NCBI RefSeq assembly: GCF_900177685.1
Contig: NZ_FXAY01000001.1
Span: 248,001 to 312,000 of the forward strand
Direction of reading: 5' to 3'
Length of the DNA: 64,000 bases
DNA from: Agreia pratensis
GTDB lineage: Bacteria > Actinomycetota > Actinomycetes > Actinomycetales > Microbacteriaceae
Positions 1 to 64,000 of this stretch are shown here, one piece after another; position 1 is the first letter of the stretch, and every line of letters starts with the position of its first letter. The notes under the pieces were generated by a model that was not told the DNA's origin, ran no database searches, and saw only the letters and a program-made list of their open reading frames with translations. The position numbers were made by a program, and so were the translations under genes.

Positions 1-50
1 TGCGCATCCTGAACGAGGGTATTCACTAGATATAACCGCCTGTACTGCTC

Positions 51-647
51 TTATTTAACGGGAAGAGTCGTGGGGCGCCAGCTCTCGCGGCGGCCCTCGA
101 ACTCCGTGATTCGCGCTTCGTCGCGCAGGGTGAGCCCGATGTCGTCAAGGCCTTCGAGAAGCCTCCACCGAGTGTAGTCATCGATCTCGAATGGCACGGT
201 GAGTGCCCCCGCCGTCACTGTCTTGGCGGGAAGATCGACCGTGACCTCGAGCCCGGGCTGCGCATCGATGAGCGCCCAGATCTTCTCGATATCTGCTTCT
301 GCGAGCTGGGCAGCGAGTAGCCCCTGCTTGCCCGAGTTGCCGCGGAAGATGTCGCCGAACCGAGCGCTGAGCACGGCCTTGAATCCGTAGTCGCGGAGAG
401 CCCAGACGGCATGCTCGCGCGATGAGCCGGTTCCGAAGTCGGGCCCCGCCACGAGCACAGATCCGGCCTTGAACGGCTCCTTGTTCAGCACGAACTCGGG
501 GTCTTGACGCCAGCCGTAGAAGAGCGCGTCGTCGAAGCCGGTCTTGGTGACCCGCTTGAGAAATACAGCGGGGATGATCTGGTCGGTGTCGATGTTCGAC
601 CGCTCGAGCGGCACGGCGACGCCGGTGATGACAGATACCTTTTCCAT
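51..647 (-). CDS. leuD: 3-isopropylmalate dehydratase small subunit
   Basis: LeuD is the swivel-domain subunit of isopropylmalate isomerase, which converts 2- to 3-isopropylmalate in cytoplasmic leucine synthesis. The 198-residue protein has the usual family length. It shows the N-terminal [17 protein letters not shown] stretch and the [11 protein letters not shown] substrate-loop motif. It starts with ATG only 3 nt after the leuC stop, so the two are co-transcribed and probably translationally coupled. No other gene is visible between its TAA stop and the window edge. Confidence 0.97.
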
Positions 648-650
648 TAC

Positions 651-2141
651 TTAGATCCCACCGTTCCCTGAGCCTGTCGAAGGGCCTGCATTCACGAGTC
701 TGGCGTCGTCAATGGCGAGATCCCATGGACTCGACAGGGTTCCGCGCACAGCCGTCGCCGCGGCGACAAGAGGCGAGACGAGGTGCGTGCGACCGCCCTT
801 GCCCTGGCGACCCTCGAAGTTGCGGTTCGAGGTCGATGCGCACCTCTCACCGGGCTCGAGCTGATCGGGGTTCATGCCGAGACACATCGAGCATCCTGCG
901 AAGCGCCAATCGGCGCCGAAATCCTTGAACACCTTGTCGAGCCCCTCGGCCTCGGCCTCGATGCGCACCCGAGCTGAGCCCGGCACGACCATCACGCGCA
1001 CGTTCTCTGCCTTGGTGCGGCCACGGACGATGTCGGCGGCCGCTCGCAGATCTTCGATGCGCGAGTTCGTGCACGATCCGATGAAGACGGTGTCGACCGC
1101 GATGTCCTTCATCGGGGTTCCCGCTTCGAGAGCCATGTACTCGAGTGCCCGCTCGGCAGCTGCCCGCTCGTTGGGATCGATGATCACCGAGGGGTCGGGC
1201 ACGGGCTGCGAAAGAGACACGCCCTGGCCGGGGTTCGTTCCCCAGGTGACGAAGGGCTCGAGCTCGTTGGCGTCGAGGAAGACCTCTGCATCGAAGACGG
1301 CGTCGTCGTCGGTGCGCAACGTCTTCCAGTACTCGACGGCAGCATCCCAGTCGTCTCCCTCGGGAGCGTGCGGCCGCCCCTTGAGGTACTCGAAGGTGGT
1401 CTCGTCAGGAGCGACCATGCCCGCACGAGCACCCGCCTCGATCGACATGTTGCAGATCGTCATGCGGCCCTCCATCGAGAGCGAGCGGATCGCAGAGCCG
1501 CGGTACTCGAGCACATAGCCCTGGCCGCCTCCCGTCGAGATCTTGGCGATCACGGCGAGGATGATGTCTTTGGCCGTGACGCCGGGGCGCAGCTCGCCCT
1601 CGACGGTGATGGCCATGGTCTTGAATGCCTTGAGCGGCAGCGTCTGCGTGGCCATGACATGCTCGACCTCGCTGGTGCCGATACCGAACGCCATCGCGCC
1701 GAAGGCTCCGTGCGTGCTGGTGTGCGAATCTCCGCACACCACGGTGATGCCGGGCATGGTCAGACCCAGCTGCGGGCCCACCACGTGCACGATTCCCTGC
1801 TCGACGTCGCCGAGCGAGTGCAGCCGGATGCCGAATTCCTTGGCATTGCGACGAAGCGTCTCGATCTGCGTGCGGCTGGTCAGGTCTGCGATGGGCTTGT
1901 CGATCGCCGCCGTCGGGGTGTTGTGGTCTTCGGTCGCGATCGTGAGGTCGGGGCGCCGCACGGGCCGGCCGGCCACGCGGAGGCCGTCGAAGGCCTGGGG
2001 GCTCGTGACCTCGTGCACCAGGTGCAGGTCGATGTAGATGAGGTCGGGCGTACCGTCTTCACCCTTGACCACGAGATGGTCTTCCCAGACCTTTTCGGCC
2101 AGGGTCTTGCCGCGATGCACCGGGGAATCTGAAATCGTCAT
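651..2141 (-). CDS. leuC: 3-isopropylmalate dehydratase large subunit
   Basis: LeuC carries the [4Fe-4S] cluster of isopropylmalate isomerase. Aconitase-family signatures are clear: [32 protein letters not shown] and [10 protein letters not shown], which hold the three cluster cysteines. The 496-residue length is slightly long because the last dozen residues ([12 protein letters not shown]) are encoded by a dispersed palindromic repeat at 662-684. The ATG start has GAGAAGG upstream. A candidate leucine leader peptide and hairpin precede the gene (2191-2271), suggesting attenuation control of leuCD. Confidence 0.97.
662..684. repeat. Dispersed palindromic repeat arm, inside leuC 3' end
   Basis: A 23-bp copy reading CGTTCCCTGAGCCTGTCG followed by AAGGG. 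The same sequence recurs, singly or as inverted pairs, at 28827-28849, 56536-56596 and 59776-59837. Here it forms the last codons of leuC, so the C-terminal tail of the enzyme is repeat-derived. It is a REP-like element whose function is unknown from the sequence. Confidence 0.85.
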
Positions 2142-2190
2142 TAGTGATGCCTTCTCTTATGAATCTGCTTGCGAGAGCCCATGACACACT

Positions 2191-2230
2191 CCGCGACGAG
2201 GTGAGGCCTTAGAACGAGGACTCGTCGCGG
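2191..2230 (-). promoter_or_regulatory. Leader hairpin upstream of leuCD (candidate attenuator)
   Basis: A perfect 10-bp inverted repeat, CCGCGACGAG (2221-2230) and CTCGTCGCGG when read on the minus strand (2191-2200), encloses a 20-nt loop. The first arm lies in the last codons of the leucine-rich leader peptide and the second lies beyond its stop. That is where ribosome position would decide folding. A competing smaller stem GACGAG/CTCGTT is possible. No U-run follows, so control could be Rho-dependent or translational rather than by an intrinsic terminator. Seen: stem geometry. Inferred: regulatory role. Confidence 0.55.
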
Positions 2231-2259
2231 CAACCAAGAAGGAGTCGACCAGACAGCAT
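2209..2259 (-). CDS. Candidate leucine leader peptide for leuCD
   Basis: A 16-residue reading frame, MLSGRLLLGCRDESSF, starts at ATG 2259 and ends in TAA. Four of its residues are leucine. They include a run of three encoded CTC-CTT-CTT, and CTT is a rare codon in this GC-rich DNA. A leaderless-type promoter fits exactly: the -10 element TACCCT (2266-2271) lies six bases before the ATG. The frame ends inside a 10-bp hairpin about 70 nt before leuC. This is the classic arrangement of ribosome-mediated attenuation, in which leucyl-tRNA shortage stalls the ribosome on the Leu run. Not recognised from a database. Confidence 0.6.
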   Translation of the reverse strand: MLSGRLLLGCRDESSF

Positions 2260-2309
2260 CCGTCTAGGGTAACACTCGGGATCATCCCGGGCATTCCCGA
2301 CCCGAGAGG

Positions 2310-3368
2310 TCAGCCGCGCGGCGTGCCGTCGGCGTCGGACTTCTGCTCTTCGGCGTCGACCGGGGCATCCTCGACTCTCGCCGGCACGGCATCCGCGCGA
2401 CGCATGGCGATGAGGCTCGCGATCGTCGCGACAGCCATGGAGCCGATGATCACGGCCAGCGAGGCCCACGTCGAGATGTCGGGTGCCCACTCGATGTGCT
2501 GCCCACCGTTGATGAACGGCAGCTCGTTCTCGTGCAGCGCGTGCGACACGAGCTTGAACCCGATGAACGCCAGGATGAACGCGATTCCGTAGTGCAGGTA
2601 GACCAGCTTTTCGAGCAGACCGCCCAACAGGAAGAACAGCTGACGCAGACCCATGAGCGCGAAGACGTTGGCGGTGAAGACGATGAACGGGCTCGTCGTG
2701 ATGCCGAAGATCGCAGGAATCGAGTCGAGTGCGAACAGCAGATCGGTGGATCCGAGGGCGATGAAGACGATCAGCATGGGCGTGAAGATCTTCTTGCCGT
2801 CGATGCGGGTGCGTACCTTCGCGCCGTCGAAGTCGTTCGAGATGTCGATGTGGCGACGCAGGTAGCGAATCAGTCTGCTCTCGCCCGCGTCGGCATCGTC
2901 GTGCTTGGAGAATGCCTGCTGCCATGCCGTGTAGAGCAAGAAGGCGCCGAAGATGTAGAAGATCCAGCTGAAGTTCTCGATGAGCTGGGCTCCGAGAAGA
3001 ATGAAGATGCCGCGCAGCACGAGTGCGATGAGGATGCCGACCATCAGCGCCTCCTGCTGCAGCTTCTTCGGCACTTTGAACCTCGCCATGATGATGATGA
3101 AGACGAAGAGGTTGTCAATCGAGAGGCTGTACTCCGTGAGCCAGCCGGCCAGGAACTGCCCCGCGTGCTCGCCGTCGGCGAAGATCAGCATCAGCAGGGC
3201 GAAGACCAGCGCGAGCCCGATGTAGAACACGACCCACAGAGTCGATTCCTTGGCCGACGGAATGTGCGGGCGCTTGAGCACCAACAACAGATCGACGACG
3301 AGGATCAGCGTCAGGATGACGAGTGATGAGACTTCGAACCAGACGGGCAGGTTGAGAGCTGCAGGCAT
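2310..3368 (-). CDS. TerC family integral membrane protein
   Basis: TerC/Alx-family membrane protein of 352 residues with about eight hydrophobic helices. Family motifs are present: EYSLSIDNLFVF in the first half and DLLFALDSIPAIFGIT in the second, which supply the conserved acidic residues of the proposed metal path. Members are linked to manganese export and to loading of metalloproteins during secretion. A polar Ala/Asp-rich tail follows residue 325. The ATG at 3368 lacks a strong Shine-Dalgarno, and a probable manganese riboswitch occupies the leader. Confidence 0.93.
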   Translation of the reverse strand: MPAALNLPVWFEVSSLVILTLILVVDLLLVLKRPHIPSAKESTLWVVFYIGLALVFALLMLIFADGEHAGQFLAGWLTEYSLSIDNLFVFIIIMARFKVPKKLQQEALMVGILIALVLRGIFILLGAQLIENFSWIFYIFGAFLLYTAWQQAFSKHDDADAGESRLIRYLRRHIDISNDFDGAKVRTRIDGKKIFTPMLIVFIALGSTDLLFALDSIPAIFGITTSPFIVFTANVFALMGLRQLFFLLGGLLEKLVYLHYGIAFILAFIGFKLVSHALHENELPFINGGQHIEWAPDISTWASLAVIIGSMAVATIASLIAMRRADAVPARVEDAPVDAEEQKSDADGTPRG

Positions 3369-3371
3369 GTG

Positions 3372-3525
3372 AGGGGTGAGACCTTTCGGGATGGCGGGTA
3401 CGCCGAGCGACCGAAAGTCTCTCCCGCGCGAACTCGAACATGTCGGTCACGCCATCGCAACGGACCCGCGGCGATGGGGATCGTACTGACGACTGCGATG
3501 AAGGTGGGATACTCCCCTTCTGCAG
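3372..3525 (-). promoter_or_regulatory. Candidate yybP-ykoY (Mn2+) riboswitch before terC
   Basis: The minus-strand leader contains AAGGGGAGTATCCC (GGGGAGTA at 3510-3517), resembling the invariant first loop of yybP-ykoY RNAs. It is followed by several paired segments. Near the gene is an AGACTTTCGG / CCGAAAGGTCT stem that could mask or expose the translation start. yybP-ykoY elements are known upstream of TerC-family genes and respond to Mn2+. The assignment rests on the loop motif and gene context; boundaries are approximate and a covariance-model search was not possible. Confidence 0.55.
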
Positions 3526-3584
3526 GCGATGTTACAGGATGCTGACGCTAAGATTCCGCCCAGACCAACTTTCAGGAGACCCCC

Positions 3585-4337
3585 TTGGCCAGCAGCCCGC
3601 AGACCACCGTGACCCCGTCCCAACAACGCCAGTACCGACCGCAGACCGCGTGGGTCAAGTCGGTCGGCTATCTCATCTTCTTCAGCCGCTGGCTGCAAGC
3701 GCCCCTGTACCTGGGCCTGATCATTGCGCAGCTCGTCTACGTTGTGGTCTTCGTGATCGAACTGGTGCACCTCATCGAGACCGTGTTGAAAGACCCTCTG
3801 CACATCGAGGAGTCAGTCATCATGCTCTCGGTGCTCGGCCTCATCGACGTGGTGATGATCGCCAATCTGCTGATCATGGTCATCATCGGCGGCTACGAGA
3901 CCTTCGTCTCGAAAATCGACATCGAGGGGCACCCCGACCAGCCCGAGTGGCTGTCGCATGTCAACGCGAATGTGCTCAAGGTCAAGCTGGCCATGGCCAT
4001 CATCGGCATCTCGTCGATCCACTTGCTCAAGACATTCATCGAGGTGGGCGATCTCGGCGCCCCTGGCAGCAACAACGAGGAAGAGAGCCTCACCGGCGAC
4101 GTCTACACAGGCGACGGAGTGTTCTGGCAGGTCATCATCCACACCGTCTTCATCCTGTCGGCGATCGCCCTCGCCCTGATCGACCGTATGTCGCAGAATC
4201 ACGGCGCATCGGCCAGGAGCCTCACGCACAAGCCGTCGGACCAGGTGGTCGAGCCCGTCGATCCGTCGCCCGTGCCGCAGGGTGCAGTCGCTGTGTCGGG
4301 CTACATCATCGACGGCAAATTCGTCGAGCAGCGCTAG
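3585..4337 (+). CDS. UPF0114 (YqhA) family membrane protein
   Basis: 250-residue membrane protein with hydrophobic helices near residues 45-70, 85-110, 135-155 and 180-205. The VGYLIFFSRWLQAPLYLGL opening and the GGYETFVSKIDIE loop match UPF0114/YqhA. The molecular role of the family is unknown. The start is TTG, chosen because AGGAGA (3574-3579) sits five bases upstream and no ATG gives a better fit. A cytoplasmic tail of about 40 residues is longer than usual for the family. It is divergent from terC and shares its intergenic region. Confidence 0.88.
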   Translation: MASSPQTTVTPSQQRQYRPQTAWVKSVGYLIFFSRWLQAPLYLGLIIAQLVYVVVFVIELVHLIETVLKDPLHIEESVIMLSVLGLIDVVMIANLLIMVIIGGYETFVSKIDIEGHPDQPEWLSHVNANVLKVKLAMAIIGISSIHLLKTFIEVGDLGAPGSNNEEESLTGDVYTGDGVFWQVIIHTVFILSAIALALIDRMSQNHGASARSLTHKPSDQVVEPVDPSPVPQGAVAVSGYIIDGKFVEQR

Positions 4338-4363
4338 CCACTCGACGAATCCGCCGGTCGCAG

Positions 4364-4381
4364 GCCGCTCCGCGGAGCGGC
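4364..4381. terminator. Bidirectional terminator-like palindrome
   Basis: The perfect 18-bp palindrome GCCGCTCCGCGGAGCGGC lies between the convergent UPF0114 and padR genes and touches the padR stop codon. There is no T-run on either side, so termination strength is uncertain. Confidence 0.5.
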
Positions 4382-5097
4382 TACTTGCCGAGATCGGCGA
4401 AAAGGGATGCGCGCACCTCGTCGAGACGGCGGGCGAATGCGGCAGCGGTTCCCGACGGCACAGCGCCTCGCGCTCCACTCGCTCGAAGCGCCGTGCGCAC
4501 CGACTGGCGAAACTCGGCCAGCGCGATGTCGACGTCGCGGATCTCGTCACGACTCGCATCCCGTGAGGCGTCGGCAGACGCCGGTGTCTCGTCTGCTGCA
4601 CGCGTCTCGTCGCTCGATGTGTCGCCTTTCGCATCCTGGCCGGGCGCATCCTGCGTGGGGTCGAACGCGAACCACGAGGAGTACGACTGGGTGGTGGCGT
4701 CGGTCGCCTCGCGCGCCTGACGCGCGGCGGAAGCGAGATCGGCACGCAGGCTCTTCATGGCCTCGCCAACCCCCGAGCGCACCTCGTCGGCCAGGCGACG
4801 AACACTGTCGGTGAGGTCGTTCTCGATCGAGGTGAGTTCGCTCTCACGCGAGTCGAGCTCAGCGCGCCCGGCCTCGGTGATCTCGTAGACGGTCTTGCGG
4901 CCGTCGGCGGTCTTCGTGACGAGTCCCTCGTCTTCGAGCTTTGCGAGGCGCGGGTAGATCGTGCCCGCGCTGGGAGCGTACGTGCCGCCGAAGCGCTCGC
5001 TGAGCGCCTGGATCAACTCGTAGCCGTGCTTGGGCGACTCGTCGAGCAGCTTGAGCAGGTAGAGCCGAAGGTGGCCGTGGCCGAAGACGGGGGTCAC
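4381..5097 (-). CDS. PadR family transcriptional regulator
   Basis: Residues 1-80 form the PadR winged helix (LRLYLLKLLDESPKHGYELI; GTIYPRLAKLEDEGLV). The remaining 160 residues are mostly charged helix and form a longer C-terminal effector or dimer domain than in minimal PadR proteins. The GTG start overlaps the stop of the DUF4097 gene by four bases (GTGA), so the two are co-translated. Palindromic sites upstream of the pair (6007-6074) probably bind this protein, giving autoregulation. The inducer is unknown. Confidence 0.92.
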   Translation of the reverse strand: MTPVFGHGHLRLYLLKLLDESPKHGYELIQALSERFGGTYAPSAGTIYPRLAKLEDEGLVTKTADGRKTVYEITEAGRAELDSRESELTSIENDLTDSVRRLADEVRSGVGEAMKSLRADLASAARQAREATDATTQSYSSWFAFDPTQDAPGQDAKGDTSSDETRAADETPASADASRDASRDEIRDVDIALAEFRQSVRTALRASGARGAVPSGTAAAFARRLDEVRASLFADLGK

Positions 5098-5984
5098 AGC
5101 GATTCCCCCTCCGGGCCGTCGAACGGGGCAGCATCAGAGACAGGAGCATCGGAGACGCCCGTGCTCGGGGCGGTGGATGCTCCGACCGTCGTGCGTCGCA
5201 CTGATGTGATGTCGCCCGACACGGAGTTGGCACGAACCTCGACCCACTTGCCGTCGAGCGTTCCCGCGGTGTGATTGAAGCCACGGCCACGCGTGCCGCG
5301 TGTGGTGGTCGAATCGACCTGCAGTGTTCCGCTGACGCTGTTGAGCGTGTAGCGCGCCGCCGCGTCGTGATCGAGTCGAATGGTGAGGTCGCCGCTCACG
5401 GTGTTGTTGCTGATCTCTTCGGGAACACCGGTGAGGTCGAGGAACACGGCCCCCGAGACTCCGTCGGCCGAGAACTTGCGAAGCGCACCCGTGACGATGA
5501 TGTCACCGGTCACGGTGTGTGCGTTCAGTACTCCTTGCTGGTCGCTGACCGAGATCTCACCGCTGACCGTGTTGATGTCGAGGTCGCCGATGATGTCGTC
5601 GATCACGATGTCACCAGAGACCGAGTTGATTCTGGCGTCGGTGCGCAGCCCCGAGATGAGAGCGCTGGAGTTGACGACGCCGAACTTCAGCTTCGCATCG
5701 CGCGGAATCATGATGCTGATGTCGGCCTTCGCCGTTCCTTTGAACGACTTGAACACGTCGATGAAGTTGTCCCAGCGCAGCTGCGGGTGATCGATCTCGA
5801 GCACGTCGCCGTCGATCGAGACCTTCAGGTCTTTGCCCGAGACCGAGTGAACCTCGACGCGGGCTCCGGGCTCGTCGTGAGCGATGACGTCGATCTTGCC
5901 TCCGATGAGGCCGATCTTGACCGAGCGAACGAGTTCGAGGTCGATGACCTTCGGGCCCGTGACGACCCACTTCTCGATGGCCAT
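5094..5984 (-). CDS. DUF4097 family beta-strand repeat protein
   Basis: 296 residues made largely of short repeated beta strands of the type NSVSGDIVIDDIIGDLDI, NTVSGEISVSDQQG and HTVTGDIIVTGALR, typical of the DUF4097 beta-solenoid. There is no signal peptide or transmembrane helix, so it is probably cytoplasmic. The start is ATG 5984, set by AAGGAGAT ten bases upstream; a longer in-frame extension has no ribosome site and crosses the operator region. DUF4097 genes often sit beside PadR regulators in Actinobacteria. Its biochemical function is unknown; a ligand-sensing partner of PadR is one inference. Confidence 0.88.
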   Translation of the reverse strand: MAIEKWVVTGPKVIDLELVRSVKIGLIGGKIDVIAHDEPGARVEVHSVSGKDLKVSIDGDVLEIDHPQLRWDNFIDVFKSFKGTAKADISIMIPRDAKLKFGVVNSSALISGLRTDARINSVSGDIVIDDIIGDLDINTVSGEISVSDQQGVLNAHTVTGDIIVTGALRKFSADGVSGAVFLDLTGVPEEISNNTVSGDLTIRLDHDAAARYTLNSVSGTLQVDSTTTRGTRGRGFNHTAGTLDGKWVEVRANSVSGDITSVRRTTVGASTAPSTGVSDAPVSDAAPFDGPEGESL

Positions 5985-6006
5985 GAATATCTCCTTGATG
6001 TCGATG

Positions 6007-6074
6007 ACGCGATATATCGCGTTGCTTGAACTCAAGCTATATCGCGAATTGATCCCAGTCAAGATATATCGCGA
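6007..6074. promoter_or_regulatory. Candidate PadR operator (three TATATCGCG sites)
   Basis: The first site, ACGCGATATATCGCGT (6007-6022), is a perfect 16-bp palindrome. Two further copies keep the half-site TATATCGCG at 6038-6046 and 6065-6073, in the same orientation about 26 bases apart. On the minus strand the repeats overlap a possible promoter (TTGACT ... TATAGC) for the DUF4097-padR operon. Spacing and symmetry suit a dimeric repressor; assignment to PadR is inferred from position. Confidence 0.65.
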
Positions 6075-6102
6075 ATCGGATGCCATCGGCCGGGTTAACG
6101 AC

Positions 6103-6137
6103 GAAGCGCCCCGACCCACAAGGGGTCGGGGCGCTTC
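6103..6137 (-). terminator. Strong hairpin terminator after the GlsB-type gene
   Basis: A perfect 15-bp stem, GAAGCGCCCCGACCC with its complement, encloses the 5-nt loop ACAAG. It lies 17 nt beyond the stop of the stress membrane protein gene. It separates that gene from the DUF4097-padR promoter. Confidence 0.8.
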
Positions 6138-6154
6138 GAACGTTGTGTGGCGCG

Positions 6155-6427
6155 TTATGCGCGGCTGCGGCTTCCGCGACCCACGATGAGGCCGTAGACC
6201 AGAAGCACGACGATCGAGCCGACGATGGCGATGAGCCACGACTCGATGCTGAAGAATCCGTCGTATCCGACGCCGAAGACCGCTCCACCGATCCAGCCGC
6301 CGACAAGGGCGCCAACAACACCGAGGATGAGGGTTACAACCCATCCACCGCCCTGCTTGCCCGGGAGGATCGCCTTAGCGATTGCGCCGGCGATGAGTCC
6401 GAGAAGAAGAAAACCGAGAAAGCTCAT
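6155..6427 (-). CDS. GlsB/YeaQ/YmgE family stress membrane protein
   Basis: 90-residue, very hydrophobic, glycine-rich protein with three predicted helices (LGFLLLGLIAGAIAKAILPG; VVTLILGVVGALVGGWIGG; LIAIVGSIVVLLVYGL). This is the transglycosylase-associated (GlsB/YeaQ) family, commonly induced by envelope or general stress; its molecular action is unknown. The ATG has GGAGAGA upstream. It is monocistronic, with a strong terminator behind it and nested inverted repeats in its promoter region. Confidence 0.9.
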   Translation of the reverse strand: MSFLGFLLLGLIAGAIAKAILPGKQGGGWVVTLILGVVGALVGGWIGGAVFGVGYDGFFSIESWLIAIVGSIVVLLVYGLIVGRGSRSRA

Positions 6428-6442
6428 GACTGTCTCTCCAAT

Positions 6443-6479
6443 GCACTGTGTAGTGCAGTAGACGGATTTCGACTACTGC
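6443..6479. promoter_or_regulatory. Nested inverted repeats in the promoter region of the GlsB-type gene
   Basis: Two hairpins overlap: GCACT-GTGT-AGTGC (6443-6456) and GCAGTAG-N11-CTACTGC (6455-6479). They lie just upstream of the ribosome site of the stress membrane protein gene. They could be an operator or a leader RNA switch. Only the symmetry is seen; no regulator is known. Confidence 0.35.
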
Positions 6480-6498
6480 AGCCAAGACACTAGCGGCC

Positions 6499-6516
6499 GT
6501 GCCCTCTTCGGGGCAC
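6499..6516 (-). terminator. Hairpin after the LLM oxidoreductase gene
   Basis: GTGCCC and GGGCAC form a 6-bp GC-rich stem with a 6-nt loop, 30 nt past the stop of the LLM oxidoreductase gene. Without a T-run it is only a moderate terminator candidate. Confidence 0.4.
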
Positions 6517-6545
6517 AGGGGTTGACATTGGGCTCATTCATCCGG

Positions 6546-7568
6546 CTACTTCTCAGCCTTCCAGCCCAGCAGAGGTGCGAGAATACCCGCGATATCGGTG
6601 AGGATCTGCACGTAGTCGTCGTGTTCGAGAGTAAAGGGCAAGGCGAACACCACCTCGTCAACCGCCTGATAGCCCGCGTGCGCTTGCAGCGTATCCGCGA
6701 TCTCGGCCGATGAGCCGACCAGGTCCGGCGCAAAGAGCATGCGCTGCGGCCCCTGTGGTGCTGTCGTGCGCGCGAATCTCCGCTCGGCGAATGCGCGGTA
6801 CTTAGCGGCCTGCTCGGGCGTAGCCGTATCGGTCGGAATCACCACGAGTCCCTGCGACGCGCGAGCCGCCTGCCCCAGCGGGTGGCGGTCGCGGAAGAGA
6901 TCGATCTGCGCACGCTGAATGCGAGCGAAGTCATCGTCTTCTTCGGCGCGAACAACGCTGCTGCTCAGCAGGTTGAGCCCGCGCTCCCCCGCCCACGCGG
7001 CCGACGAGAGGCCGGCCGCCCCATACCAGAGCCGGTCGGCGAGGCCGGGCGAATGCGGCTGGATGCGCGTCGAGTAGGCCTCGATGCCTTCGGTTCCCGC
7101 GAACGTGCTCACGTCGCCGCCGCGCAGATTATGCAGGAGCCGATCGACACGCTCGGTCGTGAAGTCCTCGCTTTGCCACGAGTCGGGATAGAGGTGTTCT
7201 TTGATGTCGTCGAAGTGGGTGGGAACACCGACGCTGACTCCGGGGTTGAGCCTGCCGCGGCTGAGAACGTCGACCGTCGCGAGATCCTCGGCCAGTCGAA
7301 ACGGATTCTCAAGCCCAAGCGGGATCACCGCTGTTCCGAGCTCGATGCGACTCGTGCGCTGGCTAGCCGCGGCAAGCACGGCGACCGGAGACGAGATGCC
7401 GTGCTGCAAATGCCGATCACGAAGCCAAGCGCTGTCGAAGCCCAGCCGCTCCCCCAGCTCGATGATCTGCAGGGTGCTTTCGTGACCGCCGAATGGATCC
7501 GCTTCGTCGAAGAAGCCGATGGTCAGGAATCCGAGGCTCTTGAGGTCGCGCGGGCTGTCTGTGCTCAT
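6546..7568 (-). CDS. LLM class flavin-dependent oxidoreductase
   Basis: 340-residue luciferase-like monooxygenase (TIM-barrel, FMN or F420). Typical blocks are ELGERLGFDSAWLRDRHLQ, SRIELGTAVIPLG and DVLSRGRLNPGVSVG. The substrate cannot be told; relatives oxidise alkanes, sulfonates or N-heterocycles. The start is ATG 7568 because the -10 element TACTGT (7575-7580) lies six bases upstream, a leaderless arrangement. A longer Cys-rich extension to 7652 is rejected. Confidence 0.85.
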   Translation of the reverse strand: MSTDSPRDLKSLGFLTIGFFDEADPFGGHESTLQIIELGERLGFDSAWLRDRHLQHGISSPVAVLAAASQRTSRIELGTAVIPLGLENPFRLAEDLATVDVLSRGRLNPGVSVGVPTHFDDIKEHLYPDSWQSEDFTTERVDRLLHNLRGGDVSTFAGTEGIEAYSTRIQPHSPGLADRLWYGAAGLSSAAWAGERGLNLLSSSVVRAEEDDDFARIQRAQIDLFRDRHPLGQAARASQGLVVIPTDTATPEQAAKYRAFAERRFARTTAPQGPQRMLFAPDLVGSSAEIADTLQAHAGYQAVDEVVFALPFTLEHDDYVQILTDIAGILAPLLGWKAEK

Positions 7569-7644
7569 GCATTCACAGTACCGACGCACGCACGACCGGC
7601 CGCACCCGATGCATCCGGAATCGTCATTCTGCGCAACGACGTGA

Positions 7645-8700
7645 TCAGCCACAACCGCCGATCGTCAACGGGATGAAATCAGCCGGATCATCGGGGGAGG
7701 AACTGGTTACCCGATAGCCCCCCGCCCAGTACACCCGCCACTCCCCCGGAGCGATCATCGCCGAGGTCGAGACAGGATACATCGCACTGTTTCCGGTCAT
7801 CCTGATAACTGCCGATCCTGTTTCGTCCGCGGTGCTGGAGCCAGCGCTCTGGAAGGAATAACTCACTGGACCGCCTGTCTGAAAGCTGGACAGGTAGATG
7901 ATCTCGCCAGGCACCAGACCGGTCAGCGTGACGGAAAGACCTGCTTGATCTCCGACGAGTTGCTCGGGTTCGATGCACGACTGAGCTTCCACCGATACCT
8001 CATCGCGAGGAAGATAGTTGAGGGAAAGCGGGCTACTCAGCGCAAGGGGATCGATATACCCGGACCCCGCGGGATCCAGCTGCGGCCCCGCGGCGGTGTC
8101 GACCCTGACGTAACTGTTCAGAAGATTGCCGCTCTCACCGCTACCTGTGAACATCTGCGGGAACGAATCCGGAATCCAGGTAACCGAAGCCGCACCGACG
8201 TCGTCTGTCGTGACCGCGAGGGGAGTGCTGAACTCGGAGAAGTAGCCGCCGGGCGTTTTCGATTCGCCAGGGTACCGGGAATCGATCGTGAGGGCGAAGT
8301 CCGTGTTGGGCGCGAATCCGGAAAGATCCACCGAGATGCCGTTGCCCCAGCTCGGCGCGCTGAACGAGGCATCCCCGATCACCACAGTCGGCGTGGTTGG
8401 CACCGCGGGCGTCGTCACAGTCGGAGTCGGCTGAGGCGTGCGAGTCGGGGTGGGAGTGATCGAGGTCGTCGGCTCCACGGCTCCCCACGGGGAATTCCCG
8501 AGTCCGATGGCCAGCGCGCCTCCCGCGGCACCGAGACCGAGCACAACAAGCACAACGATGCTGAGGGCACCGAACCGGAACCGGGGTTTCGGTGCCGGGA
8601 CGGGTGCCGGAAGCTGTGACCCCGCGGTGAGGAGCACGTTCTCGGTGATGCGAACGATCATCCGCTCGAAGTCATCGCCGGCAGGAGGTTCAGTTCTCAT
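7645..8700 (-). CDS. Membrane-anchored protein paired with ECF sigma factor
   Basis: 351 residues: a cytoplasmic N-terminus of about 46 residues, one membrane helix (GALSIVVLVVLGLGAAGGAL), a Pro/Thr-rich linker (PTPTRTPQPTPTVTTPAVPT) and an extracellular beta-rich domain to the C-terminus (two Cys). Its ATG overlaps the sigma-factor stop by 11 bases. Topology and coupling suggest a membrane anti-sigma or sensor partner, but no recognisable zinc anti-sigma motif is present in the short N-terminus. The extracellular domain is not recognised. Confidence 0.8.
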   Translation of the reverse strand: MRTEPPAGDDFERMIVRITENVLLTAGSQLPAPVPAPKPRFRFGALSIVVLVVLGLGAAGGALAIGLGNSPWGAVEPTTSITPTPTRTPQPTPTVTTPAVPTTPTVVIGDASFSAPSWGNGISVDLSGFAPNTDFALTIDSRYPGESKTPGGYFSEFSTPLAVTTDDVGAASVTWIPDSFPQMFTGSGESGNLLNSYVRVDTAAGPQLDPAGSGYIDPLALSSPLSLNYLPRDEVSVEAQSCIEPEQLVGDQAGLSVTLTGLVPGEIIYLSSFQTGGPVSYSFQSAGSSTADETGSAVIRMTGNSAMYPVSTSAMIAPGEWRVYWAGGYRVTSSSPDDPADFIPLTIGGCG

Positions 8701-9229
8701 TGTCGATCGCCGCCTTTCGCAGCCTGGCGCGACTCCGCGCAACTCTCTGGCGCACGGCTCCTACGCTGATTCCGGTTTCGATCGCCGCCTCGGCATAGCT
8801 GCGACCATCGATCAAACACAACTCGCACACGCGACGGTCGAGGGAAGAGAGCTTGTCGATCTCCCCCATCACCCATCGAAGGCGATCCCGAGCGTCGTCA
8901 TCGTGCTCTGAGACCGGCACGTCGTCGGGAAGCTCATCCGCTGCGTGCCTGACCCGCGACCTGTTGAGGTTCAGCGCCATATTCCGGCAGGTGACGAGAA
9001 GCCATGGCAGCAGGGATGTATCCGGCAGCTCGATACTGTCGGCCTTCCGCCAGCAGGTCACGAACGTGTCTTGCACGACCTCCTCGACATCGGCCTGACT
9101 CGCTACCATCGCCCACGCATACCGCGTGACCGATGGGGAATGACGTCGAAGAATTCCAGCGAGCGCCTGTCTGTCTCCAGCCACGAGGCCCATCAATAGT
9201 TCAGCGTCCGAATCTCTGTCGGTCATCAT
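8690..9229 (-). CDS. RNA polymerase sigma factor, ECF (sigma-70 family)
   Basis: 179-residue ECF sigma factor. Region 2 is visible as DVEEVVQDTFVTCWRKAD. Region 4 follows as LSSLDRRVCELCLIDGRSYAEAAIETGISVGAVRQRVARSR, a helix-turn-helix for the -35 element. The start is taken at ATG 9229 because AGAGGGGG lies five bases upstream; the GTG at 9235 would overlap that site. It is coupled to a membrane protein that probably controls it. Target promoters are unknown. Confidence 0.9.
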   Translation of the reverse strand: MMTDRDSDAELLMGLVAGDRQALAGILRRHSPSVTRYAWAMVASQADVEEVVQDTFVTCWRKADSIELPDTSLLPWLLVTCRNMALNLNRSRVRHAADELPDDVPVSEHDDDARDRLRWVMGEIDKLSSLDRRVCELCLIDGRSYAEAAIETGISVGAVRQRVARSRARLRKAAIDNEN

Positions 9230-9326
9230 TCGCACCCCCTCTCATTTATGGAGTGTCTCCGATCGAAGAGAAATCACGACGCGGCCGAATTATTTTTTCA
9301 GAATGTTGTTCCCGGGTACATAGACG

Positions 9327-9368
9327 CAAAAAAGCCCGGCACCCCTCGAAGAGAAGGGAAGCCGGGCT
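9327..9368 (-). terminator. Rho-independent terminator of tRNA-Glu
   Basis: AGCCCGGC (9333-9340) pairs with GCCGGGCT (9361-9368), and on the minus strand the hairpin is followed by six T residues. It lies directly behind tRNA-Glu. Confidence 0.9.
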
Positions 9369-9373
9369 ATCTG

Positions 9374-9446
9374 TGACCCCAACCGGATTCGAACCGGTGC
9401 TGCCGCCGTGAGAGGGCGGTGTCCTAGGCCGCTAAACGATGGGGCC
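9374..9446 (-). tRNA. tRNA-Glu (anticodon CUC)
   Basis: On the minus strand a 73-nt cloverleaf begins GGCCCCATCGTTTAGCGG. Acceptor stem GGCCCCA/TGGGGTC, anticodon loop CTCTCAC with anticodon CTC, and TpsiC arm CCGGTTCGAATCCGG are all present. CCA is not encoded. A canonical terminator follows. Confidence 0.96.
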
Positions 9447-9497
9447 GTCTGCAACTCAACGAGTATGCCATACGATCAGCCTTCAATGCCAATCGGC

Positions 9498-10412
9498 TCA
9501 GGCGAGGATGCGGAGCGCTCCCGGCACGACCTCGACCTCGACCGGCAGCGGCCCCACCCGCTCGCCGTCTGCATAGGCGATCACGTCGTCGGCATCGATG
9601 CTCACGCGTGACACCCTCGAGATGTCGACGATGTCGAGGCCGGTGTGGCTCCCCGAGAAGACCTTGGGAAACAGTCGCAGAAACCGCACGCGCGACAGCG
9701 CGCCCACCCGGAACAGATCGAGCAACCCGTCATCGAGCACCGCGTCGGGCGTCACGGTCATGCCCCCACCGAGCGAGCGATTGTTCGCCACCGCGATCAG
9801 AGAGGCACTCACGATTGACCGTGCGCCATCAACGGTGAGCTCGTAGCTACGAGCGCGCAGGGTGACGAGTTCAGCCAACAGAGCGATCACGTAGCGACTG
9901 GCTCCGCGGGGGCGCTTCATGCGATTCGCCCTCTCATTCACGAGAGCGTCGAAGCCAGCCGACAGCACTCCGCCGAACCAGGTCGAGCCGCCCGCGTGGT
10001 GAACCCGCCCGGCGTCGATCGTGCGCGCACCCGCAGAGAGAGCCGTGCGCAGAACCGCCAGGGCATCGTCGAGCGAGTCCAGCGGAATTCCGAGCCCCCT
10101 CGCCATGTCGTTTCCCGTGCCCGAAGGAATGATGCCGAACGGAATGCCTGTCTCCGCCGTCACGTTGACCGCGAGGCTCACCATGCCATCGCCGCCGACC
10201 ACAACGAGCGCATCGGCGGCGGCCGGACCACCGGCATCCAGGGCCTGACGAACGGCTGAGGTGAGAGACGCGAAATCGGGCTGCGCGACGGCTGTGACGT
10301 CGTGGCCGTCTGCGGCGAGCGCATCGACGACTTTCGGGCCCGTCGCGCTCCGCGAACCGAACGATGCAGACGGGTTGATCGCGACGACGATCCGCTTCGG
10401 CGAGGTGGGCAT
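9498..10412 (-). CDS. Diacylglycerol/lipid kinase family protein (YegS-like)
   Basis: 304-residue protein of the DAGK catalytic-domain superfamily. The N-terminal fold has INPSASFGSRS, the nucleotide-binding VVVGGDGMVSLAVN and PFGIIPSGTGNDMARGLGIP. The C-terminal lobe carries VSIDADDVIAYADGE. It probably phosphorylates a membrane lipid such as diacylglycerol or undecaprenol; substrate class is inferred from the family only. ATG 10412 was chosen over an upstream in-frame ATG because homology begins there. Confidence 0.92.
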   Translation of the reverse strand: MPTSPKRIVVAINPSASFGSRSATGPKVVDALAADGHDVTAVAQPDFASLTSAVRQALDAGGPAAADALVVVGGDGMVSLAVNVTAETGIPFGIIPSGTGNDMARGLGIPLDSLDDALAVLRTALSAGARTIDAGRVHHAGGSTWFGGVLSAGFDALVNERANRMKRPRGASRYVIALLAELVTLRARSYELTVDGARSIVSASLIAVANNRSLGGGMTVTPDAVLDDGLLDLFRVGALSRVRFLRLFPKVFSGSHTGLDIVDISRVSRVSIDADDVIAYADGERVGPLPVEVEVVPGALRILA

Positions 10413-10479
10413 GATGTGTCGATTATGACCTACAGGCAATGCCCAAAGACGACGGCGCGATGCGTTCTACTCTGATGTC

Positions 10480-11118
10480 ATGAGACTTACCAAACTCGAG
10501 CATGCCGCGTTGATCATCGAGCAGTCGGGAAAGAAGCTGTTCGTCGATCCGGGTTCGTTCACCACCGCGATCACCGAGGCCGCAGGGGCCGTCGCCGTCG
10601 TCATCACCCACGAGCACGCCGACCACTGGACGCCCGAACAGCTGACCCGCCTCGTCGACCGGGCCCCCGACATCCAGATCTTCGGCCCGCAGGGTGTCGC
10701 GGATGCCGCCGGCGGATTCCCGGTGACGGTCGTCAAGGCGGGCGACGAGATCTCGGTCGCGCCGTTCACGCTGCGATTCTTCGGTGAGAAGCATGCGGTT
10801 ATTCACGAGTCGATCCCGGTCATCGACAACGTCGGCGTGCTCATCAACGGCTCGGTCTACTACGGAGGCGACTCCTATACGGTGCCCGAGGGTGTCGAGG
10901 TCGACGTTCTTGCCGCCCCCATCGGAGCGCCGTGGCTGAAGATCAGCGAGGCGATGGACTACGTGCTCACCATCAAACCGAAACGCAGCTTTCCCACCCA
11001 CGAGATGACTCTCTCGAAGGCGGGAAAGGCCATGACCGGCGACCGCATCAAGTGGGCCACCGAGCAGAACGGCGGAGAATACTTCGCGCTCGAGCCCGGT
11101 GACTCACTCGACGTCTAG
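10480..11118 (+). CDS. MBL-fold metal-dependent hydrolase
   Basis: 212-residue metallo-beta-lactamase-fold protein of the UlaG/UPF0173-like type. It shows LEHAALIIEQSGKKLFVDPG, then the metal motif VVITHEHADHW, a later histidine in FGEKHAVIH, and PTHEM near the C-terminus. A cytoplasmic hydrolase acting on phosphoesters or lactones is likely; the substrate is unknown. It is leaderless: TACTCT (10468-10473) lies six bases before the ATG. It is divergent from the lipid kinase gene. Confidence 0.88.
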   Translation: MRLTKLEHAALIIEQSGKKLFVDPGSFTTAITEAAGAVAVVITHEHADHWTPEQLTRLVDRAPDIQIFGPQGVADAAGGFPVTVVKAGDEISVAPFTLRFFGEKHAVIHESIPVIDNVGVLINGSVYYGGDSYTVPEGVEVDVLAAPIGAPWLKISEAMDYVLTIKPKRSFPTHEMTLSKAGKAMTGDRIKWATEQNGGEYFALEPGDSLDV

Positions 11119-11142
11119 GAGACGCATGAGGGGTGGAGTCCT

Positions 11143-11466
11143 TCAGTCGAAGCGGGGCTTGCGCCGCTCGTCGTCTCCGAAGACCTCTTCGGCGATCAGT
11201 TCCGTGTTCACGAGCGGGCGGCGATCATCAGGAGATTGCCGACCGGGCTCCTCGTCTTCAGGCGTGGAGTCGACGTCGGGGTCGACATCTGGATCGGCGT
11301 CGAGCTGCTCGTCGTTGTGGTGCGTCTCGCCGTGACGGCGGTCGACGTCTTCGACGATGCCGTTGGTCTGATCGAAGGGATGCGCAACCTCATCGAGAGC
11401 GCTGAGGTTCGGCTCCTGGCGTGCGGCGTCGTTCGGCTTTCCTGTGGAGGGATCTGATGCATTCAT
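11143..11466 (-). CDS. Small acidic hypothetical protein
   Basis: 107-residue soluble, strongly acidic and probably disordered protein. The middle carries repeated Asp-Pro/Asp-Val pairs (LDADPDVDPDVDSTPEDEE) and a basic C-terminus (DDERRKPRFD). No domain is recognised. The start is ATG 11466; an upstream extension is Cys-rich and lacks coding character. It converges with the MBL gene and is divergent from the beta-helix protein. Confidence 0.6.
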   Translation of the reverse strand: MNASDPSTGKPNDAARQEPNLSALDEVAHPFDQTNGIVEDVDRRHGETHHNDEQLDADPDVDPDVDSTPEDEEPGRQSPDDRRPLVNTELIAEEVFGDDERRKPRFD

Positions 11467-11607
11467 GGCCGCGACGATACGCCCGCACGAAGCTGCCCGA
11501 CAGGGCTTGAAAAACACCCGCGCGCAGAGGTGCACAGTTGGGAATCCTCACGGGCCCTTGTGTGTTATCTCTAGCGAGTCGTGAGAACGGCTGTAGATGG
11601 AGGCACA

Positions 11608-12030
11608 GTGACCAGACCAATAGAAGAGATTGAAGACGAGACCGGCGTTGTCACGAAGTACCGTCGGCACCTCAACGGCCGCGGGCGCGTGGCCTCGAAA
11701 GCCAAAGTGCACCCGAGCGCATTCATCGAATCGTCGGCCTACGTCGAGTCGGATGCCCAGGTCGGCCAGAACACCTGGATCGGCGCGGGCAGCTGGGTGG
11801 ATCGCGGCGCGGTTCTGAGCGACGGCGTGTTCGTCGGGGCCAATGTGCACATCGGTCGCGGCGTATTCGTTGGCCGTGGAGCTCGGCTCGGCAGCAACTC
11901 CCGCATCGAGTCAGACGTTCGTATCGGCGACGAGACGCGGGTCGAGCGAGACACGCGCGTGGCCGAAGACCTCGGCTGGAGCGAGCGTCGTCGCACGTCG
12001 CCCGCAGACGGGTTCGCCAAGGCCGCCTGA
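11608..12030 (+). CDS. Small left-handed beta-helix (hexapeptide repeat) protein
   Basis: 140-residue protein whose centre (residues about 25-120) is a run of hexapeptide-type repeats (AKVHPSAFIESSAYVESDAQ, VGQNTWIGAGSWVDRGAVL, VFVGRGARLGSNSRIE), indicating a left-handed beta-helix. No catalytic His loop of acyltransferases is obvious. The start is GTG 11608, with GGAGG four bases upstream. It could be a minimal acyltransferase-like or carbonic-anhydrase-like scaffold; function unknown. Confidence 0.75.
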   Translation: MTRPIEEIEDETGVVTKYRRHLNGRGRVASKAKVHPSAFIESSAYVESDAQVGQNTWIGAGSWVDRGAVLSDGVFVGANVHIGRGVFVGRGARLGSNSRIESDVRIGDETRVERDTRVAEDLGWSERRRTSPADGFAKAA

Positions 12031-12057
12031 TCGGCTCCGATCTTCAGCCGGTCGCTC

Positions 12058-12201
12058 TCACCGCACGGTGGGGGCGGCCGGTTTCTTCATGTGCACACGG
12101 CGGTCGACCCGGCCGCTCTCAACGAGAGTAAGCCGCTCACCCTTCTGCAGCCACGGCGCGATTCGAGGCAAGCGCCACGCGTTCGCTAGACGCCAACCCA
12201 T
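12058..12201 (-). CDS. Possible small basic protein
   Basis: A 47-codon frame starting MGWRLANAWRLPRIAPWLQK, rich in Trp and Arg, lies 8 nt after the lipoprotein gene on the same strand. GC at third codon positions is lower than in neighbouring genes and the ribosome site (GAGAAG, 11 bases away) is weak. Reported because position and frame length would suit a small operon partner. Support is thin. Confidence 0.25.
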   Translation of the reverse strand: MGWRLANAWRLPRIAPWLQKGERLTLVESGRVDRRVHMKKPAAPTVR

Positions 12202-12209
12202 GAATGGGA

Positions 12210-12764
12210 TCACTTCTCGACGATTTCCTCGATATCGAGATCGTCGAAGCTTGCAAGCTTGTCGTCGAGAGGAAATGTGAGGTTCTCGACGAGCAGCTCG
12301 GGGCATGTGGCTTCGCTCGCTGTCAGCTTCCCGGGTCGAGACCGCTCGTAGGTGAAGCTCACACAGGTATAGCTGTGCACGCTCTCGTAGAACCACCCTC
12401 CTCCACCTTGACCTCTGCCCATCACGAACACGTTCGCCACCTGCTGGTTTGTCGTGGAGTCGATTGAGTACAACAGCAGGGAACGACTAGAGGTATTCAT
12501 CGCACGAAGTTCAGGGCCCGTCATAGACGTGACGTCGGTTTGAAAGACTGCTCTGATCTCCTCACTTGTCGGTAACGGATCAGATTTCGAAACAGTCGCC
12601 AAAGCCAAAAGGTTTTCCTGAGCAACGAGAGCCAACCTAGCGGCCTCGTCGGTGGCATAGTCCTGCGCGGTCGGTGTAGCGCAACCACTCAGCGACAGGA
12701 GACCGGCCGCGAGAACACTCACGGTAATGAGCCCGCGACGCGGGTACCTCGAGCGCGGGTGCAT
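12210..12764 (-). CDS. Putative lipoprotein
   Basis: 184 residues with a basic start, hydrophobic core and lipobox LSLSGC, predicting diacylglyceryl attachment and an extracytoplasmic location. The mature domain has two further Cys (SYTCVSFTYE and EATCPELL) and a Gly-rich GRGQGGGGWFYE segment. No known domain was recognised. The ATG at 12764 has the -10 element TAGGGT seven bases upstream, indicating a leaderless transcript. Confidence 0.8.
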   Translation of the reverse strand: MHPRSRYPRRGLITVSVLAAGLLSLSGCATPTAQDYATDEAARLALVAQENLLALATVSKSDPLPTSEEIRAVFQTDVTSMTGPELRAMNTSSRSLLLYSIDSTTNQQVANVFVMGRGQGGGGWFYESVHSYTCVSFTYERSRPGKLTASEATCPELLVENLTFPLDDKLASFDDLDIEEIVEK

Positions 12765-12971
12765 ACTCAGCACCCTAACTGCTGAATAGAACAATGTATT
12801 CAGACCCCGCGATCGTCATGATCACCTGATGCGCAGCCGATCACGCACGTCCTGCTCTAGCTTCTCCAGTTGGCGAGCGGGTATGCGCCGTGCCCTGCAA
12901 CGGTGAGCTTGCGGGCTCGTTTCTCATGCTGGTCTCCCTGGTCGACCCATCTCGCATCTAGGCTTGTTCTT

Positions 12972-13922
12972 GTGACCACTGCCACCGTCGGCACCATGCT
13001 GCCCCGCGACCTTCCCGCCCACCAGATCGTTCAGTTCGTGCAGAAGGCCGAGCAGCTCGGCTTCGACGAACTCTGGGTGGTCGAAGACTGTTTCTTTCGC
13101 GGCGGATTCGCCCAGGCCGCGGTCGCCCTGGCCTCGACCCAGCGAATCCGGGTGGGTATCGGCATCCTGCCTGCACCTGTGCGGAACGCGGCGTTCACCG
13201 CGCTCGAGGCCAACACTCTCGCGGAGCTCTACCCCGGCCGGCTGATCCTGGGTATCGGTCACGGTATGCCCGATTGGATGCGACAGGTCGGCGACAAGCC
13301 TGCGAGCATCCTGACCATGCTCGACGAGCAGCTCACGGCGCTCCGCACCCTTCTCGCCGGCGACAAGCTCGAGGTCGACGGCCGCTACGTGCAGATCCAC
13401 GGCGCACAGCTCGAGACTCCGGCCACGATCGCTCCCCCCGTGCTCGCCGGTGTTCGCGGGCCCAAGTCGCTCGCCCTCTCCGGCCGTTCCGCCGATGGCA
13501 CGATCCTCGCCGAACCGGTGACTCCCGAGTATCTGGTGGCCGCACTCGCGAACATAGATGCTGCCGGGCCGCACGAGATCGTGGCTTACAACGTGGCCGC
13601 CGTCGATGACGATGCCTCGGTCGCGAGGGATCGCGCGCGGCCGTCCCTCGAATGGATCGGCGAACCAGACTGGGCGCCGCACATCTCCCCGCTGCCGTTC
13701 GCCGATGAGTTCGCCGCGCTGAGGGCACGTTCGAGCACCAGCGCGGAGTTCACCGCCGCGCTTCCCGACGAATGGCTCGATGCTCTCGCACTCGTCGGAA
13801 CACCCGATCGGGTGCGCGCGCGCATCGCCGAACTTCATGCGAGCGGCGCGACCAGCGTCGTGTTGATGCCCGCCGGCGAAGACCCCCTGGCCCAGCTGGA
13901 CTCCCTCGCGCGCGCGCTGTGA
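12972..13922 (+). CDS. LLM class oxidoreductase (probably F420-dependent)
   Basis: 316-residue luciferase-like TIM-barrel oxidoreductase. Visible blocks are QKAEQLGFDELWVVEDCF, IRVGIGILPAPVRN, PGRLILGIGHGMPDWM and GPKSLALSGRSADGTI, resembling F420-dependent members such as Mer-like reductases. The substrate is unknown. The start is GTG 12972 because TAGGCT (12959-12964) is placed seven bases before it; earlier in-frame codons carry no family similarity. It precedes the folP2-like gene by 66 bases in the same direction. Confidence 0.86.
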   Translation: MTTATVGTMLPRDLPAHQIVQFVQKAEQLGFDELWVVEDCFFRGGFAQAAVALASTQRIRVGIGILPAPVRNAAFTALEANTLAELYPGRLILGIGHGMPDWMRQVGDKPASILTMLDEQLTALRTLLAGDKLEVDGRYVQIHGAQLETPATIAPPVLAGVRGPKSLALSGRSADGTILAEPVTPEYLVAALANIDAAGPHEIVAYNVAAVDDDASVARDRARPSLEWIGEPDWAPHISPLPFADEFAALRARSSTSAEFTAALPDEWLDALALVGTPDRVRARIAELHASGATSVVLMPAGEDPLAQLDSLARAL

Positions 13923-13988
13923 TCGCTCAGCGGGTTCTCTCGACGAGCTACGCAGTCTCTGCACCCCCGCGACAGGCATGATGGAGTC

Positions 13989-14912
13989 ATGACGACCCCC
14001 ACGGCGACCTCCGGGTTTCCGCTGCCCCCTCTCACGAGCCCCGTGCGCACGATCGGCGCACGCACCATCGACTTCTCTTCTCATATCGCTGTGATGGCGA
14101 TCGTCAACAGAACACCCGATAGCTTCTTCGATCGCGGCAAAACCTTCGCTCTCGACCGCGCCGTCGACGCTGCTCTCGCGGCGGCGTCTGCCGGCGCCGA
14201 CTGGGTCGACATCGGCGGGGTCAAATTCGCGCCCGGCCCGGAGGTCTCGGCGGCCGAAGAACTCGACCGGGTGCTTCCTGTCGTTCAGGCCGTCGCAGCG
14301 CAGTCAGACATCGTCATCTCGGTCGACACCTTCCGACTCGAGGTCGCCGAAGCGTGTATCGCCGCGGGCGCCTCGGTCGTGAACGACACCACCGGGTTGC
14401 AGAACCCGGCGCTGGCAGAGCTCGCGGCATCCACCGGCGCCACCCTCGTGATCACGCACAGTCTCGCTCAACCCCGCACTGCCTATGCGGCGCCGCGGTA
14501 CGACGACGTCGTGCTGGACGTCGTGGATTTTCTCCGCAAACGCGTGGAGCTGGCCATCGACCTAGGCCTCGACGAGACTCAGATCATCATCGACCCGGGG
14601 CACGATCTCAACAAGAACACCGTGCACTCGCTCGAGATCACGCGCCGCTTCGACGAGATCGCCCGCATCGGCCTTCCGGCTATCGCGGCCGTATCGAACA
14701 AGGACTTCGTCGGAGAATCGCTGGGCGCAGAACGAGACGACAGAGTCGACGGATCCCTGGCGGCGGCCACCGCCTGCGCCCTGCTCGGCGCCCGGATCGT
14801 GAGGATGCACGATGTCCGGCGATCGGTGCAGGCGATGCGCATGACCGAGACCATCCTCGGCCTGCGCGAACCGGAATACCTGCGTCACAACATGACCGAC
14901 GAGAACGAATGA
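13989..14912 (+). CDS. folP2: Dihydropteroate synthase-like protein, FolP2 type
   Basis: 307-residue TIM-barrel of the DHPS family. Loop 1 reads VMAIVNRTPDSFFDRG instead of the canonical NVTPDSFSDGG. Loop 2 reads DIGGVKFAPGP where true DHPS has DIGGESTRPG. The Ser-Thr-Arg of the pABA/sulfonamide pocket is therefore absent. This matches the mycobacterial FolP2 paralogue, reported to lack DHPS activity. The true reaction is unknown; a modified pterin or other condensation is possible. Its stop overlaps the next gene's ATG (ATGA), coupling it to a RibD-like reductase. Confidence 0.85.
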   Translation: MTTPTATSGFPLPPLTSPVRTIGARTIDFSSHIAVMAIVNRTPDSFFDRGKTFALDRAVDAALAAASAGADWVDIGGVKFAPGPEVSAAEELDRVLPVVQAVAAQSDIVISVDTFRLEVAEACIAAGASVVNDTTGLQNPALAELAASTGATLVITHSLAQPRTAYAAPRYDDVVLDVVDFLRKRVELAIDLGLDETQIIIDPGHDLNKNTVHSLEITRRFDEIARIGLPAIAAVSNKDFVGESLGAERDDRVDGSLAAATACALLGARIVRMHDVRRSVQAMRMTETILGLREPEYLRHNMTDENE

Positions 14913-15682
14913 CCGACCAGGAGGCCGCTGCCGTGACCGACGCCCCAATCGCTCTGCTCTCCCCCGGCGCCGCCTCGCTCGACGCCGCGGCCCTCGCGTC
15001 GGCATACACGGTCGCCGATCGCAGCGTTCCCACCCTGCGCGTGAACTTCATCACGAGTCTCGACGGCTCCGCGACGGTGAAGGGGCTCTCGGGCGGCCTC
15101 GGTGGCCCCGGCGACAAGCTGGTCTTCGACACTCTCCGACGCCTGAGCGACGTCGTTCTCGTAGGCGCCGGCACAGTGCGCGCCGAGGGGTACGGCTCCA
15201 TGCGACTATCGGATGCCGACGCCACGTGGCGAGAGGCTCACGGCTTGGCCGCACAGCCGGCTTTCGCGCTCGTCTCCGGGAGGCTCGATCTCGACCCGAC
15301 GAGCGATATCTTCGCGAAGGCACCGGTTCGGCCACTGATTCTGACCTCGGCCTCGGCTCCGACCGAGGCGCGGGCAGCACTCGGCGGCGTCGCCGACGTG
15401 ATCTCGTGCGGAGACGACCATGTAGAACCGCAGCGCATCATCGACACGCTCGTCGAGCGCGGGCTCACTCAGATTCTCTGCGAGGGCGGCCCGAGCCTGT
15501 TCGGCACCTTCATCGCGGCCGACCTCGTCGACGAGCTGTGCCTGACCGTCAGCCCGCTTCTGGAAGGCGGAGCCGGCATCCGGATTGCACACGGCGAGAG
15601 CGAGGCGGCACGCCGAATGCGACTCGTGCACGTGCTCGAGTCGGACGGGCTGCTGCTCACCCGCTACGCGCGATCGCGCTAA
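14909..15682 (+). CDS. RibD C-terminal domain (pyrimidine reductase-like) protein
   Basis: 257 residues with a DHFR-fold RibD_C domain: RVNFITSLDGSATVKG, DVVLVGAGTVRAEGYG and QILCEGGPSLFGTFIAADLVDELCLTVSPLL. There is no N-terminal deaminase domain, so it is a stand-alone reductase. Related stand-alone RibD-like proteins include mycobacterial Rv2671, which can act as a dihydrofolate reductase. Translational coupling to the FolP2-like gene hints at a shared pterin-related step. The ATG overlaps the upstream stop by four bases. Confidence 0.88.
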   Translation: MTDQEAAAVTDAPIALLSPGAASLDAAALASAYTVADRSVPTLRVNFITSLDGSATVKGLSGGLGGPGDKLVFDTLRRLSDVVLVGAGTVRAEGYGSMRLSDADATWREAHGLAAQPAFALVSGRLDLDPTSDIFAKAPVRPLILTSASAPTEARAALGGVADVISCGDDHVEPQRIIDTLVERGLTQILCEGGPSLFGTFIAADLVDELCLTVSPLLEGGAGIRIAHGESEAARRMRLVHVLESDGLLLTRYARSR

Positions 15683-15688
15683 GGGCCG

Positions 15689-16123
15689 TCAGGACTGCGC
15701 CGTCGGCTCCTCGGGCGAACCTCCGATGTTGACCATCCAGCTCACGCCGAAGCGATCGCGCAGCTGACCGAAGCTGTCGCCCCACGGGGCCTTCTCGAGC
15801 GGAGCGTAGATGGTCGCGCCCTCACTGAGCTTGTTCCAGTAACCGGTGAGCTCATCGACGTCTCGTCCGCTGAGCGAGACCGAGTAGTTGTCGCCCGGGG
15901 TGAACGGCATGCTTTTCGGGGTATCGGCCGCCATGAAGATGAGCCCGCCAGGCGCCACGAGCTGGGAGTGCATGATCTTGTCGGCCTCTGACGGATCTTC
16001 GTTCATGCCGAAGTCCGCGTAGCGGCTCATGGTGAGCTCCCCGCCGAAGACCGAGTGGTAGAACTCCATCGCCTCTTTGGTGTTGTCGCGAAAGCCGAGA
16101 TACGGGGTGAGGATCGATGGCAT
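15689..16123 (-). CDS. VOC family protein (PhnB/glyoxalase-like)
   Basis: 144-residue vicinal-oxygen-chelate protein with LTPYLGFRDNTKEAMEFYHS, FGGELTMSRYADFG, HSQLVAPGGLIFMAAD and the closing FGQLRDRFGVSWMVNI, typical of PhnB-type members. The metal and substrate are unknown. The start is ATG 16123, eight bases from AAGGAGA. It converges with the RibD-like gene with six bases between stops. Confidence 0.9.
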   Translation of the reverse strand: MPSILTPYLGFRDNTKEAMEFYHSVFGGELTMSRYADFGMNEDPSEADKIMHSQLVAPGGLIFMAADTPKSMPFTPGDNYSVSLSGRDVDELTGYWNKLSEGATIYAPLEKAPWGDSFGQLRDRFGVSWMVNIGGSPEEPTAQS

Positions 16124-16201
16124 CTGAGTCTCCTTCGGTGGAACGTCGATATTCCTAGTAGGAACAAGTATCGCCGTGCGGGCCTTCACCCACAATGCCC
16201 A

Positions 16202-16237
16202 AAAGAGGCTCCCACCCCTTGGGGCGAGAGCCTCTTT
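16202..16237. terminator. Hairpin between oxygenase and VOC genes
   Basis: AAAGAGGCTC (16202-16211) pairs with GAGCCTCTTT (16228-16237), giving a stem flanked by A/T runs. It lies about 25 nt after the oxygenase stop and before the VOC promoter. It should terminate minus-strand transcription and may act both ways. Confidence 0.8.
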
Positions 16238-16260
16238 CGTGTTGCAGCTATCGGTGAGGC

Positions 16261-17034
16261 TTAGGCCTCGCTCATGACGAGCTTCTCAGCCTGGCCGCGA
16301 GCGGCGAGTGCGGCAGCGCGAGCTGCGAGGCGACGGGTCTGCTCGGCCTGTCCGGCGTCGAGCACCTCCTGGTCGACCTCGAAGTTCGGAACGTGCTTCA
16401 CTCCGTTGTACTTCTCGATGTAGGCGTCGAGCTCGGGGCCCGACTCCCACGACGTGATGAGGCAGTAGCGCGGGTCGCTGCCGAGGTGCGTGGCGGCGTG
16501 CCACAGACGCTGGGTGTCGATGATCAGCTGTGCGCCGGCCGGAAGAGCGATGCGGTACTCGACGCTCGGGTCGGTGCGGTTCTCGCGCAGAACGAAGAAG
16601 CTCTCCGTGTCATCGGTGAGATTGAAGAAACCGCGAACGACCCAGCCGGTGCCGTCGGGGTTGAGGCGGTTGTTGTCGTCCTGGTGAAGGTTGTAGAGGC
16701 AGTCGGCGTAGGAGTTCGGCTGCAGCTCGATGACGCGGCAGCGACCGACGTTCGCACCGGGCTCCTGGGCGCGGGCGGTGAGAGTCGGGGCCTTCTCGGT
16801 CTGCGACGGGATGAACACGCCATCCTTGTCGGTGCGCGGCGGCTTGTGGTTCCAGAAGCCGTTGCACTCGATGTCACCGAAGGCGCTTGCGAGAGGAGCG
16901 AAGCGGGTGTCGCCCGACGACTTCCAGTCGACGTACTCGATGTCGAGCCATTCTTTGGGGTCGATCTCTTTGTTGTAGCGATCGAGTACGACATAGCCGG
17001 TCTCTTCCAGAGCGGCAGATTTGATGTAACCCAT
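16261..17034 (-). CDS. Putative Fe(II)/2-oxoglutarate-type dioxygenase
   Basis: 257-residue soluble protein not matched to a named enzyme. A facial-triad pattern is visible: H117-Q-D119 in LYNLHQDDNNRLN, distal H179 in QRLWHAATH, and R189 ten residues later (DPRYCLITSW), the usual place for the 2-oxoglutarate-binding Arg. The strand RIALPAGAQLIIDTQRLWHA looks like a double-stranded beta-helix. The last 40 residues are an Ala-rich helix. An iron-regulator box lies upstream (17088-17106), fitting an iron-linked role. The enzyme class is inferred from motif spacing. Confidence 0.7.
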   Translation of the reverse strand: MGYIKSAALEETGYVVLDRYNKEIDPKEWLDIEYVDWKSSGDTRFAPLASAFGDIECNGFWNHKPPRTDKDGVFIPSQTEKAPTLTARAQEPGANVGRCRVIELQPNSYADCLYNLHQDDNNRLNPDGTGWVVRGFFNLTDDTESFFVLRENRTDPSVEYRIALPAGAQLIIDTQRLWHAATHLGSDPRYCLITSWESGPELDAYIEKYNGVKHVPNFEVDQEVLDAGQAEQTRRLAARAAALAARGQAEKLVMSEA

Positions 17035-17087
17035 GATTAGAAATCATGTCCTTTCGTTGGGGGCCAGCACGTTTTAACAGGCCCAAC

Positions 17088-17106
17088 TTAGGCAAGGCTA
17101 ACATCG
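17088..17106. promoter_or_regulatory. IdeR/DtxR-type iron box
   Basis: TTAGGCAAGGCTAACATCG matches 14 of 19 positions of the actinobacterial iron box TTAGGTTAGGCTAACCTAA, including the whole AGGCTAAC half. It lies 54 bases upstream of the oxygenase start, in its promoter region. Iron-replete repression by an IdeR/DtxR protein is predicted. Confidence 0.65.
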
Positions 17107-17224
17107 AGCCTCTATCCGTTGTAGAAGAAGTGCCTTAAACCCGATCTACTAGACTCGACGGCTGCACGGCACCGCAACACGCCGCCCACCGAGACGTGCG
17201 AAACGAGACGGGTTCAACAAAGAC

Positions 17225-19237
17225 ATGGTCACTGCCACGAACATCGATGCGACCGCCGTCAACACGGTCGCGTGGCTCTCCGCAGACGACACCACGATCG
17301 TCGTTCCGGTCTACCAACGGCAGTACCGCTGGGACATCGGCGCGTGCGAGAAGCTGCTCACCGACATCCGAGCCGTCTCGCAGACAGAAGATCGGCACAC
17401 TCACTTCATCGGGTCGATCCTGTCATCGAAGAGCACAGACGACGCCGACGATTCCGAGCTCGTGCTCATCGACGGACAGCAGCGCATCACCACGCTGATG
17501 CTGCTGATCGCCGCCCTGCACCACACGGTCGAGCACAGCGATCCGGCTCTCGCCGCAGAGCTGCAGAGAGTGCTCGTGCGCGCCGCCGATCCCAGCCGAA
17601 CGAAACTGCGCCCTCATCGCGCCTGGGCCCAGGTCTTCGAGAGCGTCGTGCTCGATCGGCTCGGAGCCGGCGACGAGCTGCGCGACTCGCGCTTCGACGA
17701 CAACTACGCCTTCTTCCGTAGCCAGGTCCGCCTCGAGGAGGTGCCGCGCATCTGGCGCGGCCTGCAGAAGCTCGAGCACGTGGCCATCACTCTCGGCGCC
17801 GATGCCAACGCGCAGCAGATCTTCGAGAGCCTCAACTCCACGGGCGAGCCGCTGCGCGACCACGAGCTCATCCACAACTACGTACTCATGGGTCTCACGC
17901 ACCTCGAGCAGAGCGAGATCGAAGACTCCTTCTGGCTGCCGATCGAGCAGAACACCGGTGAGCAGATCGCCTCGTTCTGGCGGCACTACCTGGTCATGAC
18001 GACCGGCCGCGAGGTCACCGTGGTCGGCCAGCGGGGCGTGTACGACGCGTTCCAGCAGCAGTTCCCGCGGCTCGATGTCGAGACGCTTCGCGCGCACGCC
18101 GCCGAGTGGCGCTCGTACTCCGCCGCGTATCGCGTTCTTCTCGAGCCGGGCCTCGAATCCGACCCCGAGGTGTCGCGCCAGCTCGGCTATCTCAACACGT
18201 TCGGCCGCGGCATGTACCCGCTCGTCATGCGTGCCTACCTCGACTATTCGCGGCAGACGCTCGACCGGGCGTCTCTCGTCGAGCTGCTCGAGAACATCCA
18301 ATCGCTGTTGTTGCGCCGCACGCTTGTCGGCGTGAGCAACGACCGCCTGGTCGCGCGCCTGAGCAGGGCACGTGCCGACGGCCCGGATGCGCTGGTTCGC
18401 GCGATCTCCCGCATCACCCCCAGCGACGAACGTGTGCGTGTGGCCCTGAAATACGCCGAATTGGCCCACCCGGCGTATGTGCTGGGTCGGCTCAGCGAGG
18501 TCGACTCGACGGTCGACCTCGATGTCGAGCACATCGTTCCGCTCGCCCCCGGAGATTCGTGGAGCGGAGACGGCGAGCGCGAATGGGTCGACTACTCCGA
18601 CGACGAGCAGAACAGCCACCGTGCTCTCGCCAAGACGATCGGCAACCTCGCTCTGCTCGAGGAGCACCTGGCCGAGCGCGCTGCTGACAAGTCCTTTGTC
18701 GAGAAGCGCGACCGCTCCTACGCGAAGAGCTCGATCGCGTTGACGAGCGAACTGGCCGGCACGGAAGCCTGGGGCACGCGAGCGATCGCAGCCCGCACCG
18801 TGCGTCTCACCGAGAAGTTCTTGCAGGTCTGGAAGCGACCGGCCGTCGTGATGATCGACGACGACGGGCTCACGCCCATCCTCGACGCCCAGAAGCGACG
18901 CGGCTGGCCGCAGGGGTGGCAACGCGAGTTCGAGTACGCGGAGTACCGCGGCGAGCACTGGGAGGTCTATGACATCAAGTACCTCTTCAACCGCATCTTC
19001 AAGCGACTCTGGGCAGACTCGCGCGTCGATGTCGTGGCGTTCAGCGCGCGCCGAGGCGGACCGATCTACGACGCGCAGTCGTGGAACGGACACTGGGACA
19101 CGCTCGACGACGAGCACTTCCTCTACATGGGCTGGGACTCTCGCTACATGCTCACGGCCGTGCAGGGCGTTCTCGAGGAGGCCGGGATCGCGGCCGAGGT
19201 CTTCGTGAAGTACTCCTATATCGGCGCGGTGATGTAG
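17225..19237 (+). CDS. GmrSD-type restriction protein (DUF262 + DUF1524 HNH)
   Basis: 670 residues. The N-terminal DUF262 (GmrS-like NTPase, ParB/Srx fold) has VPVYQRQYRW at 27-36 and IDGQQRITTLMLL near 82-94. The DUF1524 HNH nuclease (GmrD-like) has DVEHIVPLAP with H436, then IGNLALLEEHLA and FVEKRDRSY. About 110 residues beyond (from AVVMIDDDGL) form an unrecognised C-terminal domain. Known relatives are type IV systems that cut modified phage DNA. It stands alone among metabolic genes. The ATG is chosen by homology; its ribosome site is weak. Confidence 0.88.
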   Translation: MVTATNIDATAVNTVAWLSADDTTIVVPVYQRQYRWDIGACEKLLTDIRAVSQTEDRHTHFIGSILSSKSTDDADDSELVLIDGQQRITTLMLLIAALHHTVEHSDPALAAELQRVLVRAADPSRTKLRPHRAWAQVFESVVLDRLGAGDELRDSRFDDNYAFFRSQVRLEEVPRIWRGLQKLEHVAITLGADANAQQIFESLNSTGEPLRDHELIHNYVLMGLTHLEQSEIEDSFWLPIEQNTGEQIASFWRHYLVMTTGREVTVVGQRGVYDAFQQQFPRLDVETLRAHAAEWRSYSAAYRVLLEPGLESDPEVSRQLGYLNTFGRGMYPLVMRAYLDYSRQTLDRASLVELLENIQSLLLRRTLVGVSNDRLVARLSRARADGPDALVRAISRITPSDERVRVALKYAELAHPAYVLGRLSEVDSTVDLDVEHIVPLAPGDSWSGDGEREWVDYSDDEQNSHRALAKTIGNLALLEEHLAERAADKSFVEKRDRSYAKSSIALTSELAGTEAWGTRAIAARTVRLTEKFLQVWKRPAVVMIDDDGLTPILDAQKRRGWPQGWQREFEYAEYRGEHWEVYDIKYLFNRIFKRLWADSRVDVVAFSARRGGPIYDAQSWNGHWDTLDDEHFLYMGWDSRYMLTAVQGVLEEAGIAAEVFVKYSYIGAVM

Positions 19238-19303
19238 TTTCCACCGCTTGCCGAGACTCTGCGGCCGCGGTTGGTCTCAGCGGCCATGCCTATGCTTGAC
19301 CCG

Positions 19304-20341
19304 ATGATCTCCTCGCCGCCTCTGCCCGTCGCTCCGGCGCGCGCGACGAGTCGGCATCGGCGCGGCGTCATCGGGGTCGGTGTCGGCCTCGCACTGACTG
19401 CAGCCGTCTTCGCCACGCGTGTGCTCGCACCGTCGTCGACGGCGGATCAACTGCCGAACGTCGCCCGCGATTTTCTGACGCTCTCGATCAGCGTGATCGT
19501 CGAGTCGATCCCGTTCGTCTTTCTGGGCATCATCCTGTCGATCGTCGTGCAGATCTGGCTCCCCGAGTCGTTGATGCAGCGGGTTCTGCCCACGAGGCCC
19601 GTGCTCCGGCGTGCCGTGATGTCGCTGCTCGGGGTACTGCTTCCCGTCTGCGAGTGCGGCAATGTTCCGCTGACGCGGGGAATGATGGTGAAGGGCCTCA
19701 CCGTCGCGGAGTCCATGACGTTCCTGCTGGCGGCACCGATCCTCAACCCCGTGACGATCATCACGACGTATCAGGCCTTCGGCTGGGACAACGGAATCCT
19801 CGCCGCCCGAATCATCGGCGGCTTTCTCATCGCCAACCTCATCGGCTGGCTGTTCAGCAAGCATCCGAGGCCCGAGGAGCTGCTGACCCGCGGATTCGAA
19901 GCCTCCTGTCGTGTCGGCCACGACCATGCCTCGCACACACCTCGGCTGCAACTCAGCATCGTCGCCTTCTCGAGTGAGGCGAGCGCCATGCTGCCAGCCC
20001 TGTTCATCGGCTCGGCGATCGCCGGACTGATTCAGGTCGGAGTCAGCAGGGACGTTCTCATCGCGCTCGGCAGCAATCCGGTCTGGTCGGTGCTCGCGCT
20101 GATGGCCCTGGCGTTCGTGATCGCCATCTGCTCGAACGTCGACGCCTTCTTCATTCTGTCGTTCGGTTCGACCTTCATGCCGGGAGCCATCGTGGCCTTC
20201 CTGGTCTTCGGCGCCATGGTCGACGTGAAGATGCTGGCGCTTCTTCGAACGACGTTCACCACGTCGACGTTGACTCGACTGACGCTCGTCGTCGCCCTCG
20301 CCGCACTGGTACTCGGATTGGGAGTGAATCTCATTGCTTGA
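19304..20341 (+). CDS. YraQ/UPF0718 family permease
   Basis: 345-residue membrane protein with about eight helices. The family hallmark LLPVCECGNVPLTRGM lies in the first half, with LLAAPILNPVTIITTY after it and a His-rich loop GHDHASHTPR between the halves. This family (DUF318/YraQ) is regarded as a putative metal or metalloid permease. The start is set at ATG 19304, since TATGCT lies seven bases upstream (leaderless); ATG 19286 is an alternative. It overlaps the DUF1980 gene by eight bases. Confidence 0.88.
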   Translation: MISSPPLPVAPARATSRHRRGVIGVGVGLALTAAVFATRVLAPSSTADQLPNVARDFLTLSISVIVESIPFVFLGIILSIVVQIWLPESLMQRVLPTRPVLRRAVMSLLGVLLPVCECGNVPLTRGMMVKGLTVAESMTFLLAAPILNPVTIITTYQAFGWDNGILAARIIGGFLIANLIGWLFSKHPRPEELLTRGFEASCRVGHDHASHTPRLQLSIVAFSSEASAMLPALFIGSAIAGLIQVGVSRDVLIALGSNPVWSVLALMALAFVIAICSNVDAFFILSFGSTFMPGAIVAFLVFGAMVDVKMLALLRTTFTTSTLTRLTLVVALAALVLGLGVNLIA

Positions 20342-21110
20342 ACGAATCCTCGCGCGCTGGCAGGGGCTCGCCTTGAGCCTGATCGGCATCGTCTCGATCT
20401 CGTGGCTCGCGCTGAGCGGTCAGCTCGGGCTGTACATCCACCCCCGCTACTTCGTCTTCACCGTCGTCATGGCCATACTCGGCGGACTGCTCACGCTCGC
20501 GGCCTTCGCCGTCACTCCGGAGAAGGATGAACACGAGCACGAATCCGAGCAACTCGAGCCAGCCGCGCCGCGCGGTCGGTGGCGCGTCGTGTTGCCCCTC
20601 GCGGGGATTGTGGCCATCGCCCTGGCCTTCGTCGCGCTCGTGATCGTGCCGCCCTCGACGCTCACCACAGCGACCGTCGAGAACCGCGAGTTGAACAGCT
20701 CGGCAACCGGAGTGGAGTCCGACACCAGCTCGAACGTCGAACTCGCCGGTTCCGACGTGTCGTCTCTGAGCCTGAGGGACTGGGTTTCTCTGCTGCGGGA
20801 CGGCTCCGGCAGCGATTTCGTGGTCGGCAAGACCACGACCCTCTCGGGCTTCGTCACCGCAGACTCGAGCGACCCGGAGAACGTCTTCTACCTCACGCGG
20901 TTCGTCATCACCTGCTGCGCGGTCGACGCGCAGCCGATCGGCGTTCCGGTCTACTCCCCCGGCTGGTCGTCGACCTATGCCGTCGACAGCTGGGTCGAGG
21001 CGAAAGGAACCTTCGCGCTCAATCCGAGCGGGAAGAGCAGCGAGAGCGTTGTGATGGCGAATCCCACCGTGTCGGCCATCGACCAGCCGGCCGAGCCGTA
21101 TGCCTACTGA
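20334..21110 (+). CDS. TIGR03943/DUF1980 permease partner protein
   Basis: 258 residues: two N-terminal membrane helices, an acidic loop (EKDEHEHESEQLEP), a third helix, then an extracytoplasmic domain ending in FVITCCAVDAQPIGVPVY and DSWVEAKGTF. The CC motif and domain order are those of DUF1980 proteins, which are encoded beside YraQ permeases. It starts with TTG inside the permease gene, with GGGAG nine bases upstream, so the two are translationally coupled. A role as permease subunit is inferred from fixed pairing. Confidence 0.86.
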   Translation: MLERILARWQGLALSLIGIVSISWLALSGQLGLYIHPRYFVFTVVMAILGGLLTLAAFAVTPEKDEHEHESEQLEPAAPRGRWRVVLPLAGIVAIALAFVALVIVPPSTLTTATVENRELNSSATGVESDTSSNVELAGSDVSSLSLRDWVSLLRDGSGSDFVVGKTTTLSGFVTADSSDPENVFYLTRFVITCCAVDAQPIGVPVYSPGWSSTYAVDSWVEAKGTFALNPSGKSSESVVMANPTVSAIDQPAEPYAY

Positions 21111-22551
21111 CGATCGCACGCCCGCCGAAGGTCGAGGGTCGTCCGAAGGACGCTCCGGTCGGCGTGCTGCCCAGAGGTATCGGAGACTCACGATCGTCGT
21201 CGTCGCGAGCCTCGCCCTGCTCGGCGGTGTACTCGGAGCAGCGAATACGTTGCAGGGGCCGCGACTCAGCTCGGGCGAGATCAACGGACAGGGCGCCGTC
21301 GGTCGGCCTGGTCAGCGTCTCGTTCTGCACGCCAATCAGCCGATCGCGCATGTCGACGCGTCGCAGGTGACCGTCACCCCCTCGATTCCGTTCACGGCCA
21401 CGACATCGGGCAGCGACCTCACTCTCACCCTGAACGGCATGCTCGACTACGAGACCGACTACGCCGTCACGGTCGCGGCCAAGAGCCTCTACTCCGGAGC
21501 GGCCGCCTCGCTCGACTACTCGTTCACCACCCCGGACATCCCGATCTACACGCTCATCCGCGACACGGGCAGCGTGGCTGGTGACGAGCCCGACAGGGTG
21601 GTTCGCGCTTCTCTCTCCGACGACGCCCCGGCCGAAGACGTATTCACCGCCCCACGCATCCAGGAGTACGCGGTCAGCGGTTCGAGGCTTGCTGCGATCG
21701 TGCTCGACGATCAGAACAAGACCTCGCTCGTCGTGCGCGATCTCTCGACGGGCGTCGATACGAAGGTCGCAACCGTCGCCGCGACCGGGGCGATGCGCTA
21801 TCTCAAGTCGTCCGGCGCATCCGGGCTCTTCGGCTTCACGGTCACCGGCGAGTCGGCCCCCGACGGCTCCACCTCCCCGACCACGCTCTACGTATACGAC
21901 CCGGCCAGTGAAGGCGTCACCGCCCGGCAGGTCAAGGGATTCGACGGCGCGCAGCTGCCGGCGGTCGCCTGGACGTTCGTTCAGGGAACGACGTCGGCTG
22001 TGATCCAGGACTACGACCAGCAGCTCTTCCTGATCGACGTCACGACAGACTCGGTTCCGAGCCCCCTGGGCCGACATGCCGAGGTGCACGGCTTCATACC
22101 TGGCACGGCTCAGCTCGTGGTCTCCGATCTTGAGGACTTCACTCGCATCGATCTTCAAGCGGCGAAGACGGAAACATTCGATTCCCTGACTGCGCAGGCT
22201 GACCCGAGCTACTATCCGGGTAAGCGCTTGTATCTCGATGGACAGGGTCGCTTCGTGCAGGAGTTCGACGTGCCAGACGCGCAGCACCAGTACTCCACGT
22301 CGGTGCTCATGCTCATCGACGAGAGCGGAACCCGGCAGATCTTTCGACCGGACGAGGGCACCCGCATCCGGAACATCTGTCTGTCACCGAACGGCAGGGT
22401 CGCCGCGGTCGAGACGTTCGCCGAAGACAAGCAGAACGACAAATACCCCAACGTGCCGTCATATGTGCCGATGACGACGTCGTTCGTCGACCTTTCGTCG
22501 CTCGAGACGACGAAGTCGGTCGACGGGTGGATGCCGGACTGGTGCCAGTAG
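21100..22551 (+). CDS. Membrane-anchored Ig-like/beta-propeller-like protein
   Basis: 483 residues with one N-terminal membrane helix (LTIVVVASLALLGGVLGAAN). An Ig-like domain follows (LTLTLNGMLDYETDYAVTVA, about residues 65-145). Then comes a repeat-rich region resembling propeller blades (LVVRDLSTGVDTKVATVAAT; SVLMLIDESGTRQIFRPDE). No enzyme motif was seen. The ATG lies within the end of the DUF1980 gene (11-base overlap), so it belongs to the YraQ operon and probably acts outside the membrane. Function unknown. Confidence 0.8.
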   Translation: MPTDDRTPAEGRGSSEGRSGRRAAQRYRRLTIVVVASLALLGGVLGAANTLQGPRLSSGEINGQGAVGRPGQRLVLHANQPIAHVDASQVTVTPSIPFTATTSGSDLTLTLNGMLDYETDYAVTVAAKSLYSGAAASLDYSFTTPDIPIYTLIRDTGSVAGDEPDRVVRASLSDDAPAEDVFTAPRIQEYAVSGSRLAAIVLDDQNKTSLVVRDLSTGVDTKVATVAATGAMRYLKSSGASGLFGFTVTGESAPDGSTSPTTLYVYDPASEGVTARQVKGFDGAQLPAVAWTFVQGTTSAVIQDYDQQLFLIDVTTDSVPSPLGRHAEVHGFIPGTAQLVVSDLEDFTRIDLQAAKTETFDSLTAQADPSYYPGKRLYLDGQGRFVQEFDVPDAQHQYSTSVLMLIDESGTRQIFRPDEGTRIRNICLSPNGRVAAVETFAEDKQNDKYPNVPSYVPMTTSFVDLSSLETTKSVDGWMPDWCQ

Positions 22552-22646
22552 CCTCAATTTCGACAGTTATCCACAGCCTTATCTCCTGATCAAGTGTCGA
22601 ATGTACCGCGAGAGTCAATGTCGGTGGCTCCTGCTTGAATTCATGT

Positions 22647-24071
22647 ATGGAACTCAAGGACGCGACCCTCGGCGACATCGCCGAACGCCTCCACGAGCTT
22701 CTCGCGTCAGACCGAAAACTCGCGGTCGGCGACGAACTTCTGACGTCGGCGCACGACTGGGAGGTGGCCGGCCGAGCAACCGATGCCGCACGCATCTGGG
22801 TTGCGGCCGAAATCGAGAACGAGTCCCGCCGCGAGCTCGACACCGCGGGGCTCGCCTACCGGCACGGCTTTTCGACCGCGAAGAAACTGATCGCCGCGAC
22901 CGCGACGGTGTCTGAGCGCACGGCCGGCTCGCGCATGGCCCTAGGCAGACAGCTCCGATCGTCGCTGTCGATAACCGGGTTGCCTGTGCCGAGCAGCTTC
23001 CCGGCCGTCGAGAGCGCGCTGTGCTCTGGCCAGATCGGGGTCGACGCCGCGTCCGTCATCTGCCGTACCCTCACCGAGGCGGTTCCGGGCACCCTTCGGC
23101 CCGAGGCCGTCGACGAGGCCGAGCTGCACCTCGTTGACGCGGCGACGGCAACAGTCGACAATGCCGATCACACGCGGCGATACACCGTCGACGAGATCGG
23201 CCGACTCGCGACCCGCATCCGCGAACATCTCGACCCCGACGGCGCCGAACCGCGCGACGCCGTCAAACAGGCGTTACGCGGATTCAGTTATCCAAGAGTC
23301 GGCGCAGACGGCATGGCTCGAGGCACATACGCGCTGCCGCCGCTTCAGCTCGGCATCTTTCTCACCGCGGTCGACTCCATCCTCAGCCCCCGCACGGCAA
23401 ACCCGGGGACGCCACAGCCAGGCGGCGACGAGGGCATCTCCGACTCCGAGGCAGCAGAGTGCGTTCCGTCAGATCTGCGCAGCTCACAGCAGAAGCTCCT
23501 CGACGCCGTGATAACCCTCATCGACATAGCCGCGGCATCCCCCGCAGCATCGCGACTCAACGGCGCGGCACCCACCGTGAACGTGCACGTCACGCTGAAA
23601 GACCTCGAAGAGGGCCGTGGGGTCGGCTGGATCGACGGCTGCAGCGAACCCGTGCCGCTGAGCACCGTGAACATGCTCCAGTGCGACGCCGACACCATCG
23701 TCACCGTGTTCGGCGATGACGGGCAGGTATTGCACCAGGGCAAGACGCAACGGCTGGCTACCCGCGCACAACGGCGGGCCCTCGCAGCGCGCGATGGCGG
23801 CTGCGTCATCCCCGGCTGCGCCGTTCCACCAGCGCGGTGTCAGGCGCACCACGTCATCCCGTGGGTCAGCGCCGTGTTCGCAGCCGGTCGAACAGACATA
23901 GACAACCTGGCTCTGCTGTGTCCGTTCCATCACGCCACTATCCACACCTCGGCGTGGACTCTCGAGATGATCCGAGGAAAACCGCACATCAGGCTGCCCG
24001 ACTGGCAGAACCCGCGGGGCACGCCGATCCCGGCCGGGCAGCAACGCGCCGGTCGGCCCTACTTCCGCTGA
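22647..24071 (+). CDS. DUF222 and HNH endonuclease domain protein
   Basis: 474 residues of the actinobacterial 13E12/REP13E12-type family. A helical DUF222 region is followed by the HNH domain: ALAARDGGCVIPGC, CQAHHVIPW and NLALLCPFHHATIHTS, holding two CxxC-like pairs and the HH catalytic core. Such genes are abundant and often multicopy in Actinobacteria, and their biological role is unclear. ATG 22647 was taken over an upstream TTG, as the family begins here. No phage genes adjoin. Confidence 0.9.
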   Translation: MELKDATLGDIAERLHELLASDRKLAVGDELLTSAHDWEVAGRATDAARIWVAAEIENESRRELDTAGLAYRHGFSTAKKLIAATATVSERTAGSRMALGRQLRSSLSITGLPVPSSFPAVESALCSGQIGVDAASVICRTLTEAVPGTLRPEAVDEAELHLVDAATATVDNADHTRRYTVDEIGRLATRIREHLDPDGAEPRDAVKQALRGFSYPRVGADGMARGTYALPPLQLGIFLTAVDSILSPRTANPGTPQPGGDEGISDSEAAECVPSDLRSSQQKLLDAVITLIDIAAASPAASRLNGAAPTVNVHVTLKDLEEGRGVGWIDGCSEPVPLSTVNMLQCDADTIVTVFGDDGQVLHQGKTQRLATRAQRRALAARDGGCVIPGCAVPPARCQAHHVIPWVSAVFAAGRTDIDNLALLCPFHHATIHTSAWTLEMIRGKPHIRLPDWQNPRGTPIPAGQQRAGRPYFR

Positions 24072-24086
24072 CCGACTGCCGACGAC

Positions 24087-26567
24087 CTACTCAGCCGAAG
24101 CAAAGCGACGACGCACAACCACGAATCCAGCGCCCAGCATCAGCAAGAGCGTACCGATCGCGATTCCCGACATCGGCTGAGCGCCAGTGGATGCGAGGCT
24201 GGCCGGTTTAGCTGCTCCGCCCGCTGGAGTCGGCGCGGTTCCCGACGGCCCTCCGACTGCGGCCGTCACCGTGAACGGAATACTGGCCACCACCGTGGCG
24301 GGGTCGGATGCCGCAGCAACCGTAATCGTGTGAGCCCCGGCTGTCGTGTCGGCCGGGATGCGCACGTCGCGCAGCGCCAGCGCGCCCGTCGAGTCGGCGA
24401 CCACGCTGCCCAACGTCACCGGGTCGGAGTGCAGCACGATCGTGTACTCCGTATCCGGCACGAGACCCTCGGCGACGATCGTCGTGACGCCACCGGCCTG
24501 CACGGTCGACGGGGTCGCTGCGACCGTCGGCGACGAGGCGGGCGGGTTCGGGCCCTGCGGGCCGAGGGCGAGATCGCACGAGATCGTGCCCGACCACAGG
24601 GAGTGGCCGCCGTTGTTGCCGTCGTCGGCACGGATGACCTCCTTGACTCCGTTGACACAAGTGGAGCTTGGCGCGATTGCAAAACCCTCGTTGTTATTGT
24701 TCGGCAGCCCCGTGGGTCGGTCATAGATGCGGTCGACGACGAACGCACCAGTGGCGTCGATCTTGAGCAGCGTCGACGAGCCGGCCGACGAGTTGTCGGC
24801 CACCGCCCAGATGCGCTGCGCATCGGCATCCCACTGAGTCTCTTGAATCATCGGAAGTCCGGTCGCGATCGAGGCGACACGGTGGAAGGTGCCGTCGGCG
24901 TTCAACGCGTAGGCGTAGAGGTGTCCGTTCTTCTCCAGTGCGCCGAAGTAGAGGCCTGTGCCGTGACCCTCGTAGATCGTCGGGTCGTAGGTCTTACCCG
25001 TGCTCTGGTCGATGAACGCGTTCGTCGTGAGGTAGGAGTCGGGCACCCACGTGATGCCCTCGAAGCCGAGGTTGGAATCGGCCTTGACCGGGTCGATCAC
25101 ACCGGCGAGATCGGCGGTCAGATCCCACTGCACGGTCGGATGCAGCGTCGTGCCGGACTCGTTCGGGTCGAAGCGCAGCACGCTGTCGAGGGGAACGCCG
25201 CTCGCCGCGTTGTCGCGTTCGGTCGTGATGTACAGAAAGCCGTCGGGGCCGACCGTGATGCCCTCGGAGTCGGGCTGTCCCCCACCGCTCGGGAAGACGA
25301 TGTTCTTGCCAGCCGACCAACCATTCGCCGTGTCGGGAACCCAGAGGTTGCCACTCTTGACGAGGCGGTAGGCGTGGCTCTTGTTCTTCACTGCCCACAT
25401 GACGGTCGGAGCGCTCGGATCGATGTCGAGGCCGGAGACGTCTTGGCCCGACAGCGAGGTGACGAACTGGCACTCGTTGTCGGAGACGACGGCGCTCTGG
25501 CTTCCCGGCCAGGCGATTCCGCCGGCGATGGCGGGGCCGTTGCCCGAGGCCGCCTCCGTCTGGCACGAGACACCGCCGCCGGGCGGCGTGCTCGGCGCGA
25601 TGATGGTGCCGGCGCAGGCCGTGGCGTTCGATGCTCCAAAACTGGATGCCGCGGTGTGCGCCCACGCGCCCGTCGCGTCGGCGCAGCGCGACCACGAACC
25701 GGGCTGCGCATCATTCGCTCCCCAGCCGACAGAGTCGACGATGGTGGAGCCGTCGGCGCGGTAGACCTTCACGGAGTCGCCGTCGGAGCTGAGGCCCTGG
25801 TTCGAGAGCAGCACGAGGTAGCCGCGGGCGGGCACGACGGTGCCGTTCGGTGCGCTGATCGCGGCCGGCAGGCTGGTGCTGTCGGACTGCAGCCAGGCGG
25901 CGACGTCGACATCGACATCGCCCGTGTTCACTAGTTCGTAGGCGTCGTGGGTGGGATCGTCGTTCGCCGAGGTGACCTCGTTGATTTTCACGGACTGCCA
26001 GCCGCTGTCGTCGCCGCCGTCTCCCCCGCCCTCGCCCGGGTCGGTAGCAGCGGGATTGAGCGCGCCCTTCGACGAAGCCGCCTGCTGCACGAAGTCGCCG
26101 GTGCCGTTGGGAACGCGTCCATACGTGTCGAGGTGAAAGTCGCCCCACTCATAGGAGTCGAGTGACGTCGTGCTGTCGGCAGCGAACAGGCTGACCTTGT
26201 CACCCTTCTTGAGCTTGAAGGTCGAGCTCTCGGCGACATAGACCGCTCCGGCCGCGATCACCGTGTTGCTCGGCAGAGTCAGCGTCACTCCGTTCTCGCG
26301 GCCGTTCAGAACGAATCCGGATGCGTCGAGCGGCTCGGTCGCCGTGTTCATGAGTTCGACCCAGTCGGGGCTGCCGTTGGTCTCGATCTCGTTGATGCGG
26401 AGAGCACTTGCCGCCGCAGGAATCTGGTCCGCGTCTTGGGAGACGACGTCGGCCGTCGCAGCCGCAGGTACGGCGAAGAGACCGGCGAGCAGCACTGCGG
26501 ATCCAACGGACAGGGCGAGGGGTCGAGACAGGAGTTTCAGCACTCCGCCACAGTGGCGGCGGCACAT
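24087..26567 (-). CDS. Sortase-anchored surface protein with lamin-tail domains
   Basis: 826-residue secreted protein. The signal peptide ends near PAAATA. Two lamin-tail domains follow (ALRINEIETNGSPDWVELMN; VKINEVTSANDDPTHDAYEL). A large beta-propeller-like segment (GLDIDPSAPTVMWAVKN; DSEGITVGPDGFLYITTERD) is followed by an Ig-like region. The C-terminus is a sorting signal: LASTG, hydrophobic helix, RRR. LAXTG is the class E sortase motif of high-GC Gram-positives, so cell-wall anchoring is predicted. The start is uncertain: ATG 26567 used, GTG 26543 possible. Its ligand or activity is unknown. Confidence 0.85.
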   Translation of the reverse strand: MCRRHCGGVLKLLSRPLALSVGSAVLLAGLFAVPAAATADVVSQDADQIPAAASALRINEIETNGSPDWVELMNTATEPLDASGFVLNGRENGVTLTLPSNTVIAAGAVYVAESSTFKLKKGDKVSLFAADSTTSLDSYEWGDFHLDTYGRVPNGTGDFVQQAASSKGALNPAATDPGEGGGDGGDDSGWQSVKINEVTSANDDPTHDAYELVNTGDVDVDVAAWLQSDSTSLPAAISAPNGTVVPARGYLVLLSNQGLSSDGDSVKVYRADGSTIVDSVGWGANDAQPGSWSRCADATGAWAHTAASSFGASNATACAGTIIAPSTPPGGGVSCQTEAASGNGPAIAGGIAWPGSQSAVVSDNECQFVTSLSGQDVSGLDIDPSAPTVMWAVKNKSHAYRLVKSGNLWVPDTANGWSAGKNIVFPSGGGQPDSEGITVGPDGFLYITTERDNAASGVPLDSVLRFDPNESGTTLHPTVQWDLTADLAGVIDPVKADSNLGFEGITWVPDSYLTTNAFIDQSTGKTYDPTIYEGHGTGLYFGALEKNGHLYAYALNADGTFHRVASIATGLPMIQETQWDADAQRIWAVADNSSAGSSTLLKIDATGAFVVDRIYDRPTGLPNNNNEGFAIAPSSTCVNGVKEVIRADDGNNGGHSLWSGTISCDLALGPQGPNPPASSPTVAATPSTVQAGGVTTIVAEGLVPDTEYTIVLHSDPVTLGSVVADSTGALALRDVRIPADTTAGAHTITVAAASDPATVVASIPFTVTAAVGGPSGTAPTPAGGAAKPASLASTGAQPMSGIAIGTLLLMLGAGFVVVRRRFASAE

Positions 26568-26630
26568 GAACGCCGAGTGACGTGCAGGCAACCACGGCCT
26601 GAATGAGGTGACCGCACGGGGCGCTCCGAG

Positions 26631-27758
26631 TCAGCGAGCGAACGGCAGCGAGGAGGCCAGCCTGCGGCCGTAGTCCGAGACCGCTCGCCCCACCGCGAGA
26701 CGCTCGGCGTTGTATCGGTGCAGTGCGTCGGACACGTCGAGTTCCGCGAGCAGCGCGGCAATCGTCATCGCGTCTCCGGCCGCTTTCGCCGCCCCCATGG
26801 CGGTGTGCGGCCGCACCATCACCGCCGCGTCGCCGAGCAGCATCACCCGGCCACGCGCCATCCGTGTGGGGACGTAGTCGTAGATGGCCTGCAGGAACGG
26901 GCGTGGTTCGGCGACGACCGCATCGGCAAACGGTGGAGGAAGCTCATCGATTGCAGAGCTCACCAGTTCGTCGCGTCGAAGCGGCGGCAGCTGCCCCGGC
27001 GCCAGAGACGTGCTGGACGACGGCCGGCCCGCATCCCGCATCAGGGCGCTGAGCGCCGCCCTCGTGAGCGCCCGATACCAGACCCAGTTGTAGCGTCGTT
27101 CGCCCACCGCCGTCTCGCCCTTAGGACCCGGCACCAGGTAGCCCAGCATGTGCGCCTCGGGTCCGTTGAAGAAGGCGAAGCGGTCGAGAAGCGTTTCGGC
27201 CGAGGCAGCGGGCAGCGATGACTCGGGAATAAGACCGCGCCAGGTGACGTACCCCGCGTAGGAGTTCTCGGAGCGTCCGGGGTCGACGAACTCTCGAGCA
27301 ACGGAGTTCAGCCCGTCCGCGCCGATGACGAGGTCGGCGCCTTCCTCCCGCCCGTCGTCGAATCGCACCGTCGCCCTGTCGTCGGCGGACGAGACGCTGT
27401 GCACTGGGCTCGAGAGACGGTACGAATCGGCCGGAAGCAGTCCACGGAATGCCTCGTAGATGTAGTCCCACGAGAGCTGAGTCTGGGGCGAGGGGTCACC
27501 GTAGACGACGCGACCCGATCGGTCGAGGGTGATCCGCTCGCGAGCGACGACCCCGACGCCGCCCGCGTCTTGCCGGCCCGCCAATCGCAGGATGTCGAAC
27601 AGCTCCTGCTGGGCGACCAGGCCGGCTCCCCGCTTCGCGAGGCCGCGCTCTGATCGCTCCTGCACGGTGACCCGATGCCCCGCCTGCGAGAGGAGCACTG
27701 CGGCGAAGAGCCCTCCGATAGAGCCTCCGACAATGGCGATGTTCAGCTTTCCGCTCAT
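26631..27758 (-). CDS. FAD-dependent monooxygenase
   Basis: 375-residue group A flavoprotein monooxygenase. The dinucleotide fold is [20 protein letters not shown], the DG motif is [15 protein letters not shown], and the GD motif is [20 protein letters not shown]. It probably hydroxylates an aromatic or heteroaromatic substrate with NAD(P)H and O2; specificity cannot be read. It is leaderless, with TAGCCT (27765-27770) six bases before ATG. No operon partner. Confidence 0.9.
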
Positions 27759-27922
27759 GCCCCGAGGCTAATCACGACTCGGTGGCCGAGGTTCCTAGAG
27801 ACGACGCAAATTGGCCATCGCGTTGGTCGAGCTCTTCGAGACGGTCGACAGGACGACGATGCGCGCCTCGACCAACGGCCGTCAGTCTTGCTTCGCGCGC
27901 ACGATTGTGTTGGGTTAGAGCT

Positions 27923-28198
27923 ATGAACTCAGATACCGACAACGCAGCCCCTCGGACTCACGTCGCGGTGCGCGTTCTTCTCGGAGTCGCGGGGGCAGTC
28001 TTCATGTGCGCCCTCATCTACGGAGGCCTCGCTGTCTTCGTGAGCGGCGCAGCCGAGAGTTCACAGGACGTTGCCGGAATCCTTCGAAGTCTCTACATCT
28101 CTGCCGTTGCAGGAGGGGTGGCGATCCTTCTCGCCATTACCGCACTGGTCGTCTCCCGGTCTCCCGGGCGCGACATCTCCCGAGCCAGCCGTCGTTGA
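27923..28198 (+). CDS. Small two-helix membrane protein
   Basis: 91 residues with two hydrophobic segments (VLLGVAGAVFMCALIYGGLA and LYISAVAGGVAILLAITALV) joined by a short loop, ending in a basic tail. No family recognised. The start is ATG 27923; a longer frame starting at 27782 covers intergenic repeat-like sequence and was not used. A short soluble protein gene follows 10 nt later. Confidence 0.65.
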   Translation: MNSDTDNAAPRTHVAVRVLLGVAGAVFMCALIYGGLAVFVSGAAESSQDVAGILRSLYISAVAGGVAILLAITALVVSRSPGRDISRASRR

Positions 28199-28208
28199 AT
28201 CGAACATC

Positions 28209-28421
28209 ATGGGTAGAGCTGTAAAAAATGTCTGGATCGTCAGTCATGAGGATTCTCCGCCGAACAACATCATCGGCGTGTTTGCAACGCAAAGTGAAGC
28301 AGCCTCGTTCGCAGAGGAAATGGCCGCGGGCTCATTCAAGAGCGTCATCTACTCGAGCTTCTCAGTCGGTTACCGGTACGACAGAGGCACCGGCCATGTT
28401 GAGTACGGACCGGACGAATAG
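28209..28421 (+). CDS. Small hypothetical protein
   Basis: 70-residue soluble protein opening MGRAVKNVWIVSHEDSPPNN, then GVFATQSEAASFAEEMAAGS and VGYRYDRGTGHVEYGPDE. The pattern looks like a small alpha/beta fold. No family recognised. It follows the two-helix membrane protein by 10 nt and may share its transcript; no clear ribosome site is present. GC at third codon positions is lower than in neighbouring genes. Confidence 0.5.
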   Translation: MGRAVKNVWIVSHEDSPPNNIIGVFATQSEAASFAEEMAAGSFKSVIYSSFSVGYRYDRGTGHVEYGPDE

Positions 28422-28426
28422 CATCG

Positions 28427-28570
28427 TCAATCTTCGAGGGTATACGGGACGGAGTCCTTGCTGATCTCGCCGGCGAAGGCTGGAATCGGACCGCCTATGG
28501 TCTCGCGAACGTCGTCGACGACCTCGGGCGGGGCTGACTCCAGCAGTCTCGGCCTCGCGTACCGGTCCAC
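28427..28570 (-). CDS. Possible 47-residue protein
   Basis: A GTG-started frame (VDRYARPRLLESAPPEVVDD ... SVPYTLED) has GGAGG four bases upstream and codon choice like neighbouring genes. It lies downstream of the tRNA-Gln terminator on the same strand and converges with the small hypothetical gene. There are no known relatives. Short length is the main doubt. Confidence 0.4.
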   Translation of the reverse strand: MDRYARPRLLESAPPEVVDDVRETIGGPIPAFAGEISKDSVPYTLED

Positions 28571-28610
28571 GCGTCCTCCGCCCTGTGGAAGTCGCGGCAA
28601 GGAGCCCAAC

Positions 28611-28647
28611 AAAAAAGGCCCGACCAGTTCGTGTGAACTGCGGGCCT
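28611..28647 (-). terminator. Rho-independent terminator of tRNA-Gln
   Basis: AGGCCCG (28616-28622) pairs with CGGGCCT (28641-28647), with an inner AGTTC/GAACT stem. On the minus strand it runs into six T residues. It directly follows tRNA-Gln. Confidence 0.9.
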
Positions 28648-28653
28648 CTACTG

Positions 28654-28725
28654 CTGGGGTACCTGGACTCGAACCAAGAACAAAAGAATCAGAATCTTCC
28701 GTGTTGCCAATTACACCATACCCCA
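28654..28725 (-). tRNA. tRNA-Gln (anticodon CUG)
   Basis: A 72-nt minus-strand cloverleaf begins TGGGGTATGGTGTAATTGGC. The acceptor stem TGGGGTA pairs with TACCCCA, the anticodon loop TTCTGAT contains CTG, and the TpsiC arm has GGTTCGAGTCC. The discriminator is G, as expected for glutamine. Confidence 0.95.
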
Positions 28726-28826
28726 CTGCATCAGAACCGAAGCCCTGACCGAGAGTCAACACTAGCCTACGCAGGGGCCGCACTCAAACCGAGCCGCCTC
28801 GTTCGTGGAGCTCGTCGAGACGGATT

Positions 28827-28849
28827 CCCTTCGACGAGCTCAGGGAACG
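28827..28849. repeat. Dispersed palindromic repeat arm
   Basis: A single 23-bp copy (CCCTTCGACGAGCTCAGG then GAACG) of the family seen in leuC and at 56.5 and 59.8 kb. It lies just after the oxidoreductase stop. A degenerate partner (GGAGCTCGTCGAGACGG) precedes it at 28806. Confidence 0.8.
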
Positions 28850-28856
28850 AGTCGCC

Positions 28857-29846
28857 CTACAGCGAGCCGATCAGGTAGCGGTTGATCACGGCCGCGGCAC
28901 GCGCACCCTCGCCGGCCGCCACGATCAGCTGGTGCGGCCCCGGAGGAACCACGTCTCCCGCTGCGTAGATGCCCGCAACCGCGGTGCGCCCATCGGCATC
29001 CGCCTCGATCCAACCATCCGCCGTCTCCGGAATCTCGAGCGACGACGCGTACTCCAGCTTCGTCTCCCACAGCGGCCGAATGAAACCGCCCGTGCGCGGG
29101 ATCACCTCGCCGTCGACCAGCTGCACCCCAGTCAGTCCTGAGCGGTCGCCCACGACGTCGGCGATAGGCCGGTGCTCAACCCGGATGCCACGCGCGGCCA
29201 GCGCCGCCTCGTCGGATTCAGAGATGGTTCCGACTCCGTTGGTGAACACGATGAGATCGCTCGACCACTGTGAGATCAGCAACGCCCGCTCGGCGAGGTC
29301 GTCACTCTCGCCGATCAGGGCAAGCGGTTCGTCGCTCTTCTCGAAGCCGTCGCACTCCACACAGCTGTGCAGGCTCGACCCGTAGTAGGCCCGCACGCTC
29401 GGCAGCGCCGGCAGGGTCTCGCTGAGCCCCGAGGCGATCAGCACGGCCGACGCCGTGACGTCGACCGATCCACCGCCGCGGATCGCGGAAGCCTGCACCC
29501 GATACTCGGGGCGGCCTCTCAACTCTTCTGCGGGCGTGCCTGCCGCATCCGATACCGAGACGCTCGTGACCAGCGCCTGCTGGAACGACGCCATGGGGTA
29601 CGACTCGAACTCGGCCCGGCCCGTCTTGCGCAGCTCGAGCGGCGAGACGCCGTCGCGCGTGAGAAAGCCGTGGCTCTTCAGCGTGGCCGAGTGACGGGGC
29701 CGATTGCTGTCGATGAGCAGAACCGTGCGCCGAGCACGCACGAGATTGAGCCCAGCAGACATTCCGGCCGGGCCCGCACCGATGATCACGCAGTCGATGT
29801 GCCCTTCGACAGGCGCTACCGCTTTGGGCCGCGAGATCTCGATCAC
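28857..29846 (-). CDS. Thioredoxin-reductase-like NAD(P)/FAD oxidoreductase
   Basis: 329-residue two-dinucleotide-fold flavoprotein. The FAD site is CVIIGAGPAGMSAGLNL. The redox pair is C162-V-E-C165 (HSCVECDGF) rather than the common CATC. The second nucleotide domain starts at PLALIGESDD, and GIYAAGDVVPPGPHQLIVAA closes the FAD site. It could be a ferredoxin- or thioredoxin-type reductase with an unusual partner. The GTG start lies three bases after the gltX stop, indicating co-transcription. Confidence 0.87.
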   Translation of the reverse strand: MIEISRPKAVAPVEGHIDCVIIGAGPAGMSAGLNLVRARRTVLLIDSNRPRHSATLKSHGFLTRDGVSPLELRKTGRAEFESYPMASFQQALVTSVSVSDAAGTPAEELRGRPEYRVQASAIRGGGSVDVTASAVLIASGLSETLPALPSVRAYYGSSLHSCVECDGFEKSDEPLALIGESDDLAERALLISQWSSDLIVFTNGVGTISESDEAALAARGIRVEHRPIADVVGDRSGLTGVQLVDGEVIPRTGGFIRPLWETKLEYASSLEIPETADGWIEADADGRTAVAGIYAAGDVVPPGPHQLIVAAGEGARAAAVINRYLIGSL

Positions 29847-29849
29847 GGG

Positions 29850-31367
29850 CTAGGCCAGCCGACTCGAGAGACGGTCTATGCGCGCGATCGACTCGGCCTT
29901 GCCGAGCAGCTCGAACGACTCGAAGAGGGGCGGCGAGATCTTGCGTCCCGATGCGGCGACACGAAGAGGACCGTAGGCCACGCGTGGCTTGAGCCCGAGG
30001 CCGTCGATCAGTGCTGCCTGCAGCGCGGCCTGAATCTCGGCGGCGTTCCAGTTGCTCTCTTCGACCAGTTCGAGGGCGTTCAGCGCCGCGCTGAGCACGA
30101 GCCCGGTGTTCTCGGGGAGCCCGGCCAGGGCATCCGGCTGGTATTCGAGCTCGGTACCCGGGCGGAACAGAAAGCCGAGCATGGCCGGCGCCTCGCCGAG
30201 CAGCGCCATGCGCTCCTGAACCAGCGGCGCGGCCTTCAAGAGCAGCTGCTCCTGGTCGTCGTCGAGGGGCTCGGTCAGGATGCCGTCGCGCACGAGATAG
30301 GGAATCGTGCGGGCCGCGAAATCAACACTGGCGAGCATGCGGATGTGGTCGCCGTTGATCGACTCCGCCTTCTTCAGGTCGAAGCGGGCCGGGTTGGGGT
30401 TCACGTCTTTCACGTCAAACGCGGCAATCATCTCGTCGATCGAGAAGACATCGCGATCGTGGGTGAGCGACCAGCCCAGCAGCGCGAGGTAGTTGACGAG
30501 GCCCTCGGGAATGAAGCCCCGGTCGCGGTGATGGAACAGGTTGGACTCGGGGTCGCGCTTCGACAGCTTCTTGTTGCCATCGCCCATGACATAGGGCAGG
30601 TGGCCGAACTGCGGCACCCACTCGGCCACGCCGATGTCGATGAGCGCGTGATAGAGCGCGATCTGGCGAGGCGTCGACGAGAGCAGGTCTTCGCCGCGAA
30701 GCACGTGCGTGATGTGCATCAGCGCGTCGTCGACCGGGTTGACGAGCGTGTAGAGCGGGGCGCCGTTGGGGCGAACCACCACGAAGTCGGTGAACGATCC
30801 CTCGGGGAACGTGATGTCGCCGCGAACCAGGTCGGTGAAGCTCAGCTCGGTGTCGGGAACGCGCAGGCGCAGGGCGGGCTGCCGACCCTCGGCCTTGAAG
30901 GCTGCACGCTGCTCGTCGGTGAGAGTGCGGTCGAAGTTGTCGTAGCCGAGCTGCTTGGCGCGGCCGGCTGCCTCGTTGCGCGCGTCGATCTCTTCGGCGG
31001 TCGAGAAGCTCTCGTAGAGGTGGCCCGAGGCCTTGAGCTTCTCGATGACCTCGAGATAGATGTCTGTGCGCTCCGACTGGCGGTAGGGCGCGTCGGGACC
31101 CCCGACGTCGATGCCCTCATCCCAGTCGAGGCGCAGCCAGCGCAACGCGTCGAGCAGCTGACCGTAGCTCTCCTCCGAGTCGCGAGCCGCGTCGGTGTCT
31201 TCGATACGGAAGACGAGCTTGCCGCCCGTGTGCCTGGCGTAGGCCCAGTTGAACAGGGCGGTGCGGATCAGGCCGACGTGCGGCGTACCGGTGGGCGACG
31301 GGCAGAACCGAACGCGAACGTCGGCGCCAGTCGCGGTGGACACAGGGTGCAGGGAGGGATTCGACAT
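29850..31367 (-). CDS. gltX: Glutamyl-tRNA synthetase
   Basis: 505-residue class I synthetase that charges tRNA-Glu. The HIGH-type motif is in [14 protein letters not shown] and the KMSKS loop is [12 protein letters not shown]. An anticodon-binding helical domain forms the C-terminal third. Length is normal. No T-box or other leader is visible. tRNA-Gln lies about 1.1 kb downstream; organisms of this lineage normally also use GltX to misacylate tRNA-Gln before amidation. Confidence 0.97.
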
Positions 31368-31396
31368 ACCTCTCTAATCCTACCGATCAGCGGCGC

Positions 31397-32167
31397 CTAG
31401 CGGTTCTTGGCCGGGTTACTCAAGAGCCCGAGGCCCTCGATTGAGATCTCGACCTTCTGGCCGTCGACGAACGGCCCGACTCCCGCAGGGGTGCCGGTGA
31501 GAATCACGTCGCCGGGCAGCAATGTCCACACGCTCGACGCGAAGGCGACGATCTCGGGTATCGAGTGGATCATCTGGTTCGTGTTGCCGCTCTGACGCAA
31601 CTCGCCGTCGACGCGCACCTCGATGGCGGCATCCGAGAAGTCGAATTCGGTCTCGATGACCGGGCCGAGCGGGCAGAACGTGTCGTACCCCTTGGCGCGG
31701 GCCCACTGGCCATCGGCCTTCTGGATGTCGCGGGCCGTCACGTCATTGGCGATCGTGTAGCCGAAGACCACGTCGGCGTAGTCCTCCTTCTTCACATCTC
31801 GTGCGATGCTGCCGATCACGATGGCGAGTTCGCCCTCGTGCTCGACCTGCGAGCTCTCACGCGGCAATTGGATGGCGTCGCCCGGGCCGATCACAGATGT
31901 GTTGGGCTTCAGGAAGATGAGGGGTGTGGTCGGCGCCTCGCCACCCATCTCGGCCGCGTGGTCGGCGTAGTTCTTGCCGACTGCGACGACCTTCGAGCGA
32001 GGGATGACCGGTGCGAGCAGCTTGACGTTCGCATCGAGCGGCACTCGCTCTTCTGTGGTCTCGTAGCCCACGAACATGGGATCGCCCACCAGAACGACGA
32101 TCTCCGTCTCATCGACGATTCCGAACCGGGGCTCTCCCCCGCTGACCGTAAAGCGCGCAATTTTCAC
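31397..32167 (-). CDS. Fumarylacetoacetate hydrolase family protein
   Basis: 256-residue FAH-fold enzyme. Metal and active-site blocks are KVVAVGKNYADHAAEMGG, SSQVEHEGELAIVIG and LLPGDVILTGTPAGVGPFVDGQ. Family members hydrolyse or decarboxylate 2-oxo-acids in aromatic breakdown (HpcE, acylpyruvase). Substrate unknown. The GTG start has TAGGCT (32175-32180) seven bases upstream, so the mRNA is probably leaderless. It is followed 29 bases later by gltX. Confidence 0.92.
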   Translation of the reverse strand: MKIARFTVSGGEPRFGIVDETEIVVLVGDPMFVGYETTEERVPLDANVKLLAPVIPRSKVVAVGKNYADHAAEMGGEAPTTPLIFLKPNTSVIGPGDAIQLPRESSQVEHEGELAIVIGSIARDVKKEDYADVVFGYTIANDVTARDIQKADGQWARAKGYDTFCPLGPVIETEFDFSDAAIEVRVDGELRQSGNTNQMIHSIPEIVAFASSVWTLLPGDVILTGTPAGVGPFVDGQKVEISIEGLGLLSNPAKNR

Positions 32168-32252
32168 GCTTCCGAGCCTAGTCCGAACGCTACGCTATCG
32201 AGGGGCGAGCAACTCCTCGCCCATCACGGAGCAAGCCTCGAGGAGCACAACC

Positions 32253-32489
32253 ATGTCCGACTATTCCTTCGGCGGAGCGGCCGACATCGACCGCGCGATC
32301 GGATTCCTCGTGAGCCTCGACAACGAGCAGCGCAACGCCCTCGCCGTGCTCGAGATCGACCAGGCCATCGACGAGCTGCAGGCCGAATACGTGAAGGTTC
32401 AGGCAGACCCGAGCTACGTTCCGAGCCACGAGTTCATCGCAGCGCTCAGCGGCTACCTCGAGATGGCCGACGACCGCGAGCGCGAGTAG
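32253..32489 (+). CDS. Small acidic hypothetical protein
   Basis: 78-residue soluble helical protein (MSDYSFGGAADIDRAIGFLV ... ALSGYLEMADDRERE). Rich in Glu/Asp/Ala with no known domain. Good start: GAGGAG (32240-32245) seven bases before the ATG. It is divergent from the FAH gene and followed by a repeat hairpin. Confidence 0.75.
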   Translation: MSDYSFGGAADIDRAIGFLVSLDNEQRNALAVLEIDQAIDELQAEYVKVQADPSYVPSHEFIAALSGYLEMADDRERE

Positions 32490-32500
32490 CAAAGCTGCGC

Positions 32501-32584
32501 TGATCGAGTAGGCCGCCTGCGGCCGTATCGAGATCACGACCGACAGTGGTCTCGATACGCTCGTGCCTCGCTACTCGACCAGCG
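32501..32584. repeat. Palindromic repeat, family 2 (inverted pair)
   Basis: The left unit TGATCGAGTAG...TATCGAGATCAC and right unit GTGGTCTCGATA...CTACTCGACCAGCG are near-perfect reverse complements and can form a large hairpin. A single related unit lies at 49587-49626. Found between the small acidic protein and ilvE, which are convergent, so it may stop transcription from both sides. Confidence 0.75.
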
Positions 32585-32592
32585 CTATGGCC

Positions 32593-33699
32593 CTACGCGT
32601 CGAGGCGGGTTAGCCAGCCATGGACGTCGGGGATGCGACCGTACTGAATGTCGGTGAGCTCCTGGCGCAGCGACATCGTGAGTTCGCCGGCCGGGGCATC
32701 CGGGTCGCCGACCAAGAAGTCGTCACCCTTCAGCGCAGCGATCGGCGTGACGACCGCGGCAGTGCCGCAGGCGAACACCTCGACCACGTCTCCGGATGCG
32801 ACTCCGTCACGCCACTCGTCGAGGGTCACCTTGCGGTGCTCCACCTTGTGCCCACGCGCCTTGGCCAACTCGATGATGCTGTCACGGGTGACGCCGTCGA
32901 GGATCGACGACGATTCGGGCGTGACGAGCGTGCCGTCTTTCTTTACGAGGAACACGTTCATGCCGCCGAGCTCCTCGAGGTACTTTGCCTCTGACGAGTC
33001 GAGGAACAGCACCTGTGCGCAGCCGTTGGCGTACGCCTCCTCCTGAGGAAGCAGAGACGAGGCGTAGTTGCCACCCGTCTTCGCCGCACCCGTGCCCCCG
33101 CGACCCGCCCGCGCGTAGTCGGTCGACAGCCAGATCGACACCGGGGTCACTCCACCGGGGAAGTACGCACCCGCGGGGCTGGCGATCACGTAATAGCCGA
33201 CCTTCTGTGCGCTGCGCACGCCGAGGAAGCTCTCGTTGGCGAACATGAACGGCCTGATGTAGAGGCTCGTCTCGCCGCCCTCGGGTACCCATGCGCCATC
33301 GGCCGCGATCAGCTGCTTGAGCGACTCGACGAAGTCGTCGGTCGAGAGTTCGGGCAGGGCCAGACGCCGTGCGGAGCGCTGCAGGCGCTCGGCGTTCTTC
33401 TCCGGCCGGAAGGTCCAGATCGATCCGTCTGCGTGACGGTAGGCCTTCATCCCCTCGAAGATCTCCTGGGCGTAGTGCAGAACGCTTGCCGCGGGGTCGA
33501 GCAGCAACGGACCGTATGGAATGACGGCGGCGTCGTGCCAGCCGTCGGCCAGGGTCCAGTCGATCTTCACCATGTGGTCGGTGAAGTGCTTGCCGAAGCC
33601 CGGGTCGGCCAGGATCGCCTCGCGCTCGACCTCGGCACGCACCGCCTCTGACGGAGTGAGGGTGAACGTGAGCGGGAAGGTGCTGTCGAGATCGGTCAT
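32593..33699 (-). CDS. ilvE: Branched-chain amino acid aminotransferase
   Basis: 368-residue fold-type IV PLP transaminase, the last step of valine, leucine and isoleucine synthesis. Blocks include LHYAQEIFEGMKAYRHADGS, GTGAAKTGGNYASSLLPQ (region near the PLP lysine fold) and SSSILDGVTRDSIIELAK. Length fits type II IlvE. The ATG has AAGGAA upstream and lies 29 bases after leuB, forming a leuB-ilvE transcription unit. Confidence 0.96.
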   Translation of the reverse strand: MTDLDSTFPLTFTLTPSEAVRAEVEREAILADPGFGKHFTDHMVKIDWTLADGWHDAAVIPYGPLLLDPAASVLHYAQEIFEGMKAYRHADGSIWTFRPEKNAERLQRSARRLALPELSTDDFVESLKQLIAADGAWVPEGGETSLYIRPFMFANESFLGVRSAQKVGYYVIASPAGAYFPGGVTPVSIWLSTDYARAGRGGTGAAKTGGNYASSLLPQEEAYANGCAQVLFLDSSEAKYLEELGGMNVFLVKKDGTLVTPESSSILDGVTRDSIIELAKARGHKVEHRKVTLDEWRDGVASGDVVEVFACGTAAVVTPIAALKGDDFLVGDPDAPAGELTMSLRQELTDIQYGRIPDVHGWLTRLDA

Positions 33700-33728
33700 T
33701 GCGAGTTCCTTAGTCGAAAGGTTCGGTG

Positions 33729-34799
33729 TCAGCGGGCGAGCGACGCGGCCACGGCGTCTCTGATGGCGTCGCCCACGGCACTCGTCGTGCGCGGTCGGTC
33801 TGCCTGCCGGGTGGCGATGTCGGCCGTCACGGCGTCGCGAACCGTGCCCGCGGCATCCGGAACCCCGAGGTGATCGAGGAGGAGTGCCACCGACAGGATC
33901 GCGGCCGTGGGGTCGGCGATCTGCTTGCCTGCGATGTCGGGCGCGGATCCGTGGACCGGCTCGAACATGCTGGGGAAGGCTCCGTCGGGGTTGATGTTGC
34001 CCGAGGCCGCCAGGCCGATTCCGCCGCTGATTGCGCCGGCCAGATCGGTGAGGATATCGCCGAAGAGGTTGTCTGTGACGATGACGTCAAACCTAGCAGG
34101 GTCGGTGACCAGGAAGATCGTGGCGGCATCGACGTGCAGATAGTCGACCGCGACCTCGGGGTACTCGGCCCCGACGGTGTCGACGAGCCGGCGCCAGATG
34201 CCTCCGGCGAAGGTGAGCACGTTGGTCTTGTGCACCAGTGTCAGCTTCTTGGCCGGCCGTGACTGGGCAATTTCGAAGGCGAAGCGCACCACGCGCTCAA
34301 CCCCGTAGGCCGTGTTGATCGACACCTCGTTCGCGATCTCGTGCGGCGTGCCGACGCGGATGGCCCCGCCGTTCCCGACGTAGGGGCCCTCCGTTCCTTC
34401 GCGCACGACGACGAAGTCGACCTCGCCAGGGTTCGACAGCGGGCTGTCGACGCCGGGGTAGATCGTGGTGGGGCGCAGGTTCACGTAGTGGTCGAGGGTG
34501 AAGCGCAGCTTCAGCAGCAGGCCTCGCTCGATGTTGGCGTTCGCGAGGCGCGGGTCCCCCGGCACTCCCCCGACGGCGCCGAGCAGAATGGCGTCGTGCG
34601 ACGAGATGGACGCGAGATCGTCGTCGGTCAGCACGTCACCCGTGGAGAGAAAGCGTGTCGCACCGAGCGAGAACTGCGTCTTCTCGATGGTGAGGCCGGC
34701 CGACGGCGCCACCTCGTCGAGCACCTTCACTGCTTCGGCGACGACCTCCGGGCCGATACCGTCTCCGGGAATGACGGCCAGTCTGATGGTGCGCGACAT
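33729..34799 (-). CDS. leuB: 3-isopropylmalate dehydrogenase
   Basis: 356-residue NAD-dependent beta-decarboxylating dehydrogenase that oxidises 3-isopropylmalate to the precursor of 2-oxoisocaproate. Signatures: [37 protein letters not shown], and the metal loop [20 protein letters not shown]. The start is ATG 34799 with GGAG seven bases upstream; an extension to 34892 covers the promoter. A palindrome over the -35 region may be its operator. Confidence 0.96.
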
Positions 34800-34829
34800 A
34801 GTGCTCCTGCGTTGGATCGGTTCGAAAAC

Positions 34830-34851
34830 GACAAGTGCAAGATTACTTGTC
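34830..34851. promoter_or_regulatory. Palindrome at leuB promoter
   Basis: GACAAG (34830-34835) and CTTGTC (34846-34851) form an inverted repeat with 10 bases between. The right arm overlaps TTGACA, a consensus -35 element, on the leuB strand. The geometry suits a dimeric repressor binding one DNA turn per half-site. The regulator is unknown. Confidence 0.4.
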
Positions 34852-34894
34852 AACGCCTTACCGCAGAGGACGCTGCGTCCATATGATGCCAATT

Positions 34895-35146
34895 ATGAGT
34901 ATTGGATTCGGAATCTTCCTGTTCGCCGTCGGCGCCATCCTCGCCTTCGCGGTGGAAATCCAAGTGGATTGGATCGACCTGCGCATGGTCGGATACATCC
35001 TGATGGGCGCGGGATTCGTGGTCACCATCCTGGGACTGGTACTGATGGCGCGTCGCCGCCAGAGCACGTCGACCACGCGCACCGCGGTCGACCCCGCCAC
35101 AGGCCAGCGCGTCACTCGTCAGGAGAACTCGCAAGACCCGCTGTAA
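34895..35146 (+). CDS. DUF6458-type two-helix membrane protein
   Basis: 83 residues with two membrane helices (SIGFGIFLFAVGAILAFAVE; MVGYILMGAGFVVTILGLVL), then RRRQ and a polar tail TTRTAVDPATGQRV. It resembles the small actinobacterial DUF6458 family, function unknown. ATG 34895 follows TATGAT (34882-34887) by seven bases, a clean leaderless promoter. Confidence 0.8.
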   Translation: MSIGFGIFLFAVGAILAFAVEIQVDWIDLRMVGYILMGAGFVVTILGLVLMARRRQSTSTTRTAVDPATGQRVTRQENSQDPL

Positions 35147-35190
35147 ATCGGTGACGATCGACCGGATGCGCCGTGCCAGGTCGGCGTTGC

Positions 35191-35217
35191 GTTTCAGTTG
35201 TGTAAATGGACTGTAAC
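35191..35217. promoter_or_regulatory. GlnR-like nitrogen box upstream of codB
   Basis: GTTTC-N6-GTAAA-N6-GTAAC repeats with an 11-bp period, close to the actinobacterial GlnR pattern GTNAC-N6-GNAAC. It ends 51 bases before the cytosine permease start. A similar GTAAA-N6-GTTAC lies before the glutamine-synthetase-like gene (61821-61836, minus strand). Nitrogen control is inferred from pattern and neighbours. Confidence 0.45.
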
Positions 35218-35268
35218 GCGTTGTCGCACCGGCACTTTTCGTGACTTCGGGAGTTCTAAACTCCGAGC

Positions 35269-36711
35269 ATGACACTGACCGCCGCCCCAAAAACACAACT
35301 CGTCGAACCCGGCGGTATCGAGCCGATCCCGGCGGATAGACGCCACGGGTCGCCATGGCAGTTGTTCGCGACCTGGACCTCGCCTAACCTCGAATTCGCC
35401 ACGATCTTCGTGGGCGTCATCGCCGTTCTCTATTTCGGGCTGAGCTTCTGGCAGGCGGTGGCCGCCCTCCTCCTGGGCAACTTCCTCGGCAGCCTGAGCC
35501 AGGGCTTCCTCTCGACGTGGGGGCCGCGCGAGGGCCTCGCCCAGATGCTGCTCGGGCGCACGGCCTTCGGGTTCTGGGGCAACATCGTGCCCGCCGGCCT
35601 GAACACGGCGATGGCCGGACTCGGCTGGTTCGCCGTCAACTCCATCAGCGGAGCCTTCGCGCTGGCCACTCTGACCGGATGGAACCCGGTACTCACCCTC
35701 GCCATCGTCGTTGTCGTCGAGGTGACCGTGGCGTTCGTCGGCCATGACATCGTGCAGCTCTTCGAGCGGTACGCCATGTTCGTACTGGGCGCGATCTTCC
35801 TCATCGCCGGCATCTTCATCCTCTCCAACGCCGACACGGCGACCCCGGCGGCCGGCGACGGCTCCGGTGGCCTCGGTGGCTTCGCCGGCTTCATGCTCGC
35901 GGCCGGTGCCGCATTCGGCTACACCGCCGGGTGGAACCCCTATGCGGCTGACTACACCCGGTACCTGCGCGCCGATACGGACCGCCGAAAGATAGCCATC
36001 GCATCCGGCCTCGGCAATTTCGTCTCGACCAGCTTTCTCATGATCGTGGGTGCAGCATCCGCGACCATCGTGCACAGTGGTCTGGCCGACGACGCCAGCC
36101 CGACCGATTCTTTCACCGCGGGAATGCCGGGCTGGATCTCGTCGATCACGCTCCTCGCCATCGCCGTCGGTGCTGTTTCGGCGAACGCGCTGAACATCTA
36201 TTCGGGGTCGATGTCGTTCCTGGCGATCGGCATCAAGATTCCCTTCGAACGCCGTCGAGCGATTGTGGCTCTTGGCTTCGGCGTGCTGGGCTTCGTCATC
36301 GCCCTGCTCGCGATGTCGGACGCCGGCGCGAGCTACGAGAACTTCCTGCTCGTGATCTCCTACTGGATCGCGCCGTGGCTCGGCATCGTTCTCGCCGACC
36401 GGTGGTTGCGCCGCGGCACCGCCGTACTTGCGCTGGTCGTCGACGAGAAGAACAAATACCGCAACCCCGCCGGAATCATCGCTTTCGTCATAGCGGCCGT
36501 CGTATCGATCGGCCTCTTCTCCAACCAGGCCGTCTATGTAGGCCTGATCGTTCGGTCGACACCCGAGATCGGTGATCTCACGGCACTGGTCGGCTTCGCC
36601 CTGGCGGCGGTGCTCTACGTGGTGGTCTTCCGACTCGTGCGACCGGCGCTTGGCGCCCCTCTGTCGACCGACACGACCCTGCCGGCTGCGCGAGTGGAGG
36701 CTGACGCGTGA
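35269..36711 (+). CDS. codB: Purine-cytosine permease (NCS1 family)
   Basis: 480-residue membrane protein with about 12 helices of the nucleobase-cation-symport-1 family. Family features are SPNLEFATIFVGVIAVLYFG near the start, GWNPYAADYTRYLR in the middle and ISYWIAPWLGIVLADRWLRR late. It probably imports cytosine or a related nucleobase, since its stop overlaps the start of a cytosine deaminase (GTGA). It is leaderless: TAAACT (35257-35262) six bases before ATG. A GlnR-like box lies upstream. Confidence 0.9.
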   Translation: MTLTAAPKTQLVEPGGIEPIPADRRHGSPWQLFATWTSPNLEFATIFVGVIAVLYFGLSFWQAVAALLLGNFLGSLSQGFLSTWGPREGLAQMLLGRTAFGFWGNIVPAGLNTAMAGLGWFAVNSISGAFALATLTGWNPVLTLAIVVVVEVTVAFVGHDIVQLFERYAMFVLGAIFLIAGIFILSNADTATPAAGDGSGGLGGFAGFMLAAGAAFGYTAGWNPYAADYTRYLRADTDRRKIAIASGLGNFVSTSFLMIVGAASATIVHSGLADDASPTDSFTAGMPGWISSITLLAIAVGAVSANALNIYSGSMSFLAIGIKIPFERRRAIVALGFGVLGFVIALLAMSDAGASYENFLLVISYWIAPWLGIVLADRWLRRGTAVLALVVDEKNKYRNPAGIIAFVIAAVVSIGLFSNQAVYVGLIVRSTPEIGDLTALVGFALAAVLYVVVFRLVRPALGAPLSTDTTLPAARVEADA

Positions 36712-37160
36712 TCTACGAGACCGATGCTGAGAAGTTGGCCGTCGCCCGAGCCGAGGCCGAGAAGGGAGCCGCGGAAGGCGGCATCCCGATCGGCGCGGCA
36801 TTGTTCACGAGCGCTGGGGTTCTGCTCGGCAGCGGCCACAACCGCCGAGTGCAAGATGGTGACGCGGCAATGCATGCCGAGACCAACGCGTTTCACAACG
36901 CCGGGCGCCAGCGCAGCTACCGAGACACCGTGATGGTCACTACCCTCTCGCCGTGCTGGTACTGCTCGGGCCTCGTGCGCCAGTTCGGTATCGGCCGCGT
37001 CGTGGTCGGCGACGACCGGAATTTCCTGGGCGGGCAGGACTGGATCGCCGAACACGGTTGCGCGGTCACAGTGGTCAACGATCCCGGCCTGATCACGATG
37101 ATGGCGGCGTTCATCGAGGGCAACCCAGCGCTGTGGAACGAGGACATCGGCGAGGAGTAG
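36708..37160 (+). CDS. Cytosine deaminase, yeast FCY1-like
   Basis: 150-residue zinc-dependent deaminase of the cytidine-deaminase fold. Zinc ligands and the proton shuttle are H56-A-E58 and C83-x-x-C86 (SPCWYC). The order GGIPIGAALF, GSGHNRRVQDG and the C-terminal AFIEGNPALWNEDIGE resemble yeast Fcy1 rather than the unrelated amidohydrolase CodA or TadA. Coupling to the permease supports cytosine to uracil plus ammonia. GTG start overlaps the permease stop by four bases. Confidence 0.88.
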   Translation: MIYETDAEKLAVARAEAEKGAAEGGIPIGAALFTSAGVLLGSGHNRRVQDGDAAMHAETNAFHNAGRQRSYRDTVMVTTLSPCWYCSGLVRQFGIGRVVVGDDRNFLGGQDWIAEHGCAVTVVNDPGLITMMAAFIEGNPALWNEDIGEE

Positions 37161-37190
37161 CTCCGGCGCTCTGTCGGTAAGATCGCAACG

Positions 37191-37799
37191 GTGAGCGAAC
37201 GCCTTCCGGTCAACCCCGCGTCGACGGCGGAGAACCGCTCCTCTGTGGCTGAAGGCATCGGCTTAGAGGTTCGCGCCGCCAGAGTTCTGCTGGGCATCAG
37301 CATGCGTGAATTGGCCAAACGAATCGGCACCTCACAACCGTTCGTCTCGAACATCGAGAACGGTCGCATTTTTCCAAGTCTGCGCACCCTCGGTCTGCTC
37401 GCCACCGCGCTCGATGTGCCGGTCGGCAAACTCTTGCCGAGCACCAGCCGGGTCGAACGCATCACCGCATCGCAGATCGGGCGCGCTCGTGCACGCAGCG
37501 AAGGCCCGGTGCGGCCCCTGCTTACCGTCGGCGAGCTCCGCGCGGTGAGAATCGAGATCGCTCCCGGTGAGGTCGAGCGACGTCCGGTCATGCACGAAGG
37601 CGAAGAGTTCGTCATTCTGCTCGCGGGTGTTCTCATCCTTCTCCGTGAGGGGCTCCCCCCGCTGAGGATGGAGAGCGGCGACACTCTGTGGCTCGACGGC
37701 ACGGTGCCGCACCGCTTCGCCTGCCCCGACGAGTCACCCGTGCCGGGCTCGGCATTCATCGCCCTCGTCGGCCACGATGCTCTGGACTCACACTCGTGA
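37191..37799 (+). CDS. XRE-cupin transcriptional regulator 1
   Basis: 202 residues: helix-turn-helix at about 25-80 (RAARVLLGISMRELAKRIG, SQPFVSNIENGRIFPSL) and a C-terminal cupin (GEEFVILLAGVLILLREG; GDTLWLDGTVPHRFAC) that likely binds the effector. The GTG follows TAAGAT (37178-37183) by seven bases, so it has its own leaderless promoter despite being 30 bases from the deaminase gene. It overlaps regulator 2 by four bases. Likely controls this nucleobase cluster. Confidence 0.88.
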   Translation: MSERLPVNPASTAENRSSVAEGIGLEVRAARVLLGISMRELAKRIGTSQPFVSNIENGRIFPSLRTLGLLATALDVPVGKLLPSTSRVERITASQIGRARARSEGPVRPLLTVGELRAVRIEIAPGEVERRPVMHEGEEFVILLAGVLILLREGLPPLRMESGDTLWLDGTVPHRFACPDESPVPGSAFIALVGHDALDSHS

Positions 37800-38344
37800 T
37801 CACCGAAGGATGGGAGCTCGGAGTAGGCACTCGCGTGCGCGCTGCCCGCGAGGAGAGAGGGCTCACGACCCGGGCGCTTGCCAGTCTGGCCGGGCTGTCG
37901 CAATCTCTCCTCTCTGATGTCGAGAATGGCCGCACCCTTCCGAGTGTCTCCTCGCTCTACGCGATAGCGGAGGCGCTCGGAACAGGTCCCGCCGAACTGC
38001 TTCCGCAAGACGACGACAGCGCCCGGCTGACCCAGCATGGGGTACCACTACCGGCAGAAGGCCCAGGCGAGGCTGTGTCGACGCGCATGCTTTTCGGCGC
38101 ACCGGGGCGGCGCATCGAGGCCTATCTGTCCAGCTATCCGCAGGGGCAGACAGATCCCGTGCCCTTTCAGCACTCGGGCGAGGACATCATCGTCGTCGTC
38201 GAGGGGCGGATGACGCTGACCGTCGGCGACCGTGCGCAGGAGCTGCGTGCGGGCGATGCCGCGTGGCTCGACGCTTCGGCCCCGCATTCCATCGAACCTC
38301 TTGGGCCCGACGGCGTGCGCACGATCGTGATCTCCGCGCGCTGA
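37796..38344 (+). CDS. XRE-cupin transcriptional regulator 2
   Basis: 182 residues with the same design as its neighbour: helix-turn-helix 10-65 (RVRAAREERGLTTRALASLA, SQSLLSDVENGRTLPS) and cupin (SGEDIIVVVEGRMTLTVGD; AAWLDASAPHSIEPLG). The two differ greatly in sequence, so they are unlikely to be a recent duplication. GTG start overlaps regulator 1's stop (GTGA). Two coupled paralogues could form a heteromer or sense two ligands. Confidence 0.88.
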   Translation: MITEGWELGVGTRVRAAREERGLTTRALASLAGLSQSLLSDVENGRTLPSVSSLYAIAEALGTGPAELLPQDDDSARLTQHGVPLPAEGPGEAVSTRMLFGAPGRRIEAYLSSYPQGQTDPVPFQHSGEDIIVVVEGRMTLTVGDRAQELRAGDAAWLDASAPHSIEPLGPDGVRTIVISAR

Positions 38345-38369
38345 GCAGCGCGCGACAGCCGAACGCGGT

Positions 38370-38927
38370 TCAGGCTGACGAGGGCAGGGATACAGTCGAG
38401 CCCGTGTGATAGATGAGCGGCCGAGCCGTCTTGTGCGCGCTCGCGCCTGTCACCTCCAACACGACGACGAAATGATCGCCGGTGGGCATGGCGCTCAGAA
38501 TGCGGCATTCGAGCCAGAGGCGCGCGCCAGAGATGAAGACCGCGCCATCGACCGTGCGTCCGAGCACCGATCTGTCGAAGCGGTCTCCCGTACGCGAGGC
38601 AAGTCGACGAACCTCCTCGGCGTTGTTCTCCGACAGAACAGAGACACCGATGCGTGGCGCGGTCGACAGCGACGCCCACGTTTTCGAGTCGCGTTGTATC
38701 GACACGAGCACACACGGAGGGTCGAACGAAGCACCGACGGTCAACGAGGTCACGACCATGCCTACCGCGCTCTGGTCGATGTCTGCGCAGATCGCCGCGA
38801 CGCCAGCCGGATACTCGGCGAACATCTGCCTCACGGCCGCGGGGTCGGATGGAACGGGAGGCATCTCCACACGTCCGGAATCGTCGTCGGGCACCTCGAA
38901 CTCGGCCCACGGCTGCGTCCACTCCAT
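38370..38927 (-). CDS. Flavin reductase family protein
   Basis: 185-residue FMN-binding split-barrel protein (flavin reductase-like). Signatures: RQMFAEYPAGVAAICADID, GMVVTSLTVGASFDPPCVLV and SVLSENNAEEVRRLAS. Such proteins supply reduced flavin to two-component monooxygenases; the NtaA-like monooxygenase divergent to it is the obvious partner. ATG 38927 is preceded by GGAG. They share a 232-bp intergenic region holding a 13-bp palindrome. Confidence 0.9.
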   Translation of the reverse strand: MEWTQPWAEFEVPDDDSGRVEMPPVPSDPAAVRQMFAEYPAGVAAICADIDQSAVGMVVTSLTVGASFDPPCVLVSIQRDSKTWASLSTAPRIGVSVLSENNAEEVRRLASRTGDRFDRSVLGRTVDGAVFISGARLWLECRILSAMPTGDHFVVVLEVTGASAHKTARPLIYHTGSTVSLPSSA

Positions 38928-39040
38928 CGTTCTCCACTCCGCATGGGCGCATCGGAGCCCACGTCTAGTCCAGAGCCTCTCCCTGCCACATTTCCGACGC
39001 ATTACGAAGCGGAGAACGATTTGTAACAGTTATCGCTTCA

Positions 39041-39053
39041 TAGTCAGTGACTA
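39041..39053. promoter_or_regulatory. Palindrome between flavin reductase and monooxygenase genes
   Basis: TAGTCA-G-TGACTA is a perfect 13-bp palindrome in the divergent intergenic region, 106 bases before the monooxygenase start. Upstream, GATTTGTAACAGTTATCG is a looser inverted repeat (39018-39035). It could be an operator for one of the XRE-cupin regulators. Confidence 0.4.
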
Positions 39054-39159
39054 CAGGGAAGGGCCTCTTCTGCGTCTTGTCCGTCATTGCAGCCCCATGC
39101 GATGATCGGTAGGAGATATCACCCAGATCGGGTGGCACCGTATTCTGCAGGGAGATCTC

Positions 39160-40536
39160 ATGGTCAAGCAGCTCATCCTCGGGGCATTCGAGGAGTTCAC
39201 TCCGAACTTCATCGCCAACGCTTGGCATCACGAACGAGGCGACACCAGCGCGTTCGCGACACTGGGATTCTGGCAGGACCTGGCGGCTCGTATGGACGCG
39301 GCCGGATTCGACTTCTTCTTTCTGGCGGAAGCCATCGGCTACCCGATGAATGATTCCGGGCAGGTGCCCGAAGCCGTCATCCGGGATGCCGTGCAATTCC
39401 CTGTGCACGACCCGCTCGCGCTGATCTCCGGACTCGCTGCGGCCGCCCCGCGTATCGGCTTCGTCGCAACGGCGTCGACGACCGCGCAGCATCCGCTGCT
39501 CAACGCCCGCACCTTCACCACCCTCGATCACCTCACCGATGGGCGCATGGGCTGGAACATCGTCACGAGCGACAACCAGCAGGCCCTCGTGCGCCTGCTC
39601 GGCCAGACGGATGTGACGCCGCACGACGAGCGCTACGCCCGCGCGACCGAGTTCGTCGACCTCTCCCTGCGACTCTGGGAGGAGGCGTGGGACGACGGGG
39701 CGGTCCTCGCCGACAAGGCGACCCGCACGTTCTCCGATCCGGCGAAGGTGCATCGCATAGAGCACGACGGAAAGTACTTCCGGTTCGACGGATACTTCCC
39801 CGCGACACCCTCCCCGCAACGCACCCCTACCCTCTTTCAAGCGGGCACCTCGGCCGCCGGCACAGCATTCGCCGCACGCTACGCCGAATGCGTGTTCACT
39901 CAGGATCGAGAACCCGCGCGCCTCGCAGCAACCGTCGCCCGCCTGCGCGCCCAGGCCGTCGCGGCGGGCCGACCGGCAGACTCCATCAAGATCATCAACG
40001 GAGCGAGCTTCGTGATCGCCGACACGGTGGACGAGGCGCAGCGCCTGCGGGCGGAGCTCAACGCGACCCCCACCAGAGAGGCGACCGCTGCCCTATTCCT
40101 GGGCTGGTCAGGGGTGGACCTCGGCGCCCTCGATCCCCACGCCACACTCGATTCCGTCTCGACCGAGGTGGGCCACACGATGATCGACATGTGGCGGAAT
40201 CCGGACGGTACGAGCCCAACCGTCGGCGAGATCCTCGACTCGCTAGCCTCGACCTTCGGCGGGATTCGTTTCACTGGAACCGTCGAATCCATCGCTGCAG
40301 AGATCGAGGCACTGGTCGAGCAGACCGACATCGACGGGTTCCTCGTCGAGAACTGGTACGGCGGCTACGAGGGCTATCGCGACTTCGTCGAGATGCTGAT
40401 GCCTGTTCTGCGAGAGCGTGGACTGCTGCCCGACGTCGCCCGCTCGGGCACCCTTCGCAGCATGCTGACCGGAGAGCCCGACGTGCCCGAGTGGCACCCG
40501 GCTCGCACTGTCCGCGGCGCCCAGAGCGGTGCGTGA
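39160..40536 (+). CDS. NtaA/SnaA/DszA family FMN-dependent monooxygenase
   Basis: 458-residue luciferase-like monooxygenase of the reduced-flavin-using (two-component) type. Blocks: GFDFFFLAEAIGYPM, TLDHLTDGRMGWNIVTSDN, RYARATEFVDLSLRLWEEAW, TLFQAGTSAAGTAFAARYAE and DGFLVENWYGG. Relatives cleave C-N or C-S bonds (nitrilotriacetate, dibenzothiophene sulfone). Nucleobase genes next to it suggest an N-heterocycle substrate, reminiscent in logic of RutA. ATG has GGGAG upstream and its 3' end overlaps the deaminase-like gene by eight bases. Confidence 0.9.
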   Translation: MVKQLILGAFEEFTPNFIANAWHHERGDTSAFATLGFWQDLAARMDAAGFDFFFLAEAIGYPMNDSGQVPEAVIRDAVQFPVHDPLALISGLAAAAPRIGFVATASTTAQHPLLNARTFTTLDHLTDGRMGWNIVTSDNQQALVRLLGQTDVTPHDERYARATEFVDLSLRLWEEAWDDGAVLADKATRTFSDPAKVHRIEHDGKYFRFDGYFPATPSPQRTPTLFQAGTSAAGTAFAARYAECVFTQDREPARLAATVARLRAQAVAAGRPADSIKIINGASFVIADTVDEAQRLRAELNATPTREATAALFLGWSGVDLGALDPHATLDSVSTEVGHTMIDMWRNPDGTSPTVGEILDSLASTFGGIRFTGTVESIAAEIEALVEQTDIDGFLVENWYGGYEGYRDFVEMLMPVLRERGLLPDVARSGTLRSMLTGEPDVPEWHPARTVRGAQSGA

Positions 40537-41584
40537 GGCGATGGACGATCCCCTCGACAGCGCCACGGAGGCACTCCTCCTCGCACTGCCCAAGGTCTCT
40601 CTGCACAACCACCTCATCGGTGCCGTGTCGGCCCAGACCGTGCTCGATCTCGCTCGCAAGCATGGCATCGTCATCGATGGGGGTCGCGATGCCGAGACGC
40701 TGTACGACCACGACTCCTACGAGGATCTCAACGAGTTCCTGCGCGTATTGGATGTCGCCGGCTCCGTCATGCGCGACGCCGACGACTTCCGCCGAGTCGC
40801 CTTCGAGACCCTGACCGACGGCGGTGCCGCGCTCGGCGTCGTGCATCGCGAGATCTTCCTGAGCCCGCCGGGGCATCCGGGCGTGCCGTATCGCACGATC
40901 ATCGACGGGGTGCTGGCGGGTATGCGCGATGCCGAAACCGAGACGGGCATCACGAGCCGCATGGTGATCGGCCTCAACCGCAATGATTCCGCCTCTGCTG
41001 CCGTCGAACTGGTGGAACAGGTGATCGAGCATCGCATCGACGAGGTCGTTGGCATCGGACTCGACTATTCGGAGCTGATCGGCCCTCCGGCGCGCTTCGT
41101 CGAGGCGTTCCAGCTCGCCGGCCGGTCGGGACTTCACCGCACGGCGCACTCCGAGAACGGCCCGCCCGCCAACATCGAGGTCATCCTCGACGAACTCGGC
41201 GGCGAGCGGATCGACCACGGTTACCACGTCGTCGACGACGCCAGAATCACGGCGCGATGCGTCGAAGAGAACATCGCCTTCACCTGCACCCCGGTGAGCT
41301 CGGACATCGGCCGTTACTCCGGAAGCGGCGACGGCTCACACCTGCGGATCGCGCAGATGGTCGACGCAGGACTCTCCATCACCATCGACTCCGACGATCC
41401 ACCGATGTTCGGCACCGACGCCGTCAACGACTTCCGCGCGCTGGCCCGCGCTCTCGGCTACGGCCTGCCCGAGTTCGCGCGGTTCACTCGGAACGCGGTG
41501 AGGGCCGCGTGGCTCGACGACAGCGACCGCGCAACCCTCTCGCACACGGTCGAAGCACGTCTGTCAGCCCTGAAGCGCAGCTAA
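40529..41584 (+). CDS. Adenosine/adenine deaminase family amidohydrolase (divergent)
   Basis: 351-residue TIM-barrel metal hydrolase. Metal ligands fit the ADA family: H26-N-H28 (VSLHNHLIGA), H207 and D289-D290 (DSDDPPMFGT), plus RIDHGYHV. Departures: HNHLIGA for HxHLxGA, and AHSENGPP where ADA has HAGEVGPP, losing one residue beside the catalytic Glu. The substrate is therefore probably not plain adenosine. It overlaps the monooxygenase gene, implying it processes a product or precursor of that enzyme. Start GTG 40529; ATG 40541 is possible. Confidence 0.85.
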   Translation: MREAMDDPLDSATEALLLALPKVSLHNHLIGAVSAQTVLDLARKHGIVIDGGRDAETLYDHDSYEDLNEFLRVLDVAGSVMRDADDFRRVAFETLTDGGAALGVVHREIFLSPPGHPGVPYRTIIDGVLAGMRDAETETGITSRMVIGLNRNDSASAAVELVEQVIEHRIDEVVGIGLDYSELIGPPARFVEAFQLAGRSGLHRTAHSENGPPANIEVILDELGGERIDHGYHVVDDARITARCVEENIAFTCTPVSSDIGRYSGSGDGSHLRIAQMVDAGLSITIDSDDPPMFGTDAVNDFRALARALGYGLPEFARFTRNAVRAAWLDDSDRATLSHTVEARLSALKRS

Positions 41585-41592
41585 TTCGCGAA

Positions 41593-41609
41593 CGCCCGAC
41601 ACTCGGGCG
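41593..41609. terminator. Bidirectional hairpin
   Basis: CGCCCGA-CAC-TCGGGCG sits between the convergent deaminase-like and MFS genes, nine bases past one stop and three before the other. GC-rich stem, no long T-run. Confidence 0.55.
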
Positions 41610-41612
41610 CGT

Positions 41613-43157
41613 CTAGGAACGTGTGTTTCGCAGCGAGAACAGGGCCAACACGATCGCCAAGACCATCAGGCCGACACCGATCCCCGATGTCAGAACCACG
41701 CCGCTGTCGAACGACGCCCGGGCCGACTCGAGCAAGATCCTGCCCGCCGGACCACCGACAGAGCCTGCTACCGAGACGGCACCACCGAGAGTCTCGCGCG
41801 CGGTCTCGGCGTCCTGTGGGCTGAGCCCGGCCGGCAGGCTGACCCCGCTCCGATATGCCGCCGTCAGAATACTTCCGAGCACGGCCGTGCCGAGCACTGC
41901 ACCGAGTTCGTACGACGTCTCAGACACTCCAGATGCCGCGCCCGCCTTGTCTGCCGGCACCGACGAGATGATCAAGTCGTTCGAGATGGTCTCTGCTGCT
42001 CCGATTCCGAGGCCCAGCACCGCGAACGCGATCGCCAGAGTCGTCTCGCTCGCGTGCTGGCCCGTGACCATGATGATGGCGTAGGCCGTGCCTGCTAGCG
42101 CGAGACCCGTGGCGACAACAAAGCTCGGCCTGATGACGCGCACGATCGGAACCACGACCAGTCCGGAGATGACCATCACGATCAGGCCCGGAACCAGCGC
42201 CAGAGCCGCGTCGAGGGGGCGCATTCCCAACACGAGCTGAAGGTGTTGCGACACGAAGAAGAGAAACCCGACGAGCGAGAAGACACTCACCAGGTTGATG
42301 AGCACGGCACCAGTGAACGCTCCGCGACGAAACAGCCTCATGTCGAGCATGGGGTTCTCTCTGGCGAGCTGACGACGCACAAAGAGTGTGCCCGCCGCCG
42401 CGCCGATCAGTACAAGAAGCACCTGCTGCCATTCGAAACCGTGCGTCGCGAACTCTTTGATCGCGAACACGAACGGCACAAGCGTGATCATCGTGAGGCC
42501 GATGCTGACCATGTCGATGCGCCCCGGGTTCGGGTCGCGCGATTCAGGCACGAGCAGCGGCGCGAACACGAGAAGCGGGATCAGGACCGGCACTGCGATG
42601 AGGAAGACGGAACCCCACCAGAAGTGCTCGAGGAGGATTCCGCCGACGATCGGGCCGAGGGCCGACCCTGCGGCGAATCCGGCTGCCCAGATCGCGATCG
42701 CGAGTCGTCGCTGCTCGCGATCGAGGAAGATGCTGCGTAGCAGCGACAGCGTCGATGGCATGAGCATCGCGCCGAAGAAGCCGAGGCCCGCGCGGGCGAG
42801 AATCAGCAGCTCGGCCGTGGGCGCGAACGCCGCCACGATCGACACGAGAGCAAAACCCGTGGCGCCGATCAGCAGCAGGCGCCGACGGCCCCATCGGTCG
42901 CCGAGGTTGCCCATGGCGACGAGAAGTCCCGCGAGCACCAGCGGATACGCATCGATGATCCAGAGCTGTGCGGCGGCAGACGGGCGTAGCGATTCAGAAA
43001 TAACCGGCAGGGCGAAGCTCAGCACCGTGTTGTCGACGCTCGAGATGAGCACCGGCAGCATAAGGACGGCCAACGCAAGCCAATGCCGAACGGATGCGCG
43101 AGGCGCCCGCGCGTCGTCGGCGCGCTGAGCGGGCGTAGGTGTGGTGAGCAGAGCCAT
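41613..43157 (-). CDS. MFS multidrug transporter (DHA2/EmrB-QacA type)
   Basis: 514 residues with 14 predicted membrane helices, the drug:H+ antiporter-2 layout. Motif A is GNLGDRWGRRRLLLIG; the antiporter motif C region is AIWAAGFAAGSALGPIVGG. It starts ATG 43157; an extension through the operator was rejected. A TetR gene is divergent, and a 24-bp palindrome overlaps the TATAGT -10 element of this gene, so TetR repression relieved by a toxic ligand is likely. Confidence 0.92.
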   Translation of the reverse strand: MALLTTPTPAQRADDARAPRASVRHWLALAVLMLPVLISSVDNTVLSFALPVISESLRPSAAAQLWIIDAYPLVLAGLLVAMGNLGDRWGRRRLLLIGATGFALVSIVAAFAPTAELLILARAGLGFFGAMLMPSTLSLLRSIFLDREQRRLAIAIWAAGFAAGSALGPIVGGILLEHFWWGSVFLIAVPVLIPLLVFAPLLVPESRDPNPGRIDMVSIGLTMITLVPFVFAIKEFATHGFEWQQVLLVLIGAAAGTLFVRRQLARENPMLDMRLFRRGAFTGAVLINLVSVFSLVGFLFFVSQHLQLVLGMRPLDAALALVPGLIVMVISGLVVVPIVRVIRPSFVVATGLALAGTAYAIIMVTGQHASETTLAIAFAVLGLGIGAAETISNDLIISSVPADKAGAASGVSETSYELGAVLGTAVLGSILTAAYRSGVSLPAGLSPQDAETARETLGGAVSVAGSVGGPAGRILLESARASFDSGVVLTSGIGVGLMVLAIVLALFSLRNTRS

Positions 43158-43203
43158 GATCGGAGTTCTTCGTTTCTTTTGTTTCGTCTGTTGCGCGACC
43201 TTC

Positions 43204-43227
43204 ACTATACCGTCCGGCCGGTACAGT
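43204..43227. promoter_or_regulatory. TetR operator
   Basis: A 24-bp palindrome: ACT at 43204-43206, TACCG (43208-43212), TCCGGC, CGGTA (43219-43223) and AGT at 43225-43227, with one mismatched pair. It lies between the divergent MFS and tetR genes and overlaps TATAGT on the MFS strand. Length and symmetry match TetR-family operators. Confidence 0.75.
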
Positions 43228-43330
43228 CGCCCTGTCTTCAACGCTCCGATTGCGTCGAGCATTCCCGTCGAGAGTGACGAGGTTGTGTCGGGTGCTTCTC
43301 GACGCGCTCCGGGCAGCTAGCATCGAAGCG

Positions 43331-43930
43331 ATGCCAGACACCTCAGAGAAACCGCCGATCGACTCCGTCACGCCCCCTTTATCGACGCGCGACCGAATCA
43401 TCGATGCCTTCGCCGAACTGCTCGGCGAGAACGGCGAACGCGCCGCGACGCTCGACGCAGTCGCCGCCGCCGCGGGCGTCTCCAAGGGTGGACTGCTCTA
43501 CCACTTCGGCTCGAAAGAAGCCCTGATCGAGGGTGTGCTCGAGCGACTGGCGACGTTGGTCGAGCGCGACGTCGCGGCCATCCGGTCGTCACCATCGGGG
43601 CCGGTCGCACACCTGATCCGCACATCCATGGCGACGGGCAGCGCGCTCGACAAGGCGCTGGTCGCGACCTCGCGCCTGGCCCAGGCCTCGAACTCCACGG
43701 CGCGGGATGCGCTGCGCGCCGCCAACGACGCCTGGTACGGGATCGTGCTCGAGAGCACGGGCGACCCGGTTCTCTCACGGGCGATCATGCTGATCAGCGA
43801 TGGGCTCGCCTACGGGTCGGCGTTTCTTCCCGAATCGATGACTCCCGACACGGCCGAACTGACGAGATCAGACATCGACGACCTCGTCGATCTGATCACC
43901 GAGGTCACGGCCCAGCGCGCGGGCCACTGA
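43331..43930 (+). CDS. TetR family transcriptional regulator
   Basis: 199 residues. Helix-turn-helix at about 20-65: TRDRIIDAFAELLGENGERA and VAAAAGVSKGGLLYHFGSKE. The C-terminal all-helical ligand domain is variable, as usual. Leaderless: TAGCAT (43318-43323) is seven bases before ATG. Probably represses the divergent MFS exporter through the palindrome between them. It converges with serA, eight bases between stops. Confidence 0.92.
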   Translation: MPDTSEKPPIDSVTPPLSTRDRIIDAFAELLGENGERAATLDAVAAAAGVSKGGLLYHFGSKEALIEGVLERLATLVERDVAAIRSSPSGPVAHLIRTSMATGSALDKALVATSRLAQASNSTARDALRAANDAWYGIVLESTGDPVLSRAIMLISDGLAYGSAFLPESMTPDTAELTRSDIDDLVDLITEVTAQRAGH

Positions 43931-43938
43931 ACTCTGCG

Positions 43939-45528
43939 CTACTCCGTGAGGTCGATCTCCTGCAGTGAGTCGGCGTCGATGGCCGTACGCAGTTTCTCGA
44001 GCAGCTCTTCGGGGGCAGGCGAGTCGACGGTCAGCACGCTGAGCGCCTTGCCGCCGGCGACGTGGCGCGCGATCTGCATCCCTGCGATGTTGATGTCGGC
44101 GTCGCCGAACTCCTTGCCGTAGATGGCGACGATGCCTGGGCGGTCGTCGTAGGTCATCACGATGAGGTGCTCCGCAAAGGGAACCTCGACGTCGTAGCCG
44201 TTGATCTCGACGATCTTCTCGATCTGCTTCGTGCCGGTCAGCGTTCCCGACACCGAGATCTGCGACCCGTCGCTGAGCGCTCCCTCGAGCGTGATGAGGT
44301 TGCGGTACTCCTCCGACACGGCCTCGGTGATCAGGCGAGTCGTCACGCCTCGCTGCTCGGCGAGCAGCGGCGCGTTGACGTACGACACCGTCTCGCTGAC
44401 GACATTCGTGAAGATGCCCTTCAACGCGGCGAGCTTGAGAACGCTCACGTCGAAGTCGACGATCTCGCCGCGCACGATGACGTCGACACTGGTGAGCGGG
44501 CTGTGGGCGAGGCCCGAGAAAACCTGTCCGAGCTTCTCGACCAGGGGGATGCCGGGTCGCACCGTCGGGTCGATGACTCCGCCGGCGACGTTCACGGCAT
44601 CCGGAACGAGCTCACCCGACAGAGCCAGGCGAACCGACTTCGCCACCGAGACGCCCGCCTTCTCCTGCGCCTCGTCAGTGGATGCGCCCAGGTGGGGCGT
44701 GACGACGACGTTGGGCAGGGCGAGCAACGGCGAATCGGTCGGCGGCTCGCTGACGAACACGTCGAGTCCGGCTCCCGCGATGGTGCCGGCCGTGAGTGCT
44801 CGGTGGAGCGCGTCTTCGTCGATGAGCCCGCCGCGGGCCACGTTGACGATGAACGAGGTGGGCTTCATCAGCGCCAGTTGTTCGTCGCTGATCATTCCCG
44901 TGGTCTCAGGCGTCTTCGGCATGTGGATGGTGATGAAGTCGCTCTGCGCGAGCAGCTCGTCGAGGCTGAGCAGGGTGACGCCCAGCTGCTGCGCACGGGC
45001 CGAGGTGACGTAGGGGTCGTAGGCGACGACGTTCGTGCCGAATGCCTGCATGCGAGCGGTGATCAGGGCGCCGATGCGACCGAGCCCGATGATGCCGATC
45101 GTCTTCTCGTAGAGCTCGACGCCGGTGTAGGCGCTGCGCTTCCACTTGCCCTCGGCCAGAGCCGAGTGAGCGGCCGGGATGTGACGGGCCAGGCTCAGAA
45201 TGTGGCCGACGGTCAGCTCTGCGGCCGAGATGATGTTCGAGGTGGGCGCGTTCACGACCATGACTCCGGCGGCGGTGGCGGCCTTGATATCGACGTTGTC
45301 GAGACCAACGCCGGCGCGAGCGACGACCTTGAGCTTAGGCGCAGCGGCGATGGCCTCGGCGTCGACCTTTGTGGCGGAACGCACCAGAATCGCATCGGCG
45401 TTCGTCAGCGCGTCGAGCAGCGCCGGTCGGTCGGTTCCGTCGACGTTGACGACTTCGAAGTCGGGGCCGAGCGCCTCGACGGTGGCGGGTGAGAGTTCTT
45501 CGGCGATCAAGACGACCGGTTTCGACAC
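43939..45528 (-). CDS. serA: D-3-phosphoglycerate dehydrogenase (long form)
   Basis: 529 residues, the long actinobacterial form: catalytic and NAD domains (TIGIIGLGRIGALITARMQA; NVARGGLIDEDALHRALTAG; the H in VVVTPHLGAS), an intervening ASB domain, and a C-terminal ACT domain (IMTYDDRPGIVAIYGKEFG) for serine feedback. It makes 3-phosphohydroxypyruvate, the first step of serine synthesis. GTG 45528 has AAGGAT seven bases upstream; a -10 TAATAT lies at 45591-45596. Confidence 0.97.
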   Translation of the reverse strand: MSKPVVLIAEELSPATVEALGPDFEVVNVDGTDRPALLDALTNADAILVRSATKVDAEAIAAAPKLKVVARAGVGLDNVDIKAATAAGVMVVNAPTSNIISAAELTVGHILSLARHIPAAHSALAEGKWKRSAYTGVELYEKTIGIIGLGRIGALITARMQAFGTNVVAYDPYVTSARAQQLGVTLLSLDELLAQSDFITIHMPKTPETTGMISDEQLALMKPTSFIVNVARGGLIDEDALHRALTAGTIAGAGLDVFVSEPPTDSPLLALPNVVVTPHLGASTDEAQEKAGVSVAKSVRLALSGELVPDAVNVAGGVIDPTVRPGIPLVEKLGQVFSGLAHSPLTSVDVIVRGEIVDFDVSVLKLAALKGIFTNVVSETVSYVNAPLLAEQRGVTTRLITEAVSEEYRNLITLEGALSDGSQISVSGTLTGTKQIEKIVEINGYDVEVPFAEHLIVMTYDDRPGIVAIYGKEFGDADINIAGMQIARHVAGGKALSVLTVDSPAPEELLEKLRTAIDADSLQEIDLTE

Positions 45529-45616
45529 GGATCGGATCCTTCGGTTTGGCTCTGTAAAGAGGATTTCCGCGGGACTGCGCGGCCAGAACCATATTAGGGG
45601 CAGGCACAATGGGCTC

Positions 45617-46018
45617 ATGACCGATGCGACTCTGACCGTAATAGTGACGATCGTACGCATCGCGATCGCCGTGGTCTTCATCGGCATGGGCATCAACCAT
45701 TTCGTGCCGAAGGCGGCACGAATCATGGCGAAGATGATCCCGCCGATGCTCCGCCGTGAAGGAGCTTTGAACCCGCTGAACCTGGTCTATTTCACCGGAT
45801 TCTGCGAAATCGCCGGCGGCATCGGCCTGCTCGTTCCGCAGACCCGGCTCGCGGCGGCTATCGCACTGGTCGTTTTCCTTGCCGCCGTCTTTCCTGCCAA
45901 CGCGTATGCGGCTGCGAATCGCGAGCGTTTCGGCGCCGTCGCCATCCCGTTCTGGCCCCGACTGATCGGCCAGATCGTGTTGGCCGCGCTGATCATCTGG
46001 GTGGGCGTCGCCACTTAG
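45617..46018 (+). CDS. DoxX-like membrane protein
   Basis: 133 residues with four helices (VTIVRIAIAVVFIGMGINHF; YFTGFCEIAGGIGLLVPQT; ALVVFLAAVFPANAYAAANR; LIGQIVLAALIIWVG), the DoxX-like layout. Function of such small members is unclear. CACAAT lies six bases before the ATG, a weak leaderless promoter. Its stop overlaps the end of the convergent membrane protein gene. Confidence 0.85.
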   Translation: MTDATLTVIVTIVRIAIAVVFIGMGINHFVPKAARIMAKMIPPMLRREGALNPLNLVYFTGFCEIAGGIGLLVPQTRLAAAIALVVFLAAVFPANAYAAANRERFGAVAIPFWPRLIGQIVLAALIIWVGVAT

Positions 46019-46380
46019 AGGCCGCCGAGCAGCAGCGACTCCAGGTCGGCCTTGATGACCATCGTCACGGCGAGGGCCACGAGGAAGACGACCGCCTTGG
46101 CCCAAGCCGGCATACGCCAGCCGACGAGGAAGCCCAGCCCGTAGGTGACGATCGGGGCAGCGATCGAGCCGATGAAGACGAGCCACGAGAGGCCTGTGAG
46201 GCCGAGGCCGAAGGTGGCGATCGCCTCGAAGAGGTTGGCCACCCCGACCCAGACCCAGATGGCAGAGATGAGAGCGAAGAGCAGTGCGACGGCCCAGCCG
46301 ACCTTCTTCGAGAAGGTGAGTTCGCGAAATGTCGATCTCGTGGCGACGGCGTTCGGTGTTGCAGCGGTGTTCTTGGTCAT
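46015..46380 (-). CDS. Small membrane protein
   Basis: 121 residues, with three or four hydrophobic helices after a 25-residue polar start (VGWAVALLFALISAIWVWVG; LSWLVFIGSIAAPIVTYGLG; AVVFLVALAVTMVIKADLES). No recognised family. ATG with GGAG upstream; 9 bases after the next upstream gene (46390-46896), so they form a unit. Four-base tail overlap with the convergent DoxX gene. Confidence 0.75.
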   Translation of the reverse strand: MTKNTAATPNAVATRSTFRELTFSKKVGWAVALLFALISAIWVWVGVANLFEAIATFGLGLTGLSWLVFIGSIAAPIVTYGLGFLVGWRMPAWAKAVVFLVALAVTMVIKADLESLLLGGL

Positions 46381-46389
46381 GGCGTGCTC

Positions 46390-46896
46390 CTACGCTCCCT
46401 GGATAAACGGCCAGGGCACGAGCACGAAGACTCCGAGCAGCAGCCAGCCGAGGCGCGAACGCCACGTTCTCTTCTGCGTCAGCAGCAGAGTCGATACGAA
46501 CCACAGGGGCGCCGCGGCGATCGAGAGGAACTGACCGATGCGGAAGCAGATCTCGAGAAAGAGGCTGTCGAGCGGAAAGAACGTGACGGTCGTGCGGGCG
46601 ACGACGATAGCCCAGCCGATCGTGTAGAGCAGATAGACGCCGCCCAGAATACCGAGCGTGATGAGTGCCGCAGAGCTCAGCTGGGCAGACGCTTTCTCGG
46701 CCGCAGCCAGTTCGGCTTCGACCTTGGCGTCTTCGGCCAGCTCGGCCTGCTCGAGAACCGTCGGCGCCTCAGCGCGCTCTGCGTTCTCGACGCCGGGCGC
46801 GCCGGCCGCGCCGGTCGAGCCCGCCTGGATGGGCGGAGTCAGCGTGGGGTCGTCGTCGCCCGCCCAGCTCAGGGCGTCGTCGTTGCGGCTCGTCAT
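46390..46896 (-). CDS. Membrane protein with acidic cytoplasmic head
   Basis: 168 residues: an acidic Ala/Glu-rich head of about 75 residues with coiled-coil character (LEQAELAEDAKVEAELAAAE) followed by three membrane helices. Unknown function. Leaderless start: TAATCT (46904-46909) is seven bases before the ATG. It is co-directional with the small membrane protein behind it. Confidence 0.75.
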   Translation of the reverse strand: MTSRNDDALSWAGDDDPTLTPPIQAGSTGAAGAPGVENAERAEAPTVLEQAELAEDAKVEAELAAAEKASAQLSSAALITLGILGGVYLLYTIGWAIVVARTTVTFFPLDSLFLEICFRIGQFLSIAAAPLWFVSTLLLTQKRTWRSRLGWLLLGVFVLVPWPFIQGA

Positions 46897-46926
46897 GTAG
46901 GCAAGATTAGCCGCTCACCACAGACG

Positions 46927-47739
46927 CTAAACCGACAGAACGCGCTTCTCCCCCGCATCGACAGGGAACACGAAGCGATTCTGCTTCGGAGGCATCGGGC
47001 AATTGAACCAGTCGGAGAACCCACACGGCGGAATGTACGCGCGGTTGAAGTCGAGCTCGACGGAGCCGTCTCGGCGAGGACGCACGGCGAGGAAGCGCCC
47101 GACGTCGTAGGTCTCGTCGCCCGTGGTGAGATCCTGAAAGACCAGCAGCAGTTTTCCCTCGTCTTCGAAGGCCGCCAGAGTGCGAGATTCTCCGCCGATC
47201 ACCACGTCGATGTCACCGGGAAGCACCTCGTCACGCAGACGACCCTCGTCTTTGATGTGCTCGATGCCGATGGCACGCTTCTCGGTGGGCGTGAATGTTC
47301 CCTCGAGAACCCATTCGGGCTTGAACTCGTAGGCCGAGATGCGGTCGAAGTTCTCGGCCTTCTCGTTTGCCGGATCCCATACACGCACGATGTAGTGCCC
47401 CTCGACTCCGGGGTAGACGGTGCCGGTCGCTCCGCCGCCGAAGGCCAGGGTCGACGGAACGACCGTGTCGGATCCGGCAATATCGACGGTGCCGTCGATC
47501 AGTTCGCCATCCACGCGGATGCCGTCGGCCGCGGCCGCCGTGACCCTCACGCCGCCGCCGGTCGGGATAGGTGCCCAGAGCCCGGGCACGCCGTCGATGG
47601 AGCGCTCGGAGTCGATCTCCGTGGTGCTCACCAGAGCCAGCGGGCCCTGCGGGGAGGTGACATAGCGGTGACGAGTCTGGCGGAAGCGCAGGAAGTCGGC
47701 TTCGGCAGCGGAGGTAGAGGTGTTGTTCACAGCGTCCAT
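46927..47739 (-). CDS. DUF1684 domain protein
   Basis: 270-residue soluble protein. The family pattern is clear: FLRFRQTRHRYVTSPQGPLA at the start, a central beta-rich region, and the C-terminal signature LDFNRAYIPPCGFSDWFNCP followed by PPKQNRFVFPVDAGEK. DUF1684 proteins are widespread and uncharacterised. ATG has GAGAGGAT upstream. It is monocistronic between membrane protein genes. Confidence 0.9.
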   Translation of the reverse strand: MDAVNNTSTSAAEADFLRFRQTRHRYVTSPQGPLALVSTTEIDSERSIDGVPGLWAPIPTGGGVRVTAAAADGIRVDGELIDGTVDIAGSDTVVPSTLAFGGGATGTVYPGVEGHYIVRVWDPANEKAENFDRISAYEFKPEWVLEGTFTPTEKRAIGIEHIKDEGRLRDEVLPGDIDVVIGGESRTLAAFEDEGKLLLVFQDLTTGDETYDVGRFLAVRPRRDGSVELDFNRAYIPPCGFSDWFNCPMPPKQNRFVFPVDAGEKRVLSV

Positions 47740-47837
47740 GATCCTCTCAACTCGCGGCTGGCGCGTCCGATTCCCGAAGGGCCGCGCTGTAGTGCAGGAA
47801 GAAACGTTCGACGAAGGACGAAAATCGCCCGCACAGT

Positions 47838-48437
47838 CTATTTTTCCTGCGTTGTGGCGACGCCACCAATGCAGACGACGAACGCCCAGCCGAGAATTCC
47901 CAGAAGGCAGATGCGCTCGGTGGCGCCGAGCACGGCGGGCGCGACCGCGATCGAGATCGTCAGGGAGACGAGGCCGACGACAGCGAGCACCAGAAAGACG
48001 GTGGCGGGCCGACGCAAGCCGAGCATTTCGGGCGCCCGGCGCATCCAGTGTGTCAGAAGAGCCATGGCGGCCAAGGCGAGCATGAAGCCTGTGGTGGCGA
48101 ACGCGACGTGAACGGTTCCGACGAGCGTCGTGGGTGCGATGCCGAACTCGCCAGGCCCGTTCACGTCGGTCGGAAAGAACACGAGGGCGGCCGAACAGAG
48201 TCCGGCGAGCCCGAGAAACGCCGATCCAATGCGACGCGTCGCCAAGACAGGCCCGATGCGAGCGACGACGATCAGCACACAGAACGTCATGGCCGCTCGT
48301 CCGAGGAAGTTCAGGTTCATCAGCCAGCCGAAGGGCCCGACAGCGAGGTTGCTCTCTGCGTCGGCTATCGGGCTGTAGTGGGGTGGCAACAGCTGCAGCA
48401 CCACATCGATCACCACGTAGGCGCCGACGAGCGCCAT
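47838..48437 (-). CDS. DUF998 family membrane protein
   Basis: 199 residues with six hydrophobic helices (MALVGAYVVIDVVLQLLPPH; GWLMNLNFLGRAAMTFCVLI; VFLVLAVVGLVSLTISIAVA), like DUF998. The start is doubtful. ATG 48437 avoids the ilvC terminator hairpin. Earlier in-frame codons lie within the hairpin (48468-48502) or the ilvC 3' end (ATG 48539) and have no ribosome site. Function unknown. Confidence 0.7.
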   Translation of the reverse strand: MALVGAYVVIDVVLQLLPPHYSPIADAESNLAVGPFGWLMNLNFLGRAAMTFCVLIVVARIGPVLATRRIGSAFLGLAGLCSAALVFFPTDVNGPGEFGIAPTTLVGTVHVAFATTGFMLALAAMALLTHWMRRAPEMLGLRRPATVFLVLAVVGLVSLTISIAVAPAVLGATERICLLGILGWAFVVCIGGVATTQEK

Positions 48438-48467
48438 GCCTGCCCAGGCAGCGACGCGGAGAAACGG

Positions 48468-48502
48468 CGACGGCCGCCCCGACTGAGTCGGGGCGGCCGT
48501 CG
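48468..48502 (-). terminator. ilvC terminator hairpin
   Basis: CGACGGCCGCCCCGA (48468-48482) pairs perfectly with TCGGGGCGGCCGTCG (48488-48502) around loop CTGAG, 18 nt past the ilvC stop. A short T-rich stretch (TTTCTCC) follows. Confidence 0.75.
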
Positions 48503-48519
48503 TGTCGTGAGTCAGGAGA

Positions 48520-50144
<1,625 letters not shown>

Positions 50145-50147
50145 GGT

Positions 50148-51977
50148 CTACTCCTCATCCCACTCTGGGGCGATCTGCTGTGCGTGTTCGATCAGCGAGT
50201 TGCTGACGCCTTGCGGAACCATCGGCCAGACCATGGCATCTCGGCTCACGATGAAGTCGATCACGACCGGGCGGTCGTTCGTCTCGATCGCGAGCTTGAT
50301 CGCCGCGTCGATCTCCTCGACCTTGGTGACTCTGATGCCGAGAGCGCCGTACGCGTCGGCGAGCTTCACGAAGTCGGGCACCATCGCCGTGCCATGGCCG
50401 GTATTGAGGTCGGTGAACGAGTGCCGTCCGTCGTAGAACAGGCTCTGCCACTGCCGCACCATGCCGAGCGAGGAGTTGTTGATGATGGCGACCTTGATCG
50501 GGATGTTGTTGATCGTGCAGGTCGCCAGTTCCTGATTGGTCATCTGGAAGCATCCATCACCGTCGATCGCCCATACGGTGCGGTCGGGCTCGGCGACCTT
50601 GGCGCCCATGGCGGCGGGAACGCCGTAGCCCATGGTGCCGGCGCCGCCGGAGTTCAGCCAGGCATTGGGCCGCTCGTACTTGATGAACTGGGCCGCCCAC
50701 ATCTGGTGCTGGCCGACTCCGGATGCATAGATCGCCTCTGGTCCGGACAGCTCGCCGATGCGCTTGATCACGTACTGCGGCGAGAGCAGACCGTCGGTCG
50801 GCTCCGCGTAGCCGAGCGGGAACTCGACCTGCAGGCCGCGAAGGTACTCCCACCAGTCGGCGATGTCGGGCCGCGTCTCTGTGGCGGCAGCCGTGGCCAC
50901 GAACGCCTTCGTGAGATCGGCGATCACATCTTTCGCGTCGCCCACGATGGGAACGTCAGCCGCGCGGATCTTGCCGATCTCGGCCGGGTCGACGTCGACG
51001 TGCACGATCTTGGCGTTGGGCGCGAACTCGCTGACCTTGCCGGTGACGCGGTCGTCGAAGCGCGCTCCGAGAGCGACGATGAGGTCGCTCTCTTGCAGCG
51101 CGAGAACGGCGGGCACGGTTCCGTGCATGCCCGGCATACCGAGATTCTGCTCGTGAGAGTCAGGGAACGCGCCTCGTGCCATCAGCGTGGTGACCACGGG
51201 CGTTCCGGTCGTCTCGGCCAGCACGGCGAGTTCGGCCGATGCCTCGGCCCGGATGACTCCGCCACCGACGTAGAAGACCGGCTTCTTCGCCTCGAGGATG
51301 AGCTGAGCCGCGGCCTGGATCTGCTTGCCGTGCGCCTTGGTCACCGGGCGGTACCCCGCGAGGTCGACCTTCGGGTTCCACACGAACGGTGCCGAGTTCT
51401 GCTGCGCATCTTTCGTGATGTCGACGAGCACGGGGCCTGGTCGGCCGGTGGATGCGATGTGATACGCGGCGGCGAGGGTCGCGGGCACGTCTTCCGGCTT
51501 GGTGACCAGGAAGGAGTGCTTGGTGATCGGCATCGTGATACCCACGATGTCGACCTCCTGGAACGCGTCGGTGCCCATCAGGGTCGAGAAGACCTGTCCG
51601 GTGATGATGAGCACGGGAACCGAGTCCATGTATGCGTCGGCGATGGCCGTCACCAGGTTGGTGGCGCCGGGGCCGGACGTCGCGATGGCGACGCCCACCT
51701 TGTTCGTCGACGAGGCGTAGCCTTCGGCCGCGTGGCCGGCGCCCTGCTCGTGCCGAACGAGGATGTGCCTGATCGCGGTCGACGCCATGAGCTCGTCGTA
51801 GAACGGAATGATGGCGCCGCCGGGAAGCCCGAAGACATCTTTTACACCGAGGTGCTCGAGCGAGCGCAGGATCGCGCCAGAGCCCGTCAGGATTTCAGGG
51901 GTGTTCGCTCCAGAGGGAGAGGAGGCCGGCTTGGGAAACGCCGGAGAGCTTGGCACGGGAGATGGATCCACGGGCAT
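50148..51977 (-). CDS. ilvB: Acetolactate synthase large subunit
   Basis: 609-residue ThDP enzyme, first common step of branched-chain amino acid synthesis. [20 protein letters not shown] and the catalytic Glu region [16 protein letters not shown] lie near the start. FAD domain in the middle. ThDP motif [20 protein letters not shown] Pro/Ser-rich N-terminus of 30 residues is extra. ATG with AGGAAA upstream. Lies after ilvD, before ilvN. Confidence 0.97.
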
Positions 51978-52059
51978 GTTGTTTTCCTAGCTTGGTGCCT
52001 GCACAGCGTGTCGCCTTTGCACTGCAGCAGACGAATGGTGATGAGGGTGGAGCGCGGTA

Positions 52060-53754
52060 CTACCCCGTGATGGCGCCGGTCGCTGCCGACTTCACCAGTT
52101 TCGAGTACTTTGCCAGAACGCCACGGGTATAGCGCGGAGGAAGAGGGGCCCAGCCGTCTCGGCGGGCTGCAAGCTCATCGGCCTCGACGAGTAACTCGAG
52201 GGAGCGAGCGGCGATATCGACCCGTATTAGATCACCATCGCGCACGAAGGCGATAGGACCTTCGTCCACCGCTTCGGGTGCTATGTGGCCGATACACAGT
52301 CCGGTTGTGCCGCCTGAGAATCTGCCGTCCGTCAATAGTAGTACATCTTTTCCGAGGCCGGCTCCCTTGATGGCGGCCGTGATGGCGAGCATTTCACGCA
52401 TTCCGGGGCCGCCCTTCGGGCCCTCGTAGCGGATCACCACGACGTCTCCATGCTCGATCAGTCCCTCGGTCAGCGCATCCATGGCAGCGCGCTCACGCTC
52501 GAACACCTTCGCGGGGCCCTCGAAGACCGCGGCGTCGAATCCGGCCGTCTTGACGACGGCACCCTCGGGAGCCAACGAACCCTTGAGAACCGTGAGTCCA
52601 CCGGTGGGGTGGATCGGGTTGTCGAGCGTGCGGAGGACCTTGCCATCGAGCTCGGGGATGTCGAGCTCGGCCAGGTTCTCGGCCAGCGTCTTGCCGGTGA
52701 CAGTGAGAACGTCTCCATGCAGCAGACCGGCGTCGAGCAACGCCTTCATGAGCACCGGCAGGCCGCCGTGGCGATCCATGTCGTTCATGACGTAGCGGCC
52801 GAACGGTTTCATGTCGGCGAGGTGCGGGATCGTGTCACCGATGCGGTTGAAGTCGTCGATCGTGAGGTCGACATCGGCCTCATAGGCGATCGCGAGAAGG
52901 TGCAGGATGACGTTGGTCGAGCCTCCGAGGGCCATCGCCACGGCGATGGCGTTCTCGAACGCCGGCTTGGTCAGGATGTCACGGGCGGTGATGCCGAGGC
53001 GCAGCATGTTGACGACGGCCTCGCCGCTGCGGTGCGCGTAGTAGTCGCGGCGACGATCGGCAGACGCGGGAGAAGCGGAGCCGGGCAGGCTCATGCCGAG
53101 GGCTTCGGCGACGCTGGCCATGGTGTTGGCCGTGTACATGCCACCGCAGGCGCCCTCGCCCGGCGCGAACGCGCATTCGATGCGCTTGGCATCCGCCTCG
53201 CTCATGGTGCCGGCCTTCACTCCACCGACAGCCTCGAACGAGTCGATGATGGTGATGTCTTTCTCGGTGCCGTCAGAGAGCTTCACCCAGCCCGGTGCGA
53301 TCGAACCAGCGTAGAGAAACACGCTCGCGAGGTCGAGCCGGGCAGCCGCCATGAGCATGCCGGGCAGCGACTTGTCGCATCCGGCTAGAAGAACCGAGCC
53401 GTCGAGGCGCTCGGCCTGCATAACGACCTCGACACTGTCGGCGATGACCTCTCGCGAAACGAGTGAGAAGTGCATGCCTTCGTGGCCCATCGAGATACCG
53501 TCGGAGACGGAGACGGTGCCGAACTGAAGCGGGTAGCCACCGCCCGAATGCACACCCTCTTTTGCACCCTGGGCGAGACGGTCGAGCGACAGATTGCAGG
53601 GCGTGATCTCGTTCCACGAGCTCGCGATGCCGATCTGCGGCTTCTCCCAGTCGGCATCTCCCATTCCGACGGCTCGAAGCATTCCGCGCGAGGTAGTGGC
53701 TTCGATTCCATCGGTGACGACGCGACTGCGCGGCTTCATGTCTATTTCGGGCAT
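52060..53754 (-). CDS. ilvD: Dihydroxy-acid dehydratase
   Basis: 564-residue Fe-S dehydratase. Cluster ligands: [20 protein letters not shown] and [20 protein letters not shown]; near the C-terminus [20 protein letters not shown]. It forms the 2-oxo acid precursors of valine and isoleucine. Leaderless: TAAACT (53761-53766) is six bases before ATG. Followed 82 bases later by ilvB. Confidence 0.97.
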
Positions 53755-53773
53755 GTTACGAGTTTAGAACCAC

Positions 53774-54610
53774 TCAGCTAGCAGACATGCGCGCCTCGGC
53801 TCGGAATTGGCCGAGCATGGCCAACACCTGTGCGACCTCGGCCTCGTCGCTCACGCGGAACTCCGCGATCGTCTTTCCCGAGCCGCTCTTCAGGCCGAAG
53901 TCGCCGCTGCGCAGCACGGCGAACGCGTCTTCATCGGTCACATCGTCGCCCGCGTAGAACACGGCCGTTGCCTTCGTGTACTCCTTGAGATGCAGAAGCG
54001 CCTCGCCCTTGGTCGTCGACCTGATCGAGAACTCGAGCACGTTCTTGCCTTCGCGCACGGTGAGACCTTCGATCTCGGACTTCGTCTCGGCCAGCGCCAT
54101 GAGGTGGGCCTGCCTGCTGCCCTCGTCGGAGGCGAGACGGGTATGAAGTGCGAAGCCCGCGGGCTTCGACTCGATCCAGACATCGTCGACGCGGTCTGCC
54201 ACGTCTTCGAGCACCTCGCTGAGCACGTCGACCTGGGCGAGTTCCTGCGTATCGAGTGTGAGCCGAGTGGGGCTGTCGAGCCGGATCTCGACGCCGTGCG
54301 AACCGACGAGCAGCACGTCGTCGGGAAGATCGCTCACCTGCTCCAGGCTCTCCATCGCGCGGCCGGAGATGAGGGCGACGCGCGTCGAATCGAGCTTCAG
54401 CAGCTCGAGCACCGCACGCCTCGCCTCGGGAAGGGCGCGCGCGTGGCTCGGAACATCGACCTCGGGCGCAAGAGTGCCATCGAAGTCGAGCGCGACCAGC
54501 AGGCGCTCGGTTCGGGCGAGTTCGCGCAGACGGGCGATGAGTTCGTCGGTCTCATCGAGCTGGATGCCGGATTCGCCGACGTGGCTGGCGGTGGTCGACG
54601 GAGTACTCAT
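53774..54610 (-). CDS. otsB: Trehalose-6-phosphate phosphatase
   Basis: 278-residue HAD-family phosphatase. Nucleophile loop LLVALDFDGTLAPEVDVP, second motif VALISGRAMESL, and acidic loop FYAGDDVTDEDAFAVL. It converts trehalose-6-phosphate to trehalose. Its ATG overlaps the otsA stop (ATGA), so synthase and phosphatase are coupled. Confidence 0.95.
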   Translation of the reverse strand: MSTPSTTASHVGESGIQLDETDELIARLRELARTERLLVALDFDGTLAPEVDVPSHARALPEARRAVLELLKLDSTRVALISGRAMESLEQVSDLPDDVLLVGSHGVEIRLDSPTRLTLDTQELAQVDVLSEVLEDVADRVDDVWIESKPAGFALHTRLASDEGSRQAHLMALAETKSEIEGLTVREGKNVLEFSIRSTTKGEALLHLKEYTKATAVFYAGDDVTDEDAFAVLRSGDFGLKSGSGKTIAEFRVSDEAEVAQVLAMLGQFRAEARMSAS

Positions 54611-56145
54611 CGGTCGGATGCTCCCCATTTGGTCGCGACATACGAGGGTGTGCCGCTCGGATCGGTCAAGGTCGACAGGAACGCGGTGGACCAGCGCGAC
54701 ACGTCGTAGTCGCGCACTCTCTTGCGCAGCGCACGCATCCGCTTGGTTCGTTCGCTCTTAGTCATCTGGATCGCCTCGAGGATCGACTCCTTGAGGCCGT
54801 CGATGTCGTGCGGGTTCACGAGAAGCGCACTCTTGAGCTCGTCGGCAGCGCCGGCGAACTCGCTGAGAACCAGAACGCCGTCGTCATCGAAGCGGCTGGC
54901 CACATATTCTTTGGCCACGAGATTCATGCCGTCACGCAGAGCGGTGACGAGCATCACATCGCTCGCGAGGTAGAGCGCCACCATCTCTTCTCTCGGATAC
55001 CCCTGGTGCAGGTAGCTGATCGCGGTGTGGCTGATGCTGGAGTAGTCGCCGTTGATGCGGCCGACAGTGAGTTCGACCTCGTCGCGCAGCTGCTGGTATG
55101 CGGCGACGCGTTCACGACTCGGACTCGCGACCTGCACGAGCGTCACGTCTTCGACAGTGACCGCGCCATCGGCGAGGAGTTCACCGAACGCCTTGAGCCG
55201 GTGGCCGATGCCCTTCGTGTAGTCGAGTCGATCGACGCCGAGCATAACGACCTTGGGGTTTCCGAGTCCCGCGCGGATCTCCTTCGCCCTGGCCTGGATA
55301 TCGGGGCGACGGGCAAGGTCTTCGAAGCTCTGCGTGTCGATCGAAATGGGGAAATGCCGCGCGTGCACGGTGCGCACCAGGCTTCCTCTTCTCGATGTCG
55401 AGACCCGGGCAGGCTCGATCGCCTCCGAGATCTCCTCGTCGATCGGCACATCGATCGCCGTGCCCTTCGTCGTGAAGCTCAGCAGACGACGCACGGCGCG
55501 CGTGAAGTTGCCCGCGTCGGCCGCGCGTTGGAAACCGATGAGGTCGGCTCCGAGAAGTCCCTCGATGATCTGGGCCCGCCACGGCAGCTGCGAGAAGATG
55601 CCGTATGCGGGAAACGGAATGTGGTTGAAGAAGCCGATGGTGAGGTCGGGGCGCAGCTCACGCAGAATCTTGGGCACCAGCTGGAGCTGGTAGTCCTGAA
55701 CCCAGACCGTGCCGTCGGTCGCGGTGACCGATGCCGCCTTCTCAGCGAAGCGCTGGTTGACCCGCACGTACGACTCCCACCACTCGCGGTGATACGTGGG
55801 CGGTGCGATCACGTCGTGATAGAGCGGCCACAGCGTGTCGTTCGAGAAGCCCTCGTAGTACTCCTCGATGTCGGCAGCGCTGAGGGTGACGGGAACGATC
55901 GAGATGTCGTCGTGTTCGAAGGGCTCCGATTCGTCGTCGGCCACTCCAGCCCACCCGACCCAGGCGCCGTCGGCCTGCTTCATGACAGGCTCGAGCGCGG
56001 TTACGAGGCCGCCGGGAGACGTGCGCCACTCGACGCTGCCGTCGGGGCGGGTCACCTTGTCTACAGGGAGCCTGTTAGAGACGACAACGAGATCGTAGGT
56101 ACCGACAGGGGTGTTCGGCCGCGGTGCGGCCTCTTCCGTGGAAAT
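54607..56145 (-). CDS. otsA: Trehalose-6-phosphate synthase, apparent ATT start
   Basis: 512-residue GT20 glycosyltransferase joining UDP-glucose and glucose-6-phosphate. The N-terminal strand YDLVVVSNRLPVD and GGLVTALEPV are essential sugar-binding parts; later VWVQDYQLQLVPKIL, FFNHIPFPAYGIF, MLGVDRLDYTKGI and SEFAGAADEL. No ATG, GTG, TTG or CTG codon occurs in frame between an upstream TAG (56202-56204) and the GTG at 56055, which would remove SNRLP. An ATT at 56143-56145 lies six bases after GAGGAG and is the best start. A sequencing error is the alternative. Confidence 0.88.
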   Translation of the reverse strand: MSTEEAAPRPNTPVGTYDLVVVSNRLPVDKVTRPDGSVEWRTSPGGLVTALEPVMKQADGAWVGWAGVADDESEPFEHDDISIVPVTLSAADIEEYYEGFSNDTLWPLYHDVIAPPTYHREWWESYVRVNQRFAEKAASVTATDGTVWVQDYQLQLVPKILRELRPDLTIGFFNHIPFPAYGIFSQLPWRAQIIEGLLGADLIGFQRAADAGNFTRAVRRLLSFTTKGTAIDVPIDEEISEAIEPARVSTSRRGSLVRTVHARHFPISIDTQSFEDLARRPDIQARAKEIRAGLGNPKVVMLGVDRLDYTKGIGHRLKAFGELLADGAVTVEDVTLVQVASPSRERVAAYQQLRDEVELTVGRINGDYSSISHTAISYLHQGYPREEMVALYLASDVMLVTALRDGMNLVAKEYVASRFDDDGVLVLSEFAGAADELKSALLVNPHDIDGLKESILEAIQMTKSERTKRMRALRKRVRDYDVSRWSTAFLSTLTDPSGTPSYVATKWGASDR

Positions 56146-56333
56146 GGTGAACTCCTCGTTTGCCGCCGACGAAGTCGTCGACCGTGTAGACCAGTTATCA
56201 GGCTACCAGTCGCCCGCGTTCGCCCGCCGGTTCGCTGAGCATGCGCTATACAAGGCGACCCCGAGCATCCGGAACCCCGAGGCGGCGCGTGGGCAGAGCG
56301 ACTAGCCTGAAAACCTGAACCCCGGAGGCTCGT

Positions 56334-56528
56334 ATGCGCAAATTCATCTTCAACTCGAGTGTGATCGGTGCCGTCGTCGGCGCCTGGTCCGTGCTGCAGA
56401 CCACCAGGCAGGGTCCGCGCGATTGGCGCCTGGCGCTCATGTGGGTGAGCTGGGGCATCACGGTCGCCCTCGCCATCGGCAGCGTGATGCAGGCAGACGA
56501 CGACGCGCGCGAACTCGACGCGAAGTAG
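56334..56528 (+). CDS. Small membrane-associated protein
   Basis: 64 residues with two weakly hydrophobic segments (SSVIGAVVGAWSVLQTT; LALMWVSWGITVALAIGSVM) and a charged tail. No family recognised. GGAGG lies five bases before the ATG, and a -10-like TAGCCT precedes it. It is divergent from otsA and ends beside a REP pair. Confidence 0.7.
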   Translation: MRKFIFNSSVIGAVVGAWSVLQTTRQGPRDWRLALMWVSWGITVALAIGSVMQADDDARELDAK

Positions 56529-56535
56529 TCTCCTC

Positions 56536-56596
56536 CGTTCCCTGAGCCTGTCGAAGGGGCTTTTCGACTCAGGCCCTTCGACAAGCTCAGGGAACG
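56536..56596. repeat. REP-like inverted pair
   Basis: Two 23-bp arms (56536-56558 and 56574-56596) of the dispersed repeat in opposite orientation, with a 15-nt loop, form a long hairpin. It lies exactly between two convergent genes and probably serves as their shared terminator. Confidence 0.85.
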
Positions 56597-56601
56597 GGGC
56601 T

Positions 56602-57369
56602 TCAGGCGAGGAAGCCGCGCAGCAGCGCCTCGGATCCCTCGAGGTGCTCGCGCATCGCGATTGCCGCCTTCTCGGAATCACCCGTGAGGATCGCGAGCAC
56701 GATCTGTTCGTGCTGCTCATTCGAGTGCGCGATGTTGCGCTCGAGCAGCGGAATGTGATCGAGGAACTCGTTGACACGCATGCGGTTGTCGGCCAACAGC
56801 GCCATGAGTGATGGCACGCCGACCAGCTCGCCTATCGCGAGGTGCAGGCGGGAGTCCAGCCTCCGATAATCGTCGGCCTCTGCGTCTGCGGTCTCACGCA
56901 TGCTCGTCCACAGGAGTTCGCGCTGCGCCTTCGTCAGCGAGCGGTCGGCCGCCGCACGAGCTGCACCGACCTCGAGGAGGTCGCGAAGCCCGAGCACGTC
57001 GTCGAGATCCGCCTGCGACACCTGCTCAGGCTGGCGCGCGGTGTCGTCGAGCACGCTGCTCAGCCCGACGAGAGGAACCCGATCGCTCACGAAGGTTCCG
57101 CCGTAGCGCCCGCGCCTGGAGACGAGAAAGCCGGCATCCGCGAGCGCCTTGATGGCGTCTCGCACGGTGTCTCGGCTCACCCCGAAGCGCAGTGCGAGAT
57201 CGCGCTCGCTGGGAAGGGCGTCCCCCGGCGAGACCACTCCGAGGCGAATCGTCTGCAGCAGCCTCGAGACCGTGTCTTCGAAGGCATTGCCGGTGCGCAC
57301 CCGGCGCAACAGAGCGTCGCCGGCCAGGCCCGCGGCATCCGGATGCGGCCCGCCCGCGGAATCGGTCAT
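56602..57369 (-). CDS. FadR-subfamily GntR regulator
   Basis: 255 residues: winged helix at about 35-95 (GDALPSERDLALRFGVSRDT; AIKALADAGFLVSRRGRYGG) and a helical FCD ligand domain (VLGLRDLLEVGAARAAADRS; FLDHIPLLERNIAHSNEQHE) with metal-binding histidines. It lies last in the ligase-hydrolase-dehydrogenase operon (14 bases after the SDR), so it probably controls it in response to a pathway acid. Confidence 0.92.
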   Translation of the reverse strand: MTDSAGGPHPDAAGLAGDALLRRVRTGNAFEDTVSRLLQTIRLGVVSPGDALPSERDLALRFGVSRDTVRDAIKALADAGFLVSRRGRYGGTFVSDRVPLVGLSSVLDDTARQPEQVSQADLDDVLGLRDLLEVGAARAAADRSLTKAQRELLWTSMRETADAEADDYRRLDSRLHLAIGELVGVPSLMALLADNRMRVNEFLDHIPLLERNIAHSNEQHEQIVLAILTGDSEKAAIAMREHLEGSEALLRGFLA

Positions 57370-57383
57370 CGCTTCGCCGCCCG

Positions 57384-58175
57384 CTATTCGGGCGTCACGT
57401 AGGCGGAGCTGATGCCCCCGTCGACGAGGAAGGTCGAGCCCGTGATGAACGAGGAGTCGTCGCTCGCGAGGAAGGCGACCGAGGCGGCCAGTTCCTCTGG
57501 CTCGGCGAAACGGCCGAGGGGAATGTGCACCAGACGACGCTGAGCCCGTGCCGGGTCTTTGGCGAACAGCTCCTGCAGCAGGGGCGTGTTAACGGGGCCC
57601 GGGCAGAGAGCGTTGACCCGGATGCCCTGACGGGCGAATTGCACTCCGAGCTCACGCGACATGGCCAGGACTCCACCCTTCGACGCCGTGTACGAGATCT
57701 GCGAGGTGGCCGATCCCATCACGGCCACGAACGACGCGGTGTTGATGATCGATCCGCGCTTCTGCGGAACCATGTAGCGCAGAGCGGCGCGCGAGCACAG
57801 GTACACCGACTTGAGGTTCACGTCTTGCACCTTCTCCCACGCTGGAAGCTCGGTGGTCTCGATGGAGTCGTCGTCGGGCGGCGAGATGCCCGCGTTGTTG
57901 AAGGCGACATCGACGGATCCGTAGGTGTCGAAAGCCACCTTGAACAGATTGTCGACCTGAGCTTCGTCTGTGACGTTCACCTGCACGAAGAGGCCGCCCA
58001 CGGCCTCGGCTGCGCGCTCACCGGAGGCAGCATCCATGTCGCCGATGACGACGGTGGCTCCCTCGGCGGCGAAGCGCCTGGCCGTGGCGAAGCCGATGCC
58101 GCTGGCTCCCCCGGTGATCACCGCCACCTTGCCGGCGAGCCGCTTCGTGAGGTCGATGGTGGGCAGGTCGGTCAT
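57384..58175 (-). CDS. SDR family oxidoreductase
   Basis: 263-residue short-chain dehydrogenase. Nucleotide motif VAVITGGASGIGFATA, D of GDMDAAS (NAD preference), NNAG, and catalytic S, Y, K in SATSQISYTASKGG. C-terminus typical: GSTFLVDGGISSAYV. Its ATG overlaps the aldehyde dehydrogenase stop (ATGA). In this operon it could oxidise the hydroxyl of a gamma-glutamylated amino-alcohol; this is inference. Confidence 0.93.
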   Translation of the reverse strand: MTDLPTIDLTKRLAGKVAVITGGASGIGFATARRFAAEGATVVIGDMDAASGERAAEAVGGLFVQVNVTDEAQVDNLFKVAFDTYGSVDVAFNNAGISPPDDDSIETTELPAWEKVQDVNLKSVYLCSRAALRYMVPQKRGSIINTASFVAVMGSATSQISYTASKGGVLAMSRELGVQFARQGIRVNALCPGPVNTPLLQELFAKDPARAQRRLVHIPLGRFAEPEELAASVAFLASDDSSFITGSTFLVDGGISSAYVTPE

Positions 58176-59539
58176 GAGAGCTCCTCTACGGCGATGAAGA
58201 CGTTCTTGGTGTCGGTGAAACTGAGGGGTGCGTCGGGGCCCAGCTCGCGGCCGAGGCCCGACTGCTTGAAGCCGCCGAAGGGCGTCGTGTAGCGAACAGA
58301 CGAGTGCGAATTCACCGAGAGGTTGCCTGCTTCGACGGCTCTCGATACACGCAGGGCTCGGCCGACGTCGCGGGTCCAGATACTTCCCGAGAGGCCGTAC
58401 TCCGTCGCGTTCGCGAGCGACACCGCGTCGGCCTCGCCATCGAATGGGAGCACGGTGACGACGGGTCCGAAGATCTCCTCCGTCGCGGTGCGGTCGTCGC
58501 GGCCAGGTGTGAGCACGGTCGGCGCAAACCAGTAGCCGGCGCCCGTGGGCGCCGATCCGCGGAAGGCGACCTGACTTTCATCGGGAACGTACGAGCTGAC
58601 CTGTGCGTGGTGCTTCGCCGACACGAGGGGGCCCATCTCGGTCGCTTCGTCGCGCGGGTCTCCGACAGCGACCTTGGCCACGGCAGGCTCCAGCAACTCC
58701 ATGAAGCGGTCGTAGACGCTGCGCTCCACGAGGATTCTCGAGCGGGCACAGCAGTCCTGACCGGCATTGTCGAAGACTCCGGCGGGCGCCGATGCGGCGG
58801 CCTTCTCGAGGTCGGAGTCGGCGAACACGATGTTGGCGCTCTTGCCACCGAGCTCGAGCGTCACGCGCTTCACCTGATCGGCGCTCTTCGCCATGATCTT
58901 CTTGCCGACCGCGGTCGATCCGGTGAAGACGACCTTGCGCACGGTCTGATTCGTGACGAAGCGGTCGCCCACCACCGACCCGTGACCGGGCAGCACCTGG
59001 AACAGCCCGTCGGGCAACCCCGCCTCGAGCCCGATCTCCGCGAGCCGCATCGAGGTCAGCGGCGTCCATTCGGCGGGCTTGAGCACCACGGCGTTGCCGG
59101 CCGCGAGCGCCGGAGCGAACCCCCACGCGGCGATGGTCATCGGAAAGTTCCAGGGGGTGATGACACCGACGACTCCCAGCGGCTCATGGAAGGTCACGTC
59201 GAGCCCGCCGGCGACAGGGATCTGCTTGCCGAAAAGGCGCTCGGGCGCTGCCGAGTAGTAGGTGAGCACGTCGCGCACGTGGCCCGCTTCCCACCGAGCC
59301 TGACCGATCGGATGGCCCGAATTCAGGGTCTCCAGTTGGGCGAGGGCCTCGACGTCGGCGTCGACGGCCGCCGCGAAGTCGCGCAGAGTCTGGGCCCGCT
59401 CGGCCGGGGCCCGACGCGCCCACGCTCTCTGCGCATCCGATGCCCTCGCGATGGCGTCGTCGGTGCCCTCGACGTCGAAGAGTTCGACGTCGGTGACGGC
59501 CTCTTCGGTCGCAGGGTTGATCACTGTGTAGCTGCTCAT
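58172..59539 (-). CDS. Aldehyde dehydrogenase (PuuC-like role)
   Basis: 455-residue NAD(P)-dependent ALDH. PLGVVGVITPWNFPMTIAAW, VVFTGSTAVGKKI, the catalytic Glu in LELGGKSANIV and catalytic Cys in FDNAGQDCCARSRI, then EEIFGPVVTVLPF. Somewhat shorter than the 480-500 usual. The context suggests it oxidises a gamma-glutamyl aminoaldehyde to the acid. ATG overlaps the PuuD-like gene's stop by four bases. Confidence 0.93.
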   Translation of the reverse strand: MSSYTVINPATEEAVTDVELFDVEGTDDAIARASDAQRAWARRAPAERAQTLRDFAAAVDADVEALAQLETLNSGHPIGQARWEAGHVRDVLTYYSAAPERLFGKQIPVAGGLDVTFHEPLGVVGVITPWNFPMTIAAWGFAPALAAGNAVVLKPAEWTPLTSMRLAEIGLEAGLPDGLFQVLPGHGSVVGDRFVTNQTVRKVVFTGSTAVGKKIMAKSADQVKRVTLELGGKSANIVFADSDLEKAAASAPAGVFDNAGQDCCARSRILVERSVYDRFMELLEPAVAKVAVGDPRDEATEMGPLVSAKHHAQVSSYVPDESQVAFRGSAPTGAGYWFAPTVLTPGRDDRTATEEIFGPVVTVLPFDGEADAVSLANATEYGLSGSIWTRDVGRALRVSRAVEAGNLSVNSHSSVRYTTPFGGFKQSGLGRELGPDAPLSFTDTKNVFIAVEELS

Positions 59540-60351
59540 GCGTTGGGGCTGTCCTGTTCTTGGGCTCGATACTGTCTTGCTGCCTCGACGAGGCCTGCGA
59601 ACAGGCGGATGTCGTCGCGCGACTCTTCGGGATGCCACTGCACGGCCACACCGAACGGAACCGAGTCGAGCTCGACCGCCTCGATCGTTCCGTCGGGCGT
59701 GCGTGCGGTGACGACGAGTCCGTCGCCGAGCGCATCGATGGCCTGGTGGTGATAGACGGGAACGTCGATCGCGTCCGTTCCCTGAGCTTGTCGAAGGGGG
59801 CCGTTCGAGGAGTTCCCTTCGACAGGCTCAGGGAACGGGAAGAGAAGCGACGAGAGGCGCGAATCCTCGGCGACGCTAACCTCGACGTGATTGAAGACGC
59901 CCTCGCCGGCCTGGTATCGACGGTCGCCGACGACATCCGGCAGGTGCTGGTGCAGAGTGCCCCCTCGGGCGACGTTGAGCATCTGCGCTCCACGGCAGAT
60001 GCCGAGGAACGGAATCTCGCGCTCGATCGCCCGGCGCAGCAGCGCATCCTCCCAGGCGTCGCGGTCGGGACGCGGCTCGTCGGTCTCCGGGTGCGCATCC
60101 TGCCCGTAGCGCGATGACTCGATGTCTTTGCCCCCGGTGAGGATCAGCCCGTCGAGCGAGTCGAGCAGGCGGTCGGCGATCGCTTCACTGATGGCCTGCG
60201 GCGGAAGCAGCACTGCGATGCCTCCGGCCTTCTCGACAGCGTCGAAGTAGACCTTCGGCAGAAACGATGCGGGCACGTCCCAGACGCCGGTCTTCGCGCG
60301 CTCGAGGTACGTTGTGAGCCCGATGACGGGCAGCCGATCAGAGGCGCTCAA
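59536..60351 (-). CDS. Gamma-glutamyl amide hydrolase, PuuD-like, with repeat insertion
   Basis: 271-residue class I glutamine amidotransferase-fold hydrolase. Nucleophile C119 in FLGICRGAQMLN; catalytic His/Glu in VAVQWHPEE (H240, E242); ILTGGKDIESSRYG as in PuuD. Residues 171-192 ([22 protein letters not shown]) are encoded by a REP-like inverted pair, inserted in frame just before IDVPVYHHQAID. TTG 60351 start overlaps the upstream gene by 14 bases with AGAGGA nine bases away. Expected to release glutamate from a gamma-glutamyl acid. Confidence 0.88.
   Translation of the reverse strand: MSASDRLPVIGLTTYLERAKTGVWDVPASFLPKVYFDAVEKAGGIAVLLPPQAISEAIADRLLDSLDGLILTGGKDIESSRYGQDAHPETDEPRPDRDAWEDALLRRAIEREIPFLGICRGAQMLNVARGGTLHQHLPDVVGDRRYQAGEGVFNHVEVSVAEDSRLSSLLFPFPEPVEGNSSNGPLRQAQGTDAIDVPVYHHQAIDALGDGLVVTARTPDGTIEAVELDSVPFGVAVQWHPEESRDDIRLFAGLVEAARQYRAQEQDSPNA
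59776..59837. repeat. REP-like inverted pair inside a coding region
   Basis: Two 23-bp arms (59776-59798, 59815-59837) in opposite orientation with a 16-nt loop. With a few flanking bases the element totals a multiple of three and keeps the PuuD-like frame open. Confidence 0.85.
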
Positions 60352-61705
60352 AGCCGCGGATCCTCTCCCAGTCGGTGACGGCCGAGTCGAAGGCTTTGAG
60401 CTCGATGCGGGCGTTGTTGACGTAGTGATCGACGACCTCGTCGCCGAATGCCGCTCGCGCGATCTCGCTCGATCCGAAGAGCTCCGCCGCGTCACGCAGA
60501 TTCGTGGGCACCCGCGGCGCACCGGAAGTGTAGGCGTTGCCCACCGTGGCATCCTCGAGCTCGAGTTCGTTCTCGATGCCGTAGAGGCCGCCGGCGATCA
60601 GCGCCGCCGTGGCGAGGTACTGGTTCACGTCACCGCCCGGAACCCGGTTCTCGACGCGCATTCCGAGCCCCTTGCCCACCACGCGCAGGGCGCAGGTGCG
60701 GTTGTCGAGGCCCCATGCAACGGCCGTCGGTGCAAACGATCCGTCGACGTAGCGCTTGTAGGAGTTGATGTTGGGCGCGAAGAACAGCGTCAGCTCGCGC
60801 AGGGTCTTGAGCTGGCCGGCCATGAAGTGACGGAACATCGTCGACATGCCGTTCTCGGCATCCGGATCGCTGAAGACGGCCGTGCCGTCGGTGCCCCTGA
60901 GGCTGATGTGCACGTGGCACGAGTTGCCCTCGCGCTCGTTGAATTTGGCCATGAACGTGAGCGACTTGCCGTGCCTGTCGGCGATCTCTTTCGCACCGTT
61001 CTTGTAGATCGAGTGGTTGTCGCAGGTGACCATCGCGTCGTCGTAGCGAAAGCCGATCTCCTGCTGGCCCAGGTTGCACTCGCCCTTGACGCCCTCGCAG
61101 TACATGCCCGCGCCATCCATCGACACGCGAATGTCGCGGAGCAGCGGCTCCATGCGGGTGGAGGCCAGAAGTGCGTAGTCGATGTTGTAGTCACTGGCAG
61201 GGGTGAGATCGCGGTACCCCTTCGACCAGGCCGAGCGATAGCTGTCGTCGAAGACGATGAACTCGAGTTCGGTGGCGACGAAGGCCTCGAGTTCGCGGTC
61301 TTTCAGGCGCTTCATCTGGGCGGCCAGAATCTGTCGCGGAGACGGCTCGACGGGTGTCTCATCCAGCCAATGCAGGTCGGCGGTGACCATCGCGGTACCG
61401 GGAAGCCATGGGACCGTGCGCAGCGTCGACATGTCGGGCATCATCGCCATGTCGCCGTAGCCGTGCTCCCAACTCGACATGTCGTAGCCGTCGACGGTGT
61501 TCATCTCGACGTCGACGGCGAGCAGATAGTTGCAGCACTCGGCTCCGTGCGACGCAGCGTCTTCGACGAAGAGCCGCGCCGAGAGTCGTTTGCCGACGAG
61601 TCGACCCTGCATGTCGGTGAAGGCGACGATCACGGTGTCGATCTCGCCGGCCGAGACCTGAGCGGTCAGCGCGTCGAGCGTGAGATTTCCTGCAGTGGAT
61701 GCCAC
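60338..61705 (-). CDS. Glutamine synthetase-like gamma-glutamyl-amine ligase
   Basis: 455-residue GS-fold enzyme. ATP/metal motifs: TELEFIVFDDSY, EGNSCHVHISLRG and RVENRVPGGDVNQYLATAAL. The adenylylation-site region of GlnA is lacking. Close to PuuA and Streptomyces GlnA3/GlnA4-type ligases that link glutamate to polyamines or ethanolamine. GTG 61705 start has AAGGAG six bases upstream. First gene of a five-gene overlapping operon. Confidence 0.9.
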   Translation of the reverse strand: MASTAGNLTLDALTAQVSAGEIDTVIVAFTDMQGRLVGKRLSARLFVEDAASHGAECCNYLLAVDVEMNTVDGYDMSSWEHGYGDMAMMPDMSTLRTVPWLPGTAMVTADLHWLDETPVEPSPRQILAAQMKRLKDRELEAFVATELEFIVFDDSYRSAWSKGYRDLTPASDYNIDYALLASTRMEPLLRDIRVSMDGAGMYCEGVKGECNLGQQEIGFRYDDAMVTCDNHSIYKNGAKEIADRHGKSLTFMAKFNEREGNSCHVHISLRGTDGTAVFSDPDAENGMSTMFRHFMAGQLKTLRELTLFFAPNINSYKRYVDGSFAPTAVAWGLDNRTCALRVVGKGLGMRVENRVPGGDVNQYLATAALIAGGLYGIENELELEDATVGNAYTSGAPRVPTNLRDAAELFGSSEIARAAFGDEVVDHYVNNARIELKAFDSAVTDWERIRGFERL

Positions 61706-61819
61706 GGTGTGCTCCTTCATCGATGGTCGCCACGGGCGCATCCTGCGCTGCAGAACCCCGTCGACCCGACCATTACATCACACAGCTCCGTCGGGCCTGG
61801 CCACTTTCTTTCCAGCATT

Positions 61820-61837
61820 TGTAACATGCAATTTACA
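61820..61837. promoter_or_regulatory. Inverted repeat / GlnR-like site in divergent promoter
   Basis: TGTAA-N8-TTACA is symmetric. Read on the minus strand it also gives GTAAA-N6-GTTAC, similar to the box before codB. It lies between the ligase operon and the permease and may serve both. Candidates are the FadR-like regulator of this operon or a GlnR-type nitrogen regulator. Confidence 0.45.
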
Positions 61838-61951
61838 CACAAAGGTGGTGCCAACCAACCAATAGAACGCTAGTGTGTGGTCAATTCGTGCGAGGAAGCC
61901 GATGGCGTTCCGCTGTGCACTGCCGAGACAACGAACTACCGGAGGATCCAC

Positions 61952-63523
61952 GTGACTGACAGCAAGACCCGCCGATCGGGCGTCACATACAGCAAGGCCG
62001 CAGACGGCTACTTCGAGAAACGCACCCTCAAGAGATCGGCCGGAATCTGGGGGCTGTGGGGCCTGGCCGTCGCGGCCGTGATCTCGGGCGACTTCTCTGG
62101 CTGGAACTTCGGCATCGACTTCGCCGGCTTCGGCGGCATGCTCATCGCCTTCGCCCTGCTCATCGTCATGTACTACGGCATGATCTTCTCGATCGGCGAG
62201 ATGGCGGCGGCCATGCCGCACACCGGCGGCGCATACTCCTTCGCCCGCTCGGCCATGGGGCCGTGGGGCGGACTCGTGACGGGCCTGGCAGAGACCATCG
62301 AGTACGTGGCGACCACCGGCGTGATCGTCTTCTTCTCTGCCCAGTACGCGAACAGCATCACGACAGAGCTGCTGAACTTCGACCTCTCGGACAACATGTG
62401 GATCTGGTGGTTGGTGCTGTACGTGGTGTTCATCGCCCTGAACTCGGCGGGCGCCGCCATCTCGTTCAAGTTCGCGATCGTCGTCTCGATCATCTCCATC
62501 GCGATCCTGCTCGTCTTCTCGGCCATGGCCGCGTTCTCCGGTCTCTTCAGCTGGGACAGCCTCTTCAACATCGAGCCAGACCCCGGCCAGTCGTCGTTCC
62601 TGCCGCACGGCGCGGTTCCGATCCTCTTCGCCCTGCCCTTCGCCATGTGGTTCTTCCTCGGCATCGAAGAGCTGCCACTGGCGGCAGAGGAGGCACACAA
62701 CCCGGTGCGCGACATTCCCAAGGCCGGCTTCTGGGCGCGCGGAACGCTGATCGTCACGGGACTGCTCATTCTCTTCCTCAACACGGGCGTGATCGGTGCA
62801 GAGAAGATGGGTGTCTCGGCCGAGCCCCTGCTCGACGGATTCCGCGCCATCGTCGGCGACCAGGCGGCCGCCGCGCTCGCGCTCTTCGCCTTGATCGGGC
62901 TGCTCGCCTCGCTGCAGGGCATCATGTTCGCCTACGGACGCAACATGTACTCCCTCTCTCGCGCCGGCTACTACCCGAAGTTCTTCTCTCTCACCGGCAA
63001 GCGACAGACACCGTGGGTCGCTCTCACCGTGGGCGCCGTGATCGGCTTCATCGCTCTGATCGTGCTCGACGTGCTCTCGAAGGTCGACGAAGACGGCGCG
63101 GGAGCGGTGGCCGGAGCCATCATTCTGAACATCGCCGTGTGGGGCGCCGTCGTCGCCTACCTCCTGCAGATGATCTCGTTCGTCATCCTGCGCAAGAAGT
63201 TTCCGAACGCCAAACGCCCCTATGTGAGCCCGTGGGGCATTCCGGGCGCCGTGATCGCGGGGGTCATCTCGGCCCTCATCTTCCTCGGGTTCCTCCTCAA
63301 CGTCACGTTCCAGCCGGCGATCATCGCGATCGTGATCGTCTATGCGCTGATCCTCCTCGGATTCGCGGTCTGGGGACGCAAGCAGCTCGTGTTGTCTCCC
63401 GAAGAGGAGTACGCGCTCTCCGGCGGCTTGCATGGAGACCCGGAGAAGGACGGCTACGGGGGTGCCGTCGCCGAGGAGATCCGAACGGAAGACCTCGGTC
63501 AGAGCGGTCCACCGACCAGCTAG
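61952..63523 (+). CDS. APC-superfamily permease, ethanolamine-permease type
   Basis: 523 residues with 12 membrane helices. Features shared with ethanolamine permeases: AVISGDFSGWNFGIDFAGFG, MIFSIGEMAAAMPHTGGAYS, ARSAMGPWGGLVTGLAETIE, and WFFLGIEELPLAAEEAHNPV. It is divergent from the gamma-glutamyl ligase operon. Start GTG 61952 with GGAGG six bases upstream. A polar 50-residue tail follows the last helix. Substrate assignment is by motif and context. Confidence 0.88.
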   Translation: MTDSKTRRSGVTYSKAADGYFEKRTLKRSAGIWGLWGLAVAAVISGDFSGWNFGIDFAGFGGMLIAFALLIVMYYGMIFSIGEMAAAMPHTGGAYSFARSAMGPWGGLVTGLAETIEYVATTGVIVFFSAQYANSITTELLNFDLSDNMWIWWLVLYVVFIALNSAGAAISFKFAIVVSIISIAILLVFSAMAAFSGLFSWDSLFNIEPDPGQSSFLPHGAVPILFALPFAMWFFLGIEELPLAAEEAHNPVRDIPKAGFWARGTLIVTGLLILFLNTGVIGAEKMGVSAEPLLDGFRAIVGDQAAAALALFALIGLLASLQGIMFAYGRNMYSLSRAGYYPKFFSLTGKRQTPWVALTVGAVIGFIALIVLDVLSKVDEDGAGAVAGAIILNIAVWGAVVAYLLQMISFVILRKKFPNAKRPYVSPWGIPGAVIAGVISALIFLGFLLNVTFQPAIIAIVIVYALILLGFAVWGRKQLVLSPEEEYALSGGLHGDPEKDGYGGAVAEEIRTEDLGQSGPPTS

Positions 63524-63535
63524 ACGGCATCGTCC

Positions 63536-63590
63536 GACACGCCCGAGAATCACCCGCGATCCCGCCTATTGGGCGGGATCGCGGCGTGTC
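63536..63590. terminator. Permease terminator hairpin
   Basis: CGCGATCCCGCC-TATTG-GGCGGGATCGCG (63555-63583) is a perfect 12-bp stem. An outer GACACGC/GCGTGTC pair extends it. It lies 12-67 bases after the permease stop. Confidence 0.8.
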
Positions 63591-63654
63591 TGCAGAGCAT
63601 CTGAAGCGGCACGGCGCACACTGCTCTTACGACCGTGGTGGGAAGGTGTGACAA

Positions 63655-64000
63655 ATGCTCGGATGGCGACGACGCGCAAAGGCAGAACGGCAAGACGAGG
63701 CGAACCAGCAGCGCCTCTCTGAACTGGTGAACCAGACCCTCATGGAGAACTTCGGACCGTACGGCTCATTCGCTATCACGCGACGTAGTTCGACCGACAC
63801 CGACGACATCTTCCACACCGTGCTCGCCGCATCGGTCGCCCGTGACATCGTCTCGACCCTGACGAGCCACGGAGTCTTCCGCGTCGCAGAGACGCCCGCA
63901 TCGCGCACCCCTCTCGCCCCGATCAACACTGTCGACGTTCCCGCCGAGCTCGCCAAGGCGGTCACCGATGCAGCGCCGCGCACGACGACGCTCGTCGGAC
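63655..64000 (+). CDS. Hypothetical protein, incomplete at window end
   Basis: 115 codons are visible with no stop. Basic start (MLGWRRRAKAERQDEANQQR), then LSELVNQTLMENFGPYGSFA and TVLAASVARDIVSTLTSHGV. No membrane helix so far. GGAAGG lies eight bases before the ATG. No family recognised from this portion. Confidence 0.65.
   Translation, partial: MLGWRRRAKAERQDEANQQRLSELVNQTLMENFGPYGSFAITRRSSTDTDDIFHTVLAASVARDIVSTLTSHGVFRVAETPASRTPLAPINTVDVPAELAKAVTDAAPRTTTLVG

Follow-up and report, generated by a model that had tools for sequence, protein, structure and literature searches.

A gene cluster of Agreia pratensis (Microbacteriaceae), at positions 35269-41584 of the 64,000-nucleotide stretch of DNA analysed here (the window), is composed of two layers: an ordinary permease and cytosine deaminase pair, and a rarer module of an FMN-dependent monooxygenase and an adenosine/adenine-deaminase-like (ADA-like) hydrolase, accompanied by two XRE-cupin regulators and a flavin reductase. 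The likely function of this cluster is nitrogen scavenging from aminated nucleobases. A fuller reading, in which aminated nucleobase-like heterocycles would be dealkylated and then deaminated under proposed GlnR control, is put forward here with about even confidence.

Cluster organization

All seven genes are intact open reading frames (ORFs), and the ORFs and profile scores agree with the inventory of an earlier, preliminary description (permease, FCY1-type deaminase, two XRE-cupin proteins, reductase, NtaA-like monooxygenase and deaminase-family hydrolase). The genes and two predicted promoter elements are as follows.

35191-35217, minus strand: predicted GlnR-type box of the permease promoter (GTTAC-n6-TTTAC-n6-GAAAC; 11 of 12 consensus positions)
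35269-36711, plus strand: NCS1-family permease of the purine-cytosine type (PF02133, 131.1 bits; cut-off 23.5)
36708-37160, plus strand: FCY1-type cytosine deaminase, a small zinc enzyme (phmmer against solved structures)
37191-37799, plus strand: XRE-cupin regulator 1 (HTH_3 and Cupin_2)
about 37823-38344, start approximate, plus strand: XRE-cupin regulator 2 (HTH_31/HTH_3 and Cupin_2)
38370-about 38927, start approximate, longest frame from 39002, minus strand: flavin reductase (PF01613, 99.9 bits)
39001-39027, plus strand: predicted GlnR-type box of the monooxygenase promoter (ATTAC-n6-GAGAA-n6-GTAAC; 10 of 12 positions)
39160-40536, plus strand: NtaA/DmoA-family FMN-dependent monooxygenase (TIGR03860, 417 bits; cut-off 279.7)
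40541 (ATG; alternative GTG at 40529)-41584, plus strand: ADA-like zinc hydrolase of the HSE[S/N/T] subfamily (TIGR01430, 236.2 bits; cut-off 216.55)

The stop-start overlaps reported earlier are real for the permease and deaminase genes, which share 4 nt, and hold for the monooxygenase and ADA-like genes only if translation begins at GTG 40529, as opposed to the ATG at 40541, which lies 4 nt past the monooxygenase stop and is kept in the five Agreia relatives inspected (L067-L070 and L074). The hydrolase had also been called divergent; if orientation was meant, the term does not apply, as this gene is co-directional with the monooxygenase and it is the flavin reductase that faces the opposite way.

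Distribution and association of the two layers

The permease, which presumably resembles FCY2 (the yeast name), reaches 137 bits with TIGR00800, under its cut-off of 353.1, and 50.5 bits with the CodB cytosine permease model PRK11017, against a cut-off of 326. The nearest solved relatives of the deaminase are yeast-type cytosine deaminases, 1uaq among them (E about 5e-30 over residues 6-149 of 150). Together, the two proteins are comparable to an FCY2/FCY1-type pair for cytosine uptake and deamination, from which the present cluster differs in being extended by the monooxygenase-ADA module. The two genes are adjacent in all 17 further loci fetched, each without the module, including Agreia G006, where the same chromosomal site carries the pair alone, and FCY1-type cytosine deaminase is present in 79 of 398 Microbacteriaceae genomes. 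Since the pair is common in this family, the novel part of the cluster is the monooxygenase-ADA module.

The preliminary description had made its reading depend on co-occurrence elsewhere, and the monooxygenase does recur with the other genes. Monooxygenase, ADA, cytosine deaminase and permease stand together in Quadrisphaera (L090), while the monooxygenase accompanies the permease in L083 and L084 and the cytosine deaminase in L057. An uncultured Nesterenkonia (L093) has counterparts of the ADA-like hydrolase, monooxygenase and reductase (67%, 57% and 43% identity, respectively) next to purine genes; the neighbourhood includes XdhC, an NMT1-type ABC transporter and an 8-oxoguanine-deaminase-like gene. 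In Agreia L070 and L074, the permease, cytosine deaminase, monooxygenase and ADA-like genes are tightly packed into a single predicted operon, in which the cytosine deaminase stop overlaps the monooxygenase start (ATGA) and neither regulators nor reductase intervene. Among the 398 Microbacteriaceae genomes, cytosine deaminase occurs in 24 of 31 that bear the monooxygenase versus 55 of 367 others (p 5e-13, kinship ignored), and by genus in 9 of 10 versus 21 of 75 (p 2.6e-4). In the fetched loci, ORF calls shift starts and are sometimes antisense, which makes the lengths given for genes approximate, and tblastn was used to re-read the key ones.

These distributions bear on the proposal that the locus combines by chance two unconnected functions, with the pair salvaging cytosine and the monooxygenase-ADA module acting on an unrelated compound. 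Such a proposal draws on the 17 loci in which the pair lacks the module and on the close relatives of the monooxygenase, for which a nucleobase permease is near 8 of 32 loci (absent within 6 kb in 24) and a cytosine deaminase near 6 (absent within 6 kb in 26); nevertheless, the tight packing in L070/L074, the gene combinations of Quadrisphaera, L083/L084 and L057, and the genome-level co-occurrence speak against it, and it is considered unlikely.

In a 41-row monooxygenase tree, L090 with L093 (98/93) and the six Agreia rows (100/100) form separate clades, and the adjacency of an ADA of this subfamily takes at least two changes (gains or losses) on the starred branches, the mean for shuffled labels being 7.5. 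L070 and L074 nest inside regulator-bearing Agreia genomes at forks that are not firm (80/33; 98/88 with L069), and this nesting favours loss of the regulators and reductase as the origin of their compact order. As for the module itself, gain and loss are both compatible with the bare G006 site and the compact L070/L074 order. Additionally, the ADA relative of Galbitalea is surrounded by housekeeping genes and lies 73 kb away from the monooxygenase of that genome, and that of G459 is split over two frames in a genome with no monooxygenase at E <= 1e-60.

Predicted nitrogen control

GlnR-type boxes were defined as GTnAC/GAAAC half-sites 6 bp apart in a promoter and kept between Agreia species, and both promoters of the cluster carry one. 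The box consensus is described in PMC3662644 and PMC3087709, as is the binding of GlnR to NCS1-type permease genes in M. smegmatis. The permease box, 78 nt before the start, keeps its place and half-sites with varying spacers in 7/7 Agreia loci tested, and the monooxygenase box, 159 nt before the start, is kept in 4/4 Agreia loci tested with this promoter (scores 10, 11, 10 and 11). Reference boxes were found at glnA and amtB of the same genome. Shuffles reached the observed score in 8/500 cases for the permease box, 29/500 for the weaker monooxygenase box, 34/500 for amtB and 0/500 for glnA; by score alone, the two boxes of the window are moderate, like that of amtB. The boxes predict nitrogen control in Agreia, where the cluster is probably switched on by nitrogen shortage.

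The idea that such boxes are a family-wide feature was rejected. Among 19 permease promoters outside Agreia, that of L204 is clear (0/200 shuffles) and that of L090 marginal (5/200), and in 27 non-Agreia monooxygenase/ADA promoters no box is conspicuous (lowest 6/150), starts being approximate in both sets.

The ADA-like hydrolase and links to purine catabolism

Members of the ADA family share a set of zinc and catalytic residues (HxH, His, Glu, His and Asp-Asp), and the full set is present in the hydrolase as H26, H28, H207, E209, H230, D289 and D290. Five of these (H26, H207, H230, D289 and D290) are invariant in alignments of 35 and of 30 sequences, and H28 and E209 are found in at least 90% of each. 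The motif around the catalytic Glu in ADA and adenine deaminases is HAGE, as observed in 4gxw, 3rys and 3ou8; it is replaced by HSE[S/N/T] in this hydrolase, a variant carried by six Agreia copies, L090, L093, L200 and the piece of L205 that covers the motif. The structure model (pLDDT 91.8) best matches 4gxw, 3ou8 and 3rys, and the protein does not reach the cut-off of any PRK09358 subfamily model that it matches. It thus shares fold and zinc/catalytic residues with 3rys (titled adenine deaminase, Arthrobacter aurescens) and 3ou8 (titled adenosine deaminase, P. aeruginosa, and presumably acting on adenine), but differs from them in the HSE[S/N/T] motif and has about 30% identity. The ADA search of the Agreia genome covered matches at E <= 1e-60, a range outside which an ordinary adenine or adenosine deaminase may fall.

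The genome has its own xanthine dehydrogenase, urate oxidase and allantoinase. A purine catabolic island is located about 120-145 kb from the cluster on the same contig, and the 40 kb fetched there include nothing ADA-like. Xanthine dehydrogenase and guanine deaminase are also present at a locus with a split ADA relative (63-69%, two frames), in which a 2OG-Fe(II) oxygenase overlaps the ADA frame by 4 nt. The best solved relatives of that oxygenase are the ethylene/succinate-forming enzyme, followed by thymine dioxygenase. The placement of a non-homologous oxygenase where the monooxygenase would stand fits an oxidative trimming step.

The monooxygenase, the reductase and the Rut pathway

The closest solved structures of the monooxygenase are RcaE, LadA, DmoA and HcbA1, the nearest being the riboflavin lyase RcaE (37% identity, TM 0.92). 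ADA-family genes are absent within 6 kb in 24 of its 32 close loci, which implies that the monooxygenase must be useful without an ADA; for more distant relatives, such a gene lies within 9 kb in 27 of 48, a raw count without a background rate. The flavin reductase matches 8 NCBIfam reductase models, RutF included, without reaching the cut-off of any, and is the probable supplier of FMNH2 to the monooxygenase.

The reductase-monooxygenase pair had been likened to RutF/RutA of uracil ring opening. This parallel is not supported: the monooxygenase reaches 68.1 bits with the RutA equivalog TIGR03612 (cut-off 498.3), the reductase 40.4 bits with the RutF equivalog TIGR03615 (cut-off 254.75), and nothing points to ring opening. 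The statement that RutB-E genes are missing is borne out for the cluster, where RutC, RutD and RutE were sought and not found, and for RutB (TIGR03614) genome-wide, with a best score of 28.5 bits against a cut-off of 377.95. A strict Rut parallel was rejected on the NCBIfam models, the comparison with the E. coli RutA sequence and the RutB genome search. Resemblance to the E. coli Rut pathway (RutA-RutG) is confined to a two-component flavin monooxygenase with its reductase, a nucleobase permease and the O2-pocket residues, whereas RutB stays below its cut-off and the cluster has deaminases. Moreover, the pyrimidine symporter RutG belongs to a transporter family other than that of the cluster permease.

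A looser Rut-like route with replaced enzymes is likewise improbable. It would convert cytosine to uracil, open the ring through a flavin N5 adduct formed by the monooxygenase as in RutA, and use the ADA-like enzyme as a RutB substitute. According to PMC10005588, RutA Thr105 and Asn134 line the O2 pocket; they correspond to T104 and N133 of the monooxygenase, which are kept in 9/9 aligned sequences, RutA included. Uracil could be supplied by the permease and cytosine deaminase, and the monooxygenase shares its overall fold with RutA (6sgl, TM 0.63/0.83). However, T104 and N133 are invariant in 35 aligned sequences and thus not Rut-specific, the si-side residues W139 and E292 of RutA are replaced by D and G, the ADA-like enzyme retains an aminohydrolase zinc site, and its relatives adjoin purine genes in L093 and L205; the RutA, RutF and RutB scores add to these objections. 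Weaker still, and very unlikely, is a riboflavin lyase-like or sulfur/carbon-scavenging role of the RcaE, DmoA, LadA or HcbA1 type, unrelated to nucleobases, which the closest structures suggest but which meets an identity too low to transfer a substrate, a cluster without riboflavin kinase, phosphatase or sulfur genes, and the permease and cytosine deaminase genes near some close loci; riboflavin catabolism, suggested by RcaE, was dropped on the first two of these grounds.

Proposed function

The view of this locus as a nitrogen-heterocycle catabolic cluster stands in part: recurrence and the Agreia GlnR-type boxes support nucleobase nitrogen acquisition, whereas the RutA/RutF comparison lacks support. 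From the gene families, catalytic residues, recurrent association, Agreia box conservation and purine catabolic genes found computationally, we infer the following scheme. Under nitrogen limitation, GlnR is predicted to activate transcription of the permease-deaminase pair and the monooxygenase-ADA module, and the XRE-cupin proteins are the probable substrate sensors. The permease would import the base, and the FCY1-type enzyme would remove the amino group of cytosine. Supplied by the adjacent flavin reductase, the monooxygenase would oxidize a base that bears a substituent, and the bond most likely broken is the one between this substituent and a ring or exocyclic nitrogen. By analogy, oxidative dealkylation, which its relatives RcaE and NtaA perform, is the favoured reaction. 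The ADA-like enzyme may then deaminate the freed adenine-type base, the ammonia would be assimilated, and the purine product could continue through the xanthine dehydrogenase, urate oxidase and allantoinase of the genome.

A more specific version is possible but less likely. The monooxygenase and HSE[S/N/T] deaminase may constitute a previously undescribed oxidative route of two steps, in which modified aminated nucleobases, for example methylated bases or N-alkylated adenines of the cytokinin type, would first be trimmed and afterwards deaminated as a GlnR-controlled nitrogen supply. Related monooxygenase-ADA clusters containing other ADA subfamilies would then serve other N-heterocycles.

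Relation to known systems and significance

The riboflavin lyase RcaE of Microbacterium maritypicum G10 (5w48/5w4y/5w4z) has other cluster partners. According to PMC12746152, this FMN enzyme oxidatively removes the ribityl chain from isoalloxazine, which fits the proposed dealkylation. The same paper describes a lumichrome (riboflavin) catabolic cluster in Nocardioides simplex, in which an N-heterocycle is acted on by hydrolases, a TPP heterocycle decarboxylase and a xanthine-oxidase-type enzyme; a comparable combination of genes occurs at some distant monooxygenase loci, whereas the gene content of the present cluster differs. A literature search covering open-licence papers found none on this gene combination, which is weak evidence of absence. 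If the proposed function is true, nucleobase catabolism would gain an oxygen-dependent branch, and a set of NtaA/DmoA-type monooxygenases would be placed in a functional setting. Furthermore, should the cluster act on modified adenines such as cytokinins, it would have a bearing on bacterial turnover of plant hormones.

Gene content and flanks

Seven genes occupy the interval between leuB and an LfrA-like efflux gene in the 3.58-Mb genome of Agreia pratensis, encoding an NCS1 permease, an FCY1-type cytosine deaminase, two XRE-cupin regulators, a flavin reductase (minus strand), an NtaA/DmoA-family monooxygenase and an ADA-family (adenosine/adenine-deaminase-like) hydrolase. This content, as given in the preliminary description, is borne out by gene frames and family scores. 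The parts belong to known families, and no description of this gene combination was found in the literature searched.

Genes flanking the cluster
33729-34802, minus strand: leuB, left flank
41616-43163, minus strand: LfrA-like MFS efflux gene, right flank
43334-43930, plus strand: TetR-type regulator accompanying the efflux gene

The efflux gene and its TetR-type regulator are retained next to the cluster in five named Agreia loci and in Agreia genome G006. An overlap of the monooxygenase and ADA genes needs a GTG start at 40529 and is probably not real, because ATG 40541, rather than this GTG, has a counterpart in all five Agreia relatives looked at. Two other Agreia loci (L070 and L074) show the four-gene order permease-deaminase-monooxygenase-ADA without regulators and reductase, the deaminase and monooxygenase genes being joined by an ATGA overlap. 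Elsewhere in the window, a third glutamine-synthetase-like gene (60356-61645, minus strand; PF00120; TIGR00653 215.9 bits, below the cut-off of 429) perhaps encodes a gamma-glutamyl ligase.

Distribution and recurrence

The cluster consists of two layers, of which the permease-deaminase pair is the common one. A search of 398 Microbacteriaceae genomes found the cytosine deaminase in 79 (E <= 1e-30), and the permease adjoins it in all 17 loci sampled from 73 deaminase genomes, monooxygenase-bearing Agreia being left out (at one locus, L197, the permease match comes in two pieces). The monooxygenase is found in 31 of the 398 (E <= 1e-120) and an ADA relative in 7 (E <= 1e-60), six of them Agreia; across the phylum, 3 of 386 sampled genomes, the source genome included, carry an ADA relative, one of which (G766) has only 43% identity and lacks the HSE[S/N/T] motif. 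Both genes are present in six of eight Agreia genomes. G006 carries only permease and deaminase at the same chromosomal site, and genome searches of G007 found neither a close monooxygenase or ADA gene nor such a cytosine deaminase.

Ignoring kinship, cytosine deaminase is present in 24 of 31 monooxygenase genomes versus 55 of 367 without monooxygenase, and in 9 of 10 versus 21 of 75 genera; the seven monooxygenase genomes without it comprise six from one genus (g46) and one from another (g5). Among 32 loci with a monooxygenase of at least 55% identity (five from Agreia), the neighbors within 6 kb include an ADA-family gene at 8 loci, the permease at 8, the cytosine deaminase at 6, the reductase at 6 and an XRE-cupin gene at 19; one of the eight ADA-family proteins (L086, 37%) falls in another subfamily. 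Quadrisphaera granulorum unites ADA (70%), monooxygenase (59%), cytosine deaminase (67%) and permease (52%), and an uncultured Nesterenkonia (L093) has ADA (67%), monooxygenase (57%) and reductase (43%) in one locus. Partial associations comprise permease-monooxygenase (L083 and L084) and monooxygenase-cytosine deaminase (L057). On a 41-row monooxygenase tree, Agreia and the Quadrisphaera-Nesterenkonia pair occupy different supported clades, and adjacency of an ADA of this subfamily implies at least two gains or losses, with Galbitalea left unlabelled, its ADA relative being 73 kb from the monooxygenase. The monooxygenase of L076, on a contig labelled as a Bifidobacterium breve MAG, sits on a long branch alongside two sequences from Microbacterium; this contig is probably mis-binned.

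The monooxygenase

The modeled monooxygenase (39160-40536, plus strand; pLDDT 88.5) best matches riboflavin lyase RcaE (37% identity, TM 0.92), followed by LadA, DmoA and HcbA1. Dealkylation of a substituted base is the preferred guess for the oxygenase step. Its main rival is ring opening. The O2-pocket residues of RutA are kept as T104 and N133, whereas its si-side W139 and E292 are missing. RutA, DszA and HcbA1 are grouped as flavin-N5-oxide enzymes in a review (PMC7662398). The source genome encodes two further NtaA-type paralogues (33-34% identity; G000:C5:44286-45470 and G000:C10:598952-600265) and two weaker ones (C10:595218 and C10:597693).

The ADA-like hydrolase and purine genes

The ADA-like model (pLDDT 91.8) most resembles 4gxw, whose title assigns no activity, 3ou8 and adenine deaminase 3rys. 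Zinc and catalytic residues are retained in the alignment, and HSE[N/S/T] replaces HAGE, a feature common to six Agreia copies, the Quadrisphaera and Nesterenkonia proteins, L200 and the piece from L205. Judged by motif, at least four ADA subfamilies accompany the monooxygenase family: HSE[S/N/T], H[VA]GET, HAGEE and PHAGEL. The sample comprised 46 ADA-family proteins encoded close to a monooxygenase or a cytosine deaminase.

Products of the cluster (283-290 kb on contig C10) could pass to purine catabolic genes that this contig carries about 120-145 kb away; the 40 kb examined there contain no ADA-like gene.

Genes at C10 ~138-163 kb
Xanthine dehydrogenase
XdhC relative
Urate oxidase (350 bits, cut-off 168)
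Allantoinase (550, cut-off 358)
Guanine-deaminase-like enzyme (349.7 bits against 351, 308.5 against 375.4)
Nucleoside hydrolase
CodA-like amidohydrolase (below cut-off)

The Nesterenkonia trio is preceded by XdhC, an 8-oxoguanine-deaminase-like amidohydrolase (529 bits against a cut-off of 532) and an NMT1-type ABC transporter. In genome G459 (L205), the ADA relative neighbors an NMT1-type ABC transporter, xanthine dehydrogenase and a guanine deaminase whose closest match is 1wkq. A 2OG-Fe(II) oxygenase is also present; it shares 4 nt with the ADA frame, and its best solved relatives are an ethylene/succinate-forming enzyme, then thymine dioxygenase. No monooxygenase was found in that genome at E <= 1e-60. 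The ADA subfamily therefore stands beside purine-base genes in two non-Agreia loci. An oxygenase of some kind accompanies it in Agreia, Quadrisphaera, Nesterenkonia and G459, whereas the Galbitalea relative stands alone. The G459 gene is broken across two frames (L205 9726-11023) in a genome rated 100% complete, reflecting either decay or sequencing error.

Related clusters were also observed. Nesterenkonia sandarakina NZ_PVTY01000010 (L106 and L118) contains a large heterocycle-catabolism-like cluster with xanthine dehydrogenase, XdhC, amidohydrolases, an ABC transporter and an ADA-like gene, together with aldehyde dehydrogenase, two monooxygenases, a two-subunit TPP enzyme resembling LumK/LumL (PMC12746152), GMC oxidoreductase and flavin reductase. 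The ALDH-monooxygenase-TPP-GMC set largely recurs in other distant loci (e.g., L114, L122, L132 and L133). In Subtercola lobariae (L116, 65-14643), a nucleoside hydrolase, a uridine-phosphorylase-like gene, two ADA-family genes, an amidohydrolase, an NMT1-type ABC transporter and a distant monooxygenase form one cluster, probably for nucleoside/nucleobase catabolism.

Predicted nitrogen control

Upstream of the permease by 78 nt, all seven Agreia loci tested carry GTTAC-n6-TTTAC-n6-GAAAC, three constant half-sites spaced 11 bp with variable spacers, and [G/A]TTAC-n6-GAGAA-n6-GTAAC lies 159 nt upstream of the monooxygenase in all four loci tested with that promoter. Comparable motifs occur in the source genome before glnA (GTAAC-n6-GAAAC-n6-GTCAC-n6-GTAAC) and amtB (GTTAC-n6-GAAAC). 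These predicted sites match the actinobacterial GlnR box, given as gTnAc-n6-GaAAc in Streptomyces coelicolor and GTnAC-n6-GTnAC in S. venezuelae in PMC3662644 and PMC3087709; the former also places MSMEG1177 and MSMEG6660, permease genes of the same type, at GlnR-bound sites in Mycobacterium smegmatis. Judged purely on score, both boxes in the window are moderate, being reached by 8/500 (permease) and 29/500 (monooxygenase) shuffles, compared with 34/500 for amtB and 0/500 for glnA. Beyond Agreia, a GlnR-type box was not found as a general feature of the 19 permease and 27 monooxygenase/ADA promoters examined. For the cluster as a whole, the reading with the best support is that it scavenges nitrogen from aminated nucleobases.
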